Assembly (NCBI RefSeq): GCF_018390695.1
Contig: NZ_JAHBGF010000020.1
Span: forward strand, 248,001-312,000
Source of the DNA: Ancylobacter sonchi
GTDB taxonomy: Bacteria > Pseudomonadota > Alphaproteobacteria > Rhizobiales > Xanthobacteraceae
Reading direction: 5' to 3'
DNA: 64,000 nt
Made by a program: the position numbers and the translations under genes. Every line of letters starts with the position of its first letter. Positions within the stretch are counted from its first letter, which is position 1. The notes below the pieces were generated by a model. It did not search any database. It saw nothing but the letters and a program-made list of their open reading frames with translations, and was not told the DNA's origin. Shown piece by piece: positions 1-64,000 of this stretch.

Positions 1-856
1 CCGGCACCAGATCGTCCGCCGCCGCCCGCTCGCCGAGCGTGGCGATCTCGCGGGCGTTGAAGGGGTGGTGGTCGGGGAAGGCCAGGGTGGCCACCGAATT
101 GGCGCCGAGGCCGCGCAGCGTGGCGAAGAACTTCTCCGGCCGGCCGATGCCGGCGAAGGCGAGCACCCGCCGGCCGATCAGCCGCGACATCACCGCCGCA
201 TTGGGCGCCAGCCGCCCGGTGAGCACGGCGAGGCCGGCCTCCTGCGCCATGCGCGCCACCCCGGCGCCGGCCTCGCCCTCGCCGATGATCAGCACCGCCT
301 GCGCGCGGGCGAGCTGCGGGGCGAGCGGGGCGCGTAGCGGCCCGGCCGGCACGCACAGATTATTGCCGATGCCGACCCCGGCATCGATGACCAGGATGGA
401 GAGCGTCTTCGCCACCGAGGGGTTCTGGAAGCCGTCATCCATCAGCACCACGTCGGCGCCGTCGGCGACCGCAAGGGCGAGCCCGCGCGGCCGTTCGCGG
501 GCGACATAGGTCGGCGCCACGTTGGCGAGCAGCAGCGGTTCGTCGCCGATGTCGAGCGCGCGGTGCCGCACCGGATCGACCTGGATCGGCCCCTCGACCC
601 GCCCGCCATAGCCACGTGTGAGGATCGACGGCCGGTGCCCGGCGCGGGCGAGCCGGCGGGCGAGATAGAGCGCGGTCGGGGTCTTGCCGGCGCCGCCGAC
701 AGTGGGGTTGCCGATGCAGATCACCGGCACGCCGAGATCGACCCCCGGCTCGCGCATGCGGCGGGCGGCGACCCGGCCGACCACGGCGCCGAAGGGCGAG
801 AGGAGATGCGCCGCCAGGCTCCGTTCGGGTCGCCACCAGAAGGAGGGTGCGCGCAT
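1..856 (-). CDS. lpxK: tetraacyldisaccharide 4'-kinase LpxK (3' end cut by window edge)
   Basis: Phosphorylates the 4' position of the lipid A disaccharide precursor at the inner membrane, using ATP, in the Raetz pathway. Reading from an ATG at 856, the open frame runs 285 codons to the window edge without a stop, so the C-terminus is missing. Seen: an N-terminus typical of the family (APSFWWRP), a P-loop GNPTVGGAGKTP near residue 50, and the family motif DDGFQNP. It is the last visible gene of a minus-strand block with waaA, DUF374, DUF4170 and a phosphatase, an order common in rhizobial relatives. The 42-base gap from waaA suggests co-transcription. Confidence 0.95.
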   Translation of the reverse strand, partial: MRAPSFWWRPERSLAAHLLSPFGAVVGRVAARRMREPGVDLGVPVICIGNPTVGGAGKTPTALYLARRLARAGHRPSILTRGYGGRVEGPIQVDPVRHRALDIGDEPLLLANVAPTYVARERPRGLALAVADGADVVLMDDGFQNPSVAKTLSILVIDAGVGIGNNLCVPAGPLRAPLAPQLARAQAVLIIGEGEAGAGVARMAQEAGLAVLTGRLAPNAAVMSRLIGRRVLAFAGIGRPEKFFATLRGLGANSVATLAFPDHHPFNAREIATLGERAAADDLVP

Positions 857-898
857 CGCCTCAGCTCTCGCGTCGCGCGGTGAGGGAGAGGCGAGGGA

Positions 899-2200
899 TC
901 ATGACGGATGCCGCTCCAGCCGGATCTGCACCAGATAGGGGTCGATGGCGGCCAGCGTGCGCTCCAGCGCCCCGCCCAGCGTGGCGATGGTGGCCTGCGC
1001 CGCCGCCGACATCCGCCGGCGCACCTCGCCGTCGGCGAGCAGCGCGGCGGCGCCCGCCGCCAGCGACCGGGCGTCGCCGACCACCGTGCCGCCGCCCGCC
1101 GCGTCGAGCTTCTCATAGAGCGCGGCGAAATTGGCGACATGCGGGCCGTGCAGGATCGTCGCGCCAAGCTTGATCGGCTCGATCGGGTTCTGCCCGCCAT
1201 GGCGGACCAGCGAGCCGCCGAGCAGGGCGACCGGCGCCAGCCGGTAGAACAGGCCGAGCTCGCCGATGGTGTCGGCGACATAGATCTGCGTGCCGCGGTC
1301 CGGCAGATAGCCGTCCGAGCGCAGCACCGCCGGGCAGCCGGCCTCGGTGGCGACGGCGATCACCTCGCGGCCGCGCTCGGGATGGCGCGGGGCGATGATG
1401 GTGAGCAACTCCGGCAGCTGGCGCACCAGCGCGCCATGCGCCTCCACCACCATCGCCTCTTCGCCCGGATGGGTGGAGGCGGCGACCAGGAGGGTGCGGC
1501 CGACCGTGGCAGCGCGCAGGGCGTCGAAGGCGGCGAGGTCGACCGGCGGCGGCGGCGCGTCGAACTTCAGGTTGCCGATGGCGCTGACCTGGGCGGCGCC
1601 GAGCGCGGTCAGCCGCTCGGCGTCCTGCGGGCCCTGCGGCAGGCACAGGGCGACGCGCGCCAGCAGGGCGGCGGCGCTTTTCGGCAGCCGGCTCCACTGC
1701 GCGAAGGAGCGCTCGGACATGCGGGCATTGACCAGCACCAGCGGCACCCGCCGCCGTCCGACCTCGATCAGCAGGTTCGGCCACAATTCGGATTCGACCA
1801 GCAGCACCAGGTCCGGTCGCCAGTGCTTGAGAAAGCGGCGCATGAACAGTGGCGAATCGAGCGGCAGGAACTGGTGCACGATGTCCGGCGGCAGCCGCGA
1901 GGCGGCCAGCTTCGCCGAGGTGACGGTGCCGGAGGTGAGCAGCACCTTGAAGCCGAGGGCGCGCAGCCGGTCCATCAGCGGCATGATGGCGATGATCTCG
2001 CCGACGCTGGCGCCGTGCAGCCAGACCAGCGGCCCTCGGGGGCGCGGGCGCGAGGCGCGGCCGAAGCGCTCGCCGAGGCGGGCGCGGTCTTCCTTGCCGC
2101 GCCGGATCCGCCCGGCGAGCAAAAGCCGCGCGAAGGGCGAGGCCAGCCAGGTGAGGAGGCGGTAGAGATGGATGAGCAGCGTCGCCCGGTGCCTAGGCAT
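899..2200 (-). CDS. waaA: 3-deoxy-D-manno-octulosonic acid transferase (Kdo transferase)
   Basis: Transfers Kdo from CMP-Kdo to the lipid A precursor at the cytoplasmic face of the inner membrane. The 433-residue product starts with a short hydrophobic anchor (about residues 8-29). The N-terminal GT30 motif LHGASVGE places the expected catalytic base at Glu-68. The C-terminal Rossmann half contains the VEAHG, APRHPER and GGSLVRHGGQNP motifs of the family. I chose the ATG at 2200 because the protein there begins like known WaaA proteins; upstream codons belong to another reading of the DUF374 gene. It overlaps the DUF374 stop by 8 bases (ATGCCTAG), indicating translational coupling. Confidence 0.95.
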   Translation of the reverse strand: MPRHRATLLIHLYRLLTWLASPFARLLLAGRIRRGKEDRARLGERFGRASRPRPRGPLVWLHGASVGEIIAIMPLMDRLRALGFKVLLTSGTVTSAKLAASRLPPDIVHQFLPLDSPLFMRRFLKHWRPDLVLLVESELWPNLLIEVGRRRVPLVLVNARMSERSFAQWSRLPKSAAALLARVALCLPQGPQDAERLTALGAAQVSAIGNLKFDAPPPPVDLAAFDALRAATVGRTLLVAASTHPGEEAMVVEAHGALVRQLPELLTIIAPRHPERGREVIAVATEAGCPAVLRSDGYLPDRGTQIYVADTIGELGLFYRLAPVALLGGSLVRHGGQNPIEPIKLGATILHGPHVANFAALYEKLDAAGGGTVVGDARSLAAGAAALLADGEVRRRMSAAAQATIATLGGALERTLAAIDPYLVQIRLERHPS

Positions 2201-2963
2201 TGAGCTTGCCGGTATGGGCGCCCCCGGCCGCGCGCTCCGCGCCATTGGCCTTGCCGGCTCCGGCGGTCGCGCCGGCGGGAGGGCGGCCGACCAGCGTCTC
2301 GGCCCGGGCGGTGATCTCCTCCAGCTGACGCTGCAATTCGCGGCGGGCGGCTTCCAGCGTCTCGGCATCGGCATCGGCCGGCACCCACACGCCGTCGCCG
2401 GCGACCACGGCGGCGCGGCCGAAGGGCAGATGGATGGCGGCCTTGTCCCAGCTCTTCGCCAGGATGCGGCGCGAGGTGGCGATCGCCACCGGAAAGATCG
2501 GCCGGCCGGCATGCTTGGCGATGGTGACGACGCCGAGGCCGGCGACGCGAGAGATCTTCGGCACGTCGGCGGTCATTGCGACGTTGCAGCCTTCCTGGAG
2601 GTTGCGGATCATCTCCATGGTGGCGTTGAGGCCGCCCTTTTCGTGGAAGTTGCGGCCCTGCGCGCCGGAGCCGCGTACCGTACCGATGCCCAGCGCCTCG
2701 GCGGCTATGGCGTTGACGTCGGCATCGCGCGAGCGCGAGATCATCACCTTGGCGCGGTGGTGCGGCTTCACCAGGAACGGGGTCAGGAAGTGCTGCCCAT
2801 GCCAGAAGGTGAGGATCATCGGCAGCTGCTCATCGGCGAGCTCGTGCAGGTTCGCCGGCTCCATCACCACCCGGGAGGAGCGCCAGACAAAGCGCAGATA
2901 AGAGGCCATTCCGCGCCCGAGCAGGGTGCGGATTGCCTGCGAGCGTCGCAGCTTACGCCACAT
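2193..2963 (-). CDS. DUF374 lysophospholipid acyltransferase-like protein
   Basis: A 256-residue protein of the DUF374 family, related to lipid A/glycerolipid acyltransferases and regularly found beside waaA in alphaproteobacteria. Seen: FWHGQ at residues 53-57 in the position of the acyltransferase H-block, followed by ISRSRDAD and RGSGAQG. The last 30 residues are Ala/Gly-rich and probably disordered. The ATG at 2963 gives the usual N-terminus (MWRKL). It lies between the DUF4170 gene (16-base gap) and waaA (8-base overlap). The exact acyl donor and acceptor are not shown by the sequence; a role in lipid A or envelope lipid assembly is inferred from neighbours. Confidence 0.85.
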   Translation of the reverse strand: MWRKLRRSQAIRTLLGRGMASYLRFVWRSSRVVMEPANLHELADEQLPMILTFWHGQHFLTPFLVKPHHRAKVMISRSRDADVNAIAAEALGIGTVRGSGAQGRNFHEKGGLNATMEMIRNLQEGCNVAMTADVPKISRVAGLGVVTIAKHAGRPIFPVAIATSRRILAKSWDKAAIHLPFGRAAVVAGDGVWVPADADAETLEAARRELQRQLEEITARAETLVGRPPAGATAGAGKANGAERAAGGAHTGKLNA

Positions 2964-2979
2964 GGACCGAGGCTGTCCG

Positions 2980-3234
2980 TCAGTTCTTCGCGCCGCCGCC
3001 GACCGGATCGAGCAGGCGGTGCAGGTGGACGATGAAATAGCGCATCTGGGCGTTGTCGACGGTCTGCTGCGCCTTGGACTTCCACGCCACATGGGCGGAA
3101 GCATAGTTCGGGTAGATGCCGACGATGTCGAGGCTGTCGAGATCCTTGAAGGTCACGCCCTCGATGCTGTCGAGCTCGCCGCCGAAGACGAGGTGGAGAA
3201 GCTGGGGACTCGTCGCACTGTCGGCCATTGCCAT
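2980..3234 (-). CDS. DUF4170 family small protein
   Basis: An 84-residue protein with the DUF4170 signature: LHLVFGGELDS near the N-terminus, then the FKDLDSLDIVGIYPNY stretch, then RYFIVHLHRLLDP near the end. No membrane segment or signal peptide is visible, so it is probably cytosolic. Its function is unknown. It is embedded between the phosphatase gene and DUF374 in the lipid A block, 13 bases after the phosphatase stop and 16 before the DUF374 start. The ATG at 3234 (followed by a second ATG at 3228) is chosen because AGGA precedes it on the minus strand. Co-expression with the Kdo/lipid A genes is inferred. Confidence 0.8.
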   Translation of the reverse strand: MAMADSATSPQLLHLVFGGELDSIEGVTFKDLDSLDIVGIYPNYASAHVAWKSKAQQTVDNAQMRYFIVHLHRLLDPVGGGAKN

Positions 3235-3247
3235 CGAATTCCTATTG

Positions 3248-4072
3248 TCAGTCCTCGTCCCGGCGCGCCGCATCCGTCACTGACGGGTGCAGTCCGGTGC
3301 CCGTGGACACCAGGGCGCCGTGCCGGGGCACGGGGGCGTTGTAGATCAGCTGGAGGCCGTCGAGATCGGTCAGCCGGCCTCCTGCTTCGTGCACCAAAAG
3401 GTCGGCGGCGGCAAGGTCCCAGTCGTTGCCGTTCGGCCCGGCGATGGCGATGTCGAGTTCGCCGGTCGCCACCCGGGCGATGCGCAGCGCGAGCGAGCGG
3501 ATGCGCGGCACCCGGGCGAGCGTGCCGAGCCGGTCGACCCGCGACAGCCACTGCGCCGGCCCGTCGGCCCGGGCGCCGGCGACGGCGCGCGCATTGGAGG
3601 CGCGGATCGGCGCGCCGTTGCGGGTGGCGCCGCGTCCCACCGCCGCCAGGAACAGCTCCTGCGTCACCGGGGCGAACAGCGCGCCGGCGATCGGCCGGCC
3701 GTCCTCCACCAGCGCCGCCACCACCGCCCAGTCCGGGCCGCCGGCCATGAAGGCGCGGGTGCCGTCGATCGGGTCGACGATCCACACCCGCCGGCGCTCC
3801 AGCCGCTCCGGGACGTCCGCCGTCTCCTCCGACAGCCAGCCATAGTCCGGGGCGAGGGCGCCGAGCTTCTCCTTGAGCAGCGTGTCGACGGCGATGTCGG
3901 CGTCGGTGACCGGGGAATCGTTGTGCTTCGACCAGGAGGTGATGCCGCGGGCGAACATGGCGCGCGCCACCCCGCCCGCTTCCACCACCACGGCGGCGAG
4001 CTGTTCGGCGACCGCGCCGGCGTCGGCGGGCGGCACGGCGGCGTTCGGGGAGCGGGGCGGGGACAGGTCCAT
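3248..4072 (-). CDS. inositol monophosphatase-family phosphatase (CysQ-like)
   Basis: A 274-residue Mg-dependent phosphatase of the FIG superfamily. All metal-binding elements are present: SEE at residues 81-83, DPIDGT at 100-105, and a C-terminal WDLAAADLLVHEAGG motif. The closest functional match by feel is 3'(2'),5'-bisphosphate nucleotidase CysQ, which recycles PAP, but inositol or other sugar phosphates cannot be excluded. Starting at 4072, it is the first gene of the minus-strand lipid A block. No adjacent sulfate-assimilation genes support the CysQ role, so the substrate remains open. Confidence 0.85.
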   Translation of the reverse strand: MDLSPPRSPNAAVPPADAGAVAEQLAAVVVEAGGVARAMFARGITSWSKHNDSPVTDADIAVDTLLKEKLGALAPDYGWLSEETADVPERLERRRVWIVDPIDGTRAFMAGGPDWAVVAALVEDGRPIAGALFAPVTQELFLAAVGRGATRNGAPIRASNARAVAGARADGPAQWLSRVDRLGTLARVPRIRSLALRIARVATGELDIAIAGPNGNDWDLAAADLLVHEAGGRLTDLDGLQLIYNAPVPRHGALVSTGTGLHPSVTDAARRDED

Positions 4073-4321
4073 CAGAGCGAATTAGGCGCAGCCCGCTTCC
4101 GACGCAAGCGCGACGATGCATGGCAGGCGCGCAGGTCCTGCGGATAGACAGGCAAAAGGCCGGGATTGCGGGCTTTCCGGCAAGATTTCGTCAAGCATGC
4201 AACGCGAAGCCGGCGGCAAAGAAACGGTCAACCATGTCCCTTAAGCCGGATGCGACCGGGGCGCCGCTAAGGTTCAGCCCACGACCGGGACAGCAAAGTC
4301 GAAAAACCGGCGGGGAGAACC

Positions 4322-4918
4322 ATGAGGCGTCAAAGCGCAACGGAGGTCCAGCCTCCGGTTTCATCTTACGACTATGTGTCGCTGGTGCGGCCGATCGGCG
4401 ATGCCGGCTGGCCGGTGGCCTTCGACACGCCGGATGCGGGCGCCGAGGGCGGCCGCCGGCAGGTCGAATTGCATCCGGGCCATGTGCTGCTGCGCCGCTG
4501 GCTCGGCGGCCTGCCGTTCCGGGCGAGCGTCGACTATGTCCGCTATCGCGGGCTCGCCATCGCGCTGCTCGATCCCGAGGGCGAGGATGAGGGCGTCGCC
4601 GTGGTGCTGGTGCATGACGAGGTCGAGCTGTCTGTGACGCTCTACAGCGCGCCGCATGCCGACGACGTGGTGGCCGAATGGCGGTTCTGGAGCGCGCTGC
4701 TCGGCCTGCCCATGCTGATCACCGACGCCGCCGGCACGCTTTCCGCCGCCTATCCGACCCTCGGGCGGCTGGTGGTCGGCGAGGTGCAGCTGCGGCGGCG
4801 CCGGCGCAGCGTGCTGCGGCACCGCCGGCCGGCCATGTTCAAGCGCCGCGCCGCCGGCCGTCCCGCCGCGCCGCTGCCGGTGCATCGCGGCGAGCGGGAG
4901 CTGATCGCCCGCGACTGA
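4322..4918 (+). CDS. DUF6101-like hypothetical protein
   Basis: A 198-residue protein without signal peptide or clear membrane segment. Its first two thirds are acidic and mixed; the C-terminal 50 residues are strongly basic with an Arg cluster (QLRRRRRSVLRHRRP), suggesting contact with nucleic acid or acidic lipid headgroups. It resembles the family annotated DUF6101 in rhizobial genomes; that assignment is from memory and moderate. GGGGAG lies just before the ATG at 4322. It diverges from the lipid A block across a 249-base gap that should hold both promoters. Function unknown. Confidence 0.7.
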   Translation: MRRQSATEVQPPVSSYDYVSLVRPIGDAGWPVAFDTPDAGAEGGRRQVELHPGHVLLRRWLGGLPFRASVDYVRYRGLAIALLDPEGEDEGVAVVLVHDEVELSVTLYSAPHADDVVAEWRFWSALLGLPMLITDAAGTLSAAYPTLGRLVVGEVQLRRRRRSVLRHRRPAMFKRRAAGRPAAPLPVHRGERELIARD

Positions 4919-5044
4919 GCGCGTGGGGAAGCTGCGGGTCGCGCATCCCGGCACCTCGCCTCTCGAAACCCTACCGGGGACTTTGCTAGAATGGCGGCTG
5001 CGGTGGGCCGATTCTGTTCGCGGCCGTGCCGAGGGAAATCTGTC

Positions 5045-5398
5045 ATGCGCCTTAAAGCCGTCGCCCCGTTCGCCGTCGCCCTGCTGCTGGTATCGGCCCC
5101 GGCCGCATGGGCCGGCCCCTGCACCCAGGACATCGTCGCGGCGCAGGAGGCGCTCGACCGGATGATCGCCGACCTCGCCGCTTCCGGCCCGACCGCGCCG
5201 GAGAGCGAGGACGCCACGTTGAGCCACGATCCCTCGCCCGGCGGCATGGCCCAGGCGGAAGCCGAGCTCGGCGACGGCATCGCCCCCGAAGTGGCGCAGA
5301 CCGAGCTCGACAAGGCCCGCAAGGCCGACGAGCGCGAGGATTCCGATGCCTGCCATCAGGCGCTGGCCAAGGCTCGCGACGCGCTCGGGCTGGAATAG
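5045..5398 (+). CDS. small exported hypothetical protein
   Basis: A 117-residue protein with a Sec signal peptide: basic MRLK, a hydrophobic core and cleavage expected after AAWA near residue 22. The mature part is acidic and helical (QEALDRMIADLAAS, DKARKADERED) with two Cys (one in the N-terminal GPCTQD, one in DACHQAL) that could form a disulfide in the periplasm. I chose the ATG at 5045 because GAGG precedes it and the signal peptide begins there; an earlier in-frame start would bury the signal. No family recognised. The stop is 9 bases from the convergent YoaK-type gene. Confidence 0.75.
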   Translation: MRLKAVAPFAVALLLVSAPAAWAGPCTQDIVAAQEALDRMIADLAASGPTAPESEDATLSHDPSPGGMAQAEAELGDGIAPEVAQTELDKARKADEREDSDACHQALAKARDALGLE

Positions 5399-5407
5399 CG
5401 CGACCTG

Positions 5408-6100
5408 CTAGTCGCCGCCAAATTCCGCCACCGCCGGCCCCAGATGCCGGTTGAAGGCGAAGGCGAGAGCCGCCAGGCCCGCCAGCAGCAGCCCGGCGGT
5501 CGCCAGCGCCGCCGTCATCCCGGTACCGACCAGCATCAGCGTGCCGACCAGCGCGCCGACCACGAAGGCCGCCCAGGACAGGCCGTAGCTCGCCGCCTCG
5601 GTGAGCGCGCCGCGTCCGTTGAGCCGCCGCGCCAGCGCCTGGCCGACGCCGAACAGCGCGCCGGTGACGAAGCTCTTGCCGACATCGGCGCCAGCGATGA
5701 TCTGATGCACCGCGTTCTGCAGGCCCATGGCGACGGCGACCGGCAGCAGCGCGACGAAACCGGCGTCGCGCTCCGCCAGCACGGCGGCGAGCGCGAACAG
5801 CAGCACCTCGACGGCGAGGATCCGCACCAGCTTCCAGCGGGCACTGGCATCGGCGATCAGCGTGCCGACCAGCGCGCCGACGACGAAGCAGCCGATGACG
5901 ATGGCGGCGTGCAGCGCCGCGGTCAGCTGGCCGGAGGCGAGGCTGATGCCGAGCCGCGTCGAGTTTCCACTCATGAAGGAGAGGAACAGCCCGCCGAGAT
6001 AGGCATAGCCGACCGCGTCGACGAAGCCGGCGATGAGCGTGGCGAGGGTGGCGAAGATCAGCGGGCGCAGCGGGGTGACGGTCGGCGGGGCAGGGGGCAT
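5408..6100 (-). CDS. YoaK/DUF1275-family membrane protein
   Basis: A 230-residue integral membrane protein with about six hydrophobic segments. The family hallmarks are seen: an early helix ending in GFVDAVGYAYLGGLFLSFMS, immediately followed by GNSTRLG, and later MGLQNAVHQ. DUF1275 proteins are inner-membrane proteins of unknown transport or stress function; the sequence does not reveal a substrate. It starts at 6100 (MPPAPPTV) and ends tail-to-tail with the small exported protein gene on the plus strand. No operon partner is evident. Confidence 0.85.
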   Translation of the reverse strand: MPPAPPTVTPLRPLIFATLATLIAGFVDAVGYAYLGGLFLSFMSGNSTRLGISLASGQLTAALHAAIVIGCFVVGALVGTLIADASARWKLVRILAVEVLLFALAAVLAERDAGFVALLPVAVAMGLQNAVHQIIAGADVGKSFVTGALFGVGQALARRLNGRGALTEAASYGLSWAAFVVGALVGTLMLVGTGMTAALATAGLLLAGLAALAFAFNRHLGPAVAEFGGD

Positions 6101-6232
6101 GAGGTCCGGTGGTCGGAAGGACGGGGAAGGCGGGAGAGGAGCGGCCGGGACGCGCCGGCCGTGTGACGACGGGGCCTTGCCGCACGGCGCCGGGCCGTGC
6201 GGCTTGCCGTCATCCGGAGCGGGGGACGGACC

Positions 6233-6574
6233 TCACGGGCAGCTATGCACCCAGCCGCCGCCCCATCCGCGATGCCAGTAGCAGGCCGGGCGAACCGGCG
6301 GGCCCCAGCCACGGGCATAGGGCGGCACGTACCAGCCGGCGGGATAGTTGGGGCGCCAGACGCAACGCCACGGGCCGCAGACCCAGCGCACCGGCTCGAT
6401 GCCGGGGAGCGTGGCGGCGGCGGCGGCGGGGGCGACGGCGAGTGCCGGCATGGCGACGCCGGCCTGCGCGGGCGTGCCGAGGCCGAGCGTGGCGGCGAGC
6501 GCGAGGCTGCCGAGCAGCGGAGCGGCGAAGCGGCGGAGGGGGAAGGGAAGGCCGAAGGCAGGCAGACCGGGCAT
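6233..6574 (-). CDS. small exported Trp/Pro/Tyr-rich protein
   Basis: A 113-residue protein with a signal peptide ending near TPAQA (about residue 38). The mature segment is Ala-rich and then unusually rich in Trp, Pro, Tyr and Cys: it contains VCGPWRCVWRPNY, a run of aromatic/Gly residues, and a final Cys. This resembles small rhizobial exported proteins carrying a GCG-CRPN-like motif, but here the motif is only partial. Two central Cys could form a disulfide. Function unknown; an envelope or extracellular location is inferred from the signal. The start at 6574 is followed directly by a plausible basic-hydrophobic leader. Confidence 0.65.
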   Translation of the reverse strand: MPGLPAFGLPFPLRRFAAPLLGSLALAATLGLGTPAQAGVAMPALAVAPAAAAATLPGIEPVRWVCGPWRCVWRPNYPAGWYVPPYARGWGPPVRPACYWHRGWGGGWVHSCP

Positions 6575-6906
6575 GATTTAAGTCTCCCAGAGGTTCGACG
6601 AACCCGGAGATGATAGCACGCGCCGGTACCGGGGCGACGACAAACCGGCCGCCTAGCGATGGCGCCCGCATGTTGAAACATCGCACCGGTGCAACGCCCG
6701 GCGCCACGGAAAGGGCCGGGGAAGGCGGTGCCGCCGCCCCGTGCCGGGCTTGGTCCACGCGCCCGCCGAGCCGCCGGTCCTGAGCCACCCTGCCCGAGCG
6801 GCGGCCCGCTTGCCGCCGGCCCGAGGCGGCCTCATGGCGCCGGCGCCTTCACCGAAGCGAGGCGCCGCCGCGAGCGACCCGCCACGCCGCCGTCACGGGG
6901 CGGGCG
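6575..6906. other. gene-poor interval, 332 bases
   Basis: I see no convincing gene here. It holds the upstream region of the small exported protein and the downstream flank of the AT-rich DUF6492 gene. Two small inverted repeats are close together: ATGTT-GA-AACAT at 6670-6681 and the perfect 10-base palindrome GCACCGGTGC at 6683-6692. Either could be an operator. The rest is GC-rich without a terminator-like T-run. Confidence 0.5.
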
Positions 6907-7890
6907 TCACTTCTCTTCTTTTTCGACGACGGCTTTCTCGGTATCCGGCGTCTCGGTCTTTTCGATGACCGGCCGACCTAATACTTTGAAGATATCATCG
7001 TAGCGGATGAGGCCGCGGGACATCCATATATTCGAAATTCTCTTGAAGTGCTTTACTTTAAGCTTGTTCTTGCGGCCGCTATGTATCGAGAAAACCGGCT
7101 GTTTGCCCAGTTCGGCCTTGTCGAGCAGCGTATCCATGCCGGTATCGCTGTTCGGCGTCGCGTTGAACACCGTATTCGGCGTCCTCAGGCCGAGGGAGTA
7201 GTAATTCTCAAGGCTTCCGGTTTCCTTGAGGATATAGGCGTAGATAAGAAGAAATTCCGTGGCCTGGCTTCTCTTGTTCCCGAAGAATTTTTCGACGGAT
7301 TCGAAATTCTCGTCGAGATAGGCGCACAGTCCCTGCAACGTCTCACGCAGCACGGGGTAGGGCGTAATCGTCGGCGGCGAGGGGAGGGACATGAACGAGG
7401 TGTCGACGCCCATCGTGTTGAGGCTGTCCTCGAGCCATGAGAACTGAAACCCGCCCGGCGAGCGCATTCTCACATAAGTCTTCGGCTTGCCATCCTCCGA
7501 GAAAAACTCGTGCCTGAGGACAGGATGTATGAAGCTGTTTTTCGCGTCCATGATGACGACGCGTGACGACACGCAGATGTTGTACAGCATCAGCTTGATC
7601 GCCTGCTGATGCACCCAGCCGCCCTTCGCCATGTTGTAGCGAAGTATGTCGTTCTTCGTCCAGATTTTTACCTTGTCTTTGAGATGCTCAAAAATATCAA
7701 GGTTGTCGTTTATGTGACTTTTAATTTCAGCCGTTGCATCGTCGTCATCGTTGATGATGACGTTGATGGACGAAATCATCTCGGTCGGAACGTATTTCGC
7801 AAAAGACCGTGCCTGTACCTTCCACAGCTCGACGTCCCCACGATAGGTAACCGTAGCAAAATCAATAGCGTCGTTTTCCAAATGATCCAT
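6907..7890 (-). CDS. DUF6492-family (putative glycosyltransferase-like) protein, AT-rich
   Basis: A 327-residue soluble protein resembling DUF6492. The N-terminus IDFATVTYRGDVELWKVQ is followed by SINVIINDDDDA, and the middle has VVIMDAKNSFI, the kind of DxD/DAK arrangement seen in nucleotide-sugar-using folds; this role is inferred. The C-terminus is a charged Glu/Lys tail. The open frame extends upstream to a TTG at 7908, but the ATG at 7890 (MDHLEND) is the more natural start. Base composition differs sharply from all neighbours: 7681-7740 has only 22 G/C in 60, and AT-ending codons (AAA, AAT, ATA) are common. This suggests horizontal acquisition. Confidence 0.7.
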   Translation of the reverse strand: MDHLENDAIDFATVTYRGDVELWKVQARSFAKYVPTEMISSINVIINDDDDATAEIKSHINDNLDIFEHLKDKVKIWTKNDILRYNMAKGGWVHQQAIKLMLYNICVSSRVVIMDAKNSFIHPVLRHEFFSEDGKPKTYVRMRSPGGFQFSWLEDSLNTMGVDTSFMSLPSPPTITPYPVLRETLQGLCAYLDENFESVEKFFGNKRSQATEFLLIYAYILKETGSLENYYSLGLRTPNTVFNATPNSDTGMDTLLDKAELGKQPVFSIHSGRKNKLKVKHFKRISNIWMSRGLIRYDDIFKVLGRPVIEKTETPDTEKAVVEKEEK

Positions 7891-8138
7891 GCTCTCGTCT
7901 TGCTGCAAACGAGTGCCTCTCGGTCACTCAATCCAATCATCTCGCCATAAATGGCATCTGCACCCCCCGCTCCACAAAAAGATGAAACGAGCCGGCGGGC
8001 AGCTTACTATGAGGACATGGGGCGGCAAAACCCCTTCGTCCGAAATCCGCCGAGGCGTTGGACGGGCGGTGCCGGCCATCGGACCCGGGCAGGGATTCCG
8101 GACGAATGCACGCAATAGTCGTGCCAGTGTCGAATTTT

Positions 8139-8663
8139 CTATCGGAGCGCGATCAGTCCGACCAGTCCGCCGCCCAGCACCAGGATCGCCGGGTTGATCC
8201 GCTTGACGAAATAGACGCCGAGAAACACCGCGATGGCGATGGCGACCGTCATCGACCCTTCTATGGCGGTACGGGCGATGGCGATGGCGCCGGCCGCCAT
8301 CAGCCCCACCACCAGCGGCGCCATGCCCCGCTGCAGCGCGGCGCGCCAGGGCGAGCCCTCGAAATGGTCCCACAGCCGCGAGGCGCCGAGCGAGATCGCC
8401 CCCGCCGGCACGAAGAAGCCGAGATAGGCGATCAGCGCGCCGAGGAAACCGGTGACGTGATAGCCGATCACCATCACCATCAGCATGTTCGGGCCGGGCA
8501 CCACCTGGCCGAGGCCGTAAATGTCGCGGAACTGGTCGTCGGTGAGCCAGTGATGGGTGTCGATCACCAGCGCCTTGGTCTCGGGCAGCACCGCCGCGCC
8601 GCCGCCGACCGCCAGTACCGACAGCAGCGAGAATACGCCGAGGACGGAAAGATTCTCGTTCAT
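8139..8663 (-). CDS. chromate transporter, short-chain subunit (second half)
   Basis: A 174-residue integral membrane protein of the CHR family. Short-chain CHR proteins work as pairs, each corresponding to half of the long ChrA protein, and export chromate or, in some lineages, related oxyanions. Seen: FSLLSVLAVGGGAAVLPE at the first helix and the family motif GQVVPGPNMLMV in the middle. The start ATG at 8663 overlaps the stop of the upstream CHR gene (ATGA), so the two halves are translationally coupled. Real substrate could be chromate or another anion. Confidence 0.9.
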   Translation of the reverse strand: MNENLSVLGVFSLLSVLAVGGGAAVLPETKALVIDTHHWLTDDQFRDIYGLGQVVPGPNMLMVMVIGYHVTGFLGALIAYLGFFVPAGAISLGASRLWDHFEGSPWRAALQRGMAPLVVGLMAAGAIAIARTAIEGSMTVAIAIAVFLGVYFVKRINPAILVLGGGLVGLIALR

Positions 8664-9274
8664 GCCGGATCACTCTCCACCGCGTCGGCGCCCTTCCGCG
8701 GGCGATAGATCAGCACCGCCGCCGGGCCGACGGTGAGGATCACCCACAGCAGCGAGACGTGCAGGAAGCTCACCAGCCCGACGGTGACGAGAATGATGGC
8801 GACGTCGATCAGCGAGCCGAGCTGCTTGCGGCCGATCTGCAGCGTCACCGCCGCCAGCATGCCGACCGCCGCCGCACCCACCCCGATCAGCGCGGCGTTG
8901 ACGTACGGGTTATTGGCGTTCGAGGCGTAGGCGACGCCCAGCACCATGATCAGCGCCGCGCCGGGCAGGGTGATGCCGAGAAAGGCGATGATGGCGCCGA
9001 GGATGCCGCGCAGCCGGTCGCCGACGATGATCGCCATGTTGGTGGCGTTGAGGCCGGGCAGCGCCTGCGCGATCTCCAGCGCCGAGAGGAAGCGTTCCTC
9101 GTCCAGCCAGCCCTTCTGCAGCACCAGCGCGTTGCGCAGATAGGCGACCACCCCGCCGCCGAAGCTGGTCGCCCCGATGACGAGGAAGGTGACGAAGATC
9201 TCGCCGAGTCCTACCGCTCCACGCCCAACAGGCGCGGAGGGCGGGGCGGCGTCGGCCGGGACGGGCGGGCTCAT
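8660..9274 (-). CDS. chromate transporter, short-chain subunit (first half)
   Basis: A 204-residue membrane protein and partner of the downstream CHR subunit. Seen: the N-terminal family motif FLVIGATSFGGGVVAYLRN, then EIAQALPGLNATNMAI in place of the usual GPGP-containing loop, and four to six further hydrophobic stretches. It lacks the common Gly-Pro-Gly-Pro wording at that loop (ALPGLNATN), so substrate preference may differ. Its ATG at 9274 overlaps the stop of the CYTH-like gene by four bases (ATGA), placing all three genes in one coupled operon read leftwards. Confidence 0.88.
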   Translation of the reverse strand: MSPPVPADAAPPSAPVGRGAVGLGEIFVTFLVIGATSFGGGVVAYLRNALVLQKGWLDEERFLSALEIAQALPGLNATNMAIIVGDRLRGILGAIIAFLGITLPGAALIMVLGVAYASNANNPYVNAALIGVGAAAVGMLAAVTLQIGRKQLGSLIDVAIILVTVGLVSFLHVSLLWVILTVGPAAVLIYRPRKGADAVESDPA

Positions 9275-10110
9275 TCGCGACCGACCGCGGCGAGCTTGCC
9301 GAAATTATACACCAGCGCCGTCTTGGTGGCGCCGAGATACACCCATTCCGGCACCTGCTGTTGCACGTCGAGGAAGAAGGCTTCCGAGCGCGCCTTGGCC
9401 TTGGCGTGCAAGGCGTCATAGTGTTCGAACTTGGCCTGGAAGGCGAACTCTCCGACGATGGAGCTCTCGGTCGACCGGTCCCGCCACACGGCGATGGTCG
9501 CCTTGGCGATGAGGCCGTGGCCGAAATCGAAGCCGCCGACATTCACCTGCACTTCCTCGACCGGCAGGTTGTTGACCAGCGACACCGGCGTGCCGGCGCT
9601 GACCGGGCACAGCTCCGACAACACCGGGAACACCGAGGCGATCCGCTCCAGCCCGGCATCCAGCACCAGTCCGGGAGAGAGCAGCACGCAATTATGCGAA
9701 TAGAGGCTGCGCATGCCGCCGAGCTTGTCCTTCAGCGGCAGCAGCTCTTCCTTGAACTTGATGTCGGCGGCGCCCTGAAGATGCGGGGTGACGTCGATCC
9801 CCGCCGCCTCGGCGAGTTCGGGATGGCGGAACTTGAAGGTGAGCTCGTGGTCGTGTTCCGGCCAGCCATCGGTGTAGAAGGTGCGCTTGCGCAGGATGAA
9901 GGCGTTCCGGTACAGGTCGTAGTCGGGCGTGTCGTAGAACAGCACCTCGCGGACCTGGCGCTTGAAGCCGTCCTTGTTGGTGTGGGCCACCACCTTGTGC
10001 GCCTCGGCCACCTGGCAGACCTTCTGCCAGAAGACCTCGAATTGGCGCGGGTCGAAGAACCGCTCGGGACGCAGCAGGATCTTGTATTCGCGGTAGTGAA
10101 TGTCGTCCAT
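9271..10110 (-). CDS. CYTH/VTC-like domain protein coupled to chromate transporter genes
   Basis: A 279-residue soluble protein of no firmly recognised family. The pattern resembles a triphosphate-tunnel (CYTH/VTC) fold: an N-terminal REYKILL strand with an E-x-K element, FYDTPDYDLYRN, a basic strand LRKRT, and ELTFKF with further alternating charged strands such as KFKEELLPLKDK. This is inference from strand pattern; catalysis is not shown. The ATG at 10110 follows GAGG at good spacing; longer in-frame starts upstream lack this. It is the first gene of an operon with two chromate transporter subunits (ATGA overlap), implying a linked role. Confidence 0.6.
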   Translation of the reverse strand: MDDIHYREYKILLRPERFFDPRQFEVFWQKVCQVAEAHKVVAHTNKDGFKRQVREVLFYDTPDYDLYRNAFILRKRTFYTDGWPEHDHELTFKFRHPELAEAAGIDVTPHLQGAADIKFKEELLPLKDKLGGMRSLYSHNCVLLSPGLVLDAGLERIASVFPVLSELCPVSAGTPVSLVNNLPVEEVQVNVGGFDFGHGLIAKATIAVWRDRSTESSIVGEFAFQAKFEHYDALHAKAKARSEAFFLDVQQQVPEWVYLGATKTALVYNFGKLAAVGRE

Positions 10111-10256
10111 GGCGACCTCGGGGAACCGCGGCGGGCGGCCGCGCGATTCCAACGATTTACGCCCTGCCCGCGCCACTCACAAGACCGTGCCGCCGCTGAC
10201 GTCGCATGACTGAAACAAACGGCGGAGCATCTTGAATCGGCAGGGCAAATTGTGGT

Positions 10257-10296
10257 CCAAGGGTCGTAACCCTGTGATCGCAGTCCCATATCACAT
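10257..10296 (+). promoter_or_regulatory. inverted repeats upstream of transaldolase
   Basis: Two inverted repeats lie 45-85 bases before the transaldolase start: AGGGT-CGTA-ACCCT near 10258-10271, and GTGAT/ATCAC arms separated by 11 bases near 10276-10296. They may be an operator or a leader hairpin. No promoter hexamers were convincing. Confidence 0.3.
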
Positions 10297-10340
10297 TGAG
10301 CCGACGCGGCGCGCTGCCGCACCAGGAAGAGAGATCGACA

Positions 10341-11303
10341 ATGCCCTCCAAGCTTGAACAGCTGCGTGCCATGACCGTCGTCGTCGCCGATACCGGCGAT
10401 ATCGAGGCTGTGCGGCGCCTCAAGCCGCAGGACTGCACTACCAATCCGACGCTGCTGCTGAAGGCGGCGGAGACCCCGGCCTATGCCTCGCTGGTCGACG
10501 AGGCGATCGCCTGGGGCGCCAAGCAGGCCGGCGACCACGACATGGTGGTGAAGGCGACCTGCGACCGGCTGGCGCTCAATTTCGGCGCCGAGCTCGCCGG
10601 CATCGTGCCGGGCCGGGTGTCCACCGAGGTCGATGCCGACCTGTCCTTCGACACCGAGGCGACGCTCGCCAAGGCGCGGGCCTTCATCAAGGCCTATGAG
10701 GAGCGCGGCATCGGGCGCGAGCGCATCCTGATCAAGATCGCCTCGACCTGGGAAGGTATCCGCGCCGCGGAAGTGCTGCAGAAGGAAGGCATCGACTGCA
10801 ACCTGACGCTGCTGTTCGCGATGCCGCAGGCGGTGGCCTGCGCCGATGCCGGCGTGTTCCTGATCTCGCCCTTCGTCGGGCGCATCCTCGACTGGCACGT
10901 CAAGGCCGGCGAGGGTCCGTTCACCGCCGACACCGATCCCGGCGTCGTCTCGGTCCGGCAGATCTACGCCTACTACAAGACCCACGGCATCAAGACCGTG
11001 GTGATGGGCGCCTCGTTCCGCAACACCGGGGAGATCGAGGCGCTGGCCGGCTGCGACCGGCTGACCATTGGCCCGGCGCTGCTCGATCAGCTCGAGGCCG
11101 ACCAGGGTGAGCTGGCGCGCCAGCTCGACCCGGCCAAGATTGAGGGCGCCCCGGCGCGGATCGCGCTCGACGAGAAGGCGTTCCGCTTCGCCATGAACCA
11201 GGACGCGATGGCGACCGAGAAGCTCTCCGAGGGCATCCGCCAGTTCGTCAAGGACCTCAACAGCCTGCGCGCCAAGGTCAGCGCGCGGCTGAAGGCGGCC
11301 TGA
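10341..11303 (+). CDS. tal: transaldolase
   Basis: Moves a dihydroxyacetone unit between sugar phosphates in the non-oxidative pentose phosphate pathway; cytosolic. The 320-residue product is the classic TalB length. The catalytic residues fall at the same numbers as in E. coli TalB: Asp-17 (VADTGD), Glu-96 (VSTEVD) and the Schiff-base Lys-132 ([11 protein letters not shown]). I chose the ATG at 10341, which follows AGGAAGAGAG; an upstream in-frame start would add unrelated residues. The gene stands alone, with a 230-base upstream region shared with the divergent CYTH-like gene. Confidence 0.97.
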
Positions 11304-11394
11304 GGCGCGCCCCACCGTTCACGTCGCGATCCATCCGAGCGGGTGACGGCTGGCAGGCCGTCGCCCGCTGCCGTTTTTGAAGGCGAATTCCCTC

Positions 11395-12183
11395 ATGTTC
11401 GATCCGTCGCAGCTCGGGTTTGCGCTGGCCGCCGGCCTCGCGGCGGCGACGGTCGGCCTGTCCAAGGGCGGGCTGCCGATGATCGGCCTGCTCGCCGTGC
11501 CGATCATGTCGCTGGTGATGTCGCCGCTCACCGCCGCCGGCCTGCTGCTGCCGGTCTACGTCGTCAGCGACCTGTTCGGCGTGTGGAGCTACCGGCGGGA
11601 ATATTCCGGCCGCAACCTCGCCATCCTCATGCCGGCGGGGGCGTTGGGGGTGGGCATCGGCTGGGCCACCGCCACGGTGATCAGCGAGGAGGCGGTGATG
11701 CTGCTGATCGGGCTGATCGGCCTCGGCTTCTGCCTCAATCGCTGGTTCGGCCGCCTGCCGGCGCAGCCGCGCCCGGCCGACGTGCCGCGCGGGCTGTTCT
11801 GGGGCACGCTGACCGGCTTCACCAGTTTCGTGACCCATGCCGGGGCGCCCCCCTACCAGACCTACATCCTGCCGCAGCGCCTGCCGAAAATGGTGTTCGC
11901 CGGCACCTCGACGCTGCTGTTCGCGGCGCTCAACGCCATGAAGCTGGTGCCCTATTGGGCGCTGGGGCAGCTGAGCCTGTCCAACCTCGCCGTCACGCTG
12001 GCGCTCACCCCGGTGGCGGTGGCCGGTACCCTCGCCGGGGTGAAGCTGACGCGGATCCTCCCGGAAAAGCTGTTCTTCCGCCTGGTGATCGGGGCGCTGT
12101 TCCTGCTGTCGCTGAAGCTGGTGATGGACGGCGTGGTCCATTACGCCCACGCCGCTGCCGCCGTCGCCGCCGTCGCATGGTGA
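11395..12183 (+). CDS. TauE/SafE-family (TSUP) permease
   Basis: A 262-residue membrane protein with about eight hydrophobic segments in two homologous halves. The first half carries AAATVGLSKGGLPMIG and the second GFTSFVTHAGAPPYQTYILP, the paired signatures of the TSUP family. Family members export sulfite, sulfoacetate or other small sulfur-containing or organic anions; no neighbour identifies the substrate. The ATG at 11395 is preferred to a TTG 18 bases upstream because AAGG precedes it and the membrane domain starts there. It is convergent with the M20 amidohydrolase gene, 25 bases apart. Confidence 0.88.
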   Translation: MFDPSQLGFALAAGLAAATVGLSKGGLPMIGLLAVPIMSLVMSPLTAAGLLLPVYVVSDLFGVWSYRREYSGRNLAILMPAGALGVGIGWATATVISEEAVMLLIGLIGLGFCLNRWFGRLPAQPRPADVPRGLFWGTLTGFTSFVTHAGAPPYQTYILPQRLPKMVFAGTSTLLFAALNAMKLVPYWALGQLSLSNLAVTLALTPVAVAGTLAGVKLTRILPEKLFFRLVIGALFLLSLKLVMDGVVHYAHAAAAVAAVAW

Positions 12184-12208
12184 GGTCGCGTGGCGAGGCC
12201 GTCGCGCC

Positions 12209-13381
12209 TCAGTCCGCCGGCGCCAGCAGGCGGTGCACCAGATTGACCCAGTAGGACGCGCCGACCGGCAGCAGCGCGTCGTTGAAGTCGTACTGGGCGT
12301 TGTGCAGGTTCGATCCCGGGCCGCTGGCGAGGCACAGATAGGCGCCGGGCACCTTCTCCAGCATGTAGGCGAAATCCTCCGCCGCCATGATCGGCGGGAA
12401 ATCGGTGACGACGTTCGCGTCCCCGCTGGTGGCGCGCGCGGCGGCGAAGGCCTCCTCGAGCTCGGCGCGGTGATTGACCATCGCCGGGTAGCGGCGCTGG
12501 TAGTCGACGGCGATGTCGGTTCCCGTCGCCGCGCCGATGCCGGCGCAGATAGCCCTGAAGCGGGTCTCGACCAGATCGCGCACCTCGCGGGTGAAGGTGC
12601 GTGCGGTGCCGCGCAGAACCACCTCGTCGGGGATGACGTTCCAGGTGTCGCCGCCATGGATCTGGGTGACGGTGACCACCGCCGCCTCGGCCGGATCGAC
12701 GCTGCGCGACACGATGGATTGCAGCGCACCGACCAGCTGGGTGGCCGCCAGCACCGGGTCGATGCCGCGATGCGGCATCGCCGCATGGGCGCCGCGCCCG
12801 CCGACCTTCACCTCGAAGATGTCGAAGGCGGCGAACATCGGCCCCGGCCGTCCGAGGAAGCGGCCGAATTCGGCGTTCGGCCAGTTGTGGAGGCCGTAGA
12901 CCGCCTGCATCGGGAAGCGCTCGAACAGGCCCTCCTCGACCATAACCTTGCCGCCGCCCTCGTTCTCTTCCGCCGGCTGGAAGATGAAATGCACCGTGCC
13001 GGCGAAATCGGGATCGGCGGCGAGGTGCCGGGCGGCGCCGAGCAGCATGGTCATGTGCCCGTCATGGCCGCAGGCGTGCATCTTGCCGGGGGTGGTCGAG
13101 CGCCACGGCAGGTTGGTGGCCTCGGTGATGTCGAGGGCGTCGATGTCGGCGCGCAGCCCGATGGCGGGGCCCGGCCCCCGGCGCCCGTGCAGCGTGGCGA
13201 CGAGGCCGGTGCCGGCGAGGCCGCGATGCGGCTCCAGCCCGAAATCCTGCAGCCGGGCGGCGAGAAAGTCGCTGGTGCGGTGCTCCTCGAAGGCGGTCTC
13301 GGGGAAGCTGTGCAGCTCGCGCCGCCAGGCCGTCATCTCGTCGCGGCGGGCCGCCAGGGCCGGAATGATGCCGTCGCTCAT
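12209..13381 (-). CDS. M20-family amidohydrolase (hippurate hydrolase-like)
   Basis: A 390-residue zinc-dependent amidohydrolase of the M20D group that hydrolyses N-acyl amino acids or similar amides. Metal ligands and catalytic residues are intact: HACGHDGH at 102-109 (Cys-104, His-106), the PAEEN motif with Glu-138/139, LHNWP, and the later MAAEDFAYM. There is no signal peptide, so it is cytosolic. The ATG at 13381 starts MSDGII; an upstream extension (MARKRTTR) is less likely. No gene next to it defines the substrate. It converges with the TSUP permease gene. Confidence 0.92.
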   Translation of the reverse strand: MSDGIIPALAARRDEMTAWRRELHSFPETAFEEHRTSDFLAARLQDFGLEPHRGLAGTGLVATLHGRRGPGPAIGLRADIDALDITEATNLPWRSTTPGKMHACGHDGHMTMLLGAARHLAADPDFAGTVHFIFQPAEENEGGGKVMVEEGLFERFPMQAVYGLHNWPNAEFGRFLGRPGPMFAAFDIFEVKVGGRGAHAAMPHRGIDPVLAATQLVGALQSIVSRSVDPAEAAVVTVTQIHGGDTWNVIPDEVVLRGTARTFTREVRDLVETRFRAICAGIGAATGTDIAVDYQRRYPAMVNHRAELEEAFAAARATSGDANVVTDFPPIMAAEDFAYMLEKVPGAYLCLASGPGSNLHNAQYDFNDALLPVGASYWVNLVHRLLAPAD

Positions 13382-13703
13382 GCGAGTCGTCCTTTTTCTC
13401 GCCATCCTGATCGCTAGTTTGGCGGCGTGGCTTATGGCACGGACGCCGGGGTTCGCACGAGGGCGGAACCCGGCACCGCGCCCGCCGCAACGGTGGTATT
13501 GCGCGGTGGACCGCGCGCTGGAGGAATACCGGCTCTGCGTTTCAGGTTTGCATTGCCGACGGATATCAATAAATTGCTTACCAAGTTTCGCTATGGATTC
13601 ACGCCCAGTAAGCCTGCCTCGTCAGAAGGTGGGAGCGTGATCGATCGATGCGGCGACGTCATTCGCAACGCATCGGCGGTGTGAATGTGGGTTTTGGGGA
13701 GTT
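13382..13703. other. divergent intergenic region, 322 bases
   Basis: The region separates the divergent amidohydrolase and DUF2778 genes and should carry both promoters. No RNA gene, repeat or conserved protein is visible. GGGGAG lies three bases before the DUF2778 ATG. Base composition drops somewhat near 13555-13600 (ATATCAATAAATTGC), a plausible promoter area for the plus-strand gene, but I cannot assign hexamers with confidence. Confidence 0.5.
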
Positions 13704-14927
13704 ATGGGCAGAAAAGCTCGCACCCGTGGTTTCGGCACGCGCGCGCCGGTGGCGCCGAAGCCTGTCCGTCCTCGCTGGCACTTCGTCACCGCGCTGATCA
13801 TCGGCGCGGGCGGGGCTGCTGCGACCGCGGCCGTGTCGTTCGGCGCCGCCTGGGCGCCGTCCTCCACCTCTTCCTCTGAGCTGCGCGTGATCGAGGCGAG
13901 CGCCGTGGCCGGCCTGTCCGGCATTGGCCGCGCGCCGGTCAATCTTCCGCCGCCCATGCCGGAGGACACTCCGTTCGAAATGGCGGCGCCGCCGATGAAG
14001 ATGGAGGCGAGCGTCCGCGAGATCCGCAATTTCCAGTCCTCCGGTATCGTCGCGCTGGCGCCGAACTGGATTTTCGGGACGGAGATGCAGATGCCGCAGC
14101 GCGCGCCCGGCCAGAGCGTGGCGAGCGTGCCGGTGCCGGCCGTTTCCGACCTCGCCGGCAGCGCGACGCCGAAGGGCGCGGTGGTGGCGATGGCCCATGC
14201 GGTGCCGCTGCCGACCTCCGACCCGCGCGGCGCCGACCGCAGCAAGACGGCCGCCGTGCCGGCGGACGATGCCCCGGACGCGATGGCCTCCGGCGATCTC
14301 GCCGCCGAGATGCCAAAGCCGGAGAAGAACCCGCTCGCCCGCAAGGTGCGCCTCGCCTCGCTGTCGACCGGCGAGGGCGAACTCGATCTCGGCCCGACCG
14401 AGCCGCCGCAGGTGACACCGGAAGAGGCCACTGGCATTCCGATGTCGAGCGCCGAGGTGCGTCTGCCCAGGTCCGGCGACCGCTTTGCTGTCTACGACAT
14501 CGTCGGCCAGACCGTGTACATGCCGGATGGAACCAAGTTCGAGGCGCATTCGGGCTATGGCGACAAGTTCGACGACCCGCGCCACATCTCGGTGAAGATG
14601 CTCGGGCCGACGCCGCCCAACACCTACCGCCTGACGATGCGCGAATCGCTGTTCCACGGCGTCGAGGCGCTCCGGATGACGCCGGTCGGCAAGGAGCCGA
14701 TGTATGGCCGCAACGGCATCCTGACCCACACCTACCTGCTGGGCGCGCGCGGCGATTCCAACGGCTGCATCTCGTTCAAGGACTACACCGGCTTCCTCGC
14801 CCACTGGAAGAAGGGCAAGATCGACCACATGGTGGTCGTGGCCCGCCTGCCCAACGACATCAAGCCGAACAAGGGCGTCGGTTCCATGTTCGCCTGGCTG
14901 AAGCCCAAGAGTGCGCGCACCGACTAA
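13704..14927 (+). CDS. membrane-anchored DUF2778 (L,D-transpeptidase-like) protein
   Basis: A 407-residue envelope protein. It has a basic N-terminus, one hydrophobic segment near residues 27-50 (signal anchor), then a long Ala/Pro-rich linker of about 200 residues. The C-terminal DUF2778/Tlde1-like domain (about 255-390) contains the THTYLLGARGDSNGCISFKD motif, with the likely nucleophile at Cys-355 and a His shortly before it, as in L,D-transpeptidase-related folds. Such domains cut or exchange peptidoglycan peptides in the periplasm; that activity here is inferred. A strong terminator follows the stop. Confidence 0.8.
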   Translation: MGRKARTRGFGTRAPVAPKPVRPRWHFVTALIIGAGGAAATAAVSFGAAWAPSSTSSSELRVIEASAVAGLSGIGRAPVNLPPPMPEDTPFEMAAPPMKMEASVREIRNFQSSGIVALAPNWIFGTEMQMPQRAPGQSVASVPVPAVSDLAGSATPKGAVVAMAHAVPLPTSDPRGADRSKTAAVPADDAPDAMASGDLAAEMPKPEKNPLARKVRLASLSTGEGELDLGPTEPPQVTPEEATGIPMSSAEVRLPRSGDRFAVYDIVGQTVYMPDGTKFEAHSGYGDKFDDPRHISVKMLGPTPPNTYRLTMRESLFHGVEALRMTPVGKEPMYGRNGILTHTYLLGARGDSNGCISFKDYTGFLAHWKKGKIDHMVVVARLPNDIKPNKGVGSMFAWLKPKSARTD

Positions 14928-14967
14928 GCGCGGCACCGACTAAGACCGGGCGCCGACCGGAAAAGAA

Positions 14968-14999
14968 TAAAGGGCACCGCCGCGGCGGTGCCCTTTTCG
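14968..14999 (+). terminator. rho-independent terminator after DUF2778 gene
   Basis: A perfect stem GGGCACCGCC (14972-14981) / GGCGGTGCCC (14984-14993) with a two-base centre is flanked by A-residues on the left and TTTTCGTTT on the right. It ends the DUF2778 transcript; because the A-run also gives a T-run on the other strand, it may serve the convergent SDR gene too. Confidence 0.9.
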
Positions 15000-15038
15000 T
15001 TTGCACGGAGGTGTTGGGCGCGGATGCGCCCGCCCGGC

Positions 15039-15818
15039 TCAGGCGGTGCCCATCTCGTCGAGCGCCATCGGCGATTCCGGCAGGATCTGCCCGCCATCGA
15101 TGGAAAGCCCCTGGCCGGTGATGTAGCCCGCCTCCTCGGAGGCGAAGAACAGCGCCGCATTGGCGATGTCGAACACGCTGCCGAGCTTCTTCATCGGCAC
15201 GCAGGCGGCGGTGGAGGCGATATAGGCCTCGCCCATGCCGTCCATGCCCTCGGTGTGGATGTTGCCGGGCATCACCGCGTTGACGGTGATGTTCCACGGC
15301 GCCAGCTCGATCGCCGCCGTGCGCATGAAGCCGAGCTGGCCGGCCTTGGAGGCGCCGTAATGCGACCAGCCCGGGAAGCCGGTGATCGGCCCGGTGATCG
15401 AGGAGGTCAGCACGATGCGGCCCTGCTTCTGCGCCTTCATCTGCGGCAGCACCGCCGAGACCGACAGGAAGGTGCCCTTGAGATTGGTGCCGATCACGTG
15501 GTCGAAATCCGCCTCGGTCATCTCGCCGAGCTTAGCGGCGGGGAAGATGCCGGCATTGGCGCAGAGCACGTCGATGGAGCCGTAGCGGGCGACGGCCGTG
15601 GCGGCCATGGCGTCGCAGTCCCCGACGCGGGTGACGTCGGCGGCGAAGCCGGAGGCGTTGGGGCCGATCTCGGCGGCGACCTTCTCGGCCTCGGCGAGCG
15701 TGCGGCTGACCACCAGCACATTGAGGCCGGCCTGGCCGAAGCGCAGCGCGATGCCGCGCCCGATTCCCTTGCTGGCGCCGGTGACAATGACCGTCTTGCC
15801 TGCGAGCGGCGTGAACAT
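15039..15818 (-). CDS. short-chain dehydrogenase/reductase (FabG-like SDR)
   Basis: A 259-residue classical NAD(P)-dependent SDR. Seen: TGASKGIG dinucleotide-binding motif near residue 14, NAG in the middle, the catalytic Ser in TSSITG, YGASK active-site Tyr/Lys, and the C-terminal GQGLSIDGGQ typical of FabG-like proteins. Which alcohol or ketone it uses cannot be told. It is divergent from the polyamine-type ABC operon, and a 16-base perfect palindrome lies 32 bases upstream of its ATG (15818), suggesting control by a dimeric repressor not encoded next to it. Confidence 0.9.
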   Translation of the reverse strand: MFTPLAGKTVIVTGASKGIGRGIALRFGQAGLNVLVVSRTLAEAEKVAAEIGPNASGFAADVTRVGDCDAMAATAVARYGSIDVLCANAGIFPAAKLGEMTEADFDHVIGTNLKGTFLSVSAVLPQMKAQKQGRIVLTSSITGPITGFPGWSHYGASKAGQLGFMRTAAIELAPWNITVNAVMPGNIHTEGMDGMGEAYIASTAACVPMKKLGSVFDIANAALFFASEEAGYITGQGLSIDGGQILPESPMALDEMGTA

Positions 15819-15849
15819 GTGACGTGAGTTCCCTTGGAAAATTCAGTGT

Positions 15850-15865
15850 TTTCAATCGATTGAAA
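15850..15865. promoter_or_regulatory. 16-base perfect palindrome, LacI-type operator candidate
   Basis: TTTCAATCGATTGAAA reads identically on both strands and has the central CG typical of LacI-family operators. It is 32 bases upstream of the SDR start, within its expected promoter. No LacI gene is present in the window. Confidence 0.55.
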
Positions 15866-15942
15866 GAATGCAGCGCAGGCCTGCGGCGCTCGGTGCCGAA
15901 AGTCTGCGCTGCCTGTCTTTTGATCAGGGTGCGATGCAAAAT

Positions 15943-15996
15943 TGATGTTGTAAAGCCCAAATCGAGATGTTTAGGATCTCACAAACTTCAACATCA
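15943..15996 (+). promoter_or_regulatory. nested inverted repeats upstream of ABC operon
   Basis: TGATGTTG (15943-15950) and its complement CAACATCA (15989-15996) flank a smaller pair GAGAT/ATCTC (15964-15968, 15976-15980). The set ends 84 bases before the solute-binding protein gene. It could be the operator of the DeoR regulator encoded in the same operon, or a DNA-loop site. Confidence 0.35.
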
Positions 15997-16079
15997 GAAC
16001 CACATTCGTGCGGCTCCGATGCGGCACTGCATGCGCGGCCGGACGAGGCTGGCGCCCACCATAAAGAGGGGACTTCGAG

Positions 16080-17231
16080 ATGGCAGGCATTTCCAGAAGG
16101 TCGATGCTGCAGGGCATGGCGGCCGGCGCCGGCGCGCTGGCGGCGGGGCCGCTGCTCGGCACCGGCAGCGCCCTCGCGGCGCGCGAGAAGGAACTGAACA
16201 TCCTGTGCTGGGAGGGCTACAATTCGGCCCAGGTGCTGGATCCGTTCCGCTCCAAGACCGGCGCCACGGTGAAGGCCGAGAGCCTGACCAACGACCCGAC
16301 CATGATCAACCGGCTGCGCGCCGGCGAGATCAACACCTGGGACCTGATCAACGTCAACAATCCCTGGGCGCGCAAGGTGATGCTGCCCGAGAAGCTGATC
16401 AAGCCGCTGCCCAAGGCGGAGTTCGAGCCGTTCTTCGCCAAGATGCTCCCCGAGTTCAAATGGCCCTACAAGTGGGCGATGAGCGAGGACGGCAACGACC
16501 TGCTCGGCATGGTGCAGCGCTTCGGGCCCTACAGCTTCGTCGTCAACACCGACAAGGTCAGCCGCAAGACCGCCGAGGAGACCGGCTGGGACCTGTTCAA
16601 CGATCCCGCGCTGGCCGGCAAGTACGGCATCCTGGAATCCGACGACTGGAACGTGTTCAACATCTTCGTCGTCGCCGGCATCGACCCGTTCAAGGTCCAC
16701 ACGCCGGAGGAGATGGCCAAGTTCGAGGAAACCGCCAAGCGGGTGTTCAAGGGCGCCAAGCTGATCGGCGACATCGCCTCGATGAACCAGGCGCTGATCT
16801 CCGGCGAGATCGACCTGCACCTCACCGGCGGCACCTATTCGGTCTCCCCGGCACGTGCCGACGGCCATCCGAACCTGCGCGCCATCACCCCGCTGAAGGG
16901 GCCGCTGGCCGGCGGCAAGGGCGGCATCTCCTGGATCGAGGTGACCTCGACGGTGAACAACCCGAACCTGTCGCCGCTGGCGCTGGACTTCCTGAAATAT
17001 GTGCAGGCGCCGGAAGTGGCGCACACCGTGGCCTTCGCCGAGGGCACCTTCAACCCGGTGGCGCAGATGGGCAACAAGGCCTGCTTCGACCTGTTCACCA
17101 AGGAAGAGCTCGACGCCATCCAGTGGGACAGCCTGGAGGAGGAGATGGCGCGCTCTGTCGAGTACGACATCGTGCCGGACTACGACAAGGCGCTCGACAT
17201 CATGAACGCCGCCAAGCGGTTGAGGGGGTGA
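16080..17231 (+). CDS. polyamine-type ABC importer, solute-binding protein (Tat-type leader)
   Basis: A 383-residue periplasmic binding protein of the PotD/PotF-like group that captures the solute for the importer encoded downstream. The leader is Tat-like: SRRSMLQG followed by a moderately hydrophobic Ala/Gly stretch and cleavage near SALAA. The mature protein starts with the group's NILCWEGY strand and has the extracellular solute-binding fold throughout. Spermidine/putrescine, opines and amino-alcohols are known solutes of this class; none is proved here. A 265-base gap containing a small hairpin (GTCGGA/TCCGAC, 17303-17318) separates it from the ATPase gene, which may set higher binding-protein expression. 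Confidence 0.88.
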   Translation: MAGISRRSMLQGMAAGAGALAAGPLLGTGSALAAREKELNILCWEGYNSAQVLDPFRSKTGATVKAESLTNDPTMINRLRAGEINTWDLINVNNPWARKVMLPEKLIKPLPKAEFEPFFAKMLPEFKWPYKWAMSEDGNDLLGMVQRFGPYSFVVNTDKVSRKTAEETGWDLFNDPALAGKYGILESDDWNVFNIFVVAGIDPFKVHTPEEMAKFEETAKRVFKGAKLIGDIASMNQALISGEIDLHLTGGTYSVSPARADGHPNLRAITPLKGPLAGGKGGISWIEVTSTVNNPNLSPLALDFLKYVQAPEVAHTVAFAEGTFNPVAQMGNKACFDLFTKEELDAIQWDSLEEEMARSVEYDIVPDYDKALDIMNAAKRLRG

Positions 17232-17496
17232 GCCCGCGCGGTTGAGGCTATGCGGGGAGCTGGAAGGCATCCCCGCTTCGGCCGCTTCCTCTCCCCGTCA
17301 AGGTCGGAGGTTTCCGACGTTGATCCTTCGCGAGAATCGAATGCGACTCCGGTCGTATTCGGGGTGAGGGGTGGGGTGAGGGGCACTCGGCGCCCCGCAA
17401 AGTCGTCGCCCCTCACCGACCCGCCGCTCGGCCCGGCATCCACGATTTCACGCCCGCGGCGGCGCTCCCGCCGCCGGCCCAGCCTTGGAAGACCCC

Positions 17497-18603
17497 ATGC
17501 TCCAGACCCTGCCCGCCGCTGCCGCCACCGACGAGGCCCCGCCGCGGCCGATCCTCCAGCTGGTCGGCGTGCGAAAAGTATTCGGCGGCTTCGCGGCGGT
17601 GGAGGGCATCGACCTCGACGTGCGCGAAGGCGAGTTCCTCACCATCGTCGGCCCGTCCGGCTCCGGCAAGACCACGCTGCTGCGCATGCTCGCCGGCATG
17701 GACCAGCCGAGCGAAGGCAACATCACCCTGCGCGGCGAGCTGATCAACGACATGCCGCCGAACAAGCGGCCGACCTGCCTGGTCTTCCAGTCGCTCGCCC
17801 TGTTCCCGCACAAGAGCGTGGGCGAGAACATCGCCTTCGCGCTCAAGGTGAAGGGCGTCGATGCCGCCACGCGCAAGAAGCGGGCGCTGGAGCTGATGCG
17901 CATCGTTCGCTTGCCGGATAACTACCACGACAAGAACGTCATGAAGTGCTCGGGCGGCGAGCGCCAGCGCGTCGCGCTGGCCCGCGCCTTCGCCTATGAC
18001 CCCGAGGTGCTGTTCTTCGACGAGCCGCTCTCCGCCCTCGACTACAAGCTGAAGAAGGCGCTGGAGAAGGAGCTGAAGGACCTGCACCGGGAGACCGGCA
18101 AGACCTTCATCTACATCACCCACTCGCTGGAGGAGGCGATGGTGATGAGCGACCGCATCGGCGTGATGCGCGCCGGCAAGCTGGTGCAGGTCGGCACGCC
18201 GGAGGAGATCTACGGCGCCCCGGTCGACCGCTTCGTGTCGGAATTCGTCGGCGAGGTGAACACGCTGAAGATGAAGCGCGCCGGTGCCGAGTGGCACGGC
18301 GTCGACGTGCCCGGTACCTTCACGCTCAGCCCGCCGAAGGACGGCGCCAGCCTGGACGAGGCCTTCGTGGTGATCCGGCCGGAATATATGCGCTTCCTCG
18401 CCCCCGGCGAGCGGGCCGACAACCAGCTCACGGGCACGGTCTACAACGAATACTCGCTCGGCTCGCGCATCCAGTACCAGATCCGCGTCGGCGAGAAGGT
18501 GATGCTCGCCGAGCTGTCGCGCGCCCGCGCGCTCGCCCCCGGCGCCTCGGCCGAGGTGACGATCGGCTGGGACGCCGCCGATGCCTTCACGCTGGGCAGC
18601 TGA
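17497..18603 (+). CDS. polyamine-type ABC importer, ATPase
   Basis: A 368-residue PotA-like ATP-binding subunit acting at the inner face of the membrane. Seen: Walker A GPSGSGKTT, Q-loop VFQSLALFPHKSV, a variant signature CSGGERQR in place of LSGGQ, Walker B VLFFDEP and a C-terminal TOBE-type regulatory domain (about residues 280-368). The ATG at 17497 is preferred to a TTG 12 bases upstream. The permease gene follows after 10 bases. The variant signature retains the key SGG and is not expected to abolish activity. Confidence 0.93.
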   Translation: MLQTLPAAAATDEAPPRPILQLVGVRKVFGGFAAVEGIDLDVREGEFLTIVGPSGSGKTTLLRMLAGMDQPSEGNITLRGELINDMPPNKRPTCLVFQSLALFPHKSVGENIAFALKVKGVDAATRKKRALELMRIVRLPDNYHDKNVMKCSGGERQRVALARAFAYDPEVLFFDEPLSALDYKLKKALEKELKDLHRETGKTFIYITHSLEEAMVMSDRIGVMRAGKLVQVGTPEEIYGAPVDRFVSEFVGEVNTLKMKRAGAEWHGVDVPGTFTLSPPKDGASLDEAFVVIRPEYMRFLAPGERADNQLTGTVYNEYSLGSRIQYQIRVGEKVMLAELSRARALAPGASAEVTIGWDAADAFTLGS

Positions 18604-18613
18604 GGAGGGGACG

Positions 18614-19531
18614 ATGGCCGACATCGCACTCGCCCGCGCTTCCAAGATGGCTCCCGAGACGGCGCGCGAGCTCCGCCATGCCCGCCGCCTCTCGGTCGGC
18701 GCGCGCTGCGCGCTGCCCGTCGCGGTGCTGCTTGCCATCGGCTTCCTGGCGCCGATGGTGGCTATCCTCGCCTATTCCTTCGCGACGCCGCGCAGCTTCG
18801 ACGTGTTCCGCTCCTTCACGCTGGAGAACTTCGCTAGCCTGTTCGACCCGACCAACACGGTGTGGCTGTCCTTCGCCTGGTCGGTCGGCTTCGCGCTGTT
18901 CACCGTCGCCATCCTGGCGGTGATCGCCTACCCGATCGCCTATGGGCTGAACGCGGTGTTCGGCCGCTGGGCGGGCTTCGTCAGCGTGCTGTTCGTGTTC
19001 CCGCTCTTCGTGTCGGAGAATGTGCGGCTCTATGGCTGGGTGCTGTTCTTCATCAAGAACGGCGTGCTCGACGGCACGCTGAAATGGCTGGGCTTTTCCG
19101 GCGGGCCGGAGGTGCTGTACACGCCGGGCGTCACCCTGTTCGGCATGGCCTATACCTATCTGCCCTTCATGCTGTTCCCGATGACGCTGGGCCTCGCCCT
19201 GGTGCCGCGCGACCTCGTGGATGCGGCGCGGGATCTGGGGGCGGGCCGGCTGTTCATCTGGCGCGAGATCGAATTGCCGCTCGCCATGCCCGGCATCCTG
19301 ATCGGCATGCTCCTGACCTTCGTGCTGGCGGTGGGTGCGACGGCGGAGGCGAAGATCCTCGGCGGCCAGTCGATCATCGTGATCTCGCACGACATCGAGA
19401 TCGCCTTCACCTATTCGCAGAACTGGCCGCTCGGCTCGGCGCTCGCCGTGGTGGTGAGCGTGTTCATCGCGGCGCTGACCCTCGTCGCGCTGTCGAAGCT
19501 CGATCTCGACCGCATGCTGGGGAGGCGCTGA
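18614..19531 (+). CDS. polyamine-type ABC importer, permease 1 (PotB-like)
   Basis: A 305-residue inner-membrane permease with six main hydrophobic segments. A long basic N-terminal tail precedes the first helix (about residues 38-58). The EAA loop that contacts the ATPase is visible as LVDAARDLGAGRLFIWREIELPLAMPGI. A strong Shine-Dalgarno (GAGGAGGGG) precedes the ATG at 18614. It pairs with the next gene, three bases downstream, to form the membrane channel of the importer. Confidence 0.93.
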   Translation: MADIALARASKMAPETARELRHARRLSVGARCALPVAVLLAIGFLAPMVAILAYSFATPRSFDVFRSFTLENFASLFDPTNTVWLSFAWSVGFALFTVAILAVIAYPIAYGLNAVFGRWAGFVSVLFVFPLFVSENVRLYGWVLFFIKNGVLDGTLKWLGFSGGPEVLYTPGVTLFGMAYTYLPFMLFPMTLGLALVPRDLVDAARDLGAGRLFIWREIELPLAMPGILIGMLLTFVLAVGATAEAKILGGQSIIVISHDIEIAFTYSQNWPLGSALAVVVSVFIAALTLVALSKLDLDRMLGRR

Positions 19532-19534
19532 GCC

Positions 19535-20347
19535 ATGGCAACCACACCGGCGGTCGCCCGCAGGCGAACCAACACGCTGATCTGGATCTGGACGGTGTTC
19601 GTCCTGGTCGCCGTCTACCTGCCCATCGTCTGCGGCGCGCTGGCGAGCTTCAACAAGAGCCGCTATTTCGGCTTCCCGATTAAAATCTACGCCACCGAGT
19701 GGTGGCAGAAGACCCTCGATTCCATCGAGATCGGCATGCTGGTGCGCAACTCCATCGCCATCGCCCTCTTGGTGACGGTGATCTCGGTGGTGATCGCCAC
19801 CTTCGGCGCGCTGGCCTTCGCCCGCTACGACTGGAAGGGGCGGCGGCTCTACCAGAAGCTGATCGTGCTGCCGATCTTCTTCCCGCAACCGGTGCTCGGG
19901 CTCGCTCTGCTGCTCGGCTTCAACGCGGTCGGCATCCAGACCTCCTGGCTGACGGCGGTGTTCGCGCATCTGGTCTGGATCGTGCCGGTGGTGACGCTGG
20001 TCATCGCCATCCAGGTCTATGGCTTCGATCCCTCGCTGGAGGAGGCGGCCTACGACCTCGGCTGCACCCGCACCCAGGTGTTCCGCGAGGTGACGCTGCC
20101 GCTGCTATGGCCGGGCATCTGGTCGGGCATGCTGTTCGCGTTCCTCCTGTCGTGGAGCAACTTCCCGCTGTCGCTCTATACGGCGGGCGCCGACAGCACG
20201 ATCCCGAAATGGCTCTACGCCAAGATGGTGGCGGGCTACACGCCGATGGTGCCGGCGCTCGGCACCATGGCGACGCTGGGCGCGGCGAGCTTGCTGCTCG
20301 GCGGCGGGCTGGTGATGCTGCTCCTGCGCAGGCGGCAACCGGCATGA
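19535..20347 (+). CDS. polyamine-type ABC importer, permease 2 (PotC-like)
   Basis: A 270-residue permease with six hydrophobic segments and the EAA loop LEEAAYDLGCTRTQVFREVTLPLLWPGI. The N-terminus ARRRTNTLIWIWTVFV is followed by the group-typical PIVCGALASFNKS. The stop codon overlaps the start of the DeoR regulator gene (ATGA), so the regulator is made from the same message. With the preceding genes this completes a binding protein-ATPase-two permease importer. Confidence 0.93.
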   Translation: MATTPAVARRRTNTLIWIWTVFVLVAVYLPIVCGALASFNKSRYFGFPIKIYATEWWQKTLDSIEIGMLVRNSIAIALLVTVISVVIATFGALAFARYDWKGRRLYQKLIVLPIFFPQPVLGLALLLGFNAVGIQTSWLTAVFAHLVWIVPVVTLVIAIQVYGFDPSLEEAAYDLGCTRTQVFREVTLPLLWPGIWSGMLFAFLLSWSNFPLSLYTAGADSTIPKWLYAKMVAGYTPMVPALGTMATLGAASLLLGGGLVMLLLRRRQPA

Positions 20348-21150
20348 GCGACGCGTCCGACACGCTGGGCGACCGCCGCCGACCGCGTCTCGACAAGGCG
20401 GCGCGGCAGGAGCGCATCCTCGCCGAGATGCGGGCCACCGCGACGCTGCGGGTCGGCGACCTCGCCGCCGACCTCGCCGTCTCCACCGAGACCATCCGCC
20501 GCGACCTGTTCGAATTGCAGGAGCGCGGGCTGATCAACCGCACCTATGGCGGCGCGGTGCGCCCGCTCGGGGCGGAGGCGGCGGTGACCGAGCGCCACCG
20601 CATGATGGTGGAGGAGCGCGAGGCGATCGCGGCGCGGGCGGTGAAGTTCATCAAGCCGCAGGAGGTGATCGCCATCGGCGCCGGCGCCACCACCACCCAT
20701 GTCGCCCGCCGCATGGCCGCCGAGTGCCGCGACCTCACGGTGATCACCCATTCCTTCTCGGTGGCCACCGTGCTCGCCGCCAACCCGACCATCGACGTCA
20801 TATTGTGCCCCGGCCACTATAACGGCCGCGAGGGCATGATGGTGGGGGTGGAGACCATCGAGTTCCTGCAGAGCTACAACGTCAACCGGGCGATCCTCGG
20901 CGTTTCCGGCATCACCCCGGAGGGCCTCGCCGACGCCGAGGCACCGGCCGCCTGGGTCTACAAGGCGATGATGAACCGGGCGGAGGAGACCATCATCGTC
21001 TCCGATCACCAGAAATTCGACGTGCCCTCGCTCGCCATCTGGGCGCGGGTGCCGGACGTGCAGCGCCTCGTCACCGACCGGGCGCCGGACGGCGCGCTCG
21101 CCCGCGCGCTCGCCCGTGCCGGCGTCGAGGTCTCGGTGGCCGGAAAGTAG
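20344..21150 (+). CDS. DeoR-family transcriptional regulator
   Basis: A 268-residue repressor. The N-terminal winged helix carries the DeoR signature STETIRRDLFELQERG followed by INRTYGGAV. The C-terminal DeoR sensor domain (about residues 90-250) has AIGAGATTTHVARRM, a sugar-phosphate-isomerase-like nucleotide/phosphate loop, so the effector is probably a phosphorylated metabolite. It overlaps the permease stop by four bases and precedes the peptidase gene by five. A phosphorylated effector would suit an operon that also encodes a small-molecule kinase. Its operator may be the repeats near 15943-15996. Confidence 0.92.
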   Translation: MSDASDTLGDRRRPRLDKAARQERILAEMRATATLRVGDLAADLAVSTETIRRDLFELQERGLINRTYGGAVRPLGAEAAVTERHRMMVEEREAIAARAVKFIKPQEVIAIGAGATTTHVARRMAAECRDLTVITHSFSVATVLAANPTIDVILCPGHYNGREGMMVGVETIEFLQSYNVNRAILGVSGITPEGLADAEAPAAWVYKAMMNRAEETIIVSDHQKFDVPSLAIWARVPDVQRLVTDRAPDGALARALARAGVEVSVAGK

Positions 21151-21155
21151 GGATC

Positions 21156-22052
21156 ATGTGGCAGCAGAAGCCCGCCGATGAGCGGATCGAGATCACGGTC
21201 GACGGCCACAGGGTCGTCGCCTACAGCTATGGCGCCGGCGACGAGGTCGTCTTCCTGCTGAATGGCGGGCCGGGCCTGCCTTGCGACTATCTGCGCGACG
21301 CGCATTCCTTCCTCGCCGATCACGGCTATCGCGTCGTCGCCTTCGACCAGCTCGGCTGCGGCGCCTCCGACAAGCCGGACGATGCCTCGCTGTGGCACAT
21401 CGAGCGCTATGTCGAGGAGGTCGAGACGGTGCGCGCCGCGCTCGGGCTCGGCCGGGTGCATCTTCTCGGCCACAGCTGGGGCGGCTGGCTCGCCATCGAC
21501 TACGCATTGGCCTATCCGCAGGCCCTGAAGACGCTGATCCTCGAGGACACCGCGGCCGACCTGCCGCATCTGATGGCCGAGATGCACCGGCTGCGCGCCT
21601 CCCTCGGCCCGGAAACGGTGGAGATGCTGCTCGCCCACGAGGCCGACGGCACCTACGGCCATCCCGAATACCAGGCGGCGATCACGCTGCTGAATTACCG
21701 GCATGTGTGCCGCCTGCAGGACTGGCCGGCGCCGCTGACGGCCTCGCTTAACGACTGGAACATGGCGCCGTACATGGCGATACAGGGGCCGAACGAGTTC
21801 CTCTATATCGGCAACCTCAAGGACTGGAACCGCACGGCGGACCTCCACAAGATCGCCTGCCCGGCGCTGATCACCGTCGGCCGGCACGACGAGATCACCC
21901 CCGCCTGCGCGCTGCGCATGAAGCAGAACCTCACGCAGGCCGAGATGGCGGTGTTCCCCAATTCCAGTCACATGCCGTTCTACGAGGAGCCGGCCGCCTA
22001 CGACGCGCGCCTGCTCGCCTTCCTCGGCAAGCACCGGGGACGCGCCGCATGA
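21156..22052 (+). CDS. proline iminopeptidase-like alpha/beta hydrolase
   Basis: A 298-residue alpha/beta hydrolase of the prolyl aminopeptidase group. Seen: the oxyanion-hole motif NGGPGLPCDY, the nucleophile elbow GHSWGG (Ser in the middle) and a late VGRHDEITP with the acid Asp, then NSSHMPF with the catalytic His. Cytosolic, no leader. Such enzymes release N-terminal residues (often Pro) from small peptides or hydrolyse amino-acid amides. It is translationally close to the DeoR gene (5 bases) and upstream of the kinase gene, so it may liberate the substrate of that kinase from an imported conjugate. Confidence 0.85.
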   Translation: MWQQKPADERIEITVDGHRVVAYSYGAGDEVVFLLNGGPGLPCDYLRDAHSFLADHGYRVVAFDQLGCGASDKPDDASLWHIERYVEEVETVRAALGLGRVHLLGHSWGGWLAIDYALAYPQALKTLILEDTAADLPHLMAEMHRLRASLGPETVEMLLAHEADGTYGHPEYQAAITLLNYRHVCRLQDWPAPLTASLNDWNMAPYMAIQGPNEFLYIGNLKDWNRTADLHKIACPALITVGRHDEITPACALRMKQNLTQAEMAVFPNSSHMPFYEEPAAYDARLLAFLGKHRGRAA

Positions 22053-22115
22053 ACCCCTCGTCGAGTTCGAAGACCTACCCTGCCGTCTTTGCCGTCCCGT
22101 GCATCCTGATGAAGC

Positions 22116-23132
22116 ATGACCATGACCGACACCATGTATAGCGACGACTTCCTGGGCCGGCTCGAGGCGAGCCTGCGCGCCGCGCTGCCGCGCTGGGACC
22201 TGTCGCCGGCGAGCGACGTGAAGCTGCTCACCATTTCCGAGAACGCCACCTTCCGCGCCCGCGACGCTGCCAGCGGCCGCGAACTGGTGTTGCGGGTGCA
22301 CCGGCCCGGCTACCATTCGCGTGCCGAGATCGCTTCCGAGCTCGCCTGGCTGGGCGCACTCGGCGGCGAGGGGGTGGTGGCGACGCTGACCCCGGTGCCG
22401 CTCGCCGACGGCACGCTGATCGCCGACCTCGACGATGGCGGCGTGACCCGGCACGCGGTGGCCTTCGAACTGGTCGCAGGCAGGGAGCCGGCCGAGGGCG
22501 AGGACCTGCCGCGCTGGTTCCACCAGCTCGGCGCGATCAATGCCCGGCTGCACGCCCATGCCAAGGGCTGGCAGCGGCCGGACGGCTTCGTGCGCAAGCG
22601 CTGGGACTTCGACGCCATGCTCGGCGAGGTGCTGCTCTGGGGCGACTGGCGCGCCGGCCTCGGCCTCGACGCCGAGGGGCGGGCGGTGCTGGAGGAGGTC
22701 GCGGCGGCGCTGAAGCAGAAGGTCGAGGCCTATGGCACCGGCGAGGATCGCTTCGGCCTCGTCCATGCCGATATGCGGGTTGCCAATCTGTTGGTCGACG
22801 GCGACACGCTGTCGGTGATCGATTTCGACGATTGCGGCTTCTCCTGGTACCTCTACGACTTCGCTGCCGCCATCAGCTTCACCGAGCACGAGCCGTATAT
22901 CCCCGAGCTGCAGAAGGCTTGGGTTGCCGGCTACCGCACCGTGGCGCCGCTGTCGGACGAGGAGTGCGCCATCCTGCCGGTGTTCATCATGCTCCGGCGC
23001 ATGCTGCTCACCGCCTGGGTCGCCTCGCATGCCGAGACCCCGACCGCGCAGGCGATGGGCGAAGCCTATACGCACGGCACGGTGGCGCTTGGCCGCGCTT
23101 TCCTCGAAACTCATGGGAGGGCGGCCTCGTGA
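22116..23132 (+). CDS. APH-fold small-molecule kinase
   Basis: A 338-residue phosphotransferase of the aminoglycoside/homoserine/hydroxylysine kinase fold. Seen: a glycine-poor N-lobe with the Lys-containing strand ELVLRVHR, the catalytic loop HADMRVANLL with Asp and Asn, and the metal-binding IDFDDCG. These residues are complete, so activity is expected. It overlaps the following class III PLP enzyme start by four bases (GTGA), which strongly couples them. That pairing mirrors hydroxylysine kinase (HYKK/AGPHD1) plus phosphohydroxylysine phospholyase, so a hydroxylated amine or amino acid is the favoured substrate; this is inference. Confidence 0.85.
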   Translation: MTMTDTMYSDDFLGRLEASLRAALPRWDLSPASDVKLLTISENATFRARDAASGRELVLRVHRPGYHSRAEIASELAWLGALGGEGVVATLTPVPLADGTLIADLDDGGVTRHAVAFELVAGREPAEGEDLPRWFHQLGAINARLHAHAKGWQRPDGFVRKRWDFDAMLGEVLLWGDWRAGLGLDAEGRAVLEEVAAALKQKVEAYGTGEDRFGLVHADMRVANLLVDGDTLSVIDFDDCGFSWYLYDFAAAISFTEHEPYIPELQKAWVAGYRTVAPLSDEECAILPVFIMLRRMLLTAWVASHAETPTAQAMGEAYTHGTVALGRAFLETHGRAAS

Positions 23133-24463
23133 CGAGCCCGATGAAGAAGAGCCCGGAACTGCAGATCCTGTCGCTCAACGCCTTTTCCGGCGAGGGCGCG
23201 GCGCTGCCGCCGGACATCGCGGCGCTGGTCGCGCGGCGCCAGCGCGCCTTCGGCGCCGGTTCGGTGCTGTTCTACGACGTGCCGCTGAAGGTGGTGAAGG
23301 CGGAGGGGCCGTATCTCCACGCCTCCGACGGGCGGGCCTATCTCGATTTCTACAACAACGTGCCGACCGTCGGGCATTGCCACCCGAAAGTGGTGGAGGC
23401 GGTGCAGAAGCAGGTCGCCGAGTTCAACATCCATTCGCGCTATCTGTTCGACGTCTCGCACGACTATGCCGAGAAGCTGCTCGCCACCTTCCCGGCGGCG
23501 CTGTCGAACCTCGTGCTCACCTGCACGGGGAGCGAGAGCAACGACCTCGCGCTGCGCATCGCCAAGCGGGCGACCGGCGGTGCCGGCTTCGTGGTGACGC
23601 AGACCGCCTATCACGGCAATACCTCGGCGGTGACCGAGGTCTCGCCCTCCTCCTATCGCAACGGCGCGCCGCCGCCGCATGTGCGCATGGTGCCGCCTCC
23701 CGATCCGGCGGTGTTCGGCAACGACGTCGGGCGAGGCTTCGCCGAGGCGGTGGCCGGCGCCATCGCCGCCATGGAGGCGGACGGCATCCGCTTCGCCGGC
23801 CTGCTGGTCGATACGATCTTCTCCTCCGACGGCGTGTTCGCCGATCCGCCCGGCTTCCTCAGGGAGGCGGTCGAGGTGACGCGCAAGGCGGGCGGCCTGT
23901 TCATCGCCGACGAGGTGCAGCCCGGCTTCGGGCGGACCGGGGCGGGCATGTGGGGCTTTGAGCGCCACGGCGTCGAGCCGGACATCGTCACCATGGGCAA
24001 GCCGATGGGCAATGGCTACCCGGTGGCTGGGCTGGTGACGCGGCCGCAGCTGCTCGCCGATTTCTGTGCCGATTTCGGCTATTTCAATACCTTCGCCGCC
24101 AGCCCGGTGGCCGCCGCCGCCGCGCTCGCGGTGCTGGAGGCCATCGAGGAGGACGGGCTGATCGCCAATGCCGACCGCGTCGGCCGCCACCTCAAGGCAC
24201 GGCTGACGCATCTGATGGGCAAGACGCCGATCACCGCGGTGCGCGGGGCCGGGCTGTATCTCGGCGTCGCCTTCGGCGACGAGAGCGGCCCCCGCGCGGA
24301 CATCGCCAAGGCACTGATCAACGGGCTGAAGCAGAAGGGCATCCTGATCGGCGCCGCCGGCCAGTTCGGCAATGTGCTGAAGATCCGCCCGCCGCTCTGC
24401 GTCGGCATCGAGCATGCCGACCGGCTGGCCGACGCGCTCACCGAGCTGTTGGCCGCCGCCTGA
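23129..24463 (+). CDS. class III PLP enzyme, AGXT2L/phospholyase subgroup
   Basis: A 444-residue fold-type I PLP enzyme. Cofactor residues are intact: Asp-261 in DEVQPGFGRTG and Lys-291 in TMGKPMGNGYPVA. The GKPMGNG wording, NNVPTVGHCHP near residue 76 and YFNTFAASPV match ethanolamine-phosphate and phosphohydroxylysine phospholyases rather than ordinary omega-transaminases. Such enzymes eliminate phosphate and ammonia to give an aldehyde. I chose GTG at 23129 because GGAGG precedes it by eight bases; the next ATG (23141) lacks this. It ends tail-to-tail with cbiZ, with no gap. Confidence 0.88.
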   Translation: MTSPMKKSPELQILSLNAFSGEGAALPPDIAALVARRQRAFGAGSVLFYDVPLKVVKAEGPYLHASDGRAYLDFYNNVPTVGHCHPKVVEAVQKQVAEFNIHSRYLFDVSHDYAEKLLATFPAALSNLVLTCTGSESNDLALRIAKRATGGAGFVVTQTAYHGNTSAVTEVSPSSYRNGAPPPHVRMVPPPDPAVFGNDVGRGFAEAVAGAIAAMEADGIRFAGLLVDTIFSSDGVFADPPGFLREAVEVTRKAGGLFIADEVQPGFGRTGAGMWGFERHGVEPDIVTMGKPMGNGYPVAGLVTRPQLLADFCADFGYFNTFAASPVAAAAALAVLEAIEEDGLIANADRVGRHLKARLTHLMGKTPITAVRGAGLYLGVAFGDESGPRADIAKALINGLKQKGILIGAAGQFGNVLKIRPPLCVGIEHADRLADALTELLAAA

Positions 24464-25126
24464 TCAGCCGCGCGCGGCGATCCACTCGGCGACGGCGATA
24501 CGGATCGCTTCCTCGACGCAGGCGCCGATCGCCTCGCCGATGGCGGTGTGCATGCCGGCATAGGCCTCAGGCGCACCGTCGAGCGGCGCCGCCATCACAA
24601 TGCAGTCGGTGCCGGTGCCGGTGACTGCCTGCCGGCCGCCGGGACGGCGATAGCCGGCCTCAAGGATCGCCACGGTACGCGCCTGCGCCACCAGAGAGGC
24701 GGCTTCCAGCAGCGCCGCGTCGGTCAGCGGCATCGAGGCGCGGCAGAAGATGTTGACGGTGCCGACGAGCGCCGGCGCCGCCGGATGCCGGGTGCCGACC
24801 CGCTCGCCATTGTTCAGCCCGGCGGTGACCACGCACTCGGCCCGCGCGCCGTCCACCTCCGCGTCGCAACGGACATGCGAGGCGACGTCGCGCGCGGTGA
24901 GCAGGCCGACCGCGCCGCCAAGCCCGGCGGCGTCGAGCGCATCGGCGAACCACGCCGCCGGGTCGAGATCGGCGGTCAGCTCGTCCCGCTCCACCTGCCG
25001 CCAGGCGACGAGAGAGGCGTCCACCAGCCCGGGCCGGTTGAGCGACCAGCTCACCATGCGGTGAGGGCCCGGCAGGCGCAGCACCAGCCAGGGGGGATCG
25101 CAGCCTATGTCGAGCGTCGCGGTCAT
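24464..25126 (-). CDS. cbiZ: adenosylcobinamide amidohydrolase
   Basis: Cleaves the aminopropanol side chain from (pseudo)cobalamin precursors to adenosylcobyric acid so they can be rebuilt into the cell's own cobamide; cytosolic. The 220-residue protein shows the family motifs TVNIFCRAS, AILEAGYRRP, GTGTDCIVMAAP and YAGMHTAIGEAIG. No other cobalamin gene is seen in the window, so this is a stand-alone remodelling gene. It is divergent from the PLD gene across 138 bases, in which I found no convincing B12 riboswitch box. Confidence 0.92.
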   Translation of the reverse strand: MTATLDIGCDPPWLVLRLPGPHRMVSWSLNRPGLVDASLVAWRQVERDELTADLDPAAWFADALDAAGLGGAVGLLTARDVASHVRCDAEVDGARAECVVTAGLNNGERVGTRHPAAPALVGTVNIFCRASMPLTDAALLEAASLVAQARTVAILEAGYRRPGGRQAVTGTGTDCIVMAAPLDGAPEAYAGMHTAIGEAIGACVEEAIRIAVAEWIAARG

Positions 25127-25264
25127 CTCCCCCTGCGCTGTAGCAGCGCCGGCTCGCTGTGGCGAGGGTGTCCCACGGGCCGAACGGGCGGAACCGGTCG
25201 CCGCCGCGACCGTTGACGCAGGCGATCATCCGCAACTCATCCATCGATGGAGGGGCCGTCTCTC

Positions 25265-27421
25265 ATGCTCGACCGCGTTCAGGATTTTTCGCTCGCAACC
25301 CCAGGCGGGACGCCCCCGGCGCCGCTGCTGCGCGAGGGCGAGAATGTCTGGCGGGTGGAGAGCGCGGCGCGGGCGGCGGTGCTGGTGGACGGCGCTGCCT
25401 ATTTCGGTGCGCTGCGCGCGGCGCTTCTCCAAGCGCAGGACAGCGTGCTCATCGCCGGCTGGGACCTCGACAGCCGCATGCGGCTGGTGGGTCCGAGCGG
25501 CCGCGCCGATGACGGGCTGCCCGAGACGCTGGCGGATTTCCTCACCGCGCTGGTGACGCGCCGGCCGCAGCTGCGCATCCGCTTGCTGCTGTGGGACTAT
25601 TCCATGGTCTTCGCCTTCGAGCGGGAGCTGATGCCGCTCTATTCCTTCCTGTGGAACACCCCGCCGCAGATCGAGATCTGCCTCGACGACGCGCTGCCCT
25701 TCGGCGCCTCGCATCACCAGAAGATCGTGGTGATCGACGACCGCGTCGCCTTCTCCGGCGGGCTCGACCTCACCGGCCGGCGCTGGGACACGTCCGAGCA
25801 TCTGCCGGCGGATGAGCGGCGGGTCGATCCGTCCGGCACCGCCTATGGCGCCTTCCACGACGTGCAGATGCTGGTCGAGGGGCCGGCGGCCGCCGCGCTC
25901 GGCGACCTGCTGCGCGAGCGGTGGCGCCGCGCCGCCTGCGAGCGGCTGGCCCCGCCGCGCGGCGCGCCGGACCGTCCGTCCGCGTCCTCGTCCTGGCCCG
26001 ACGCGGTGAAGCCGGACTTCGAGCATGTCGCGGTCGGCATCGCCCGCACCCTGCCGGCGCATGACCGCGAGCCGAGCGTGCGCGAGGTCGAGGCGCTGTT
26101 CTTCGACATGATCGAGAGCGCCGAGCGGCTGGTCTATGTCGAGAACCAGTTCTTCACATGCCGGCGCACCACCGAGCGGCTGCTCGCCCGCATGCGGGCA
26201 CGTCCACATCTGGAAGCGGTGGTGGTGATGCCGCGGGGCTACCGGTCCTGGTTCGAGCATCGCGCCATGGGCGTCGGCCGCGACCGGGTGATGGGCATGG
26301 TGGTGGAGGCCGGTCTCGCCCATCGCTTGCGCTTCGTCTATCCCGAGGTCGGCCCCGAGGGCGCGGCCGGCCGGGTGATGGTGCATTCCAAGGTGCTGAT
26401 CGTCGACGACCGGCTGATGCGCATCGGCTCGGCCAATCTGTGCAACCGTTCCATGGGCTTCGACAGCGAATGCGACCTGGTGGTGGAAGCGCGCGACGCG
26501 GTGGAGCGGGACGGCATCGCCCGGCTGCGCAACGGGCTTCTCGGCGAGCATCTCGGCCGCAGCCACGAGGAGGTCGGCACCGCGCTGGCGCAAGGCGGGC
26601 TGGCGGCATTGCTGGATGCCCCCTCGCCCGACCGCCGGCTGGCCCCGGTGCCCTATGAGCCGGAAGCCGCCGACCTGCCGCTGCCGATGATCGACGCGCT
26701 CGCCGACCCGATCGAGCCGCTCTACGAGGAATCCGGCATCGCCGTGCCGACCCCGCGCCGCTGGCGCATGCTGCTCGGCGCGCTGGCGGGGCTGGCGGTG
26801 ATCGGCGGTCTCGCGCTGGCCTGGAGCTATTCGCCCTTCGCCGAGCCCGACCGGCTGATACAGGCCTTCGCCCGCCTCGCCGAGGCGCCCTGGGCGCCGC
26901 TGGCGGTGATCGCCGCCTTCGTCGCCGGCGGCTTCATCGCCTTCCCGGTCACCCTGCTCATCGTCGCCACCGTGGCGGTGTTCGACGGCTGGGCCGGCGC
27001 GGTGCTGGCCGGCACCGGGGCGGTGGCCAGCGCGCTCGCCACCTATGCGGTGGGCCGCACGCTGGGCGCGCGGCTGGTGCGACGCTTCATCGGACCGCGT
27101 ATCAACCGCATCCGCCGCCGCCTCGCCAATCGCGGCGTGCTGGCGGTGACCACGGTGCGGCTGGTGCCGGCGGCGCCGTTCAGCTTCGTCAATCTGGTGG
27201 CCGGCGCGGTCGGCATTCCCTTCGCGGAGTATCTCGCCGGCACCGTGCTCGGTCTGATGCCGGGACTGATCGTGATGACGGCGCTTGGCCGGCAGGTGGT
27301 CGATATCCTCGCCGCCCCGTCGCTGGGGGCGGTGGCGCTGCTGGTCGGCTTCCTCGCGCTGTGGATCGTGCTGTCGCTCAGCTTCCAGCTGCTGGTCAAC
27401 CGCCTGCGGCCGGCGGGCTGA
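25265..27421 (+). CDS. phospholipase D-like protein fused to a VTT/DedA membrane domain
   Basis: A 718-residue fusion. The N-terminal half is a PLD-superfamily enzyme with both HKD motifs: His-151/Lys-153/Asp-158 (HHQKIVVIDD) and His-374/Lys-376/Asp-381 (VHSKVLIVDD) followed by IGSANL. The C-terminal part (about 500-715) has four or more hydrophobic segments and a VTT (DedA/SNARE-associated-like) domain with AAPFSFVNLVAGAVGIPF. It probably makes or remodels a phospholipid such as cardiolipin at the membrane. GGAGGGG precedes the ATG at 25265; an ATG at 25247 lacks one. The downstream EEP gene starts 17 bases after the stop. Confidence 0.88.
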   Translation: MLDRVQDFSLATPGGTPPAPLLREGENVWRVESAARAAVLVDGAAYFGALRAALLQAQDSVLIAGWDLDSRMRLVGPSGRADDGLPETLADFLTALVTRRPQLRIRLLLWDYSMVFAFERELMPLYSFLWNTPPQIEICLDDALPFGASHHQKIVVIDDRVAFSGGLDLTGRRWDTSEHLPADERRVDPSGTAYGAFHDVQMLVEGPAAAALGDLLRERWRRAACERLAPPRGAPDRPSASSSWPDAVKPDFEHVAVGIARTLPAHDREPSVREVEALFFDMIESAERLVYVENQFFTCRRTTERLLARMRARPHLEAVVVMPRGYRSWFEHRAMGVGRDRVMGMVVEAGLAHRLRFVYPEVGPEGAAGRVMVHSKVLIVDDRLMRIGSANLCNRSMGFDSECDLVVEARDAVERDGIARLRNGLLGEHLGRSHEEVGTALAQGGLAALLDAPSPDRRLAPVPYEPEAADLPLPMIDALADPIEPLYEESGIAVPTPRRWRMLLGALAGLAVIGGLALAWSYSPFAEPDRLIQAFARLAEAPWAPLAVIAAFVAGGFIAFPVTLLIVATVAVFDGWAGAVLAGTGAVASALATYAVGRTLGARLVRRFIGPRINRIRRRLANRGVLAVTTVRLVPAAPFSFVNLVAGAVGIPFAEYLAGTVLGLMPGLIVMTALGRQVVDILAAPSLGAVALLVGFLALWIVLSLSFQLLVNRLRPAG

Positions 27422-27437
27422 TGGGGCGGCAGGGTCC

Positions 27438-28178
27438 ATGAACGGGATCATCCGGCTGATGAGCTGGAACATCCATGGCGGCATCGGCCCGGACCGGCGC
27501 TTCGACCTCGAACGCATCGCCGCGCTGATCGCCCGCCATCGGCCGGACATTGTCGCCCTGCAGGAGATCGACACCCGCGGGCGCGACGTCGATTGCCTCG
27601 CGCCGCTGCGCGGTCTGCGGGCGGGCTACTTTGCCGAAGCGCGCACCATCGTCGCGCCGGACGGGCATTACGGCCACGCGCTGTTCAGCCGCTGGGAGAC
27701 CGCCGGGGTGGAACTGCACGACCTCTCGGTGAGCCGCCGCGAGCCGCGCTTCGCCATTTCGGCGCGCATCGCCACCGATTTCGGTGCGCTCAACGTGGTG
27801 GCGGTGCATCTCGGCCTCGCCATGGGCGAGCGGCTCGGGCAGGTGCGGACGCTGGCGCGGCTGGGGGCGCGCCGCGGTGAGGAGCCGACGCTGATGCTCG
27901 GTGACTTCAACGACTGGGCGTCGTTCGGCGAGGTGCGCCGGCGGCTGGCGGCGGTGTTCGGCTGGCGCAGTCGCTTGCGCACCTTTCCCGCCCGCCGGCC
28001 GACGCTGCGGCTGGACCGGCTCTACTGCAATGACGGACTGGCGGTGCTGGCCTGCTTCACCGATCCGGAAGCGGCGCGCGCCTCCGATCACCTGCCGGTG
28101 ATCGCCGATGTGCGGCTGACGGGAGCGGGCACCCCCGCGCGGAACCGTGACGCCCCGCCGCACATTGTCCCGCCGTGA
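27438..28178 (+). CDS. endonuclease/exonuclease/phosphatase-family protein
   Basis: A 246-residue EEP-fold enzyme. Canonical residues are seen: LMSWNIHGG (Asn), ALQEID (catalytic Glu), LGDFND (Asp/Asn pair) and the C-terminal SDHLPV (Asp-His). The family includes nucleases and phosphodiesterases acting on phospholipid or inositol-phosphate headgroups; its place next to a PLD-VTT protein favours lipid-related phosphodiester cleavage, by inference. No leader. The start at 27438 follows a G-rich stretch. Its last bases overlap nothing but lie 39 bases before the iron permease start. Confidence 0.85.
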   Translation: MNGIIRLMSWNIHGGIGPDRRFDLERIAALIARHRPDIVALQEIDTRGRDVDCLAPLRGLRAGYFAEARTIVAPDGHYGHALFSRWETAGVELHDLSVSRREPRFAISARIATDFGALNVVAVHLGLAMGERLGQVRTLARLGARRGEEPTLMLGDFNDWASFGEVRRRLAAVFGWRSRLRTFPARRPTLRLDRLYCNDGLAVLACFTDPEAARASDHLPVIADVRLTGAGTPARNRDAPPHIVPP

Positions 28179-28216
28179 GGCGGCCGCTCGCCGCCGATGC
28201 CGGAGGCAAGCCACCC

Positions 28217-28795
28217 ATGCTCGCGAAAACATCGGCCGTTTCTCACCCGAATAGGCCCGAGCCGGGCAAAGCCGGCCGGGATACGCCGAAGCGCTCGGCC
28301 TTCACCCGCTTCGCCCAGAAGGTCTCGCACTGGACCGGCCAGCCGGCGACCTTCATCGGCGCGGTCGGTATCATCGTGCTGTGGGCGGTGACCGGCCCGT
28401 TCGTCGGCTTCAACGACACCTGGCAGCTGATCATCAACACCTCGACCACCATCATCACCTTCCTGATGGTGTTCGTGATCCAGAACAGCCAGAACCGCGA
28501 CACCACGGCGCTGCACATCAAGCTCGACGAGCTGATTTCCCGCCTCGAGGGGCCGCGCGAGAAGCTGATGGACCTCGAGGAGCTGGACGAGGAGGAACTG
28601 GAGCGCATCCGGGCCGAGTTCGAGCAGCGGGCCTGCCGCAGTCGCGCGTCTAGGGACGAGGGCAGCGCCGCCGCCGGCAAGGCGGGAGATGGCGAGGAAG
28701 TGGTAAAAAAGGACGCTCGCAAATCGCCGGTGCGGCGGAGGGTGGCGAAGCCGGCGGGCGCCGGCGCCACCCGCATTCCGGGCCGGCAGGCCTGA
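28217..28795 (+). CDS. low-affinity iron permease-family membrane protein
   Basis: A 192-residue inner-membrane protein. Two hydrophobic segments are evident: FIGAVGIIVLWAVTG and the following IINTSTTIITFLMVFVIQ, ending in the family signature NSQNRDTTALHIKLDELI. This matches the family named for fungal Fet4, although iron transport by the short bacterial form is not established. The C-terminal 60 residues are charged and Lys/Arg/Ala-rich. I start at 28217, where GGAGG precedes the ATG, and not at a GTG 42 bases upstream. It is the last plus-strand gene of the PLD group. Confidence 0.85.
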   Translation: MLAKTSAVSHPNRPEPGKAGRDTPKRSAFTRFAQKVSHWTGQPATFIGAVGIIVLWAVTGPFVGFNDTWQLIINTSTTIITFLMVFVIQNSQNRDTTALHIKLDELISRLEGPREKLMDLEELDEEELERIRAEFEQRACRSRASRDEGSAAAGKAGDGEEVVKKDARKSPVRRRVAKPAGAGATRIPGRQA

Positions 28796-28807
28796 TGCCC
28801 GCCGGCC
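28781..28807. terminator. hairpin between convergent genes
   Basis: GGCCGGC (28781-28787) pairs with GCCGGCC (28801-28807) around the iron permease stop codon. There is no T-run, so it is a weak candidate terminator or message-stabilising hairpin for the convergent genes. Confidence 0.3.
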
Positions 28808-28828
28808 ATGGCGGCAAGGTGGTGAGGC

Positions 28829-29122
28829 TCAGGCGATGAAGCGCGTGCGCTCGGTGCGCTCGGCCGCCCGGGTGGCGAGCGGCGAGAACCGCCAGCCGAT
28901 CAGTTCGCAGGTGACGAGCCGGCCCTGGTCGTCGCGGACCTCCACCGGCTTCATCTTGCCCTCCCGCTTCATTTCCAGCGCGCGGTCGACGGCGTCGGGA
29001 ATCGAGGAGAAACGCAGCCGCTTCATCGGCTGGAGCGGGTCGTCGGCATAGGAGCCGGTGAAATACAGCGTGTAGGGGGTGGGGGTCTGAGGGGTGGGGC
29101 TGTTCGGGGGTATGGTCGACAT
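28829..29122 (-). CDS. small hypothetical protein
   Basis: A 97-residue protein with a Pro/Thr-rich N-terminus (PPNSPTPQTPTPY) followed by a compact mixed domain: TLYFTGSYADDP, SIPDAVDRALEMKREGK and VTCELIGWRFSPLA. No family is recognised; no leader or membrane segment. The ATG at 29122 follows GGAGG at nine bases, better than longer in-frame starts upstream. The long purine run on the opposite strand simply encodes the Pro/Thr stretch. It stands alone, convergent with the iron permease gene. Confidence 0.65.
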   Translation of the reverse strand: MSTIPPNSPTPQTPTPYTLYFTGSYADDPLQPMKRLRFSSIPDAVDRALEMKREGKMKPVEVRDDQGRLVTCELIGWRFSPLATRAAERTERTRFIA

Positions 29123-29567
29123 ATCGGCGATCCTCCATTGATGCTCGCCTGTCCCGCGACAGGCGATATCGCCGCTTCGTGCGTCCCGCAGGCCTCGAAC
29201 CGCCCACATGCCTACGACCCGCGATCGTCGAGATGCGAGGTCGCCGGAGGCGGGTAAGAAGTGATTCGGTCCGCGGGGATCGCCGCGAAGCTCAATTAAG
29301 GACGCGAAAAGAAACCAGATTGCCGGGCGCGTCAATCGACAAATTAGCGAGCACGAGTGGAACCTTTTGCCGGCGGCGGTTTTGTGCCGCACATATTACC
29401 GTCGTGCAAACATTGATTTGATTTATTGGGAATACAGTCTGTCATAATTCTGAAACGATTACATTTCGACTTGTTGCAACTGCGAAGGCGGCATTCGCAC
29501 CAGCCGTAACGCATTGGATTTCCACCCGTCCGCGCGCCAAACGCAAAAGCGACACTGGCCGGCGGGA
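29123..29567. other. AT-richer intergenic region, 445 bases
   Basis: This stretch lies upstream of the small hypothetical gene and downstream of the universal stress gene. It is noticeably AT-richer than its surroundings, especially 29390-29480. I see no gene, tRNA or terminator with a T-run. It may carry the promoter of the 28829-29122 gene or an unannotated small RNA; nothing in the sequence decides. Confidence 0.4.
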
Positions 29568-30497
29568 TCAGGCGGCCGGCTCCGGAGCCGGCCCCTTCGG
29601 CACCACGAGGATGTCGCAGGGCACCTCGGCGAGGATCGAGGTGTCGGTGCTGCCGGCGAGTAGCCGGTGCAGGAAGCTCTTCTCGCCGCTGCCGATCACC
29701 ACGAGATCGATGTCGCGCGCCTCGACATGCGCGGTGAGCACGGCCGGAGGGCTGCCGGGCTCCAGCACCACCTCCAGCCGGTCGCCCGACAGCGGCGTGC
29801 CGGCGAGGAAGGCCTCCGCCTCCTTCGCTGCCACCGCGCGGTATTCCTCCTCATAAGTGGCGCGGTCGGCGGTCATCCCGGCGAAGGGCGGATCATAGGC
29901 GTGCAGCAGCGCCAGCCGGGAGGTGGGAAACCAGTCGGCGGCGGTGAGCAGCGGCGCCGCCGAGCCGTCGCTGAAGTCGCTGGCGACCACGACGCGCAGA
30001 TAGGCGCCGCGCGGCCGCTCGCGCACGATCAGCAGCGGCAGGCGGGCCTCGTGCACCAGCGCGGCGACGCTGCGCCCGAGGGTGCGCCGGCCGAGCAGCT
30101 CGTCGCGGGCGACGCCGGTGACGACAAGCCCGGCGTCGCGGGCCCGCGCGATGCCGCTTACCACCGCCTCGCACTCGCCGGTGCCGACCAGCACCTCGAT
30201 GCCGTCGCCGGCCTCGCCGAGCCGGCGCCGCACCCGCAGGGCGTCGAGGCCGGGCAGGGCCGAGCCCTCGGGGGCGGTCGGCAGCGCGCCGGAGGTCCAG
30301 TGGCCGGTGTCGGCCGGCTCGATGGCATGCACGGCGATCAATTCGGCGTGCCATTGCCCGGCGAGCTGCCGGGCGCGGTCGAGCGCCCGGTCGCAGCGCG
30401 GGCTCAGATCGGTGGCGAGCAGCAGCCGGCTGGGCGTCGCGGCGGTGGTGGGCAGCGTGGCTTCCATCTTCGTCGGCTCTCCGGGGGAAGTCGTCAT
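29568..30497 (-). CDS. tandem universal stress protein
   Basis: A 309-residue cytosolic protein made of two UspA domains (about residues 20-160 and 165-300). Each begins with a hydrophobic strand and DLS/DFSD element (LLLATDLSPRCDRAL; VVVASDFSDGSA) and ends with the ATP-binding pattern G-x2-G-x9-GS/T, clearest in GSGEKSFLHRLLAGSTDT. The first domain has a degenerate version (GVARDELLGRRTLGRSV), so perhaps only the second binds nucleotide. It starts four bases after the end of the P-type ATPase gene and is co-transcribed with it, suggesting an ion- or energy-stress role. Confidence 0.9.
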   Translation of the reverse strand: MTTSPGEPTKMEATLPTTAATPSRLLLATDLSPRCDRALDRARQLAGQWHAELIAVHAIEPADTGHWTSGALPTAPEGSALPGLDALRVRRRLGEAGDGIEVLVGTGECEAVVSGIARARDAGLVVTGVARDELLGRRTLGRSVAALVHEARLPLLIVRERPRGAYLRVVVASDFSDGSAAPLLTAADWFPTSRLALLHAYDPPFAGMTADRATYEEEYRAVAAKEAEAFLAGTPLSGDRLEVVLEPGSPPAVLTAHVEARDIDLVVIGSGEKSFLHRLLAGSTDTSILAEVPCDILVVPKGPAPEPAA

Positions 30498-30500
30498 GGA

Positions 30501-33263
30501 TCAGATCTTCTCGGCGGCGAACAGGCCGAGCCGGCGCAGCACCAGCTTCTCGATCTCCAGCACGACCATCAGCGCCACGCCGACGCCGACGATCAGGAAG
30601 CCGTCGGCCAGCGACACCGGGCGGGTGAGGAAAATCTCCTGCAGGAGCGGCAGATAGGTGAAGGCGAACTGCGCCACCACCACGGCGGCGAGCGCGGCGA
30701 TCACCGCCCTGGTGCCGACCACGCCGGTGAGGGTCAGCGAGCTGCCGCGAATGTAGCGTACGTTGAACAGGTAGAAGATTTCCATCACCACGATGGCGTT
30801 GACCACGATGGTGCGTGCCATTTCGACATCGTCGCCGCGCGCCAGCGACCATTCGAACAGCCCCAGCGCCACCACGAGGAACAGCAGCGACACGAAGACG
30901 ATCCGCCACAGCATGAAGGGCGAGAGCAACCCGGCGCCCGGCGGGCGCGGCGGGCGCTTCATGATGCCGGGCTCGGTCGGCTCGAAGGCCAGCGCCAGCC
31001 CGAGCGTCGCCGACAGCACGAGGTTGATCCACAGGATCTGCGCCGGCGACATCGGCATGGTCAGCCCGGCAAGGATCGCGACGATGACGCACAATACCTC
31101 GCCGCCATTGGTCGGCAGCGTCCAGGCGATCATCTTGCGGATATTGTCGTAGACCGTGCGGCCCTCGCGCACCGCCGCGACGATGGAGGCGAAATTGTCG
31201 TCGACCAACACGATCTCGGCGGCCTGCTTGGCGGCCTCCGTGCCCTTGCGGCCCATGGCGATGCCGACATCGGCCTGCCGCAGCGAGGGCGCATCGTTCA
31301 CCCCGTCGCCGGTCATCGCCACCACAGCGCCGGTCGATTGCAGCGCGCGCACGATGCGCAGCTTGTTCTCCGGGCTGGTGCGGGCGAACACCGAGGTGCG
31401 CCGGGCGATGTCGACGAGTTCCTCGTCATCCGCTGCGTCGACCTCGGCGCCGGTGACCGTCAGCGGGTTCTCGGCGATGCCGAGCTGGCGGGCGATCGTC
31501 GCCGCGGTGGCGGCGTGGTCGCCGGTGATCATTTTCACGCCGATGCCGGCGGTGCGGCACTCCTCGATGGCGGCGACCGCCTCCGGGCGCGGCGGGTCGA
31601 TGAAGCCGACGAGGCCGAGGAAGTCGAAACCCTCCTGCACATCGTCGAAGGAGAGCCGCTCCGGCAGCTGCGCCACGCGCTTGGCCGCGAAGCCGAGCAC
31701 GCGCTCGCCATGGCCGGCGGCCGCCTCGACATGCGCGCCCCACCGCGCCGGGTCGGCGCCGCAGAGCGGCAGCAGCGCCTCGGGCGCGCCCTTGATGAAG
31801 ATCGCCGTCTCGCCGCCCGGCCCCTCATGCGCGGTCGCCATGAAGCGGTAGGCGGCGTCGAAGGGGATCTCGTCGCGCCGCACCCAGGCCCCACGCTCGG
31901 CCGCCGGGTCGAGCCCGGCCTTCACCGCCAGCGCCACCAGCGCACCTTCCATCGGATCGCCCTCGACGCTCCAGTGACCGGCCTCGTGGCGCAGCTGCGC
32001 GTCGTTGCACAACAGGCCGGCGCGCACCAGCGGCAGTGCGGCAGCCATTGCCGGGTCGCCGGTCGCCGCGCCCGTCACCCAGGCGATGGCGCCTTCCGGC
32101 CGGTAGCCGCCGCCTTCCACCTCGATCTCGCCACCGGGCACGAACAGCCGGCGGGCGGTCATCTCGTTGCGGGTGAGGGTGCCGGTCTTGTCGGAGCAGA
32201 TCACCGATGTCGCGCCCAGCGTCTCCACCGCCGGCAGCAGGCGGATCACCGCATTGCGCGCCGCCATGCGGCGCACGCCGATGGCCAGCGTGATGGTGAT
32301 CACCGCCGGCAGCCCTTCCGGCACCACGCCGACCGCCAGCGCCACCACGGCGATCAGTGCGTCCGCCCAGTCATAGTTGCGGAAGGCGACGGCGAAGACG
32401 AACAGCAGCGCCGCGCCGCCGAAGGCGACCCAGGTGAAGCGCCGCGCGAAGCCGTCGATCTGGCGCAGCAGCGGCGTCGCCATAGGCTCGACCTCGGCCA
32501 TCAGCTTGCCGATGCGGCCGATCTCGGTGTGAGTGCCGGTTGCCACCACCACGGCGGCGCCCTGGCCGGCGGCCACCGTGGTGCCGGAAAACGCCATGGA
32601 GTGGCGGTCGCCCAGCGGCGCGGCGTGCGGCGCGGCCTCCTCGTGCTTCTCGGCGGTGATGGATTCGCCGGTGAGCGCCGATTCGTCGATGCGCATGCCA
32701 CGCGCGCGCATCAGCCGGGCATCGGCGGGCACGCGATCGCCGGCCTCGATGACGATGACGTCGCCGGGCACCAGCTCATGCGCGCCGATGCTGGTGCGCT
32801 GCCCGTCGCGGATGACGTTGGCATGCGGGGAGATCATCTCGCGGATGGCGCGCAGCGCCTCCTCCGCCTTGCCCTCCTGCACATAGCCGATGATCGCGTT
32901 GGCCAGCACCACCGCCAGGATCACCCCGGCGTCGATGCCGTGGCCGATCAGCGAGGCCGCCAGCGCGCCGGCCAGCAGGAAATAGATCAGCATGTTGTTG
33001 AACTGCGCCAGGAAGCGCAGCAGCGGGTGCCGGCGCGGCGGCTCGGGCAGGCGGTTGGGTCCGTGGCGGGCGAGGCGGGCGCTCGCCTCGGCGGCGGTGA
33101 GGCCCTCGGCGCCGACGCCGAGATGGCGGGCGACCTCGCGATGCGGCAGCGCATGCCAGAAGGGATGGGCGGTACCGGCGGAGGGGGCGGTTGCGGGAGA
33201 GCTGGCGGTCCGGGGTATCTCGGCTTCGTTCGACGCGACCGGTTCCGCCATCTGCTCCGCCAT
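30501..33263 (-). CDS. P2-type cation-transporting ATPase
   Basis: A 920-residue P-type ATPase with about ten membrane segments. Seen: cation-ATPase N-domain, actuator TGES at 198-201, helix-4 PEGLP at 315-319, phosphorylation site Asp-358 in SDKTGTLT, and the hinge TGDGVNDAPSL. It resembles Ca/Mg/Na-type pumps. In the helix-6 region the calcium-pump wording NLVTD is NLVLS (ILWINLVLSATLG), so a key acidic ligand is missing and the ion may not be calcium. A 40-residue Ala/Thr/Pro-rich N-terminal extension precedes the domain. It is the first gene before the universal stress protein. Confidence 0.92.
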   Translation of the reverse strand: MAEQMAEPVASNEAEIPRTASSPATAPSAGTAHPFWHALPHREVARHLGVGAEGLTAAEASARLARHGPNRLPEPPRRHPLLRFLAQFNNMLIYFLLAGALAASLIGHGIDAGVILAVVLANAIIGYVQEGKAEEALRAIREMISPHANVIRDGQRTSIGAHELVPGDVIVIEAGDRVPADARLMRARGMRIDESALTGESITAEKHEEAAPHAAPLGDRHSMAFSGTTVAAGQGAAVVVATGTHTEIGRIGKLMAEVEPMATPLLRQIDGFARRFTWVAFGGAALLFVFAVAFRNYDWADALIAVVALAVGVVPEGLPAVITITLAIGVRRMAARNAVIRLLPAVETLGATSVICSDKTGTLTRNEMTARRLFVPGGEIEVEGGGYRPEGAIAWVTGAATGDPAMAAALPLVRAGLLCNDAQLRHEAGHWSVEGDPMEGALVALAVKAGLDPAAERGAWVRRDEIPFDAAYRFMATAHEGPGGETAIFIKGAPEALLPLCGADPARWGAHVEAAAGHGERVLGFAAKRVAQLPERLSFDDVQEGFDFLGLVGFIDPPRPEAVAAIEECRTAGIGVKMITGDHAATAATIARQLGIAENPLTVTGAEVDAADDEELVDIARRTSVFARTSPENKLRIVRALQSTGAVVAMTGDGVNDAPSLRQADVGIAMGRKGTEAAKQAAEIVLVDDNFASIVAAVREGRTVYDNIRKMIAWTLPTNGGEVLCVIVAILAGLTMPMSPAQILWINLVLSATLGLALAFEPTEPGIMKRPPRPPGAGLLSPFMLWRIVFVSLLFLVVALGLFEWSLARGDDVEMARTIVVNAIVVMEIFYLFNVRYIRGSSLTLTGVVGTRAVIAALAAVVVAQFAFTYLPLLQEIFLTRPVSLADGFLIVGVGVALMVVLEIEKLVLRRLGLFAAEKI

Positions 33264-33512
33264 GCCGCGTGCCTCCGTTTCACCTCTTCACCCCAGCCTA
33301 CCGCCGGGATGGCGAGCGGCAAGCTACCCTTTGGGCAGGTGCGTCTCGTCATGTTTTTCCCGTAGGCGGGATGACAATTTCGTCAGGCGGCGCTGTTCTC
33401 GCCCGGCCTCTATCCCCTTGCGGGATCGGCCAGACTTTGGAAAAGGAAAGCCGCGTGTCGCGGCGCGACGGCAGGCCGGGTCCCGGCTGCCGGCCGGCGG
33501 CCGGAGTGAATG

Positions 33513-35264
33513 ATGATCAAGGCCTTCTTTTCCTATTACCGCCCGCACCTGCATCTCTTCGTGCTCGACTTCGGCTGCGCCGTGCTGTCGGGCGTGCTGG
33601 AGCTCGGCTTTCCCATCGCGATGAAGCTGTTCGTCGACCGGCTGCTGCCGGGCGGCGACCTCCAGCTCGTCGTGCTGGCGGCGGTGGGCCTGCTGGCGAT
33701 TTACGCGGTCAATAGCGGGCTGATGGCGATCGTCACCTATTGGGGGCACGTGCTCGGCATCAACATCGAGACCGAGATGCGCGCCCGCGCCTTCGAGCAT
33801 CTGCAGAAATTGTCCTTCCGCTTCTTCGACAACGTGAAGACCGGCCACCTGCTCGCCCGCGTCACCAAGGACCTCGAGGAGATCGGCGAGATCGCCCATC
33901 ACGGGCCGGAGGACATGTTCATCGCGGTGATGACCTTCATCGGCGCCTTCCTGCTGATGCTCTGGGTGCATCCTCCGCTGGCCTTCCTCACCGCGCTGAT
34001 CGTGCCGGTCACGGTGTTGCTGGTGGCGCGCTTCGGCGGGCGCATGACCAAGAACTGGCAGGCGCAGTTCGGCCGGGTCGGCGCGTTCAACGTCCGGCTG
34101 GAGGAGAATATCGGCGGCATCCGCGTGGTGCAGGCCTTCGCCAACGAGGCGCATGAGCGCGACCTCTTCGCCCTCGACAACGCGAATTACCGCGCCACCA
34201 AGCTCGACGCCTACAAGCTGATGGCGGTGGGGCAGGCGCTGAACTACATGGCGATGCGGCTCGTCCAGCTCGCCGTCATGCTGGCCGGCGCCTGGTATGT
34301 GGTGCAGGGCGAATTGTCGATCGGCGGCTTCGTCGGCTTCCTGCTGCTGGTCGGGGTGTTCTACCGCCCGCTCGACAAGATCGCCGCGGTGATGGAGACC
34401 TATCCCAAGGGCATCGCCGGCTTCCGCCGCTATCAGGAATTGCTGGCGACCGCGCCCGACATCGCCGACCGGCCCGGTGCGGTCGAGGTCGCGGGGCTGC
34501 GCGGCGACATCCGCTTCGAGAAGGTGAGCTTCGGCTACACCGCGGACCGGCCGGTGCTGTCGGGCATCGATCTGTCGATCGGCGCCGGGCAAACCGTCGC
34601 CTTTGTCGGCCCCTCCGGCGCCGGCAAGACCACGCTCCTGTCGCTAGTGCCGCGCTTCTACGAGCCGACCGGCGGGCGCATCGCCATCGACGGCATCGAC
34701 ATCGCCGACATGACGCTGGCCTCGCTGAGGCGCAATATCGGCATCGTGCAGCAGGACATCTTCCTGTTCGGCGGCACCATCCGCGAGAACATCGCCTATG
34801 GCCGGCTCGACGCCTCGGAAGCGGAGATCGTCGAGGCGGCGCGGCGCGCCCGGCTCGACGGGCTGCTCGCCGCCTTGCCGGACGGGCTCGACACGGTGGT
34901 CGGCGAGCGCGGCGTCAAGCTGTCGGGCGGGCAGAAGCAGCGCCTCGCCATCGCCCGCATCTTCCTCAAGAACCCGCCGATCCTGATCCTCGACGAGGCG
35001 ACCTCGGCGCTGGACACCCAGACCGAGCGGGAGATCCAGCTCTCGCTCGACGAGCTGTCGCAGGGCCGCACCACGCTGGTCATCGCCCATCGCCTCGCCA
35101 CCATCCGCCATGCCGACCGCATCGTGGTGGTCAGGTCCGAGGGCATCGCCGAGGACGGCCCGCATGACGAGCTCGTCGCACATGACGGCCTCTATCGCCG
35201 GCTGCACCTCGCGCAGACGCAGGGGACGGAAATGGGAACGGGGATGGACGAGGTCGCGCCCTGA
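33513..35264 (+). CDS. MsbA-like ABC exporter (fused permease-ATPase)
   Basis: A 583-residue half-transporter working as a homodimer in the inner membrane. About six hydrophobic segments occupy residues 10-310. The ATPase half has Walker A GPSGAGKTT, signature LSGGQKQR, Walker B ILILDEAT and the H-loop IAHRLAT. Substrates of this group include lipids and peptides; the sequence does not tell which. Two ATGs are adjacent (33510, 33513); the second has better spacing from GGAG. It is divergent from the P-type ATPase and ends before a terminator reading the other way. Confidence 0.92.
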   Translation: MIKAFFSYYRPHLHLFVLDFGCAVLSGVLELGFPIAMKLFVDRLLPGGDLQLVVLAAVGLLAIYAVNSGLMAIVTYWGHVLGINIETEMRARAFEHLQKLSFRFFDNVKTGHLLARVTKDLEEIGEIAHHGPEDMFIAVMTFIGAFLLMLWVHPPLAFLTALIVPVTVLLVARFGGRMTKNWQAQFGRVGAFNVRLEENIGGIRVVQAFANEAHERDLFALDNANYRATKLDAYKLMAVGQALNYMAMRLVQLAVMLAGAWYVVQGELSIGGFVGFLLLVGVFYRPLDKIAAVMETYPKGIAGFRRYQELLATAPDIADRPGAVEVAGLRGDIRFEKVSFGYTADRPVLSGIDLSIGAGQTVAFVGPSGAGKTTLLSLVPRFYEPTGGRIAIDGIDIADMTLASLRRNIGIVQQDIFLFGGTIRENIAYGRLDASEAEIVEAARRARLDGLLAALPDGLDTVVGERGVKLSGGQKQRLAIARIFLKNPPILILDEATSALDTQTEREIQLSLDELSQGRTTLVIAHRLATIRHADRIVVVRSEGIAEDGPHDELVAHDGLYRRLHLAQTQGTEMGTGMDEVAP

Positions 35265-35280
35265 CCGGTAGGCGGCGGCG

Positions 35281-35310
35281 CAAAAAAGAGGGCCGGCTTA
35301 CGCCGGCCCA
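35281..35310 (-). terminator. rho-independent terminator of the DUF2076 gene
   Basis: GGGCCGGC (35290-35297) / GCCGGCCC (35302-35309) with a TTAC loop is followed on the minus strand by six T residues (A-run at 35282-35287). It terminates the DUF2076 transcript, between two convergent genes. Confidence 0.85.
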
Positions 35311-35362
35311 GTGAGGGAACGTTGGTCTTGAGCAACCAACGCCGGGGGAAATGGGCGCGCGA

Positions 35363-36151
35363 CTAGACCTCGTCGCTGCCGCCGAAGAAATCGTCGAAGA
35401 ACCCGCCGCCGTCCGAGGCGCCGAGATCGTCGGCCGGGCTCGGGTCGTCGGCCGGGGTATCGTCCGCCGCTGAATTATCTGCCGCCGGCGTTTCGGCCGG
35501 CGGGGTGGCCGGCGCCGCATGCGCCTCGTTGCCGCCGAACATGCCGGCGATCGCGTTGCCGAGCAGCACACCGCCGGCGACGCCCATCGCGGTCTGCGCC
35601 GCGCCGGCGAGGAAGCCGCCGCCGCCGAAGCCGCCGCGTCCCATCGCGCCGGGCGCCATGCCCTGCGGAGGCATTCCCTGCGGCGGCATGCCGGGCTGTC
35701 CCATTCCCGGCTGTCCCATGCCCTGCTGGCCGCCCCAGGGCGAGCCGGCCGGCGCCTGCGGCGCGCCATAGGGCTGGGAGCCGTAGGACTGCGGCTGCGC
35801 GTTCGCCTGGTTGCGCGGCACCGAGGGTACCGAGCCGCCACGCGGGACGGGCGGCTGCGAGGAGCCGAACAGCCCGCCGAGGAAGCCGCCGCCGGAGGCC
35901 GGACGGGCGGCCTGCGCCTCCTCCAGCTCGGCATTGCGCTGCTCAAGCTCGGCGATGCGGCTCTGTGCCTGCTGCATCGCGTAGTCCTGCATCACGATGG
36001 TCTGCGCCATGTAGTAGGGCGCACCCGGCTGGCGGGCGATTTCCTGCCCGATGAAGCCTTCCGCGCCGGCGTCGCGCGGTGTCGCGTTGCGCTCCACCTC
36101 GGCGAGGCGGGCGAACAATCCCTGGATAGTCTGACGATCCTGCTCGTTCAT
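35363..36151 (-). CDS. DUF2076 family protein with low-complexity linker
   Basis: A 262-residue DUF2076 protein. The N-terminal 90 residues (MNEQDRQTIQGLFARLAEVE) are helical and end in a coiled-coil-like AQSRIAELEQRNAELEEAQ. Then follow a Gly/Pro/Gln/Met-rich linker with short repeats (GMGQPGMGQPGMPPQGM), a hydrophobic Gly-rich segment near 175-200 with ALA/GLY packing, and an acidic C-terminus ending GFFDDFFGGSDEV. Function unknown; a periplasmic-side or membrane association is suggested by the hydrophobic segment. Strong Shine-Dalgarno GAGGAGATGAGAG before the ATG at 36151. Confidence 0.85.
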   Translation of the reverse strand: MNEQDRQTIQGLFARLAEVERNATPRDAGAEGFIGQEIARQPGAPYYMAQTIVMQDYAMQQAQSRIAELEQRNAELEEAQAARPASGGGFLGGLFGSSQPPVPRGGSVPSVPRNQANAQPQSYGSQPYGAPQAPAGSPWGGQQGMGQPGMGQPGMPPQGMPPQGMAPGAMGRGGFGGGGFLAGAAQTAMGVAGGVLLGNAIAGMFGGNEAHAAPATPPAETPAADNSAADDTPADDPSPADDLGASDGGGFFDDFFGGSDEV

Positions 36152-36294
36152 CTCTCATCTCCTCGTCCGAGCGGCGCGAGCATGCCCGTGGCGGAGCGCG
36201 ATGGCTTTCCCGCCCGAACGATGCCCCGCCTTCCGAAGCTAGATCACGTTCTTGTCGATCCGGTGTTCGGCGCGAACGGACCCGGCCGCGACGA

Positions 36295-37020
36295 TCACTC
36301 GCGCTCGCCGGTGAGGTTGAGCAGCAGCTGGAAGATGTTGATGAAGTTCAGGTAGAGCGAGAACGCCCCGAACACCGCCAGCTTCTGCTGCGATTCCTGG
36401 TCGAAACTGTCGGCGTACTGCTCCTTGATCGACTGGGTGTCCCAGGCGGTCAGGCCGACGAACACCAGGATGCCGACCACCGAGACGATGAACTGCAGCA
36501 TGGTCGAGCCGAGGAAGATATTGACCAGGCTGGCGATCACCACGCCGATCAGGCCCATGATCAGGAACGAGCCGAACTGCGACAGGTCGCGCTTGGTCGT
36601 GTAGCCGTACAGGCTCGTCGCGCCGAACATGGTGGCGGCGATGAAGAAGGTGCGGGCGATCGAGGTGCCGGTGAACACCAGGAAGATCGACGCCATGGAC
36701 AGGCCCATCACGCCGCAGAACGCCCAGAACATGGTCTGCGCGCCCGACGCCGACATCGACTGCATGCGGAACGAGAAGAACAGCACGAAGGCGAGCGGCG
36801 CCAGCATCACCACCCATTTCAGCGGGGTGGAGAAGATCGGCACGTAGAGCGCCGGCGTGGTGCCGACGATGAAGGCCACAGTGCCGGTCAGCACGAGGCC
36901 GAGCGCCATGTAGTTGTAGACGCGCAGCATGTGGCGGCGCAGGCCCTCGTCATAGACGGCCTGGTCGATGCCGCGGGCACCGGTCTGCTGCCACTGGAAG
37001 CCGGAATTCGGCGGGTTCAT
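36295..37020 (-). CDS. Bax inhibitor-1/YccA-family membrane protein
   Basis: A 241-residue inner-membrane protein with about seven hydrophobic segments and the family pattern: a soluble N-terminus (QAVYDEGLRRHMLRVYNYMALGL), GVMGLSMASIFLVF in the middle, and the C-terminal LTAWDTQSIKEQY followed by GAFSLYLNFINIFQLLL. Family members influence membrane-protein quality control or ion leak in bacteria; the exact role is not shown. The ATG at 37020 follows AAGGAG. Separate from DUF2076 by 143 bases with no clear terminator. Confidence 0.92.
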   Translation of the reverse strand: MNPPNSGFQWQQTGARGIDQAVYDEGLRRHMLRVYNYMALGLVLTGTVAFIVGTTPALYVPIFSTPLKWVVMLAPLAFVLFFSFRMQSMSASGAQTMFWAFCGVMGLSMASIFLVFTGTSIARTFFIAATMFGATSLYGYTTKRDLSQFGSFLIMGLIGVVIASLVNIFLGSTMLQFIVSVVGILVFVGLTAWDTQSIKEQYADSFDQESQQKLAVFGAFSLYLNFINIFQLLLNLTGERE

Positions 37021-37055
37021 CTGCTTTCTCCTTGAAGAAGCGGTGTGTCGAAAAT

Positions 37056-37844
37056 TCAGTAGAGCGACCGGGCCAGCCGGGCGGCGACCTGGTCGAGCTC
37101 TCGGGCGTCGGTCTCGGCCACCAGCGCGTAGGCAACCTCGCCGACCTGCCAGTAGGCGGCGTTGAACGTGTCCTTCATCGCCACCGTCGCCGGCACCACG
37201 TCGAAGCTGCCCGGCCGCACGGCGAACAACGACGCCTTGCCGAGGCCCTCCGCCTCCAGCGCCAGCTCGACGCTGGGCCCGAAGCTTGAGGGGAACACCT
37301 GCACGTCGGTGACCGACCAGCCCGTGGGCAGCTCCGGCATGACGATGGCGGTGGCGGCGCGGATGTCGGCCGGGTCATAGGCGCCCGAACCGGCCTGCGA
37401 GGGCATGGCGGCGCGCAGATGCGCGGTGCGGTGCGCCATCACGGCGGCGTCGACATAGGCGGGGGCGAGATCGGAGGCCACCACCTCGCTGACTCCGAGC
37501 GGGCCGAGGCGGGCATGGGCGAACCAGCCGGCACCGACCAGCAGCGCCACCGCCGCCGCCACCCGCAGCTGCCGCCACATCCGGGCCCGGCCGAGCGCCC
37601 GCTCCAGCCGCCGCGCCGCCTCGACGGTGGCGACCCGTGCCGGGGCGTTCATCACCGAGCGCGGCGCGTCGGCGAGGGCGAGCCGCAACTCGTCGCGGAT
37701 GCGCAGGTCGGCCATCACCCGCGAGGCGGCTTCCGGCCGTTCGCTGAGATAGGCCTCGACATCGATGCGCCGGGCGACGTCGAGCTGGTCGTCGACATAG
37801 GCGGAGAGGTCGTCGTCGGATACGGGGTCAACGGGACGGTTCAT
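37056..37844 (-). CDS. transmembrane anti-sigma factor
   Basis: A 262-residue membrane-bound anti-sigma factor. The cytosolic part (about 1-90) begins DDDLSAYVDDQLD, the anti-sigma zinc-finger-like helical region without obvious Cys/His metal ligands. A single membrane segment lies near residues 93-110, and the C-terminal domain is periplasmic. It overlaps the ECF sigma gene by 17 bases (37828-37844), the usual coupling of sigma and anti-sigma. GTAGGAGG precedes the ATG at 37844. Signal sensed is unknown. Confidence 0.85.
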   Translation of the reverse strand: MNRPVDPVSDDDLSAYVDDQLDVARRIDVEAYLSERPEAASRVMADLRIRDELRLALADAPRSVMNAPARVATVEAARRLERALGRARMWRQLRVAAAVALLVGAGWFAHARLGPLGVSEVVASDLAPAYVDAAVMAHRTAHLRAAMPSQAGSGAYDPADIRAATAIVMPELPTGWSVTDVQVFPSSFGPSVELALEAEGLGKASLFAVRPGSFDVVPATVAMKDTFNAAYWQVGEVAYALVAETDARELDQVAARLARSLY

Positions 37845-38385
37845 CCGATCCTCCTACGATCTTGAGCTGCGGGCGTGCCGCGCTGCCGCCATCCTCGACG
37901 GCGCGCAAGGCGCCGCGCGCGCGGGACAGGCGCGACATCAGCGTGCCCTGGGGAATGCCCAGCGCCGCCGCCGCCTCCGCGTAGCCGAGGCCCTCGATGG
38001 CGACGAGGTGCAGCGCCGCGCGCTGCTCCTCCGGCAGGCCCATGAAGGCGTCGCGGATCTGCGCGAGCCGCACATGGTGTTCCTGCGCCGGCTCGCCGGC
38101 GGCGGGCGCGATCTCGGCGAGGCGACGCTCGCGCTCGGCCTCGGCCCGGCGCGCGCGCCGGCGGTCGACGAAGACGTTGTGCAGGATGGAGAACAGCCAG
38201 CCGCGCAGCCCCTGCACGGCCTCGCCGCGCTCGGGGTCGAAGCCGGAGCGCTTCTCATAGGCGCGCACCAGCGCGTCCTGCACCAGGTCTTCGGCGTCCG
38301 CCTCGTCGCGCGTCAGGGCCCGCGCATAGCGCCGGAGCGCCGCGAGCTGGCCGAGCACGTCGAAGGTCGAGCTTCTCTGCATCAT
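37828..38385 (-). CDS. ECF-family RNA polymerase sigma factor
   Basis: A 185-residue extracytoplasmic-function sigma factor. Region 2 contains RYARALTRDEADAEDLVQDALVRAYEK and GLRGWLFSILHNVFVDRRR; region 4 carries LPEEQRAALHLVAIEGLGYAEAAAALGIPQGTLMSRLSRARGAL, the C-terminal helix-turn-helix for -35 recognition. It overlaps and is paired with the membrane anti-sigma factor that follows, so it is released by an envelope signal. Two ATGs (38385, 38382) begin it. No Shine-Dalgarno is obvious upstream. Confidence 0.93.
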   Translation of the reverse strand: MMQRSSTFDVLGQLAALRRYARALTRDEADAEDLVQDALVRAYEKRSGFDPERGEAVQGLRGWLFSILHNVFVDRRRARRAEAERERRLAEIAPAAGEPAQEHHVRLAQIRDAFMGLPEEQRAALHLVAIEGLGYAEAAAALGIPQGTLMSRLSRARGALRAVEDGGSAARPQLKIVGGSDEPSR

Positions 38386-38736
38386 GACCCATATACGGAG
38401 CTGCCGCGGCGACTATTCCACCCCGAAAGCACGAAATTTGAGCGACCGGCCCCGACGCGCCGCCACGGTTGGGGCGAGCCGGCGCTGCACCGGCGCCGTG
38501 GGTGGTCATTCGCGTGTAATCTTAACTGGATAGCGGAATTGCAGGCGGTCTGCCGATCCGGTGCTGCCAGCAGGCCGTCCACTGGGCGTTGTTTGACGGC
38601 TGCGGGATTGTTACGGTATTCCAGACGTGTCGAGGATGCGGAATTTTTTGGTTGAGCCATTGTATTCCGGGCCAGAACATTTGTTCGGAATTTGCAGAGA
38701 TTTGGTTGCCATAGACAGCCCACAGGAACTGGATTT
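38386..38736. other. divergent promoter region, 351 bases
   Basis: The region separates the sigma gene (minus) and ugd (plus) and is AT-richer from 38500 on. On the minus strand, GGAAT (38419-38415) and CGTAT (38397-38393) are 17 bases apart, a layout like ECF-type promoters, immediately before the sigma start. On the plus strand, GAACA-TT-TGTTC (38675-38686) lies about 50 bases before ugd. No gene is seen inside. Confidence 0.4.
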
Positions 38737-40059
38737 ATGAAGATTGCAGTAGTCGGATCGGGTTATGTTGGTTTGGTTTCCGGCGCGTGTTTCGCCGATT
38801 TCGGTCACCAGGTCGTTTGTATCGACAAGGACCCCAAGCGCATCGAGGCGCTGAAGCAGAATATCATTCCGATCTACGAGCCCGGGCTCGATGATCTGGT
38901 GTCCTCCAATGTGAAGCAGAACCGCCTCTCCTTCACCACCTCGCTGCCCGAGGGCATCGAGGGCGCCGAGGCGATCTTCATCGCGGTCGGCACGCCGTCC
39001 CGTCGTGGCGATGGCCACGCCGACCTGCAATATGTCTATGCCGTCGCCCGCGAGATCGCGGCGGCGGTGAAGGGCTTCGCGGTGGTGGTCGACAAGTCGA
39101 CCGTGCCGGTGGGCACCGCCGACGAGGTGGCGCGCATCATCCGCGAGACCAACCCGGCCGCCGACGTCGCCGTCGCCTCGAACCCGGAATTCCTGCGCGA
39201 AGGCGCGGCGATCTCCGACTTCAAGAAGCCGGACCGCATCGTGGTCGGCATCAATGACGAGCGCGCCCGCGCGGTGATGACCGAGGTCTACCGCCCGCTC
39301 TATCTCAACGCCTCGCCGCTGCTGTTCACCGACACCCGCACCGCCGAGCTGATCAAATACGCCGCCAACGCCTTCCTGGCGATGAAGATCACCTTCATCA
39401 ACGAAGTCGCCGACCTCTGCGAGAAGGTCGGCGCCGACGTGCAGCAGGTGTCGCGCGGCATCGGCATGGACGGGCGCATCGGCTCGAAGTTCCTGCATGC
39501 CGGCCCCGGCTATGGCGGCTCCTGCTTCCCGAAGGACACGCTCGCCCTCGTCAAGATCGCCCAGGACAATGACAGCCCGATCCGGCTGATCGAGACCACG
39601 GTGGCGGTCAACGACCAGCGCAAGCGCTCCATGGCCCGCAAGGTCGAGAAGGCGGTCGGCGGCAATCTGCGCGGCAAGAGCGTGGCGGTGCTCGGCCTCA
39701 CCTTCAAGCCCAACACCGACGACATGCGCGAGGCGCCCGCCATTTCCATCGTGCAGGCGCTGCTCGATGCCGGCGCGGTGGTCAAGGCCTATGACCCGGT
39801 GGGTACCGAGCAGGCCAAGCTGGTCATGCCGTCGGGCATCACCTATTGCGAGGACCCCTACGAGGCCGCCGACGGTGCGTCCAGCATCGTGATCGTGACC
39901 GAGTGGGACCAGTTCCGCGCGCTTGATTTCGGCCGTCTCAAGAGTATTGTCGCGGAGCCGGTCCTGGTGGATCTGCGCAACATCTACAATCCGGAAGAGA
40001 TCACCCGGCACGGCTTCCAGTACAGCTCCATCGGCCGGCCGGGCGCGGAAGCCATCTGA
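38737..40059 (+). CDS. ugd: UDP-glucose 6-dehydrogenase
   Basis: Oxidises UDP-glucose twice with NAD to UDP-glucuronate, the precursor for acidic surface polysaccharides; cytosolic. The 440-residue protein has the Rossmann motif GSGYVGLVSG at residues 7-16, the NPEFLREG substrate loop near 149, and the catalytic Cys-263 in GGSCFPKD. AGGA precedes the ATG at 38737. The next gene, a UDP-glucuronate epimerase, starts four bases after the stop, so the pair should make UDP-glucuronate and then UDP-galacturonate. Confidence 0.97.
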   Translation: MKIAVVGSGYVGLVSGACFADFGHQVVCIDKDPKRIEALKQNIIPIYEPGLDDLVSSNVKQNRLSFTTSLPEGIEGAEAIFIAVGTPSRRGDGHADLQYVYAVAREIAAAVKGFAVVVDKSTVPVGTADEVARIIRETNPAADVAVASNPEFLREGAAISDFKKPDRIVVGINDERARAVMTEVYRPLYLNASPLLFTDTRTAELIKYAANAFLAMKITFINEVADLCEKVGADVQQVSRGIGMDGRIGSKFLHAGPGYGGSCFPKDTLALVKIAQDNDSPIRLIETTVAVNDQRKRSMARKVEKAVGGNLRGKSVAVLGLTFKPNTDDMREAPAISIVQALLDAGAVVKAYDPVGTEQAKLVMPSGITYCEDPYEAADGASSIVIVTEWDQFRALDFGRLKSIVAEPVLVDLRNIYNPEEITRHGFQYSSIGRPGAEAI

Positions 40060-40062
40060 TAC

Positions 40063-41082
40063 ATGCGCATACTGATGACGGGTTCCGCCGGGTTCGTGGG
40101 GTTCCACCTCGCCCGGCGGCTGATCGACGAAGGTCATACCGTCATCGGTTTCGATGCCATGACCGACTACTATGACAGGCGTCTCAAGGACGCCCGTCAT
40201 GCCATTCTCGGCAAGTCGAACCGTTTCACGCCGGTCGTCGCCCGTCTCGAGGACATGGATGCCCTCGACCGGGCGGCGGATCTGGCGGCACCCGACATCA
40301 TCGTCCACCTCGCCGCCCAGGCCGGGGTGCGCTATTCGATCGAGGCGCCGCGCGCCTATGTCGAATCCAACCTCGTCGGCTCGTTCAACGTGCTCGAGGT
40401 CGCGCGGCGGACGCGGCCGTCGCATTTCCTGCTCGCCTCGACCAGCTCGGTCTATGGCGACAATTTCGACGTGCCGTTTCCCGAGATCGCCTCGACCGAC
40501 GCGCCGCTCAGCCTCTATGCCGCGACCAAGAAGGGCATGGAGGTGATGTCGCATTCCTATGCGCATCTGTGGAACCTGCCCACCACCTGCTTCCGCTTCT
40601 TCACCGGCTACGGCCCGTGGGGACGGCCGGACATGGCGCTGTTCAAGTTCGTGCGCGCCATCGAGCGCGGCGAGCCGATCGAGGTCTACGGGCGGGGCGC
40701 GATGCGCCGCGACTTCACCTATATCGACGACCTGGTGGAAGCGGTGATGCGGCTGATGGACCGCCCGCCGGTGGTCGGCGAGCCGGTGCACGTGCCGGAC
40801 GCCGTCGACACGCTGTCGGCGGTGGCGCCGTGGCGGGTGGTGAATATCGCCGGCGGCACGCCGGTGGAATTGCTGAATTTCGTCGAGGAGATCGAGCGCG
40901 CGGTCGGCAAGCCGGCGCGCAAGAAGTTCCTGCCCATGCAGCCGGGCGACGTCACCGAGACCTTCGCCGATCATCGCCTGCTGCAGGCGATCACCGGCTA
41001 TCGACCCTCGACGCCGCTCAGCGAGGGCATCGCCGCCTTCGTCAGCTGGTTCCGCACCTACTATACCGAGGCGACCGTCTAG
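40063..41082 (+). CDS. UDP-glucuronate 4-epimerase-like NAD epimerase
   Basis: A 339-residue extended SDR. Seen: [10 protein letters not shown] nucleotide-binding motif at the N-terminus, active-site pair Tyr and Lys in [11 protein letters not shown], and [11 protein letters not shown], which is typical of UDP-glucuronate/UDP-galacturonate 4-epimerases. The position right after ugd supports this: the product UDP-galacturonate would feed LPS core or exopolysaccharide. Its stop is at the edge of a dispersed repeat, and the rmlA gene comes next on the opposite strand. Confidence 0.92.
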
Positions 41083-41180
41083 AGCTCTTCCGGCGAACTC
41101 CGGTTCACCGGAAGCGCTCTAGGGGCTTGTTCGGAGGCGTTTTCTTCACGCGAACCGGATCCGCTTCGCTCGAAAACGCT
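41081..41180 (-). repeat. dispersed two-hairpin intergenic repeat, copy A
   Basis: About 100 bases with two predicted stem-loops. One has arms GCGTTTTC/GAAAACGC at 41137-41144 and 41172-41179 around a second inner complementarity; the other has CTTCCGG/CCGGAAG at 41087-41093 and 41108-41114. It matches copy B at 55403-55502 in opposite orientation, roughly three quarters identical by eye. It sits between the epimerase and rmlA stops. Confidence 0.85.
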
Positions 41181-41206
41181 CCTGGACGGTCGCGCCGGCG
41201 CCGGTC

Positions 41207-42088
41207 TCAGCTGTTGCGGGCCGCTTCCTGCAGCACCCGGCGCAGATAGCCGCCATAGGAGCTTTTGCCGATCCGCGTGGCGAGCCGTTCCAGCTGCTCG
41301 GCATCGATCAGGCCGCGGCGGAAGGCGATCTCTTCCGGCGAGGCGATCTTGAAGCCCTGCCGCTTCTCCAGCGTGCGCACGAACTCGCCGGCCTCGAGCA
41401 GGCTGTCCGGCGTGCCGGTGTCGAGCCAGGCATAGCCGCGGCCCATCTTGGAGACGCGCAGGTCGCCGCGCTCGAGATAGGCGCGGTTGACGTCGGTGAT
41501 CTCCAGCTCGCCGCGCGCCGAGGGCTTCAGCCCGGCGGCGATCTCCACCACCGAGGCGTCGTAGTAATAAAGCCCGGTCACCGCCCAGCTCGACTTCGGC
41601 GTCTCCGGCTTCTCCTCGATGGAGAGGGCGTTGAAGTTCCTGTCGAATTCGACGACGCCGTACCGCTCGGGGTCCACCACGTGGTAGGCGAACACGGTGG
41701 CGCCGTGGGAGAACTCGCTGGCCGAGGTCAGCAGGCGCGGCAGGGCGTGGCCGTAGAAGATGTTGTCGCCGAGGATCAGCCAGGAGGGCTGGCCGTCGAT
41801 GAAGTCGGCGCCGATCACATAGGCCTGGGCGAGGCCGTCCGGCGAGGGCTGCACGGCATAGCTGATCTTGATGCCCCATTGCGTGCCGTCGCCGAGCAGG
41901 CGCTGGAACAGCGGGGTGTCGCTGGGCGTCGAGATGACGAGGATGTCGCGGCAGCCGGCGAGCAGCAGCGTCGACAGCGGGTAGTAGATCATCGGCTTGT
42001 CGTAGACCGGCATCAGCTGCTTGCTGACGACCAGCGTCATCGGGTGCAGCCGCGTGCCGGAGCCTCCGGCCAGGATGATGCCCTTCAT
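41207..42088 (-). CDS. rmlA: glucose-1-phosphate thymidylyltransferase
   Basis: Joins dTTP and glucose-1-phosphate to dTDP-glucose, the first committed step to dTDP-rhamnose. The 293-residue length and the N-terminal [11 protein letters not shown] motif are typical, as are [22 protein letters not shown] and [20 protein letters not shown]. It is the last gene of a minus-strand set with rmlC, rmlD and a phosphohexomutase, separated from rmlD by 74 bases. No rmlB is present in the window. Confidence 0.96.
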
Positions 42089-42162
42089 GCTTTCCTCTAT
42101 TTTCCCACGTCACCGCGGCAAGGCATCGGCCCCGCCGGCGGCGCGCTCCGCCCCAATCTTCG

Positions 42163-43056
42163 TCAGCCGCCCGCCGCGCCTCCGGCGAGCATCGGCACGA
42201 TCTCCGCGACCCGTTGGCGCCAGTCCTGGGCGCGATAGCCGAAATCCTGCGCGAAGGCGGCGGAATCGAGCTGAGAATTGGCCGGCCGGCGCGCCGGGGT
42301 CGGATAGTCGGCGGTGCCGATGGCCACCACGCGCGGGTGGCGGCCGATCAGCGGTGCGGCGGTGGCGACGATGGCGTCGGCGAAGCCGTGCCAGCTGGTC
42401 GTGCCGGTGCCGGCGAAATGATAGGTGCCCCAGGGCGCCGTTCCGGCCGCCACGCGAGCGGCCACGGCGAGGATCGCCTCGGCGAGATCCGGCGTCGCGG
42501 TCGGGTTGCCGGTCTGGTCGGCCACCACGCGCAGCTCGTCGCGCTCGGCGGCGAGCCGCAGCATGGTCTTGAGGAAATTGTTGCCGTGCCGGCCATAGAC
42601 CCAGGCGGTGCGCAGGATGACATGGCGCTCGGCGACCCGGCGGATCGCCTCCTCGCCCTCCAGCTTGGTGCGACCGTAGACGCCGAGCGGCGCCACCGGG
42701 TCGGCCTCCACATAGGCGCCGGTCTTCGAGCCGTCGAACACGTAGTCGGTGGAGAGGTGCAGCAGCGGGATGCCGGCTTCTTCCGCCGCGGCGGCCAGCG
42801 CGGCGGGTCCCTCGGCATTGTCGCGCCGGGCGGCTTCCGGCTCGGATTCCGCCTTGTCGACCTTGGTGTAGGCGGCGGCATTGACCAGAAGCGAGGCCCG
42901 GCCTTCCGCCAGCAGGCGCCGCAGCGCGGCGGCGTCGGCGATGTCGATGGCGCTACGCTCGAACCCCCGCGCGGCGATGCCTCGCTTCGCCGCGAGATCG
43001 AGCAGCTCGCGTCCGACCTGGCCGCCGGCGCCGAAGACGAAGATGGGGTCGGTCAT
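42163..43056 (-). CDS. rmlD: dTDP-4-dehydrorhamnose reductase
   Basis: Last step of dTDP-L-rhamnose synthesis, NAD(P)H-dependent. The 297-residue SDR has the N-terminal GAGGQVGREL, NAAAYTKVDKAE, STDYVFDG and the active-site YGRTKLEGE, all family signatures. Cytosolic. It sits between rmlC and rmlA on the minus strand with a 114-base gap to rmlC. The product would donate rhamnose to LPS or exopolysaccharide. Confidence 0.95.
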   Translation of the reverse strand: MTDPIFVFGAGGQVGRELLDLAAKRGIAARGFERSAIDIADAAALRRLLAEGRASLLVNAAAYTKVDKAESEPEAARRDNAEGPAALAAAAEEAGIPLLHLSTDYVFDGSKTGAYVEADPVAPLGVYGRTKLEGEEAIRRVAERHVILRTAWVYGRHGNNFLKTMLRLAAERDELRVVADQTGNPTATPDLAEAILAVAARVAAGTAPWGTYHFAGTGTTSWHGFADAIVATAAPLIGRHPRVVAIGTADYPTPARRPANSQLDSAAFAQDFGYRAQDWRQRVAEIVPMLAGGAAGG

Positions 43057-43170
43057 GTCGCGTGTCCTGACGGCTGGCGAATCCAGATGATCCGCCGGCC
43101 GTCATGCCTGCTACAGGATGCGGCCCGTGTCGAGGCCTCAGGCGCGACGGTGACGCCGCGCCTGCATGGC

Positions 43171-43776
43171 TCAGAGCGGCAGGAGGGGCTGGCCGTCATA
43201 GTCGAAGGGGCTGTCGAACGCGCTCAGCTGGGGCAGAACCCGGTCCTTGTCCGACAGGATCGCCTCGGCTCCCGGCGGGAGCGGCCAGTCGATGCCGATC
43301 TCCGGATCGTTCCAGGCGATGCCGCCGTCGCATTGCGGGGCATAGATGTCCGACACCTTGTAGGCGACCTCGACATCCGGCTCCAGCGTCAGGAAGCCGT
43401 GGGCGAAGCCCTCGGGAATGAACAGCTGCTCGCCGCCTTCCGCCGTCAGCCGGGTGGCGATGTAGTGGCCATAGGTCGGCGAGCCCCGGCGCACGTCGAC
43501 CGCATAGTCCATCACCGAGCCGCGCAGGCAGCGCACCAGCTTGGCCTGCGCGTGCGGCGGCCGCTGGAAATGCAGGCCGCGTATCGTGCCGGCCTGGCTC
43601 GAATAGGATTGATTGTCCTGCACGAAGCGCACGGTGATACCGGCGGCGGCAGCAGCGGCTTCCGAATAGGTCTCGGTGAACCAGCCGCGCGAATCCCCGA
43701 AGCGGCGTGGCTTCAGCAGCGTGACGACATTGATGCGTTGTGGCGGCGAGCGTCGCGCCGCCGATTCCGATGACAT
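43171..43776 (-). CDS. rmlC: dTDP-4-dehydrorhamnose 3,5-epimerase
   Basis: A 201-residue cupin epimerase acting between RmlB and RmlD. Seen: SRGWFTETYSE, QDNQSYSSQAGTIRGLHFQ with the catalytic His, KLVRCLRGSVMDYAVDVRRGSPTYG and IPEGFAHGFLTLE. The open frame extends upstream to a TTG at 43806; I prefer the ATG at 43776. It follows the phosphohexomutase gene by 110 bases and precedes rmlD, so these are likely one transcription unit. Confidence 0.95.
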   Translation of the reverse strand: MSSESAARRSPPQRINVVTLLKPRRFGDSRGWFTETYSEAAAAAAGITVRFVQDNQSYSSQAGTIRGLHFQRPPHAQAKLVRCLRGSVMDYAVDVRRGSPTYGHYIATRLTAEGGEQLFIPEGFAHGFLTLEPDVEVAYKVSDIYAPQCDGGIAWNDPEIGIDWPLPPGAEAILSDKDRVLPQLSAFDSPFDYDGQPLLPL

Positions 43777-43886
43777 GCTCTCGTAGTCCGTCTCAAAGGC
43801 TCCCAATCGCTACCCATAGCATTTTGGCGGCAGCTAGGGGAGCCGAAGATGCCGCAACTTTGCAGCCTTTTTGCCGGTATCGTCGA

Positions 43887-45386
43887 TCAAATCGACTGGT
43901 TGTAGGCCCCGACTTCCGGGTGGGTGCGCAGCACGCCGTCGACGAGCCGGAACATGTCCCGCATGCGGGCCTCGGAGACCGGACTTTCAACGACGACGAC
44001 GAGTTCCGGCTTGTTCGAGGAGGCGCGCACCAGGCCCCAGGAACCGTCCTCCACGGTGACGCGCACGCCGTTCACGGTGACGAGGTCGCGGATCTTCTGG
44101 CCGTCGATCGTATCGCCGCGCGCGGCCATCGCCTCGAAATGCCGCACCACCGCATCGATGACGCCGTATTTCGTCTCGTCGGCGCAGTGCGGCGACATGG
44201 TCGGCGAGGACCAGGTCTTCGGCAGCGCGTCCTTCAATTCGGCGAGCGAGCGGCCGGGATTGCGGTCGAGCATGTCGAGAATGGCGATGGCGGAGACGAG
44301 GCCGTCATCGTAGCCGCGCCCGATCGGCGCGTTGAAGAAGTAGTGACCGGACTTTTCGAAGCCGACCAGGGCGCCGCTCTCGTTGACGCGGCGCTTCATG
44401 TAGGAGTGGCCGGTCTTCCAGTAGTCGGCCTTCACGCCATTGGCGATCAGCACCGGGTCGGTCATGAACAGGCCGGTGGACTTCACGTCGACCACGAAGG
44501 TGGCGCCGGGGTGCAGCACCGAGAGGTCGCGCGCCAGCATCACCCCGACCTTGTCGGCGAAGATCTCCTCGCCGTGATTGTCGACGACGCCGCAGCGATC
44601 GCCGTCGCCGTCGAAGCCGAGCCCGACATCGGCGCCGGACGCCAGCACCGCATCGCGCATGGCGTGCAGCATTTCGAGGTCTTCCGGGTTCGGGTTGTAT
44701 TTCGGGAAGGTGTAGTCGAGCTCGCAGTCGAGCGGCACCACCTCGACGCCGAGCGCCTCCAGGATGCGCGGGGCGAAGGCGCCGGCGGTGCCGTTGCCGC
44801 AGGCCGCCACCGCCTTGATGCGGTTCTTGAAGCGCGGCCGGTCGGTGAGGTCCTTGATGTACACCTCCGGGAAATCCGCCACGTAGCGGTAGCCGCCGCC
44901 GTCGCGCGCCCGCCCGGCGCCGCCGAGCACGATCTGCTTCAGCCGGCTCATCTCGTCCGGTCCGAAGGTCAGCGGGCGGTTCACGCCCATCTTCACCCCG
45001 GTCCAGCCATTGTCGTTGTGCGAGGCGGTGACCATGGCGACGCAGGGCACGTCGAGCGCGAACTGGGCGAAATAGGCCATCGGCGACAAAGCGAGCCCGA
45101 TATCGTGCACCCGTATGCCGGCCGCCATCAGCCCGTTGGCGAGCGCCTGCTTGATCGAGGACGAATAGGCGCGGAAATCGTGGCCGACCACGATGTCGGG
45201 ACGCACGCCGAGCTCGTGGATCAGCGTGCCGATGCCGAGGCCGAGCGCCTGCACGCCCATGAGGTTCAGCTCCGGGCCGAACAGCCAGCGCGCGTCATAT
45301 TCGCGAAAGCCGGTCGGCTTCACGAGCGGCTGCGTCTCATAGGCGTAGCTGTTGGGGGCAAGCGCGGGCTGGGGCAGCGGGAACAT
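43887..45386 (-). CDS. phosphomannomutase/phosphoglucomutase
   Basis: A 499-residue alpha-D-phosphohexomutase that interconverts hexose 6- and 1-phosphates and supplies glucose-1-phosphate or mannose-1-phosphate for sugar nucleotides. The phosphoserine is Ser-122 in TASHN; metal binding is DGDGDR at 259-264; the sugar-binding GFEKSGHYFF loop and the C-terminal phosphate loop RASSNKPEL are present. The ATG at 45386 (after AGGA) is preferred to the one at 45410. It heads the rml gene set on the minus strand. Confidence 0.93.
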   Translation of the reverse strand: MFPLPQPALAPNSYAYETQPLVKPTGFREYDARWLFGPELNLMGVQALGLGIGTLIHELGVRPDIVVGHDFRAYSSSIKQALANGLMAAGIRVHDIGLALSPMAYFAQFALDVPCVAMVTASHNDNGWTGVKMGVNRPLTFGPDEMSRLKQIVLGGAGRARDGGGYRYVADFPEVYIKDLTDRPRFKNRIKAVAACGNGTAGAFAPRILEALGVEVVPLDCELDYTFPKYNPNPEDLEMLHAMRDAVLASGADVGLGFDGDGDRCGVVDNHGEEIFADKVGVMLARDLSVLHPGATFVVDVKSTGLFMTDPVLIANGVKADYWKTGHSYMKRRVNESGALVGFEKSGHYFFNAPIGRGYDDGLVSAIAILDMLDRNPGRSLAELKDALPKTWSSPTMSPHCADETKYGVIDAVVRHFEAMAARGDTIDGQKIRDLVTVNGVRVTVEDGSWGLVRASSNKPELVVVVESPVSEARMRDMFRLVDGVLRTHPEVGAYNQSI

Positions 45387-45476
45387 CGCAGGTCCTGTCG
45401 TCGGCGGCATTAGGTGCGGCGATATGACGGGCGCAGGTGCCGCACGTCAATGGAGCCGGGTCGCCGCGCAAGGCGG

Positions 45477-45505
45477 TTGACATCGGCGACGATCGATTAT
45501 GTAAT
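45477..45505 (+). promoter_or_regulatory. sigma70-like promoter of the NMT1-type ABC operon
   Basis: TTGACA (45477-45482), 17 bases, then TGTAAT (45500-45505): near-consensus hexamers at ideal spacing, 63 bases before the permease ATG. The best promoter match I found in the window. Confidence 0.7.
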
Positions 45506-45567
45506 TCAACGGTTGGTTACTTAAGGCGACGCAGAGCGCCGAGGGATAACGATCAGGGAGATACGCC

Positions 45568-46410
45568 ATGCCGTCGTCCTCGCGAGGTGAGGGCTCCGCG
45601 CGCGCATCCATCGGCGCGCGGTTCATCAATTCCCGCCTGCTCAATTCGCCCTGGGTGCGGCCGCTGGCGCTGCTGGCGCTGATCGTCGTCGGCTGGGACC
45701 TGACGGTGCGGCTGTTCCACATACCCGCCTATCTGATCCCGACGCCGTGGGACGTGATCCAGGCGTTCCGCACCGAGGGCGACAAGCTCCTGATGGAGGC
45801 GGTGCCGACCACCATCGCCACCGTGGCGGGCTTCCTGCTCTCGGCGGCGATCGGTATCCCGCTCGCCATGCTGATCGCCGGCTCGAAGACGGTGGAATCC
45901 TATCTCTATCCGCTGCTCGTCTTCTCGCAGTCGATCCCCAAGGTCGCCATCGCGCCGCTCTTCGTGGTGTGGTTCGGCTTCGGCATGATGCCGAAGGTGA
46001 TCGCCGCCTTCCTGCTCGGCGTGTTCCCTGTCATCGTCGCCGGCGTGCAGGGCTTCAAGTCGGTCGAGGGCGACATGCACGACCTCGCCCGCGCCATGAA
46101 GGCGACGCGGCTGCAGACCTTCGCCATGATCGGCCTGCCGCATGCCATGCCGGCCATCTTCGCCGGGCTGAAGGTCTCGGTGACGCTCGCCGTGGTCGGC
46201 GCGGTGGTCGGCGAGTTCGTCGGCGCCAATTCCGGCATCGGCTATGTGCTGCAGCGTTCCATCGGCAATTTCGAGCTGCCGACCATGTTCGCGGCGCTCA
46301 TCATCCTCGCGATGATCGGCGTGATCCTGTTCTGGATCGTCGATCTCGTCGAGCGCTTCATGGTGCCCTGGCATGCGAGCCAGCGGCACGAGGTCCTCGT
46401 GACCACCTGA
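45568..46410 (+). CDS. ABC importer permease (SsuC/TauC-like)
   Basis: A 280-residue permease with about six hydrophobic segments after a 35-residue hydrophilic N-terminus. The EAA-type loop is MHDLARAMKATRLQTFAMIGLPHAMPAIFAG, and the sequence has the nitrate/sulfonate/taurine-type organisation (PAYLIPTPWDVIQAF, SQSIPKVAIAPLFVVWFG). GGGAG precedes the ATG at 45568. It is the first gene of a long plus-strand operon that runs through the ABC importer and four catabolic enzymes. Confidence 0.92.
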   Translation: MPSSSRGEGSARASIGARFINSRLLNSPWVRPLALLALIVVGWDLTVRLFHIPAYLIPTPWDVIQAFRTEGDKLLMEAVPTTIATVAGFLLSAAIGIPLAMLIAGSKTVESYLYPLLVFSQSIPKVAIAPLFVVWFGFGMMPKVIAAFLLGVFPVIVAGVQGFKSVEGDMHDLARAMKATRLQTFAMIGLPHAMPAIFAGLKVSVTLAVVGAVVGEFVGANSGIGYVLQRSIGNFELPTMFAALIILAMIGVILFWIVDLVERFMVPWHASQRHEVLVTT

Positions 46411-46553
46411 CGCCCCGTGCTCCGTGCGGGCGCGTCCCGCACGCGAAAAATTCCACACGCGACTGATCCGAAACCTGCTCCGCAAGCTGATGGGGACCAA
46501 GCCTTCGCAGAAGGGCGCCCCGTTCCGCGACACATCCAAGGGAGGACGTGCAC

Positions 46554-47558
46554 ATGGTGTTTCGTAACAGCCTGAAGGCCGCGCTCATCGCCGCGGCGGC
46601 GCTTGTCCCGCTCGCCTCGGCGCAGGCGGCCGACAAGGTGACGCTGATGCTGAACTGGTACGTGTATGGCGAGCACGCGCCGTTCTTCTACGGCAAGGCG
46701 AAGGGCTTCTACCAGGCCGAGGGCATCGACCTCGACATCCAGGAGGGCCGCGGCTCGGCGGTGACCATCCAGGCGGCCGCCGCCGGTACGGTGGACTTCG
46801 CCTATGCCGACGTGCCGACCATGATCCGCGCCGCGGTGAAGGGCGCGCCGGTCACCGCGGTCGGCGTCGCGCTGCAGACCAGCCCGATGTCGGTGATGGG
46901 CTTCGCCGACAAGAACATCGCCAAGCCGGAAGACATCAAGGGCAAGACGGTCGCCACCACGCCGGGCGATTCCATGTCGCAGATCTGGCCGCTGTTCCTC
47001 AAGCGCGCCGGGCTGAAGGAGAGCGACTTCCGCACCGTCTCCGGCGACGCCACCACCAAGCTCAACGCGGTGATCAACGGCCAGGCCGACCTGCTGCTCG
47101 GCTACTCCATGGACCAGTCCATGAAGATCAAGGACGCCACCGGCAAGGACGTCCACCCGATCATGTTCGCCGATTACGGCATCCACCTCGTCTCGTCCGG
47201 CATCATCGTCAACAAGGAGTTCCTGGCGAAGAACCCGGATCTGGTCCGCCGCTTCATGGCGGCGACGACCAAGAGCTTCGAGGAGGCCGAGAAGAACCCC
47301 GAGGGTGCGGTCGATGCCGTGCTGGCCGCGCTGCCCAAGGCCGGCCAGCGGCCGACGCTGCTGGAGGGCTTCCAGCTCACCATCCCGCTCTACCGTACCT
47401 CGGAGACCAAGAACCGCCGGCCGTTCCAGGTCACCGACGCCAACATGAAGGATTCGGTCGAACTGCTGGTCGAGTATGGCGGCGTCGCCGCTTCGGCCAA
47501 GGACGACCCCAAGGCCTTCTACACCCGCGACTATCTCCCCGCCGATCCGAGCAACTGA
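46554..47558 (+). CDS. NMT1/THI5-like ABC importer solute-binding protein
   Basis: A 334-residue periplasmic binding protein. The Sec leader is clear (KAALIAAAALVPLASAQAA, cleaved near residue 25). The NMT1-type pattern follows: LMLNWYVYGEHAPFFYGKAKGFYQAEGIDLDI, then GTVDFAYADVPTMI. Known solutes of this class are pyrimidine precursors, sulfonates, aromatic acids and other small organics. GGAGGA gives a good fit to the ATG at 46554 rather than the GTG at 46548. It sits between permease and ATPase genes, completing one importer. Confidence 0.92.
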   Translation: MVFRNSLKAALIAAAALVPLASAQAADKVTLMLNWYVYGEHAPFFYGKAKGFYQAEGIDLDIQEGRGSAVTIQAAAAGTVDFAYADVPTMIRAAVKGAPVTAVGVALQTSPMSVMGFADKNIAKPEDIKGKTVATTPGDSMSQIWPLFLKRAGLKESDFRTVSGDATTKLNAVINGQADLLLGYSMDQSMKIKDATGKDVHPIMFADYGIHLVSSGIIVNKEFLAKNPDLVRRFMAATTKSFEEAEKNPEGAVDAVLAALPKAGQRPTLLEGFQLTIPLYRTSETKNRRPFQVTDANMKDSVELLVEYGGVAASAKDDPKAFYTRDYLPADPSN

Positions 47559-47569
47559 GGAGCACGGGC

Positions 47570-48397
47570 ATGTCGTCGACGTCCCTGCGCATCGTTCGCG
47601 AGGAAGCCCGGCAAGAGGCTTCCGTGCGCCAGCGCCTCATCGAAATCCGCGGCCTGTCCAAGACCTACCGGACCCGCGACGGCGACGTGCCCTCCCTGCG
47701 GCCGATCGACCTCGACATCCACGACGGCGAGTTCGTCGCCGTCGTGGGCCCCTCCGGCTGCGGCAAGTCCACCCTGCTCAAGCTGGTGGCCGGCCTGATC
47801 CCGCCCTCCAAAGGTGAGATCGTCATCGACGGCAAGCGCGTCGTCGAGCCGCCGGACGATGTCGGCATCGTGTTCCAGAGCCCGGTGCTGCTCGCCTGGC
47901 GCTCGGTGCTGCGCAACATCATGCTCCCCGTCGAGGTGCGCGGGCTCGACCGCGCCAGCCATCTCGAACGGGCGAAGAAGCTGATCGCCACGGCGGGGTT
48001 GTCGGGGTTCGAGAACAAATATCCCTGGCAGCTCTCCGGCGGCATGCAGCAGCGCGCCTCGATCTGCCGGGCTCTCGTTCATGATCCGAAGATCGTCCTG
48101 ATGGACGAGCCGTTCGGCGCGCTCGACGCCATGACCCGCGAGCGCATGAACCTCGAATTGCAGCGCATCCATTTCGAGACCGGCAAGACCATCCTGCTCA
48201 TCACCCATTCCATCCCCGAGGCGGTGTTCCTCGCCGACCGGGTGGTGGTGATGAGCGAGCGGCCCGGCTCGGTCGCCGCCATCTACGACGTCGACCTGCC
48301 GCGCCCGCGCCGGCTGGAGATGATGGGCGACGCCGCCTTCGCCGCGCTGGCGCGGCAGATACGCGGCCATTTCTACGCCCAGGGTCAATTGGACTGA
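47570..48397 (+). CDS. ABC importer ATPase (SsuB/TauB-like)
   Basis: A 275-residue ATPase. Walker A is GPSGCGKST, Q-loop VFQSPVLLAWRSV, signature LSGGMQQR, Walker B IVLMDEPFGALD and H-loop LITHSIPEAVFLADR, all intact. A 25-residue N-terminal extension precedes the domain. It starts 11 bases after the binding-protein gene and ends 22 bases before the enolase-superfamily gene, so importer and enzymes are co-expressed. Confidence 0.94.
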   Translation: MSSTSLRIVREEARQEASVRQRLIEIRGLSKTYRTRDGDVPSLRPIDLDIHDGEFVAVVGPSGCGKSTLLKLVAGLIPPSKGEIVIDGKRVVEPPDDVGIVFQSPVLLAWRSVLRNIMLPVEVRGLDRASHLERAKKLIATAGLSGFENKYPWQLSGGMQQRASICRALVHDPKIVLMDEPFGALDAMTRERMNLELQRIHFETGKTILLITHSIPEAVFLADRVVVMSERPGSVAAIYDVDLPRPRRLEMMGDAAFAALARQIRGHFYAQGQLD

Positions 48398-48419
48398 AAC
48401 GGCCAGCTGGACTGAACCG

Positions 48420-49823
48420 ATGGCGCCTCGCTTCACCATAGATCGCATCGATGCCTATGAGCGGATGATGCCCTTTGCCCATCCGTTCCGCTTCGGCGCG
48501 GTGGCGGTGGAGGCGGCGCCGCAGGCCTTTGCGCGCGTGACGATCGATCTGCCCGGCAGCGGGCGGGTCGAGGGCGTGGCGGCCGAGATGATGATGCCGA
48601 AATGGTTCGACAAGGACCCGGCCAAGTCGCCGGCCCGGACCATCGACGACCTGCGCGCCAGCCTCAAAGCCGCCGCCGAGGCCTTCACAGGGCACGGCGA
48701 CGCCGACACCGCCTTCGGCCACCATGCGATGGCGCTGGCCCGTCAGGGCCGGTGGGCGGATGAGCGCGGCATCGCCCGCCTCGCCGGCAATTTCGGCGTG
48801 GCGCTGGTCGACAAGGCGGTGCTGGACGCGCTCTTGAAGGGCCTCGGCGTCGGCCTCGCGGACGCGCTGCGCGGCAACGTTCCCGGCCTCGACGCCCGGC
48901 TGACGCCGGACCTCGATGCCGCCGAGATCGAGGATTTCCTCGCCGCCCTCGCGCCGGTGGATCAGGTCGCGCTGCGCCATACCGTCGGGCTCGCCGATGC
49001 CATCGAGGGCCCGGACAGCCTTGCCGAGACGATCGCCGCTTCGCCGCTCGCCTTCTTCAAGATCAAGATCGGCGGCGACGTCATCGGCGATCTCGAACGG
49101 CTGCGCGCCATCGCCGCGCTGCTGGACGCGCGGGTCCCGGCCTATCGCGCCAGCCTCGATGCCAACGAGCAATATGACCCGGCGCGCCTTGCTTTGCTCG
49201 CCGCGACGCTGCGCGACGACCCGGCGCTGGCACAGTTCCATAGCCGGCTTATCTATATCGAGCAGCCCTTCGACCGCCGCACCACCTTCCAGACGCCGCT
49301 CGACGCCGCCGCCATCGGCGTGCCCGTCATCATCGACGAGGCCGACGACAGCTACGACGCCTTCCCGCGCGCGGTGGCGCGCGGCTATCGCGGCGTGTCG
49401 TCGAAGTGCTGCAAGGGCCTCTACAAGGCGGTGCTCAACGCCGTCCGCGTCGCCCGGCTGAAGGCGAGGGGCGGTGGGGGCTACCTCATCACCGGCGAGG
49501 ATCTCACCTGTCAGGCCGGCCTCGGCGTGCAGCAGGACACCGCGCTGGTCGCCGCGCTCGGGCTGACCCATGTCGAGCGCAACGGCCATCACTATGTCGC
49601 CGGCTTCGGGCCGGCGCCGGATCATGAGGCGCAGGCCTTCGCCCGCGCTTTCCCCGAGCTTTACGAGGCCGGGCCGGACGGCCTGCGCCTCGCCACATGC
49701 ACCGCAACCCTGCCCGCTGCCCGGCTGCTCGCCGGGCCGGGCTTCGCCAGCGGCGCCGCGCCCGATTGGGACGCGCTGGCGCCTCTCACCCCGACATCCG
49801 CCTCACAGGAGATTTTCGCATGA
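48420..49823 (+). CDS. enolase-superfamily enzyme (mandelate racemase/muconate lactonizing-like)
   Basis: A 467-residue enolase-superfamily protein, longer than usual. It shows a paired-lysine K214-x-K216 (FFKIKIGGD), metal ligands Asp-247 (DANEQY), Glu-281 (IEQPF) and Asp-306/Glu-307 (IIDEADD), and a second-side Lys-329 in SSKCCKG. Such residues abstract a proton alpha to a carboxylate and support dehydration, racemisation or cycloisomerisation. In this operon, between an importer and a Gfo/Idh dehydrogenase, a sugar-acid dehydratase is a fair guess. The C-terminal 60 residues are family-atypical. Its stop overlaps the next gene (ATGA). Confidence 0.85.
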   Translation: MAPRFTIDRIDAYERMMPFAHPFRFGAVAVEAAPQAFARVTIDLPGSGRVEGVAAEMMMPKWFDKDPAKSPARTIDDLRASLKAAAEAFTGHGDADTAFGHHAMALARQGRWADERGIARLAGNFGVALVDKAVLDALLKGLGVGLADALRGNVPGLDARLTPDLDAAEIEDFLAALAPVDQVALRHTVGLADAIEGPDSLAETIAASPLAFFKIKIGGDVIGDLERLRAIAALLDARVPAYRASLDANEQYDPARLALLAATLRDDPALAQFHSRLIYIEQPFDRRTTFQTPLDAAAIGVPVIIDEADDSYDAFPRAVARGYRGVSSKCCKGLYKAVLNAVRVARLKARGGGGYLITGEDLTCQAGLGVQQDTALVAALGLTHVERNGHHYVAGFGPAPDHEAQAFARAFPELYEAGPDGLRLATCTATLPAARLLAGPGFASGAAPDWDALAPLTPTSASQEIFA

Positions 49824-51010
49824 GCGCGCACGCCAAACGCCTCGGTATCGTCATGAACGGCATCACTGGCCGCATGGGCATGAACCAGCACCTCATCCGC
49901 TCGGTGGTGGCGATCCGCGCGCAGGGCGGCGTGACCCTCTCCGACGGCTCGAAGGTGCAGCTCGACCCGATCCTCGTCGGCCGCAACGCCGAGAAGATCG
50001 AGGCGCTGGCCAAGCAATACGGCATCGAGCGCTGGACCACCGACCTCGACGCCGCGCTGGCCGATCCGCAGAACGAGATTTTCTTCGACGCTGCCACCAC
50101 CCAGATGCGCCCGGCGCTGCTGGAGAAGGCGATCCGCGCCGGCAAGCACGTCTATTGCGAGAAGCCGATCGCCACCAACCTCCCGGAGGCGGTGCGCATC
50201 TGCAAGCTGGCCGAGGAGGCCGGGGTGAAGAACGGCGCGGTGCAGGACAAACTGTTCCTGCCCGGCCTGCAGAAGCTGCAATTCCTGCGCGACTCGGGCT
50301 TCTTCGGCCGCATCCTCTCGGTGCGCGGCGAGTTCGGCTACTGGGTGTTCGAGGGCGACTGGGGCCAGCCGGCGCAGCGCCCCTCGTGGAACTACCGTAC
50401 GCAGGATGGCGGCGGCATGATCCTCGACATGGTCTGCCACTGGCGCTACGTGCTCGACAATTGCTTCGGCGAGGTGAAGTCGGTGTCCTGCCTCGGCACC
50501 ACCCACATCCCGAGCCGCGTCGACGAGAAGGGCAAGGCCTATGAGGCCACCGCCGACGACGCCGCCTATGCCACCTTCGAGCTGGAAGGCGGCGCCATCG
50601 CCCATATCAACATGTCCTGGGCGACCCGCGTCTATCGCGACGACCTCGTCACCTTCCAGGTCGACGGCACCCATGGCTCGGCGGTGGCCGGGCTGTCGGA
50701 CTGCGTGATGCAGCCGCGCACCGCCACGCCGCGCCCGGTGTGGAACCCCGACCAGAAGCAGACCATGGACTTCTATGCCGACTGGCAGAAGGTCCCGGAC
50801 AACGTCGTCTACGACAACGGCTTCAAGGTGCAGTGGGAGATGTTCGTCCGCCACATCGTGGAGGACGCGCCCTACAAATACACGCTGCGCGAGGGCGCCA
50901 AGGGCGTGCAGCTGGTCGAATGCGCGCTGCAGAGCTGGCGCGAGCGCCGCTGGATCGACGTGCCCAGCCTGGAAGAGTCCGAGCACGCCGTGCTCCGGGC
51001 CGCCGAGTGA
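49820..51010 (+). CDS. Gfo/Idh/MocA-family dehydrogenase
   Basis: A 396-residue NAD(P)-dependent oxidoreductase. The N-terminal Rossmann domain begins GIVMNGITGRMGMNQHLI, and the family EKP motif is at 114-116 (YCEKPIATN); the C-terminal alpha/beta domain has GGGMILDMVCHW with the substrate-binding Asp/His region. It likely oxidises a polyol or sugar. AGGAG lies before the ATG at 49820, which overlaps the previous stop. The following gene begins 19 bases downstream. Confidence 0.9.
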   Translation: MSAHAKRLGIVMNGITGRMGMNQHLIRSVVAIRAQGGVTLSDGSKVQLDPILVGRNAEKIEALAKQYGIERWTTDLDAALADPQNEIFFDAATTQMRPALLEKAIRAGKHVYCEKPIATNLPEAVRICKLAEEAGVKNGAVQDKLFLPGLQKLQFLRDSGFFGRILSVRGEFGYWVFEGDWGQPAQRPSWNYRTQDGGGMILDMVCHWRYVLDNCFGEVKSVSCLGTTHIPSRVDEKGKAYEATADDAAYATFELEGGAIAHINMSWATRVYRDDLVTFQVDGTHGSAVAGLSDCVMQPRTATPRPVWNPDQKQTMDFYADWQKVPDNVVYDNGFKVQWEMFVRHIVEDAPYKYTLREGAKGVQLVECALQSWRERRWIDVPSLEESEHAVLRAAE

Positions 51011-51029
51011 GCGGGCAGGGGATCACACG

Positions 51030-52226
51030 ATGAACTCCATCGACCGCACGCTCACCGCCCTCTCCATCACACTGCCGCTCGCCGGCGGCGGGGTGGAGAG
51101 CTTCCGCCTGTCAGTGCCGCGCGATTTCCCCGATCGCCCGGCCGGCCCGATGAACCGCGTCGCCTTCTCGGCCGGCCATGTGGTGGCCGACCCGCTCGCC
51201 GATGTCGATCCGTGGCTGACGGCGGCGGTGGACTGGGATCGCACCATCGCCTTCCGCGAGCATCTGTGGGACCTCGGCCTCGGCGTCGCCGAAGCCATGG
51301 ATACCGCCCAGCGCGGCATGGGGCTGGACTGGCCGACCTCGCTGGAGCTGATCCGCCGCTCGGTCGAGGCCTCCAGGGCGCGCACCGAGCCCAGCCTCGT
51401 CTCCTCCGGCGCCGGCACCGACCATCTCGCGCCGGAAAACGCCAAAAGCCTCGACGACGTCATCCGCGCCTATGAGGAGCAGGTCGCCGCGGTGGAAGGC
51501 GTCGGCGGGCGCATCATCCTGATGGCCTCGCGGGCGCTGGCCAAGGTCGCGACCTCGCCGGACGACTACATCCGCGTCTACGATCGCATCCTGTCGCAGG
51601 TGGCCGAGCCGGTGATCATCCACTGGCTGGGCGACATGTTCGATCCGGCGCTGGCCGGTTATTGGGGCAACCCTGATCCCGACCGCGCCATGGACACGGC
51701 GGTCGCGGTCATCAACGCCCATGCCGCCAAGGTCGACGGCGTGAAGATCTCGCTGCTCGACAAGGACAAGGAGATCGCCATGCGCCGGCGCCTAGCGCCC
51801 GGCGTACGCATGTATACCGGCGACGACTTCAACTATGCCGAACTGATCGCCGGCGATGAGCACGGCCATTCCGACGCGCTGCTCGGCATCTTCGACGCCA
51901 TCGCCCCGGCGGCCTCGGCGGCGCTGGTCGCCCTGGCGGCCGGCGACCGCGCGACCTTCGACGATATATTGGAGCCGACCGTGCCGCTGTCGCGGCACAT
52001 CTTCAAGGCGCCGACCCGCTTCTACAAGACCGGCGTGGTGTTCATGGCCTATCTCGCCGGCCATCAGGACCATTTCACCATGGTCGGCGGGCAGGAGAGC
52101 ACCCGCTCGACCCTGCACCTCGCCGAGCTGTTCCGCCTCGCCGACCGCGCCGGCCTGCTGGCCGACCCGGATCTGGCCGCGGCCCGCATGCGGGCCGTCC
52201 TCGCGGTGCGCGGCGTGGAGGCGTGA
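51030..52226 (+). CDS. DUF993 family (DHDPS-like aldolase) protein
   Basis: A 398-residue protein of DUF993, related to dihydrodipicolinate synthase-type TIM-barrel aldolases. The candidate Schiff-base lysine is Lys-239 in VDGVKIS, positioned like the DHDPS active-site Lys. An aldol cleavage or condensation on a keto-deoxy sugar acid is consistent, not proved. Conserved blocks VDWDRTIAFREHLWDLGLGVAEAMDTAQRG and PVIIHWLGDMFDP are visible. It is sandwiched between the Gfo/Idh and isomerase genes in one operon. Confidence 0.85.
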   Translation: MNSIDRTLTALSITLPLAGGGVESFRLSVPRDFPDRPAGPMNRVAFSAGHVVADPLADVDPWLTAAVDWDRTIAFREHLWDLGLGVAEAMDTAQRGMGLDWPTSLELIRRSVEASRARTEPSLVSSGAGTDHLAPENAKSLDDVIRAYEEQVAAVEGVGGRIILMASRALAKVATSPDDYIRVYDRILSQVAEPVIIHWLGDMFDPALAGYWGNPDPDRAMDTAVAVINAHAAKVDGVKISLLDKDKEIAMRRRLAPGVRMYTGDDFNYAELIAGDEHGHSDALLGIFDAIAPAASAALVALAAGDRATFDDILEPTVPLSRHIFKAPTRFYKTGVVFMAYLAGHQDHFTMVGGQESTRSTLHLAELFRLADRAGLLADPDLAAARMRAVLAVRGVEA

Positions 52227-52236
52227 GGGATCAGCC

Positions 52237-53139
52237 ATGGGCCAGCACACTTCCCCCACCGCCACCGCTCCGGTGCTGCGCGATTTCTCCGCCGATCACC
52301 GGCATCTCTCGATCAATACCGCGACGGTGCGCCGGCAGGGCGACCTGCTCGCCATCATCGAGGCCTGCGCCCGCGCCGAGATTCCCGCCATCTCGCCCTG
52401 GCGCGACCAGGTGGCGAGCGTCGGGCTCGACCGCGCGGTGCGGGCGGTGCGCGACACCGGGCTGAAGCTGTCCGGCTATTGCCGGGGCGGCATGTTCCCC
52501 GCCGACCCGGCCCGCCTGCCCGAGGTGCAGGACGACAACCGCCGCGCTGTCGACGAGGCGGCCGCCCTTGGCGCGCCCTGCCTGGTGCTGGTGGTGGGCG
52601 GCCTGCCGCAATTCTCCCGCCCCGGTTCGGCACCGTCGAAAGACATCGGCGGCGCCCGCGCCATGGTGGAGGACGGCATCGGCGCGCTCATGGACTATGC
52701 CGCCAAGGCCGGCATGAAGCTCGCCATCGAGCCGCTGCACCCGATGTACGCCGCCGACCGCGCCTGCGTGAACACCACCGGGCAGGCGCTCGATATCTGC
52801 GACCGGCTCGATCCGTCCCGCACCGGCCGGCTCGGGGTGGCGCTCGACCTGTTCCATGTCTGGTGGGACCCGGAGCTTTCCGCCCAGATCGTCCGCTGCG
52901 GCCGTGACCGGCTGCTCGCCTATCATGTCTGCGACTGGCTGGTGCCGATGGCCGACATGCTGAACGACCGCGGCATGATGGGAGACGGCGTCATCGATCT
53001 GAAGGGCATCCGCGCTCAGGTGGAGGCGGTCGGCTATGCCGGCTTCAGCGAGGTGGAGATCTTCTCCGAGCGCTGGTGGGGCCTGCCGATGGACGAGGTG
53101 CTGTCCACCTGTATCGCCCGTCATCGCGCCGTCGTATAG
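52237..53139 (+). CDS. sugar phosphate isomerase/epimerase (TIM barrel)
   Basis: A 300-residue AP endonuclease 2-type TIM-barrel protein. Putative metal ligands are the Glu in AIEPLHP, the Asp/His in GVALDLFHVWWD, and the late Glu in EVEIFSERWW. Members include IolE/IolI-type dehydratases and isomerases and hydroxypyruvate isomerases. It likely acts on a keto sugar or inositol-type intermediate. The ATG at 52237 is 10 bases after the DUF993 stop. Confidence 0.88.
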   Translation: MGQHTSPTATAPVLRDFSADHRHLSINTATVRRQGDLLAIIEACARAEIPAISPWRDQVASVGLDRAVRAVRDTGLKLSGYCRGGMFPADPARLPEVQDDNRRAVDEAAALGAPCLVLVVGGLPQFSRPGSAPSKDIGGARAMVEDGIGALMDYAAKAGMKLAIEPLHPMYAADRACVNTTGQALDICDRLDPSRTGRLGVALDLFHVWWDPELSAQIVRCGRDRLLAYHVCDWLVPMADMLNDRGMMGDGVIDLKGIRAQVEAVGYAGFSEVEIFSERWWGLPMDEVLSTCIARHRAVV

Positions 53140-53182
53140 GAAGGCCGGAGACCTTCCGGGCGGGAAAACGGGAGGCGGGGAC

Positions 53183-53869
53183 GTGAACGAGATGGCAGTC
53201 GGGAGCAAGCTTCGCCCCGCCGGGGACGGGACGGCGGACGCGCCGCGCGAGGTGCGCGCGCGCGATCCCGAGCGCACCCGCGCCAGCATCCTCGCCGCCG
53301 CGACGGTGGAGTTCTCCGCCCGTGGTTTCGCCGGCGCCGGCATCGATGCCATCGCCTCGCGCTCCGGCGCCAACCGGCGGATGATCTACCACTATTTCGG
53401 CTCCAAGCGCGGCCTGTGGCTGGCGGTGCTGGAAGCCGCCTATGAGCGCGCCCGCATGTCCGAGGTGGCGCTGCATCTCGACGAGCTGGCGCCGGAGGCG
53501 GCGATGCGGGCGCTGGTGACCTTCACCTTCGATTCCTTCATCGGCGACCGCACCTTCATCAACCTGCTGAACAGCGAGAACCTGCATCAGGCGCGGCACC
53601 TGAAGGAATCCGCGCGGGTGAAGGGGCTGCATTCGCCGCTGATCGGCCTCTTGCAGGGCATCCTCGATCGCGGCATCGCCGCCGGGGTGTTCCGCGCCGG
53701 GGTCGATCCGGCGCAGCTGTGGATCTCCATCGCCGGCCTGTCCTATTTCTACTTCTCCAACCAGTTCACCCTGTCGGTGATTCTCGACCGCAATCTGCAG
53801 AGCAAGGCCGAGCTCGACGAGCGCCGCGCCCATGTCGCCGACCTCATCGTCCACTCGCTGCTGGCCTGA
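53183..53869 (+). CDS. TetR/AcrR-family regulator
   Basis: A 228-residue TetR-type repressor. The helix-turn-helix is clear (ILAAATVEFSARGFAGAGIDAIASRSGANRRMIYHYFGSKRGLW), and the C-terminal ligand domain is helical. A GTG at 53183 with GGAGG seven bases upstream is the likely start; the next ATG (53192) is farther from it. It lies 43 bases after the isomerase gene in the same direction and probably controls the operon starting at 45568. Ligand unknown. Confidence 0.88.
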   Translation: MNEMAVGSKLRPAGDGTADAPREVRARDPERTRASILAAATVEFSARGFAGAGIDAIASRSGANRRMIYHYFGSKRGLWLAVLEAAYERARMSEVALHLDELAPEAAMRALVTFTFDSFIGDRTFINLLNSENLHQARHLKESARVKGLHSPLIGLLQGILDRGIAAGVFRAGVDPAQLWISIAGLSYFYFSNQFTLSVILDRNLQSKAELDERRAHVADLIVHSLLA

Positions 53870-54018
53870 TCACGCAAATCGCGCCGGAATCGGCCGCATC
53901 GGCCACCTCACCGGCCTGAGACACCGCCGCCAACGCGGCCTCTGGCGGGGCGCGCGCGAAGCCGGTATTGTCAGCCCTATATTATCTGGAATGTATGGGT
54001 TCTGTCGGAGGCATGCGC

Positions 54019-55401
54019 ATGGCGAAGAGCGGGGCGATCCTGCCGTGGCTGCGGCGCTTCTCCGAGGCGGCGGGGCCGCGTTATCTCCAGATCGTGGCGA
54101 TGATCGAGGAAGCGGTGCGTGCCGGCGGGCTGCGGCCGGGCGAGCGGCTGCCGCCGCAGCGCGATCTCGCCGCGCGCCTCGGCGTCGACCTCACCACGGT
54201 GACGCGCGCCTATAATGAGGCGCGCCACCGCGGCCTGGTCGATGCCGTCACCGGGCGCGGCTCCTTCGTTGCCGCCCGGCCGGAGGCGTCCGCCTTCCTG
54301 CTCGACCTGTCGATGAACATCCCGCCGCCGCCCAAGGGCGTGCGGCTCGCCGACAAGCTGCAGGACGGCCTGTCGGAGGTGCTGCGCCGCTCCGATGTCG
54401 ATCTGCTGATGAGCTATCACGTCGGCGCCGGTTCGCTGGCCGACCGCTCGGCCGGCTGCCTGTGGCTGCAACCGCTGCTCGGCGGCGTCGATCCGCAGCG
54501 GCTGATCGTGGCCCCCGGCGCCCAGTCGGCGCTGGCGGCATTGCTCGGCCTGCTGGCGCGGCCAGGCGAGGCGGTGGTGGCGGATCGGCTCACCTATCCC
54601 GGCCTGCGCACGGCGGCGCGGCAGCAGGGCCTGCGGTTGCAGGGGGTGGACGGCGATGCCGAAGGCATGCTGCCCGACGCGCTGGAGGCGGCGCTGGCCT
54701 CCAGCGGTGCCCGGCTGCTCTATCTCACGCCGACCATCCACAACCCGACTGCCGTCACCCTCTCGCCCGACCGCCGGGAGGCGATCGCCCGCATCGCGCG
54801 GCAGCGTGGCGTCGAGATCATCGAGGACGATCCCTATGGCCGTCTCGCCGGGGATGCGCCGCCGCCGCTCGCCGCGCTGGCGCCGGAGCGGACCTATTAC
54901 GTCGCCACCCTGTCGAAGACGCTGACGCCGGGCCTGCGCACCGCCTTCGTGGTGGCGCCGTCGGCGCGGCAGTGCGAGGCACTGGTGACGGCGCTGCGGG
55001 GGCTGATCCTTATGCCGTCGCCGCTGATGACGGCTCTGGCGGTGCACTGGATCCGTCTCGGCGTGGCGGAGGAACTGCTCGGCGGCATCCGCCGCGAGGC
55101 GGCGGAGCGTCAGCGTGCGGCGGCGGAGATCCTGCCGGTACCGGGGCGGGCGCATCCTCATGGTTTGCATGTCTGGCTGCCGCTGCCGCCGCACTGGGAT
55201 CGCCATCGCCTCATCGAGGCGGCGCGGCAGGAGGGGCTGGGCGTCACGCCGTCGGATGCCTTCTGCATCGAGGGACCGGCGCCCGACGCGGTGCGGTTGT
55301 CGCTGGGCGGCATCCCGGATCGGGCGCGGCTGCTGGCGGCGCTGCGCACCCTCGCCGGCATCCTGGCGGACCGGCACGTCGCCGATCCGATGATCGTCTA
55401 G
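54019..55401 (+). CDS. MocR-type PLP-dependent GntR regulator
   Basis: A 460-residue fusion of a GntR winged helix (PRYLQIVAMIEEAVRAGGLRPGERLPPQRDLAARLGVDLTTVTRAY) and an aminotransferase I-type domain. The PLP site is recognisable: ATLSKTLTPGLR with the Lys, and DDPYGRL with the Asp. MocR proteins use the aminotransferase domain as a sensor and control vitamin B6, GABA or taurine genes. The ATG at 54019 (seven bases after GGAGG) is better placed than ATG 54013. Next to it on the right is the dispersed repeat, then DUF983. Confidence 0.9.
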   Translation: MAKSGAILPWLRRFSEAAGPRYLQIVAMIEEAVRAGGLRPGERLPPQRDLAARLGVDLTTVTRAYNEARHRGLVDAVTGRGSFVAARPEASAFLLDLSMNIPPPPKGVRLADKLQDGLSEVLRRSDVDLLMSYHVGAGSLADRSAGCLWLQPLLGGVDPQRLIVAPGAQSALAALLGLLARPGEAVVADRLTYPGLRTAARQQGLRLQGVDGDAEGMLPDALEAALASSGARLLYLTPTIHNPTAVTLSPDRREAIARIARQRGVEIIEDDPYGRLAGDAPPPLAALAPERTYYVATLSKTLTPGLRTAFVVAPSARQCEALVTALRGLILMPSPLMTALAVHWIRLGVAEELLGGIRREAAERQRAAAEILPVPGRAHPHGLHVWLPLPPHWDRHRLIEAARQEGLGVTPSDAFCIEGPAPDAVRLSLGGIPDRARLLAALRTLAGILADRHVADPMIV

Positions 55402-55402
55402 G

Positions 55403-55502
55403 GCATTCTCGAGCGAAGCGGGTGCCGGCCCGCGTGAAGAAAATGCGTTTCGACAAAGGCTTAAAGAAATACCGGTGAACTGGAACTCCCCGGGAGAGCT
55501 CT
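55403..55502 (+). repeat. dispersed two-hairpin intergenic repeat, copy B
   Basis: The counterpart of copy A, inverted relative to it. The outer arms are GCATT (55403-55407) and AATGC (55442-55446); the matching pair in copy A is GCGTT/AACGC, so one base pair has changed in both arms together (G:C to A:T). A second, weaker hairpin (CCGG/CCGG) follows. It separates the MocR stop from the DUF983 stop. Confidence 0.85.
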
Positions 55503-55529
55503 AGGGCGAAGTGTCGAGGCGAGCGCGGC

Positions 55530-55955
55530 TCAAGCCGCCGTCTTGGTTGCCGGTTGGGTGTCCTGCGGCCGCACCAGACGACCTTCCTCCGCCTTGTAGA
55601 AGTACTGCGCCGCGACCAGCCAGCCTTTCAGCGGGCGCAGCGGCGGAATGCAGGTGAGCAGGATCAGCGGCAGGCTGGTGGCGAGATGCACCCACCAGGC
55701 CGGCTGATAGGCGATCTCAAGCCACAGGCCGAAGATCACCGCCGGCACGCACAGGAACATCATCACGAAGAAGGCCGGCCCGTCGGCGGGATCGGCATAG
55801 GAATAGTCGAGCCCACAGACCTCGCAGCGCGGCTTCAGCTTCAGGAAGCCCTCGAACATGTGCCCCTGGCCGCAGCGCGGACACAGGCCACGCACGCCGG
55901 TCCTGTACGGCGACAGAGGCGGCCACTGCACGTTGGACATGGGATTGTGAGGCAT
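55530..55955 (-). CDS. DUF983 zinc-ribbon membrane protein
   Basis: A 141-residue protein of the DUF983 family. A four-Cys zinc-ribbon-like motif (CPRCGQGHMF and CEVCGLDY) is at residues 25-48, followed by two hydrophobic segments near 63-100. In other bacteria it often lies in cytochrome oxidase assembly clusters; here none is nearby. The start at 55955 follows GGAGAG. A near-consensus promoter (TTGACA, 17 bases, TATCTG) is present upstream on the minus strand. Confidence 0.87.
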   Translation of the reverse strand: MPHNPMSNVQWPPLSPYRTGVRGLCPRCGQGHMFEGFLKLKPRCEVCGLDYSYADPADGPAFFVMMFLCVPAVIFGLWLEIAYQPAWWVHLATSLPLILLTCIPPLRPLKGWLVAAQYFYKAEEGRLVRPQDTQPATKTAA

Positions 55956-56022
55956 GACGCTCTCCTTCCGGCGTTGAACACCAGATAAGACCGCATGCGT
56001 ACAATGTCAATATTGCATGTAT

Positions 56023-57558
56023 CTAAGCTCTGCCGGCGAATCCCGCCGCGAAGGTCTCGGCGATGGCGAGGATCGCCGCATGCACCGGGCCGGAGGTGAT
56101 CGAAGGAATCACTGACGCATCAACGACATGGAGCCCCTCGAACCCCCGCAGCTTCAGCTCCGCGTCCACCACGCTCTCCGCATCCTTCCCCATGCGGCAG
56201 GTGCCGACCGGGTGGTGGTGGGTGATGACCGCGCGGGAGAGGAAATCGTCGATCTCCGCCTGGCTGCGGACGTTGATGCCCGGAAATATTTCCGTGTCTC
56301 TCCAATCGCTTAGCGCGTCGCTATGGCCGATCTCGCGCGCGAGTTCGAGCGCCCGCCGGGCGAGGCGGCGATCATGTTCGGTGGAGAGATAGGCAGGATC
56401 GATGCGCGGCGGCGCGTCGAGGTCGGGTCCGGTGACGGTGAGGCGGCCGCGGCTGGTCGGGTGGGTGACGCCGGAGAGGATGGTGTAGGCCGAGCCATAG
56501 GCCGGTGCGGCGAAGCTTTCCGAAACGCTGGGCGCCGCTACGCAGCCGAGCACCACGTCGGGCGGCCCGTCCGGCCGCGTCGGGTCTTCGGCATTGAGAT
56601 ACATGAGAGATTCGGAATGTTGCAGCCGCGACGGCGGTACCTCGCGGCGGGCGCGATAGACATTTCCGGCGGTCAGCAAATGGTCGTGCAGATTGCCGCC
56701 GACCTCCTTGCGGTCGGCGACGCAGGCGATGCCGGCGGCCTTCAGCTCCTCCGCCGGTCCGATCCCCGAACGCATCAGCAGCAGTGGAGAGGCGACGGTG
56801 CCGGCGCACAGGCAGATTCGTTCGGCGAAAAGCGGCTGCATCCGCCCGTCGATCTCGGCGAGCACCCCGGTCACCCGGTCGCCGTCGACGATCAGCCGGT
56901 GCACCCGGACGCCGGTCAGCAGTTCGAGATTGGGTCGATCGAGGACCGGCGTAAGATAGGCATCGGCGGCGCTGACCCGCTTGCCGTCGCGTATGGTGAG
57001 CGAGTTGGGCGCGACGCCGTTGAGCGGGCCGGCATTGTGGTCGCCGATGGCCGGCACGCCGCGCGCGAGGCCCGCCGCCATATAGGCGCGCACCACCGGG
57101 CTCACCTCCTCGCCGGGGAGGTAGACGGTGAGTGGCCCGTCGCCACCATGGGCCGCGCTTGCGCCGCCGGAAAAGCTCTCGCTGCGGCGGAAAGCCGGCA
57201 GCAGACCCTCATGGGACCAGCATGCATCGCCGGTCGCCTCCGCCCAGGCGGCGAAATCCGCCGCATGGCCGCGCACATGCGCCATGGCGTGCAGGCAGCT
57301 CGATCCGCCGACGATGCGCCCGCGCGGCCAGGGATGTACCCGTCCGGCGGTACCGGCCTGCGGCACGGTGCGATAGGCCCAGTCATAGGGACGGCCCTGA
57401 AGGCTCGGCCATTTCTGCGGAATGGCGATGTCGGGATCGCTCGGTGTCTCGCCGGCTTCGACGAGGCCGACCCTGAGGTCGGGGTTTTCCGACAGCCGGG
57501 CGGCGAGAACGCTGCCGGCCGAGCCGGCGCCGATGATCAGCACATCGAAGGACTTCAT
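56023..57558 (-). CDS. pno: pyridoxine 4-oxidase (GMC oxidoreductase)
   Basis: FAD-dependent oxidation of pyridoxine to pyridoxal, first step of B6 degradation pathway I. The 511-residue GMC protein has GAGSAGSVLAARLSE at the N-terminus and HHHPVGTCRMG near the end. The triad of the Mesorhizobium enzyme (His460, His462, Pro504, as I recall) maps to His-447, His-449 and Pro-491 here, with identical 2- and 42-residue spacings. The Pro replaces the usual Asn/His of GMC enzymes, which is diagnostic. The ATG at 57558 follows GGAGATGATGCG. It lies near the PPAT gene, which supports the call. Confidence 0.85.
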   Translation of the reverse strand: MKSFDVLIIGAGSAGSVLAARLSENPDLRVGLVEAGETPSDPDIAIPQKWPSLQGRPYDWAYRTVPQAGTAGRVHPWPRGRIVGGSSCLHAMAHVRGHAADFAAWAEATGDACWSHEGLLPAFRRSESFSGGASAAHGGDGPLTVYLPGEEVSPVVRAYMAAGLARGVPAIGDHNAGPLNGVAPNSLTIRDGKRVSAADAYLTPVLDRPNLELLTGVRVHRLIVDGDRVTGVLAEIDGRMQPLFAERICLCAGTVASPLLLMRSGIGPAEELKAAGIACVADRKEVGGNLHDHLLTAGNVYRARREVPPSRLQHSESLMYLNAEDPTRPDGPPDVVLGCVAAPSVSESFAAPAYGSAYTILSGVTHPTSRGRLTVTGPDLDAPPRIDPAYLSTEHDRRLARRALELAREIGHSDALSDWRDTEIFPGINVRSQAEIDDFLSRAVITHHHPVGTCRMGKDAESVVDAELKLRGFEGLHVVDASVIPSITSGPVHAAILAIAETFAAGFAGRA

Positions 57559-57652
57559 CGCATCATCTCCGCGAGGCATCAGGCAAGGGAAGGGTGGCTC
57601 CGCCGGCGAAGGCCGCGGAGGGGCAGGTGTCGGTCGGTGAGAATTGAGAGGG

Positions 57653-58390
57653 CTAGGGCAGTCCGCCGGGAGCAAGCCGTCCCATGATCTTCTGCTGCAG
57701 GGTGGCGAGGTGCTGCCACATGCCGCGCTCCGCCGCCTCGGGATCGCGGGCGGCGATGGCTTCGGCGATCTGCCGGTGCTCGGCGTCGCGCAGCTTCACG
57801 CGCTCGGGCAGCAGCGTGGCGTCGCTGTCGGTGAAGCGCAGCCGGCCGTCGCTGGCCACCCGGTGCAGCAGCACATAAAGCTCGGAGGCGAGGGCGTTGC
57901 GCGCGCCCGCCGCGATCGCCTTGTGGAACACCATGTCGGCGCCGATCGGGTCGGCATCCGGGTCGGTGGTCGCCGCGCGCAGGATACGGTCGATCTCCAC
58001 CGGGCTGGCGCGCAGCGCCGCGAGCCGCGCCAGCGCCGGCTCCAGCATCAGGCGCAGCTCCATCACCTCCAGCGGGTTGGTGGAGTTGATCAAACTGCGG
58101 CTGCTGTCGAGGCCGGAAGAGGTCGAGGCGCGGCGGCCAGCGCGGGCCGGCTCGAGCTCGCCGCGGGCGCGCAGCACGCCGAGTGCCCGGCGCAGCGTGT
58201 GGCGCTTGACATTGAGCTCCTCGGCGACGGCGCGTTCCGGCGGCATGCTGCCGGTGCGGGCGATGATGCCGCGGATCGAATCCACCAGTTCCTCGATCCC
58301 GCCCGGCTCGCGGCCTTCCGCGCCGGAGCGGCTCTGGGCTCCGGACGGCCTGCGCGTCTTGCGCCCGGTCTTGTCCGCTATCGCGTCCAT
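57653..58390 (-). CDS. GntR-family regulator with FCD domain
   Basis: A 245-residue regulator. The N-terminal winged helix (MPPERAVAEELNVKRHTLRRALGVLRARGELEPARAG) is followed by an all-helical FCD effector domain, with LRLMLEPALARLAA, VFHKAIAAGARN and DAEHRQIAEAI, including the His residues that commonly hold a metal or carboxylate ligand. It is placed between the pyridoxine oxidase gene and the divergent PPAT gene, and probably responds to a B6 compound or degradation product. Start at 58390. Confidence 0.88.
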   Translation of the reverse strand: MDAIADKTGRKTRRPSGAQSRSGAEGREPGGIEELVDSIRGIIARTGSMPPERAVAEELNVKRHTLRRALGVLRARGELEPARAGRRASTSSGLDSSRSLINSTNPLEVMELRLMLEPALARLAALRASPVEIDRILRAATTDPDADPIGADMVFHKAIAAGARNALASELYVLLHRVASDGRLRFTDSDATLLPERVKLRDAEHRQIAEAIAARDPEAAERGMWQHLATLQQKIMGRLAPGGLP

Positions 58391-58785
58391 CGAGGTTACA
58401 TCCGTTCTCGTGTGGGGGCCGCCGGCCGCGCATCGATCCGCTGATGGCGCGGCGATTGCCGATCCCGCCACCAAATGTACGAGCGGGACCGCCCAGTTAC
58501 AATATTGGTTGCCATCTGGTCGAGACCAAAACGTGCTGTCGCGGCAATCCTCCGTTGCGGGGCACTTGCTTCCCTATTGGAAGAGGCCCCCTGAAAAGCC
58601 CGAAAAACGTTGCGGAAATGCCGCCCGGTCGATCCTCCAGGCCCATGCGCAATCGCAGTTGCCCCGGAACGCGGCTGGTGCCAATGTTGAACCATTGTAG
58701 CGAATTCGGTCGAATTTTGGTTGGGCATCGTCTCCGCCGAACGACCGGATCGCCCGCGACCCCGCCAACGATCCAGAGCGAAGCC
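58391..58785. promoter_or_regulatory. divergent promoter region with candidate FCD-GntR operators, 395 bases
   Basis: It separates the GntR gene from PPAT. Two inverted repeats stand out: TGGTC-GA-GACCA (58517-58528), which resembles the E. coli FadR-type operator core (CTGGT...), and AATTCG-GT-CGAATT (58703-58716), about 70 bases before PPAT. No gene is seen inside. Confidence 0.45.
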
Positions 58786-59961
58786 ATGCGTTACGCCCCG
58801 TCCGATCTGCCGGTATTCACCTTGACCACCGGTCCCGTCGACGCCTACCCCGCCGTGCTGCGCGGCCTCGCCGCCACCGTGCTCTACGACTACGATCCCG
58901 CTTTCCAGGCGACGTATCAGCGGGTTGCCGAGAAGCTCGCCACCGTGGTGAAGGCCGAGACCATGCCGGTCGTCCTGCAGGGCGAGCCGGTGCTCGGGCT
59001 GGAGGCGGCGGCCGCCTCGCTGCTCGGGCGCGGCGACGTGCTGCTCAACCTGGTGTCCGGCGTCTACTCCAAGGGCTTCGCGGGCTGGGCGGCCCGCTCG
59101 GGGGCCGAGATCGTCGAGCTGGCGGTACCTTATGACCGCGTCATCGATCCCGCCGAGGTCGCCCGCGTGCTCGCCGAGCGCCCGGACATCACCGTCGTCG
59201 CGGCCTGCCACCACGATACACCGTCCGGCACCGTCAATCCGGTGGCCGAGATCGGCGCCGTCGTGCGGCGCCATGGCGCGCTGTTCCTGGTCGATGCAGT
59301 GTCGTCCTTCGGCGGCATGGCGGTCGATGCCGAATCGGCCGCCATCGACCTCCTCGTGACCGGCCCGAACAAGTGCCTCGGCTGCCCGCCCGGGCTGACC
59401 ATTCTCGGCGTGTCCAACGGTGCCTGGGCGAAGATGAAGGCCAATCCGCAGGCGCCGCGCGCGTCCATCCTGTCGATCCTCGACTGGGAGGAGGCCTGGC
59501 GCGCCGACCGGCCGTTCCCCTTCACCCCCTCGGTGGCGGAGATCAACGGGCTGGAGGCGGCAATCGACCTCTATCTCGCCGAAGGGCCGGAAAAGGTCTG
59601 GGCGCGCCATGCGCTCACCGCCCGCGCCTGCCGGGCCGGCATCGCCGCCATGGGGCTTCAGATCTGGCCAGCGGCGGAAGGTTTCGCCTCGCCGACCTGC
59701 ACCGCGGTGAAGACGCCGGACGGTATCGACGAGCCGCAGCTCAGGGCGGAGATCCGCGCCCGCTACGGCGTCGTCCTGTCTTCCGGACGCGGCGAGACGC
59801 TCGGCAAGCTGACCCGCATCGGCCATATGGGCCCGACCGCGCAGCCGCTGCATGCCGTCGTCGCGCTGACCGCGTTCGGCGGTGCGCTGAATGCCCTCGG
59901 CCACAAGGTGGATGTCGGGGCCGGCGTCGCGGCGGCGCTGGCCGCTATCGACGCCGGCTGA
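58786..59961 (+). CDS. pyridoxamine-pyruvate transaminase
   Basis: Converts pyridoxamine and pyruvate to pyridoxal and alanine in B6 degradation. The 391-residue protein matches Mesorhizobium loti PPAT closely as I remember it, including ILDWEEAW and SSGRGETLGKLTRIGHMGP. Key residues correspond with a constant offset of one: Lys-196 (TGPNKCLG; Lys197 there), Glu-67 (Glu68), Arg-335 and Arg-344 (Arg336, Arg345). This enzyme class binds its substrate where PLP would sit, so these residues are diagnostic. Cytosolic. Start ATG at 58786; the upstream frame is open but unrelated. Confidence 0.93.
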   Translation: MRYAPSDLPVFTLTTGPVDAYPAVLRGLAATVLYDYDPAFQATYQRVAEKLATVVKAETMPVVLQGEPVLGLEAAAASLLGRGDVLLNLVSGVYSKGFAGWAARSGAEIVELAVPYDRVIDPAEVARVLAERPDITVVAACHHDTPSGTVNPVAEIGAVVRRHGALFLVDAVSSFGGMAVDAESAAIDLLVTGPNKCLGCPPGLTILGVSNGAWAKMKANPQAPRASILSILDWEEAWRADRPFPFTPSVAEINGLEAAIDLYLAEGPEKVWARHALTARACRAGIAAMGLQIWPAAEGFASPTCTAVKTPDGIDEPQLRAEIRARYGVVLSSGRGETLGKLTRIGHMGPTAQPLHAVVALTAFGGALNALGHKVDVGAGVAAALAAIDAG

Positions 59962-59981
59962 GCAGGGCTTGCGGGGCGCCG

Positions 59982-60917
59982 TCATCGCGCGCCCCGCACA
60001 TAGTGCAGGCCGAGAGCCGGCGGCAGGCTGGCGCGGCGGCCGAACAGCACGAGCACCATCAGCACCGCCGCGAAGGGCAGCATCTGGATCACGTCGGTCG
60101 GGATGCTGACCCCGGCGACCTGCAGCGCGGTAGTGGCGGACAGGCAGGCACCGAACAAGAGCGCGCCGCAGAGCACCCACAGAGGGCGGCCGCGCGCCTG
60201 CATGGCCAGCACGATGCCGATGAAGCCGGCGCCATTGGTCATGAACGGCACGAAGATGCCGGCGCCGACCTGTGACATGAAGGCGCCGCCAATGCCGGCG
60301 AGGAAGCCGGTGGTCAGCACGGCGCAGGTCCGCACCCGCGCCACGTCGACGCCGGCCGCGTCGAGCGCCGCCGGCTTGTCGCCGGCCGCCTGCAACGAGA
60401 GGCCGAACTGGGTGGAGCGGAACACATAGGCCGTCACCGCCACCGCCAGCACCGCGAGATAGACGATGGGCGGGCGGTCGAACAGCGCCGGCCCGATCAC
60501 CGGGATCGCTGACAGGCCGGGAATGGCCAGCGTCGGCACCGCCGGCAGGCGGGGATAGCTCTGGGCGAACTGGAAATGGTGTAGCAGCGCGGTGAGCCCT
60601 TCGGCGCCAAGCGTCAGGGCGATGCCGATGACGATCTGGCTGAGCCCCATACGGATGCAGAACAGCGCCATCGGCGCCGCCACCAGCACGCCGCCGAGCC
60701 CGCCGCCGAGAAAGCCCAGCCACACCGAGCCGGTGGTGTAGGCAACGAGGAAGCCGAGATAGGCGCCGAACAGCATCATGCCCTCGATGCCGATATTCAG
60801 TACGCCGGCCTTCTCGGAGATCTGCTCGCCGAGCCCGGCCAGCATCAAAGGCAGGCCAGCGGTGAGAGCGCCGAGCACCAGCGAGGTGAGGAAGGCTTCA
60901 GTGAACAGCCCGGACAT
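59982..60917 (-). CDS. BMP-type ABC importer permease 2
   Basis: A 311-residue permease of the nucleoside/BMP class. It has about eight hydrophobic segments and the typical motif ISEKAGVLNIGIEGMMLFGA near the N-terminus, with GADGF-like wording replaced by a long LGLALGAEGLTALL stretch and the late DVIQMLPFAAVLMVLVLFG. It works with the following permease and the two-domain ATPase. It lies next to PPAT tail-to-tail (20 bases). B6-compound uptake is inferred from context. Confidence 0.88.
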   Translation of the reverse strand: MSGLFTEAFLTSLVLGALTAGLPLMLAGLGEQISEKAGVLNIGIEGMMLFGAYLGFLVAYTTGSVWLGFLGGGLGGVLVAAPMALFCIRMGLSQIVIGIALTLGAEGLTALLHHFQFAQSYPRLPAVPTLAIPGLSAIPVIGPALFDRPPIVYLAVLAVAVTAYVFRSTQFGLSLQAAGDKPAALDAAGVDVARVRTCAVLTTGFLAGIGGAFMSQVGAGIFVPFMTNGAGFIGIVLAMQARGRPLWVLCGALLFGACLSATTALQVAGVSIPTDVIQMLPFAAVLMVLVLFGRRASLPPALGLHYVRGAR

Positions 60918-60929
60918 GGTTGCCTCCGC

Positions 60930-62011
60930 TCACTTGCCGGCCGCGCGGCGGCGCTGGTCGAGATATTCGGTGATGCCGAGCATGATCAAAAGGATCGCCA
61001 CCACCACGAGGGTGAAGAAGTTCGGCACCCCGGTGCGCCGCGCCGCGCTCTCGCCGCCGATCGACAGCACCGAGAACAGGAACACGAAGGCGATGGAGGC
61101 GAAGCCGTTGAATCGCGCCAGGAACACCAGCGGCACCACGGTGAGGCTGTAGGCCGGGTTCCAGTCGGCGCGCACATTGCCCTGCACGCCCATGATCTCG
61201 ACCGCCCCGGCGAGCCCGGCCAGTGCCGCCGAGATGGCGAAGGTCGCCATGGTCAGCAGCGGCACGTTGAGCCCGGCATGGATGGCCGCGCGCGGATTGG
61301 CGCCGACGATCCTCAGCTTCAGGCCGAAGGAGGTGCGGGTCATCAGCAGGTGCACCGCGACGATGGCGACGAGGCCGATGATCAGCCCGCTCGACACGGT
61401 GGTGTCGAACAGGCGCGGCAGCCGGTCGGCGACGATCAGCGTGCGCGTCTGCGGCACGGTGGTGGCGGGATCGCGGAAGGCGAGCTTCACCAGCACATTG
61501 GCGAAGGAGACGCCGAGAAAGGTCATCATCAGCGTGGTGATGATCTCGTTGACGCCCTGATAGGCCTTCAGCAGCGCCGGCAGCAACGACCACACCGCCC
61601 CGACCATGGCCCCGACCGCGAGGCCGACCAGCAGCACCAGCCAGACCGGAAGATACGGCACCAGCAACGGGCCGAGCGCAGCGACGATCACCGCCGAGAG
61701 CAGGAACTGGCCGTCGCCGCCGAGATTCCAGATGCCGGCCCGGAAGGCGACGATCAGCCCCGCCGCGATCAGCAGCAGCGGTCCCATGCGGGTCAGCGTC
61801 GCCTGCAGGCCATAGGGGTTGATCAGCCCACGATCGACCACATAGCCGTAATAGGCGATGGGATCGACGCCGAGCGCCAGCAGGACGAGGCCGGACAGCA
61901 CGATGGCGCCGAGCACCGGGCCGAGCGCCATGGCGACGAGGCGGAGACGCTCGCGCCAGGCGCCGCTGCGCCGGGCGAGGAGGGCGTCGCCGCCGATCTG
62001 TGTGGTTTCGC

Positions 62012-62015
<4 letters not shown>
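60930..62015 (-). CDS. BMP-type ABC importer permease 1
   Basis: A 361-residue permease. The family motif VAFRAGIWNLGGDGQFLLSA is in the first third; then come PALLKAYQGVNEIITTLMM and RTSFGLKLRIVGANPRAAIHAG, which are characteristic of YufP-type subunits. About nine to ten hydrophobic segments. The ATG at 62015 overlaps the ATPase stop (ATGA). It pairs with the downstream permease (12-base gap) to form the channel. Confidence 0.9.
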
Positions 62016-63580
<1,565 letters not shown>

Positions 63581-63660
63581 GATCCGAACAGGGGACGGCC
63601 GCCGGCGCAGGCGCCAGACGCCGTCGGAACAGGAGGCGACGCTACGGCGTCGCCGGGCGT

Positions 63661-63690
63661 GTCGCGGGCACCGCTGGCGGCACCCGCGAC
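63661..63690 (-). other. intercistronic hairpin
   Basis: GTCGCGGG (63661-63668) pairs with CCCGCGAC (63683-63690) between the binding-protein stop and the ATPase gene. Such hairpins commonly protect the more abundant binding-protein message. No T-run follows, so it is unlikely to be a full terminator. Confidence 0.4.
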
Positions 63691-63700
63691 GATCCGGAGG

Positions 63701-64000
63701 TCACTGCGGCAGCTGCGACACCAGCTTGTGCACGCTGTCGGCGTCGTACTTCGCCGTCACCTTGATCTTGCCGTCGATGACATCCTTCTTCAGCGCCTCG
63801 ATCTGCGCCCAGACGTCATCGGGAATGTGCTTGGTCTTCAGCAGCTTGACCGAGCCGTCCTTGAGATTGATGTCGTAATTGCGCGAGCCGTAGCTGCCGG
63901 CCTTGAGGTCGGCGATCATCCCCGCATAGACCGGCTCCAGGTTCCACACCACCGAGGAGAGCAAATTGCCCTTGTCGATGGCGGTCTTGTCGCCGATCAC
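63701..64000 (-). CDS. BMP-family ABC importer solute-binding protein (C-terminal part, cut by window edge)
   Basis: The visible 99 C-terminal residues have the end of a BMP-type basic membrane lipoprotein: VVWNLEPVYAGMIADLKAG, then SRNYDINLKDGSVKLL and PDDVWAQIEALKKDVIDGKI. The N-terminus with signal peptide lies beyond the window. It is the solute-capturing subunit for the three downstream genes. Known relatives bind nucleosides; with PPAT and pyridoxine oxidase beside it, a B6 vitamer is a plausible ligand. Confidence 0.85.
   Translation of the reverse strand: MIGDKTAIDKGNLLSSVVWNLEPVYAGMIADLKAGSYGSRNYDINLKDGSVKLLKTKHIPDDVWAQIEALKKDVIDGKIKVTAKYDADSVHKLVSQLPQ

What the first reader, a model, noticed from the sequence alone, without database searches (positions are those of the whole stretch)
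56023..64000. Vitamin B6 catabolic locus next to an unassigned BMP-type importer, a candidate pyridoxine/pyridoxamine transporter
Two neighbouring genes carry residue patterns diagnostic of B6 degradation. In pyridoxine 4-oxidase the His-x-His plus Pro triad (447, 449, 491) has the exact spacing of the Mesorhizobium enzyme. In pyridoxamine-pyruvate transaminase Lys-196, Glu-67, Arg-335 and Arg-344 match with a constant one-residue offset. They share a divergent region with an FCD regulator, and an ABC importer of the nucleoside class lies directly behind. As far as I recall, no BMP-type importer is known for B6 vitamers, so this could be a new uptake system. The remaining pathway genes (pyridoxal dehydrogenase, lactonase) are not seen here.
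Basis: partly seen in the sequence, partly recalled or inferred. Interest (0 to 1): 0.78.

Follow-up and report, generated by a model that had tools for sequence, protein, structure and literature searches.

The report
Possible third vitamin B6 breakdown route
A bacterial gene cluster pairs a predicted vitamin B6 importer and two known B6 enzymes with ring-opening enzymes related to those that break down another pyridine compound, which points to a B6 breakdown route different from the two described ones.

Summary
The gene calls hold: PPAT is 65.9% identical to the M. loti enzyme, the GMC protein matches pyridoxine 4-oxidase, and the named residues are present. The importer is not unassigned: NCBIfam already names all four subunits 'putative B6 ABC transporter'. 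It lies beside PPAT in 70 of 80 PPAT loci; 19 of 19 genomes with its binding protein (of 397 searched) also hold PPAT.

The larger result lies past 64000. The genome has no close 4-pyridoxolactonase, MHPCO or pyridoxal 4-dehydrogenase (best 31, 36, 42%). Instead, divergent from the binding protein, lie an HpaB-type oxygenase, NTF2-like protein, two amidases, flavin reductase and a NicX-family ring-cleaving dioxygenase with all iron ligands but changed substrate contacts. In 8 of 8 sampled genomes with this HpaB gene the set is clustered with PPAT, oxidase and importer, in differing orders, and in none with the lactonase. A shared TGGTTG site marks both promoter regions. I read it as a third B6 catabolic route.

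Steps and intermediates are inferred; the counts rest on few independent events; related clusters without PPAT exist, and one importer lies near uracil genes.

The parts
56023..57558 (-). pyridoxine 4-oxidase (GMC, 511 aa)
57653..58390 (-). FCD1, GntR-family regulator of the FCD class
   Evidence: kept beside PPAT in 8 of 8 genomes
58506..58511 (+). TGGTTG, candidate operator half-site
58718..58723 (+). TGGTTG, candidate operator half-site
58786..59961 (+). pyridoxamine-pyruvate aminotransferase (PPAT, 391 aa)
59982..60917 (-). B6 importer permease 1 (NF047928)
   Evidence: 531.1 bits, cut-off 465
60930..62015 (-). B6 importer permease 2 (NF047929)
   Evidence: 544.9 bits, cut-off 400
62012..63580 (-). 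B6 importer ATPase (NF047930)
   Evidence: 764.4 bits, cut-off 670
63701..64000 (-). BMP-type binding protein (NF047927), C-terminal part; the gene runs on to 64726, and the rest of the cluster (SEC to the hydroxyisobutyrate-dehydrogenase-like gene, 64821-75900 in extended window coordinates) is listed in the full report
   Evidence: 483.8 bits, cut-off 400; L005:8702-9727

Best explanation
The locus is a vitamin B6 utilisation cluster with a ring-opening route different from the two described ones. Step 1: uptake of B6 vitamers by the BMP-type ABC importer, with a small secreted partner (SEC). Step 2: pyridoxine to pyridoxal by the oxidase and pyridoxamine to pyridoxal by PPAT (strong homology). 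Step 3 (gap): the C4 side chain of pyridoxal may be oxidised to lactone or acid by an enzyme encoded elsewhere. Step 4 (inferred): the HpaB-type oxygenase with its flavin reductase adds a hydroxyl at C6, para to the 3-hydroxyl, which makes a 2,5-dihydroxypyridine core. Step 5 (inferred from the family and the kept iron ligands): the NicX-like dioxygenase cuts C2-C3 and leaves an N-acetyl amide. Step 6 (inferred): the two amidases release acetate and ammonia. Step 7 (inferred, where the genes are present): PcaC-type decarboxylase, a lactonase (PcaD-like here, metallo-beta-lactamase type on Rhizobium plasmids), a crotonase-like and a hydroxyisobutyrate-dehydrogenase-like protein take the hydroxymethyl acid to central metabolism. 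One regulator, probably FCD1, acts at both the PPAT/FCD1 and the HpaB promoter.
For: Upper genes. Importer. NicX-like: 7cn3 E 6e-119, other PDB hits 0.6 or worse; H265, S302, H318, D320, R293, H189, E308 kept, and C76, H105, V175, E177 replaced by V, F, L, Q in all 15 distinct cluster proteins (19 rows) and, with one I76, in 3 plasmid proteins; roles of these residues from PMC7910607 (passages). HpaB-type: nearest solved enzymes are 4-nitrophenol and chlorophenol monooxygenases. Linkage: HpaB orthologue in 8 of 397 order genomes, own one included; in 8 of 8 the oxidase, FCD1, PPAT, four importer genes, HpaB, NTF2, two amidases and NicX-like are clustered, flavin reductase in 7 of 8, the PcaC-to-HIBADH group in 7 of 8; other gene orders in G087, in an Enterobacterales MAG (L132) and in three Rhizobiaceae plasmids. 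Exclusive of the known route: lactonase 10 of 397, HpaB 8 of 397, overlap 0, all 18 inside the 19 genomes with the binding protein; 80 loci: 63 with lactonase, 9 with HpaB, overlap 0. Plasmids: binding protein on 5 of 72,556, all 5 with the HpaB set. Shared site: TGGTTG 4.25 per kb in the two regions, 0.26 in the rest of the loci, 0.25 in other gaps, 9 loci.
Against: No activity is measured; every lower-pathway substrate is inferred. No pyridoxal dehydrogenase lies in the cluster. HpaB sets with two amidases also occur without PPAT nearby: Terrarubrum and Neorhizobium with another transporter, Thioclava with the importer; their NicX-like proteins are only 37-41% identical and have L293 and M175 where readable. 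So the lower set could serve another 3-hydroxypyridine. The importer tree needs only 2 changes between HpaB and lactonase types: few independent events. TGGTTG was picked after I had seen these regions; perfect 5-base dyads are not shared between them; the BMP/HpaB region holds the SEC gene.
Confidence: 0.66

Rival explanations
1. The HpaB/NicX-like/amidase set degrades some other 3-hydroxypyridine (for example 4-pyridoxate taken up as such, or a plant or soil pyridine), and sits beside the B6 genes because both feed the same lower reactions or share a regulator.
For: Related sets with two amidases and another transporter, without PPAT or oxidase nearby, in Terrarubrum and Neorhizobium; Thioclava has the importer but no PPAT at the threshold used.
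Against: In 8 of 8 order genomes and 3 Rhizobiaceae plasmids the set stays with PPAT and oxidase through changes of gene order; NicX-like contacts are uniform in that group; the shared TGGTTG site; no other ring-opening enzyme for B6 found by the searches of the own genome.
Confidence: 0.18
2. The organism uses known pathway I, with lactonase, dehydrogenase and MHPCO too diverged or replaced, elsewhere in the genome.
For: Generic homologues exist: SDR 42%, MHPCO-like 36%.
Against: Orthologues of pyridoxal dehydrogenase across genera are 69-99% identical, MHPCO 86% in G286; pathway I genes are clustered with the importer where present, and no locus held both sets. I did not search the own genome for AAMS hydrolase, the two later dehydrogenases or the decarboxylase.
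Confidence: 0.07
3. It is the biochemically described second B6 pathway (Pseudomonas IA, Arthrobacter Cr-7), which goes through the 5-position.
For: A second route is described that ends in 2-(hydroxymethyl)-4-oxobutanoate (PMC3538738, passages), a hydroxymethyl acid as expected here.
Against: From memory, that route starts with oxidation at C5 and opens the ring with a single flavin oxygenase; here a 4-oxidase, PPAT, a two-component HpaB-type oxygenase and a separate NicX-like dioxygenase are present.
Confidence: 0.05
4. The importer serves nucleosides or nucleobases rather than B6.
For: BMP class; in G045 it lies near RutA and RutD (698.6/498.3 and 352.2/238.5 bits), away from PPAT.
Against: 70 of 80 PPAT loci, 19 of 19 genomes with PPAT, 5 of 5 plasmids with the HpaB set; NCBIfam's own assignment. 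In G045 a 740-residue gene lies between importer and rut genes, so they are not one operon.
Confidence: 0.08

Closest known systems
Vitamin B6 degradation pathway I (Pseudomonas MA-1, Mesorhizobium loti)
   Same: Same entry: importer of the same family, pyridoxine 4-oxidase and PPAT giving pyridoxal; the whole set is clustered with the importer in G248 and G286
   Different: Lactonase, pyridoxal dehydrogenase, later dehydrogenases, decarboxylase, MHPCO and AAMS hydrolase are absent from the cluster; HpaB-type oxygenase, NicX-like dioxygenase and two amidases take their place
NicX and the nicotinate branch of Pseudomonas putida
   Same: Logic of a 2,5-dihydroxypyridine core, cleavage by a NicX-family iron enzyme, then two hydrolyses; NicX iron ligands kept. 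The two hydrolysis steps after NicX are recalled
   Different: Contacts H105 and E177 are F and Q; the hydroxylase is HpaB-type; both hydrolases are amidase-signature proteins; linked to B6 genes
NCBIfam 'putative B6 ABC transporter', NF047927-NF047930
   Same: All four subunits above the cut-offs
   Different: No difference found in sequence; a secreted partner, SEC, is added here
RfuABCD riboflavin importer
   Same: A BMP-related binding protein serving a vitamin (recalled; PMC4418817 seen only as a listing with the start of its abstract)
   Different: Other vitamin
P5PA and the ECF importers PdxU2/HmpT and PdxU
   Same: The three prokaryotic B6 importers that PMC9997740 counts as characterised (passages)
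   Different: Other transporter classes, none of BMP type

Membership tests
putative B6 ABC transporter (NF047927-NF047930) | each subunit above its NCBIfam cut-off | tested here: met
   483.8/400, 764.4/670, 531.1/465; 544.9/400
putative B6 ABC transporter (NF047927-NF047930) | genomic link to B6 genes | tested here: met
   70 of 80 loci, 19 of 19 genomes hold PPAT; exceptions G045 and two Thioclava plasmids
putative B6 ABC transporter (NF047927-NF047930) | transports B6 vitamers | not testable with these tools
   needs binding and uptake assays
pyridoxamine-pyruvate aminotransferase | NF046070 cut-off; lysine, glutamate and two arginines | tested here: met
   636/600; E67, K196, R335, R344
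pyridoxine 4-oxidase | closest solved relative is the M. loti enzyme; His-x-His and Pro | tested here: met
B6 degradation pathway I | 4-pyridoxolactonase in the genome | tested here: not met
   best 31% over residues 72-203
B6 degradation pathway I | MHPCO ring-opening oxygenase in the genome | tested here: not met
   best 36%; 86% in G286
B6 degradation pathway I | pyridoxal 4-dehydrogenase in the genome | tested here: not met
   best 42% among 65 SDR matches; orthologues 69-99%
B6 degradation pathway I | AAMS hydrolase, HMPD decarboxylase, FHMPC and 4-pyridoxate dehydrogenases in the genome | not tested
   not searched genome-wide; AAMS hydrolase, decarboxylase and FHMPC dehydrogenase gave no match in the fetched 40 kb, the 4-pyridoxate dehydrogenase only the 38% match to the oxidase
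NicX, 2,5-dihydroxypyridine 5,6-dioxygenase | iron ligands H265, S302, H318, D320 | tested here: met
NicX, 2,5-dihydroxypyridine 5,6-dioxygenase | substrate contacts H105 and E177 | tested here: not met
   F105 and Q177; so described as working like NicX, not filed as NicX. PMC7910607 reports H105F still active (passages)
4-hydroxyphenylacetate 3-monooxygenase (HpaB) | Pfam HpaB_N and HpaB | tested here: met
   197.2/35 and 138.5/25
4-hydroxyphenylacetate 3-monooxygenase (HpaB) | NCBIfam equivalog cut-off | tested here: not met
   226.7 against 480.2
4-carboxymuconolactone decarboxylase (PcaC) | TIGR02425 cut-off | tested here: met
   157.3/155.7, barely
B6 degradation pathway II | entry by oxidation at C5 | not testable with these tools
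   no gene sequence for that route was at hand

The most novel reading that the evidence does not exclude
A third catabolic route for vitamin B6. A HpaB-type flavin oxygenase makes a 6-hydroxylated (2,5-dihydroxypyridine-type) B6 derivative, perhaps still as 4-pyridoxolactone; a NicX-family dioxygenase of new specificity cuts C2-C3 and leaves an N-acetyl amide; two amidases free acetate and ammonia. The lactone would be opened only after ring cleavage, which would explain why the cluster lacks 4-pyridoxolactonase yet has a PcaC/PcaD-like pair, with a different lactonase-like protein in the PcaD place on Rhizobium plasmids. The importer works with an undescribed secreted beta protein, SEC.
Probability: 0.55. 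Interest if true: 0.8.

Novelty: new variant of a known kind. Interest (0 to 1): 0.68.

Why it matters
Two routes for bacterial breakdown of vitamin B6 are described (PMC3538738, passages). A third, with a different ring-opening chemistry, would add a substrate class to the NicX family, give functions to HpaB-type genes now annotated as 4-hydroxyphenylacetate hydroxylase, and show two alternative lower pathways behind one importer. It also sharpens the case for a BMP-type B6 importer: PMC9997740 (passages) counts only three characterised prokaryotic B6 importers, none of this class. The hypothesis can be tested with gene deletions and purified enzymes.

Tried and rejected
Rejected: nicotinate degradation as the role of the NicX-like gene, because its substrate contacts differ from NicX and it stays with PPAT and oxidase. 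Rejected: pathway I hidden past 64000. Led nowhere: perfect 5-base dyads common to both promoter regions; function of the NTF2-like protein (fold of SnoaL, TerC and limonene epoxide hydrolase); fold match for SEC (no PDB match at E 0.001); HpaB in a class-wide draw, own genome only, 1 of 367. My own slips: NTF2 was first searched in a wrong frame (no hit), mended; the G045 binding protein was given out of frame, so it was never tested against NF047927.

Limits of counts: one search kept the best 80 of 164 PPAT relatives; G155 and G266 are the same contigs as L014 and L012 (equal contig lengths), so the two sets overlap. One search counts 'importer' as at least one subunit at 50% identity or more, lactonase and HpaB at 60% or more. 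For one search I left out every second lactonase locus (L-numbered) and every row lacking a full subunit. In some searches I left out the FCD1/PPAT region of G341, where it spans the PPAT gene. Paper searches show listings only: one search listed 20 of 407, 25 of 83.
Full report
What is there. The window is G000:C13:248001-312000 of a 5.8 Mb assembly. The PPAT protein is 98% identical to that of Ancylobacter sp. Lp-2 (L007), so I take the host to be an Ancylobacter or near relative (inference). The binding protein of the importer lies mostly past 64000, so I fetched the next 31 kb.

Parts past the window's end, in extended window coordinates (L005 position plus 54999): binding protein 63701-64726 (-); SEC 64821-65270 (+); TGGTTG/CAACCA sites at 65351, 65417 and 65612; HpaB-type oxygenase 65749-67245 (+); NTF2-like 67307-67759 (+); amidase 1 67756-69219 (+); amidase 2 69231-70520 (+); flavin reductase 70517-71068 (+); NicX-like dioxygenase 71119-72162 (+); PcaC-type decarboxylase 72209-72607 (-); FCD2 regulator 72604-73335 (-); PcaD-like hydrolase 73336-74109 (-); crotonase-like 74256-74963 (+); hydroxyisobutyrate-dehydrogenase-like (HIBADH) 74986-75900 (+).

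The importer. NCBIfam already has four models named 'putative B6 ABC transporter', and binding protein, ATPase and both permeases pass all four cut-offs. Its nearest solved relatives are distant BMP proteins, best E 4e-16. Of 80 PPAT loci (the best 80 of 164 relatives), 70 hold at least one importer subunit, 10 hold none. Of 397 genomes drawn from the order, 19 have the binding protein (E at most 1e-80) and all 19 have PPAT (24 with PPAT at E at most 1e-100); 5 have PPAT without it. Exceptions: G045, where the importer lies near RutA and RutD and PPAT is about 250 kb away, and two Thioclava plasmids, whose binding protein passes NF047927 (417.1 of 400, tested for one of the two) with no PPAT on the plasmid at the threshold used.

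A secreted partner. A small gene with a signal-like start, SEC, lies divergent from the binding protein. It is present, divergent and 86-239 bp away in 66 of 66 of the 80 loci that contain the binding protein gene, in loci of both pathway types, beside the G045 importer and on the plasmids. Four SEC proteins gave no Pfam or NCBIfam match above cut-off; one gave a sub-threshold ankyrin match. In 27 aligned proteins C51, H57, W58, C102, C132 and C143 are invariant. The model (mean pLDDT 92.8) is all beta apart from the N-terminal helix; no PDB match reached E 0.001. It looks like a periplasmic helper of the importer (inference).

The known lower pathway is missing. From Mesorhizobium loci I took reference proteins: L071 lactonase (3aj3, E 8e-182) and pyridoxal dehydrogenase (3ndr, E 2e-151), and MHPCO and others from G248 by position and sequence look (names for those later genes rest on recalled gene order and were not checked against the PDB). 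In the own genome the best matches are 31% (lactonase), 36% (MHPCO) and 42% (pyridoxal dehydrogenase, one of 65 SDR matches). AAMS hydrolase, decarboxylase and the later dehydrogenases were not searched genome-wide.

What takes its place. Divergent from the binding protein, past 64000, lie an HpaB-type oxygenase (Pfam met, NCBIfam equivalog cut-off not met; nearest solved relatives 4-nitrophenol and chlorophenol monooxygenases), an NTF2-like protein, two amidases, a flavin reductase and a protein whose only strong PDB match is NicX, 2,5-dihydroxypyridine 5,6-dioxygenase (E 6e-119). Then follow a PcaC-type decarboxylase just above cut-off, a second FCD regulator, a PcaD-like hydrolase below cut-off, a crotonase-like protein and a hydroxyisobutyrate-dehydrogenase-like protein (named by eye, no family search).

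Residues of the NicX-like protein. The alignment to NicX has no gap until near the end, so numbers carry over. All four iron ligands (H265, S302, H318, D320) and R293, H189 and E308 are kept; C76, H105, V175 and E177 are V, F, L and Q in all 15 distinct proteins of such clusters (19 rows), and in three Rhizobiaceae plasmid proteins with one I76. PMC7910607 (passages) gives E177 as contact to ring nitrogen and hydroxyl and reports that H105F stays active. Two paralogues at 45-46% keep E177. I read this as kept chemistry on a changed substrate.

Linkage. The HpaB gene (E at most 1e-150) is in 8 of 397 order genomes, own one included. In 8 of 8, oxidase, FCD1, PPAT, the four importer genes, HpaB, NTF2, both amidases and NicX-like lie together within the fetched 25-40 kb; flavin reductase was found in 7 of 8 (not in G087), the PcaC-to-HIBADH group in 7 of 8 (not in G341). 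The order differs in G087, and in an Enterobacterales MAG (L132, behind L079) the same core occurs without that last group in the 20 kb fetched. Three Rhizobiaceae plasmids carry importer, SEC, PPAT, oxidase and the HpaB set in yet another order, with a metallo-beta-lactamase-type lactonase-like protein (26% to 4-pyridoxolactonase), SDRs (27-31% to pyridoxal dehydrogenase) and a 62% PcaC-type protein (figures for L142). On 72,556 plasmids the binding protein is found on 5, all with the HpaB set; PPAT on 4, three of them with it, the fourth (Haematobacter) not examined further.

Exclusive sets. In 397 genomes: lactonase 10, HpaB 8, overlap 0; all 18 are among the 19 with the binding protein; the other is G045. 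In the 80 loci: lactonase 63, HpaB 9, overlap 0, importer with neither 0. One genus (g111) holds both kinds, G286 with the pathway I set and G341 with the HpaB set. But the concatenated importer tree (50 rows) parts the two kinds with 2 changes between them, some rows on long branches. The counts are thus few independent events, and importer and lower pathway travel together.

Shared site. TGGTTG (either strand) occurs 34 times in the FCD1/PPAT regions of 15 loci (shuffles: mean 3.2, highest 8 of 200) and 56 times in the BMP/HpaB regions (mean 7.0, highest 13). Over 9 loci its density is 4.25 per kb in the two regions, 0.26 in the rest of the loci and 0.25 in other gaps. It ranked first among hexamers by presence in the first region (15 of 15) and is present in 15 of 15 of the second, as are several others. 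Seven of the 15 loci are near relatives (the own genome and six Ancylobacter loci), and I had seen the regions before choosing it. Perfect 5-base dyads were not shared.

How it may work. See Best explanation. Shown by homology: uptake family, pyridoxal formation, iron site. Inferred: hydroxylation at C6, cleavage of C2-C3, two amide hydrolyses, late lactone opening. The chemistry is drawn by analogy with NicX, which makes N-formylmaleamate (PMC7910607, passages): with the B6 methyl group in place of hydrogen the product would be an N-acetyl amide, and two amide bonds fit two amidases. How pyridoxal is oxidised at C4 is open.

Evidence the other way. HpaB sets with two amidases occur without PPAT nearby: Terrarubrum, Neorhizobium (one of them, L152, only as partial matches; L148 also has a piece 62% identical to the oxidase over 28% of its length), and Thioclava with the importer; Peribacillus has HpaB-type and NicX-like genes with isochorismatase-type proteins. 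Their NicX-like proteins are 37-44% identical. This leaves room for another pyridine as substrate of the lower set.

In print. Two B6 degradation pathways are described in PMC3538738 (passages). My searches for a NicX- or HpaB-type B6 route (open-access library, listings, not all hits shown) listed none. I cannot exclude subscription papers.

Verdict.

Noticed in passing
just past the window end, 64821-65270 in extended coordinates (L005:9822-10271): SEC, a small secreted protein family without a Pfam or NCBIfam name, divergent from the binding protein gene in 66 of 66 loci; four cysteines and a His-Trp pair invariant in 27 proteins.
   Followed up: partly
53968-55401: MocR-type regulator near the oxidase; nearest NCBIfam model EhuR 391.5, below the cut-off 480; PdxR 185.7, below 320. 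A 45% match lies near the oxidase in G085.
   Followed up: partly
L143, L144, L145, L147, L148, L151, L152, L153: HpaB-type, NicX-like and amidase or isochorismatase sets without PPAT nearby, with other transporters or AbrB-like membrane proteins: perhaps a wider family of pyridine-opening clusters.
   Followed up: partly
L124 (G045): B6-type importer with SEC near rutA, rutD and a rutF-like gene, and away from PPAT.
   Followed up: partly
L045, L128, L130: PPAT relatives without this importer but with a peptide-type ABC transporter alongside (read by eye from translations).
   Followed up: no
L129 (G136): PPAT beside a short lactonase reading frame (96% identity, partial) and a different BMP-type importer (33-37% in the permeases and ATPase).
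   Followed up: no
49697-53869: Gfo/Idh-type oxidoreductase, a DUF993-like protein, a sugar isomerase-like protein and a TetR-type regulator in a row (read by eye).
   Followed up: no
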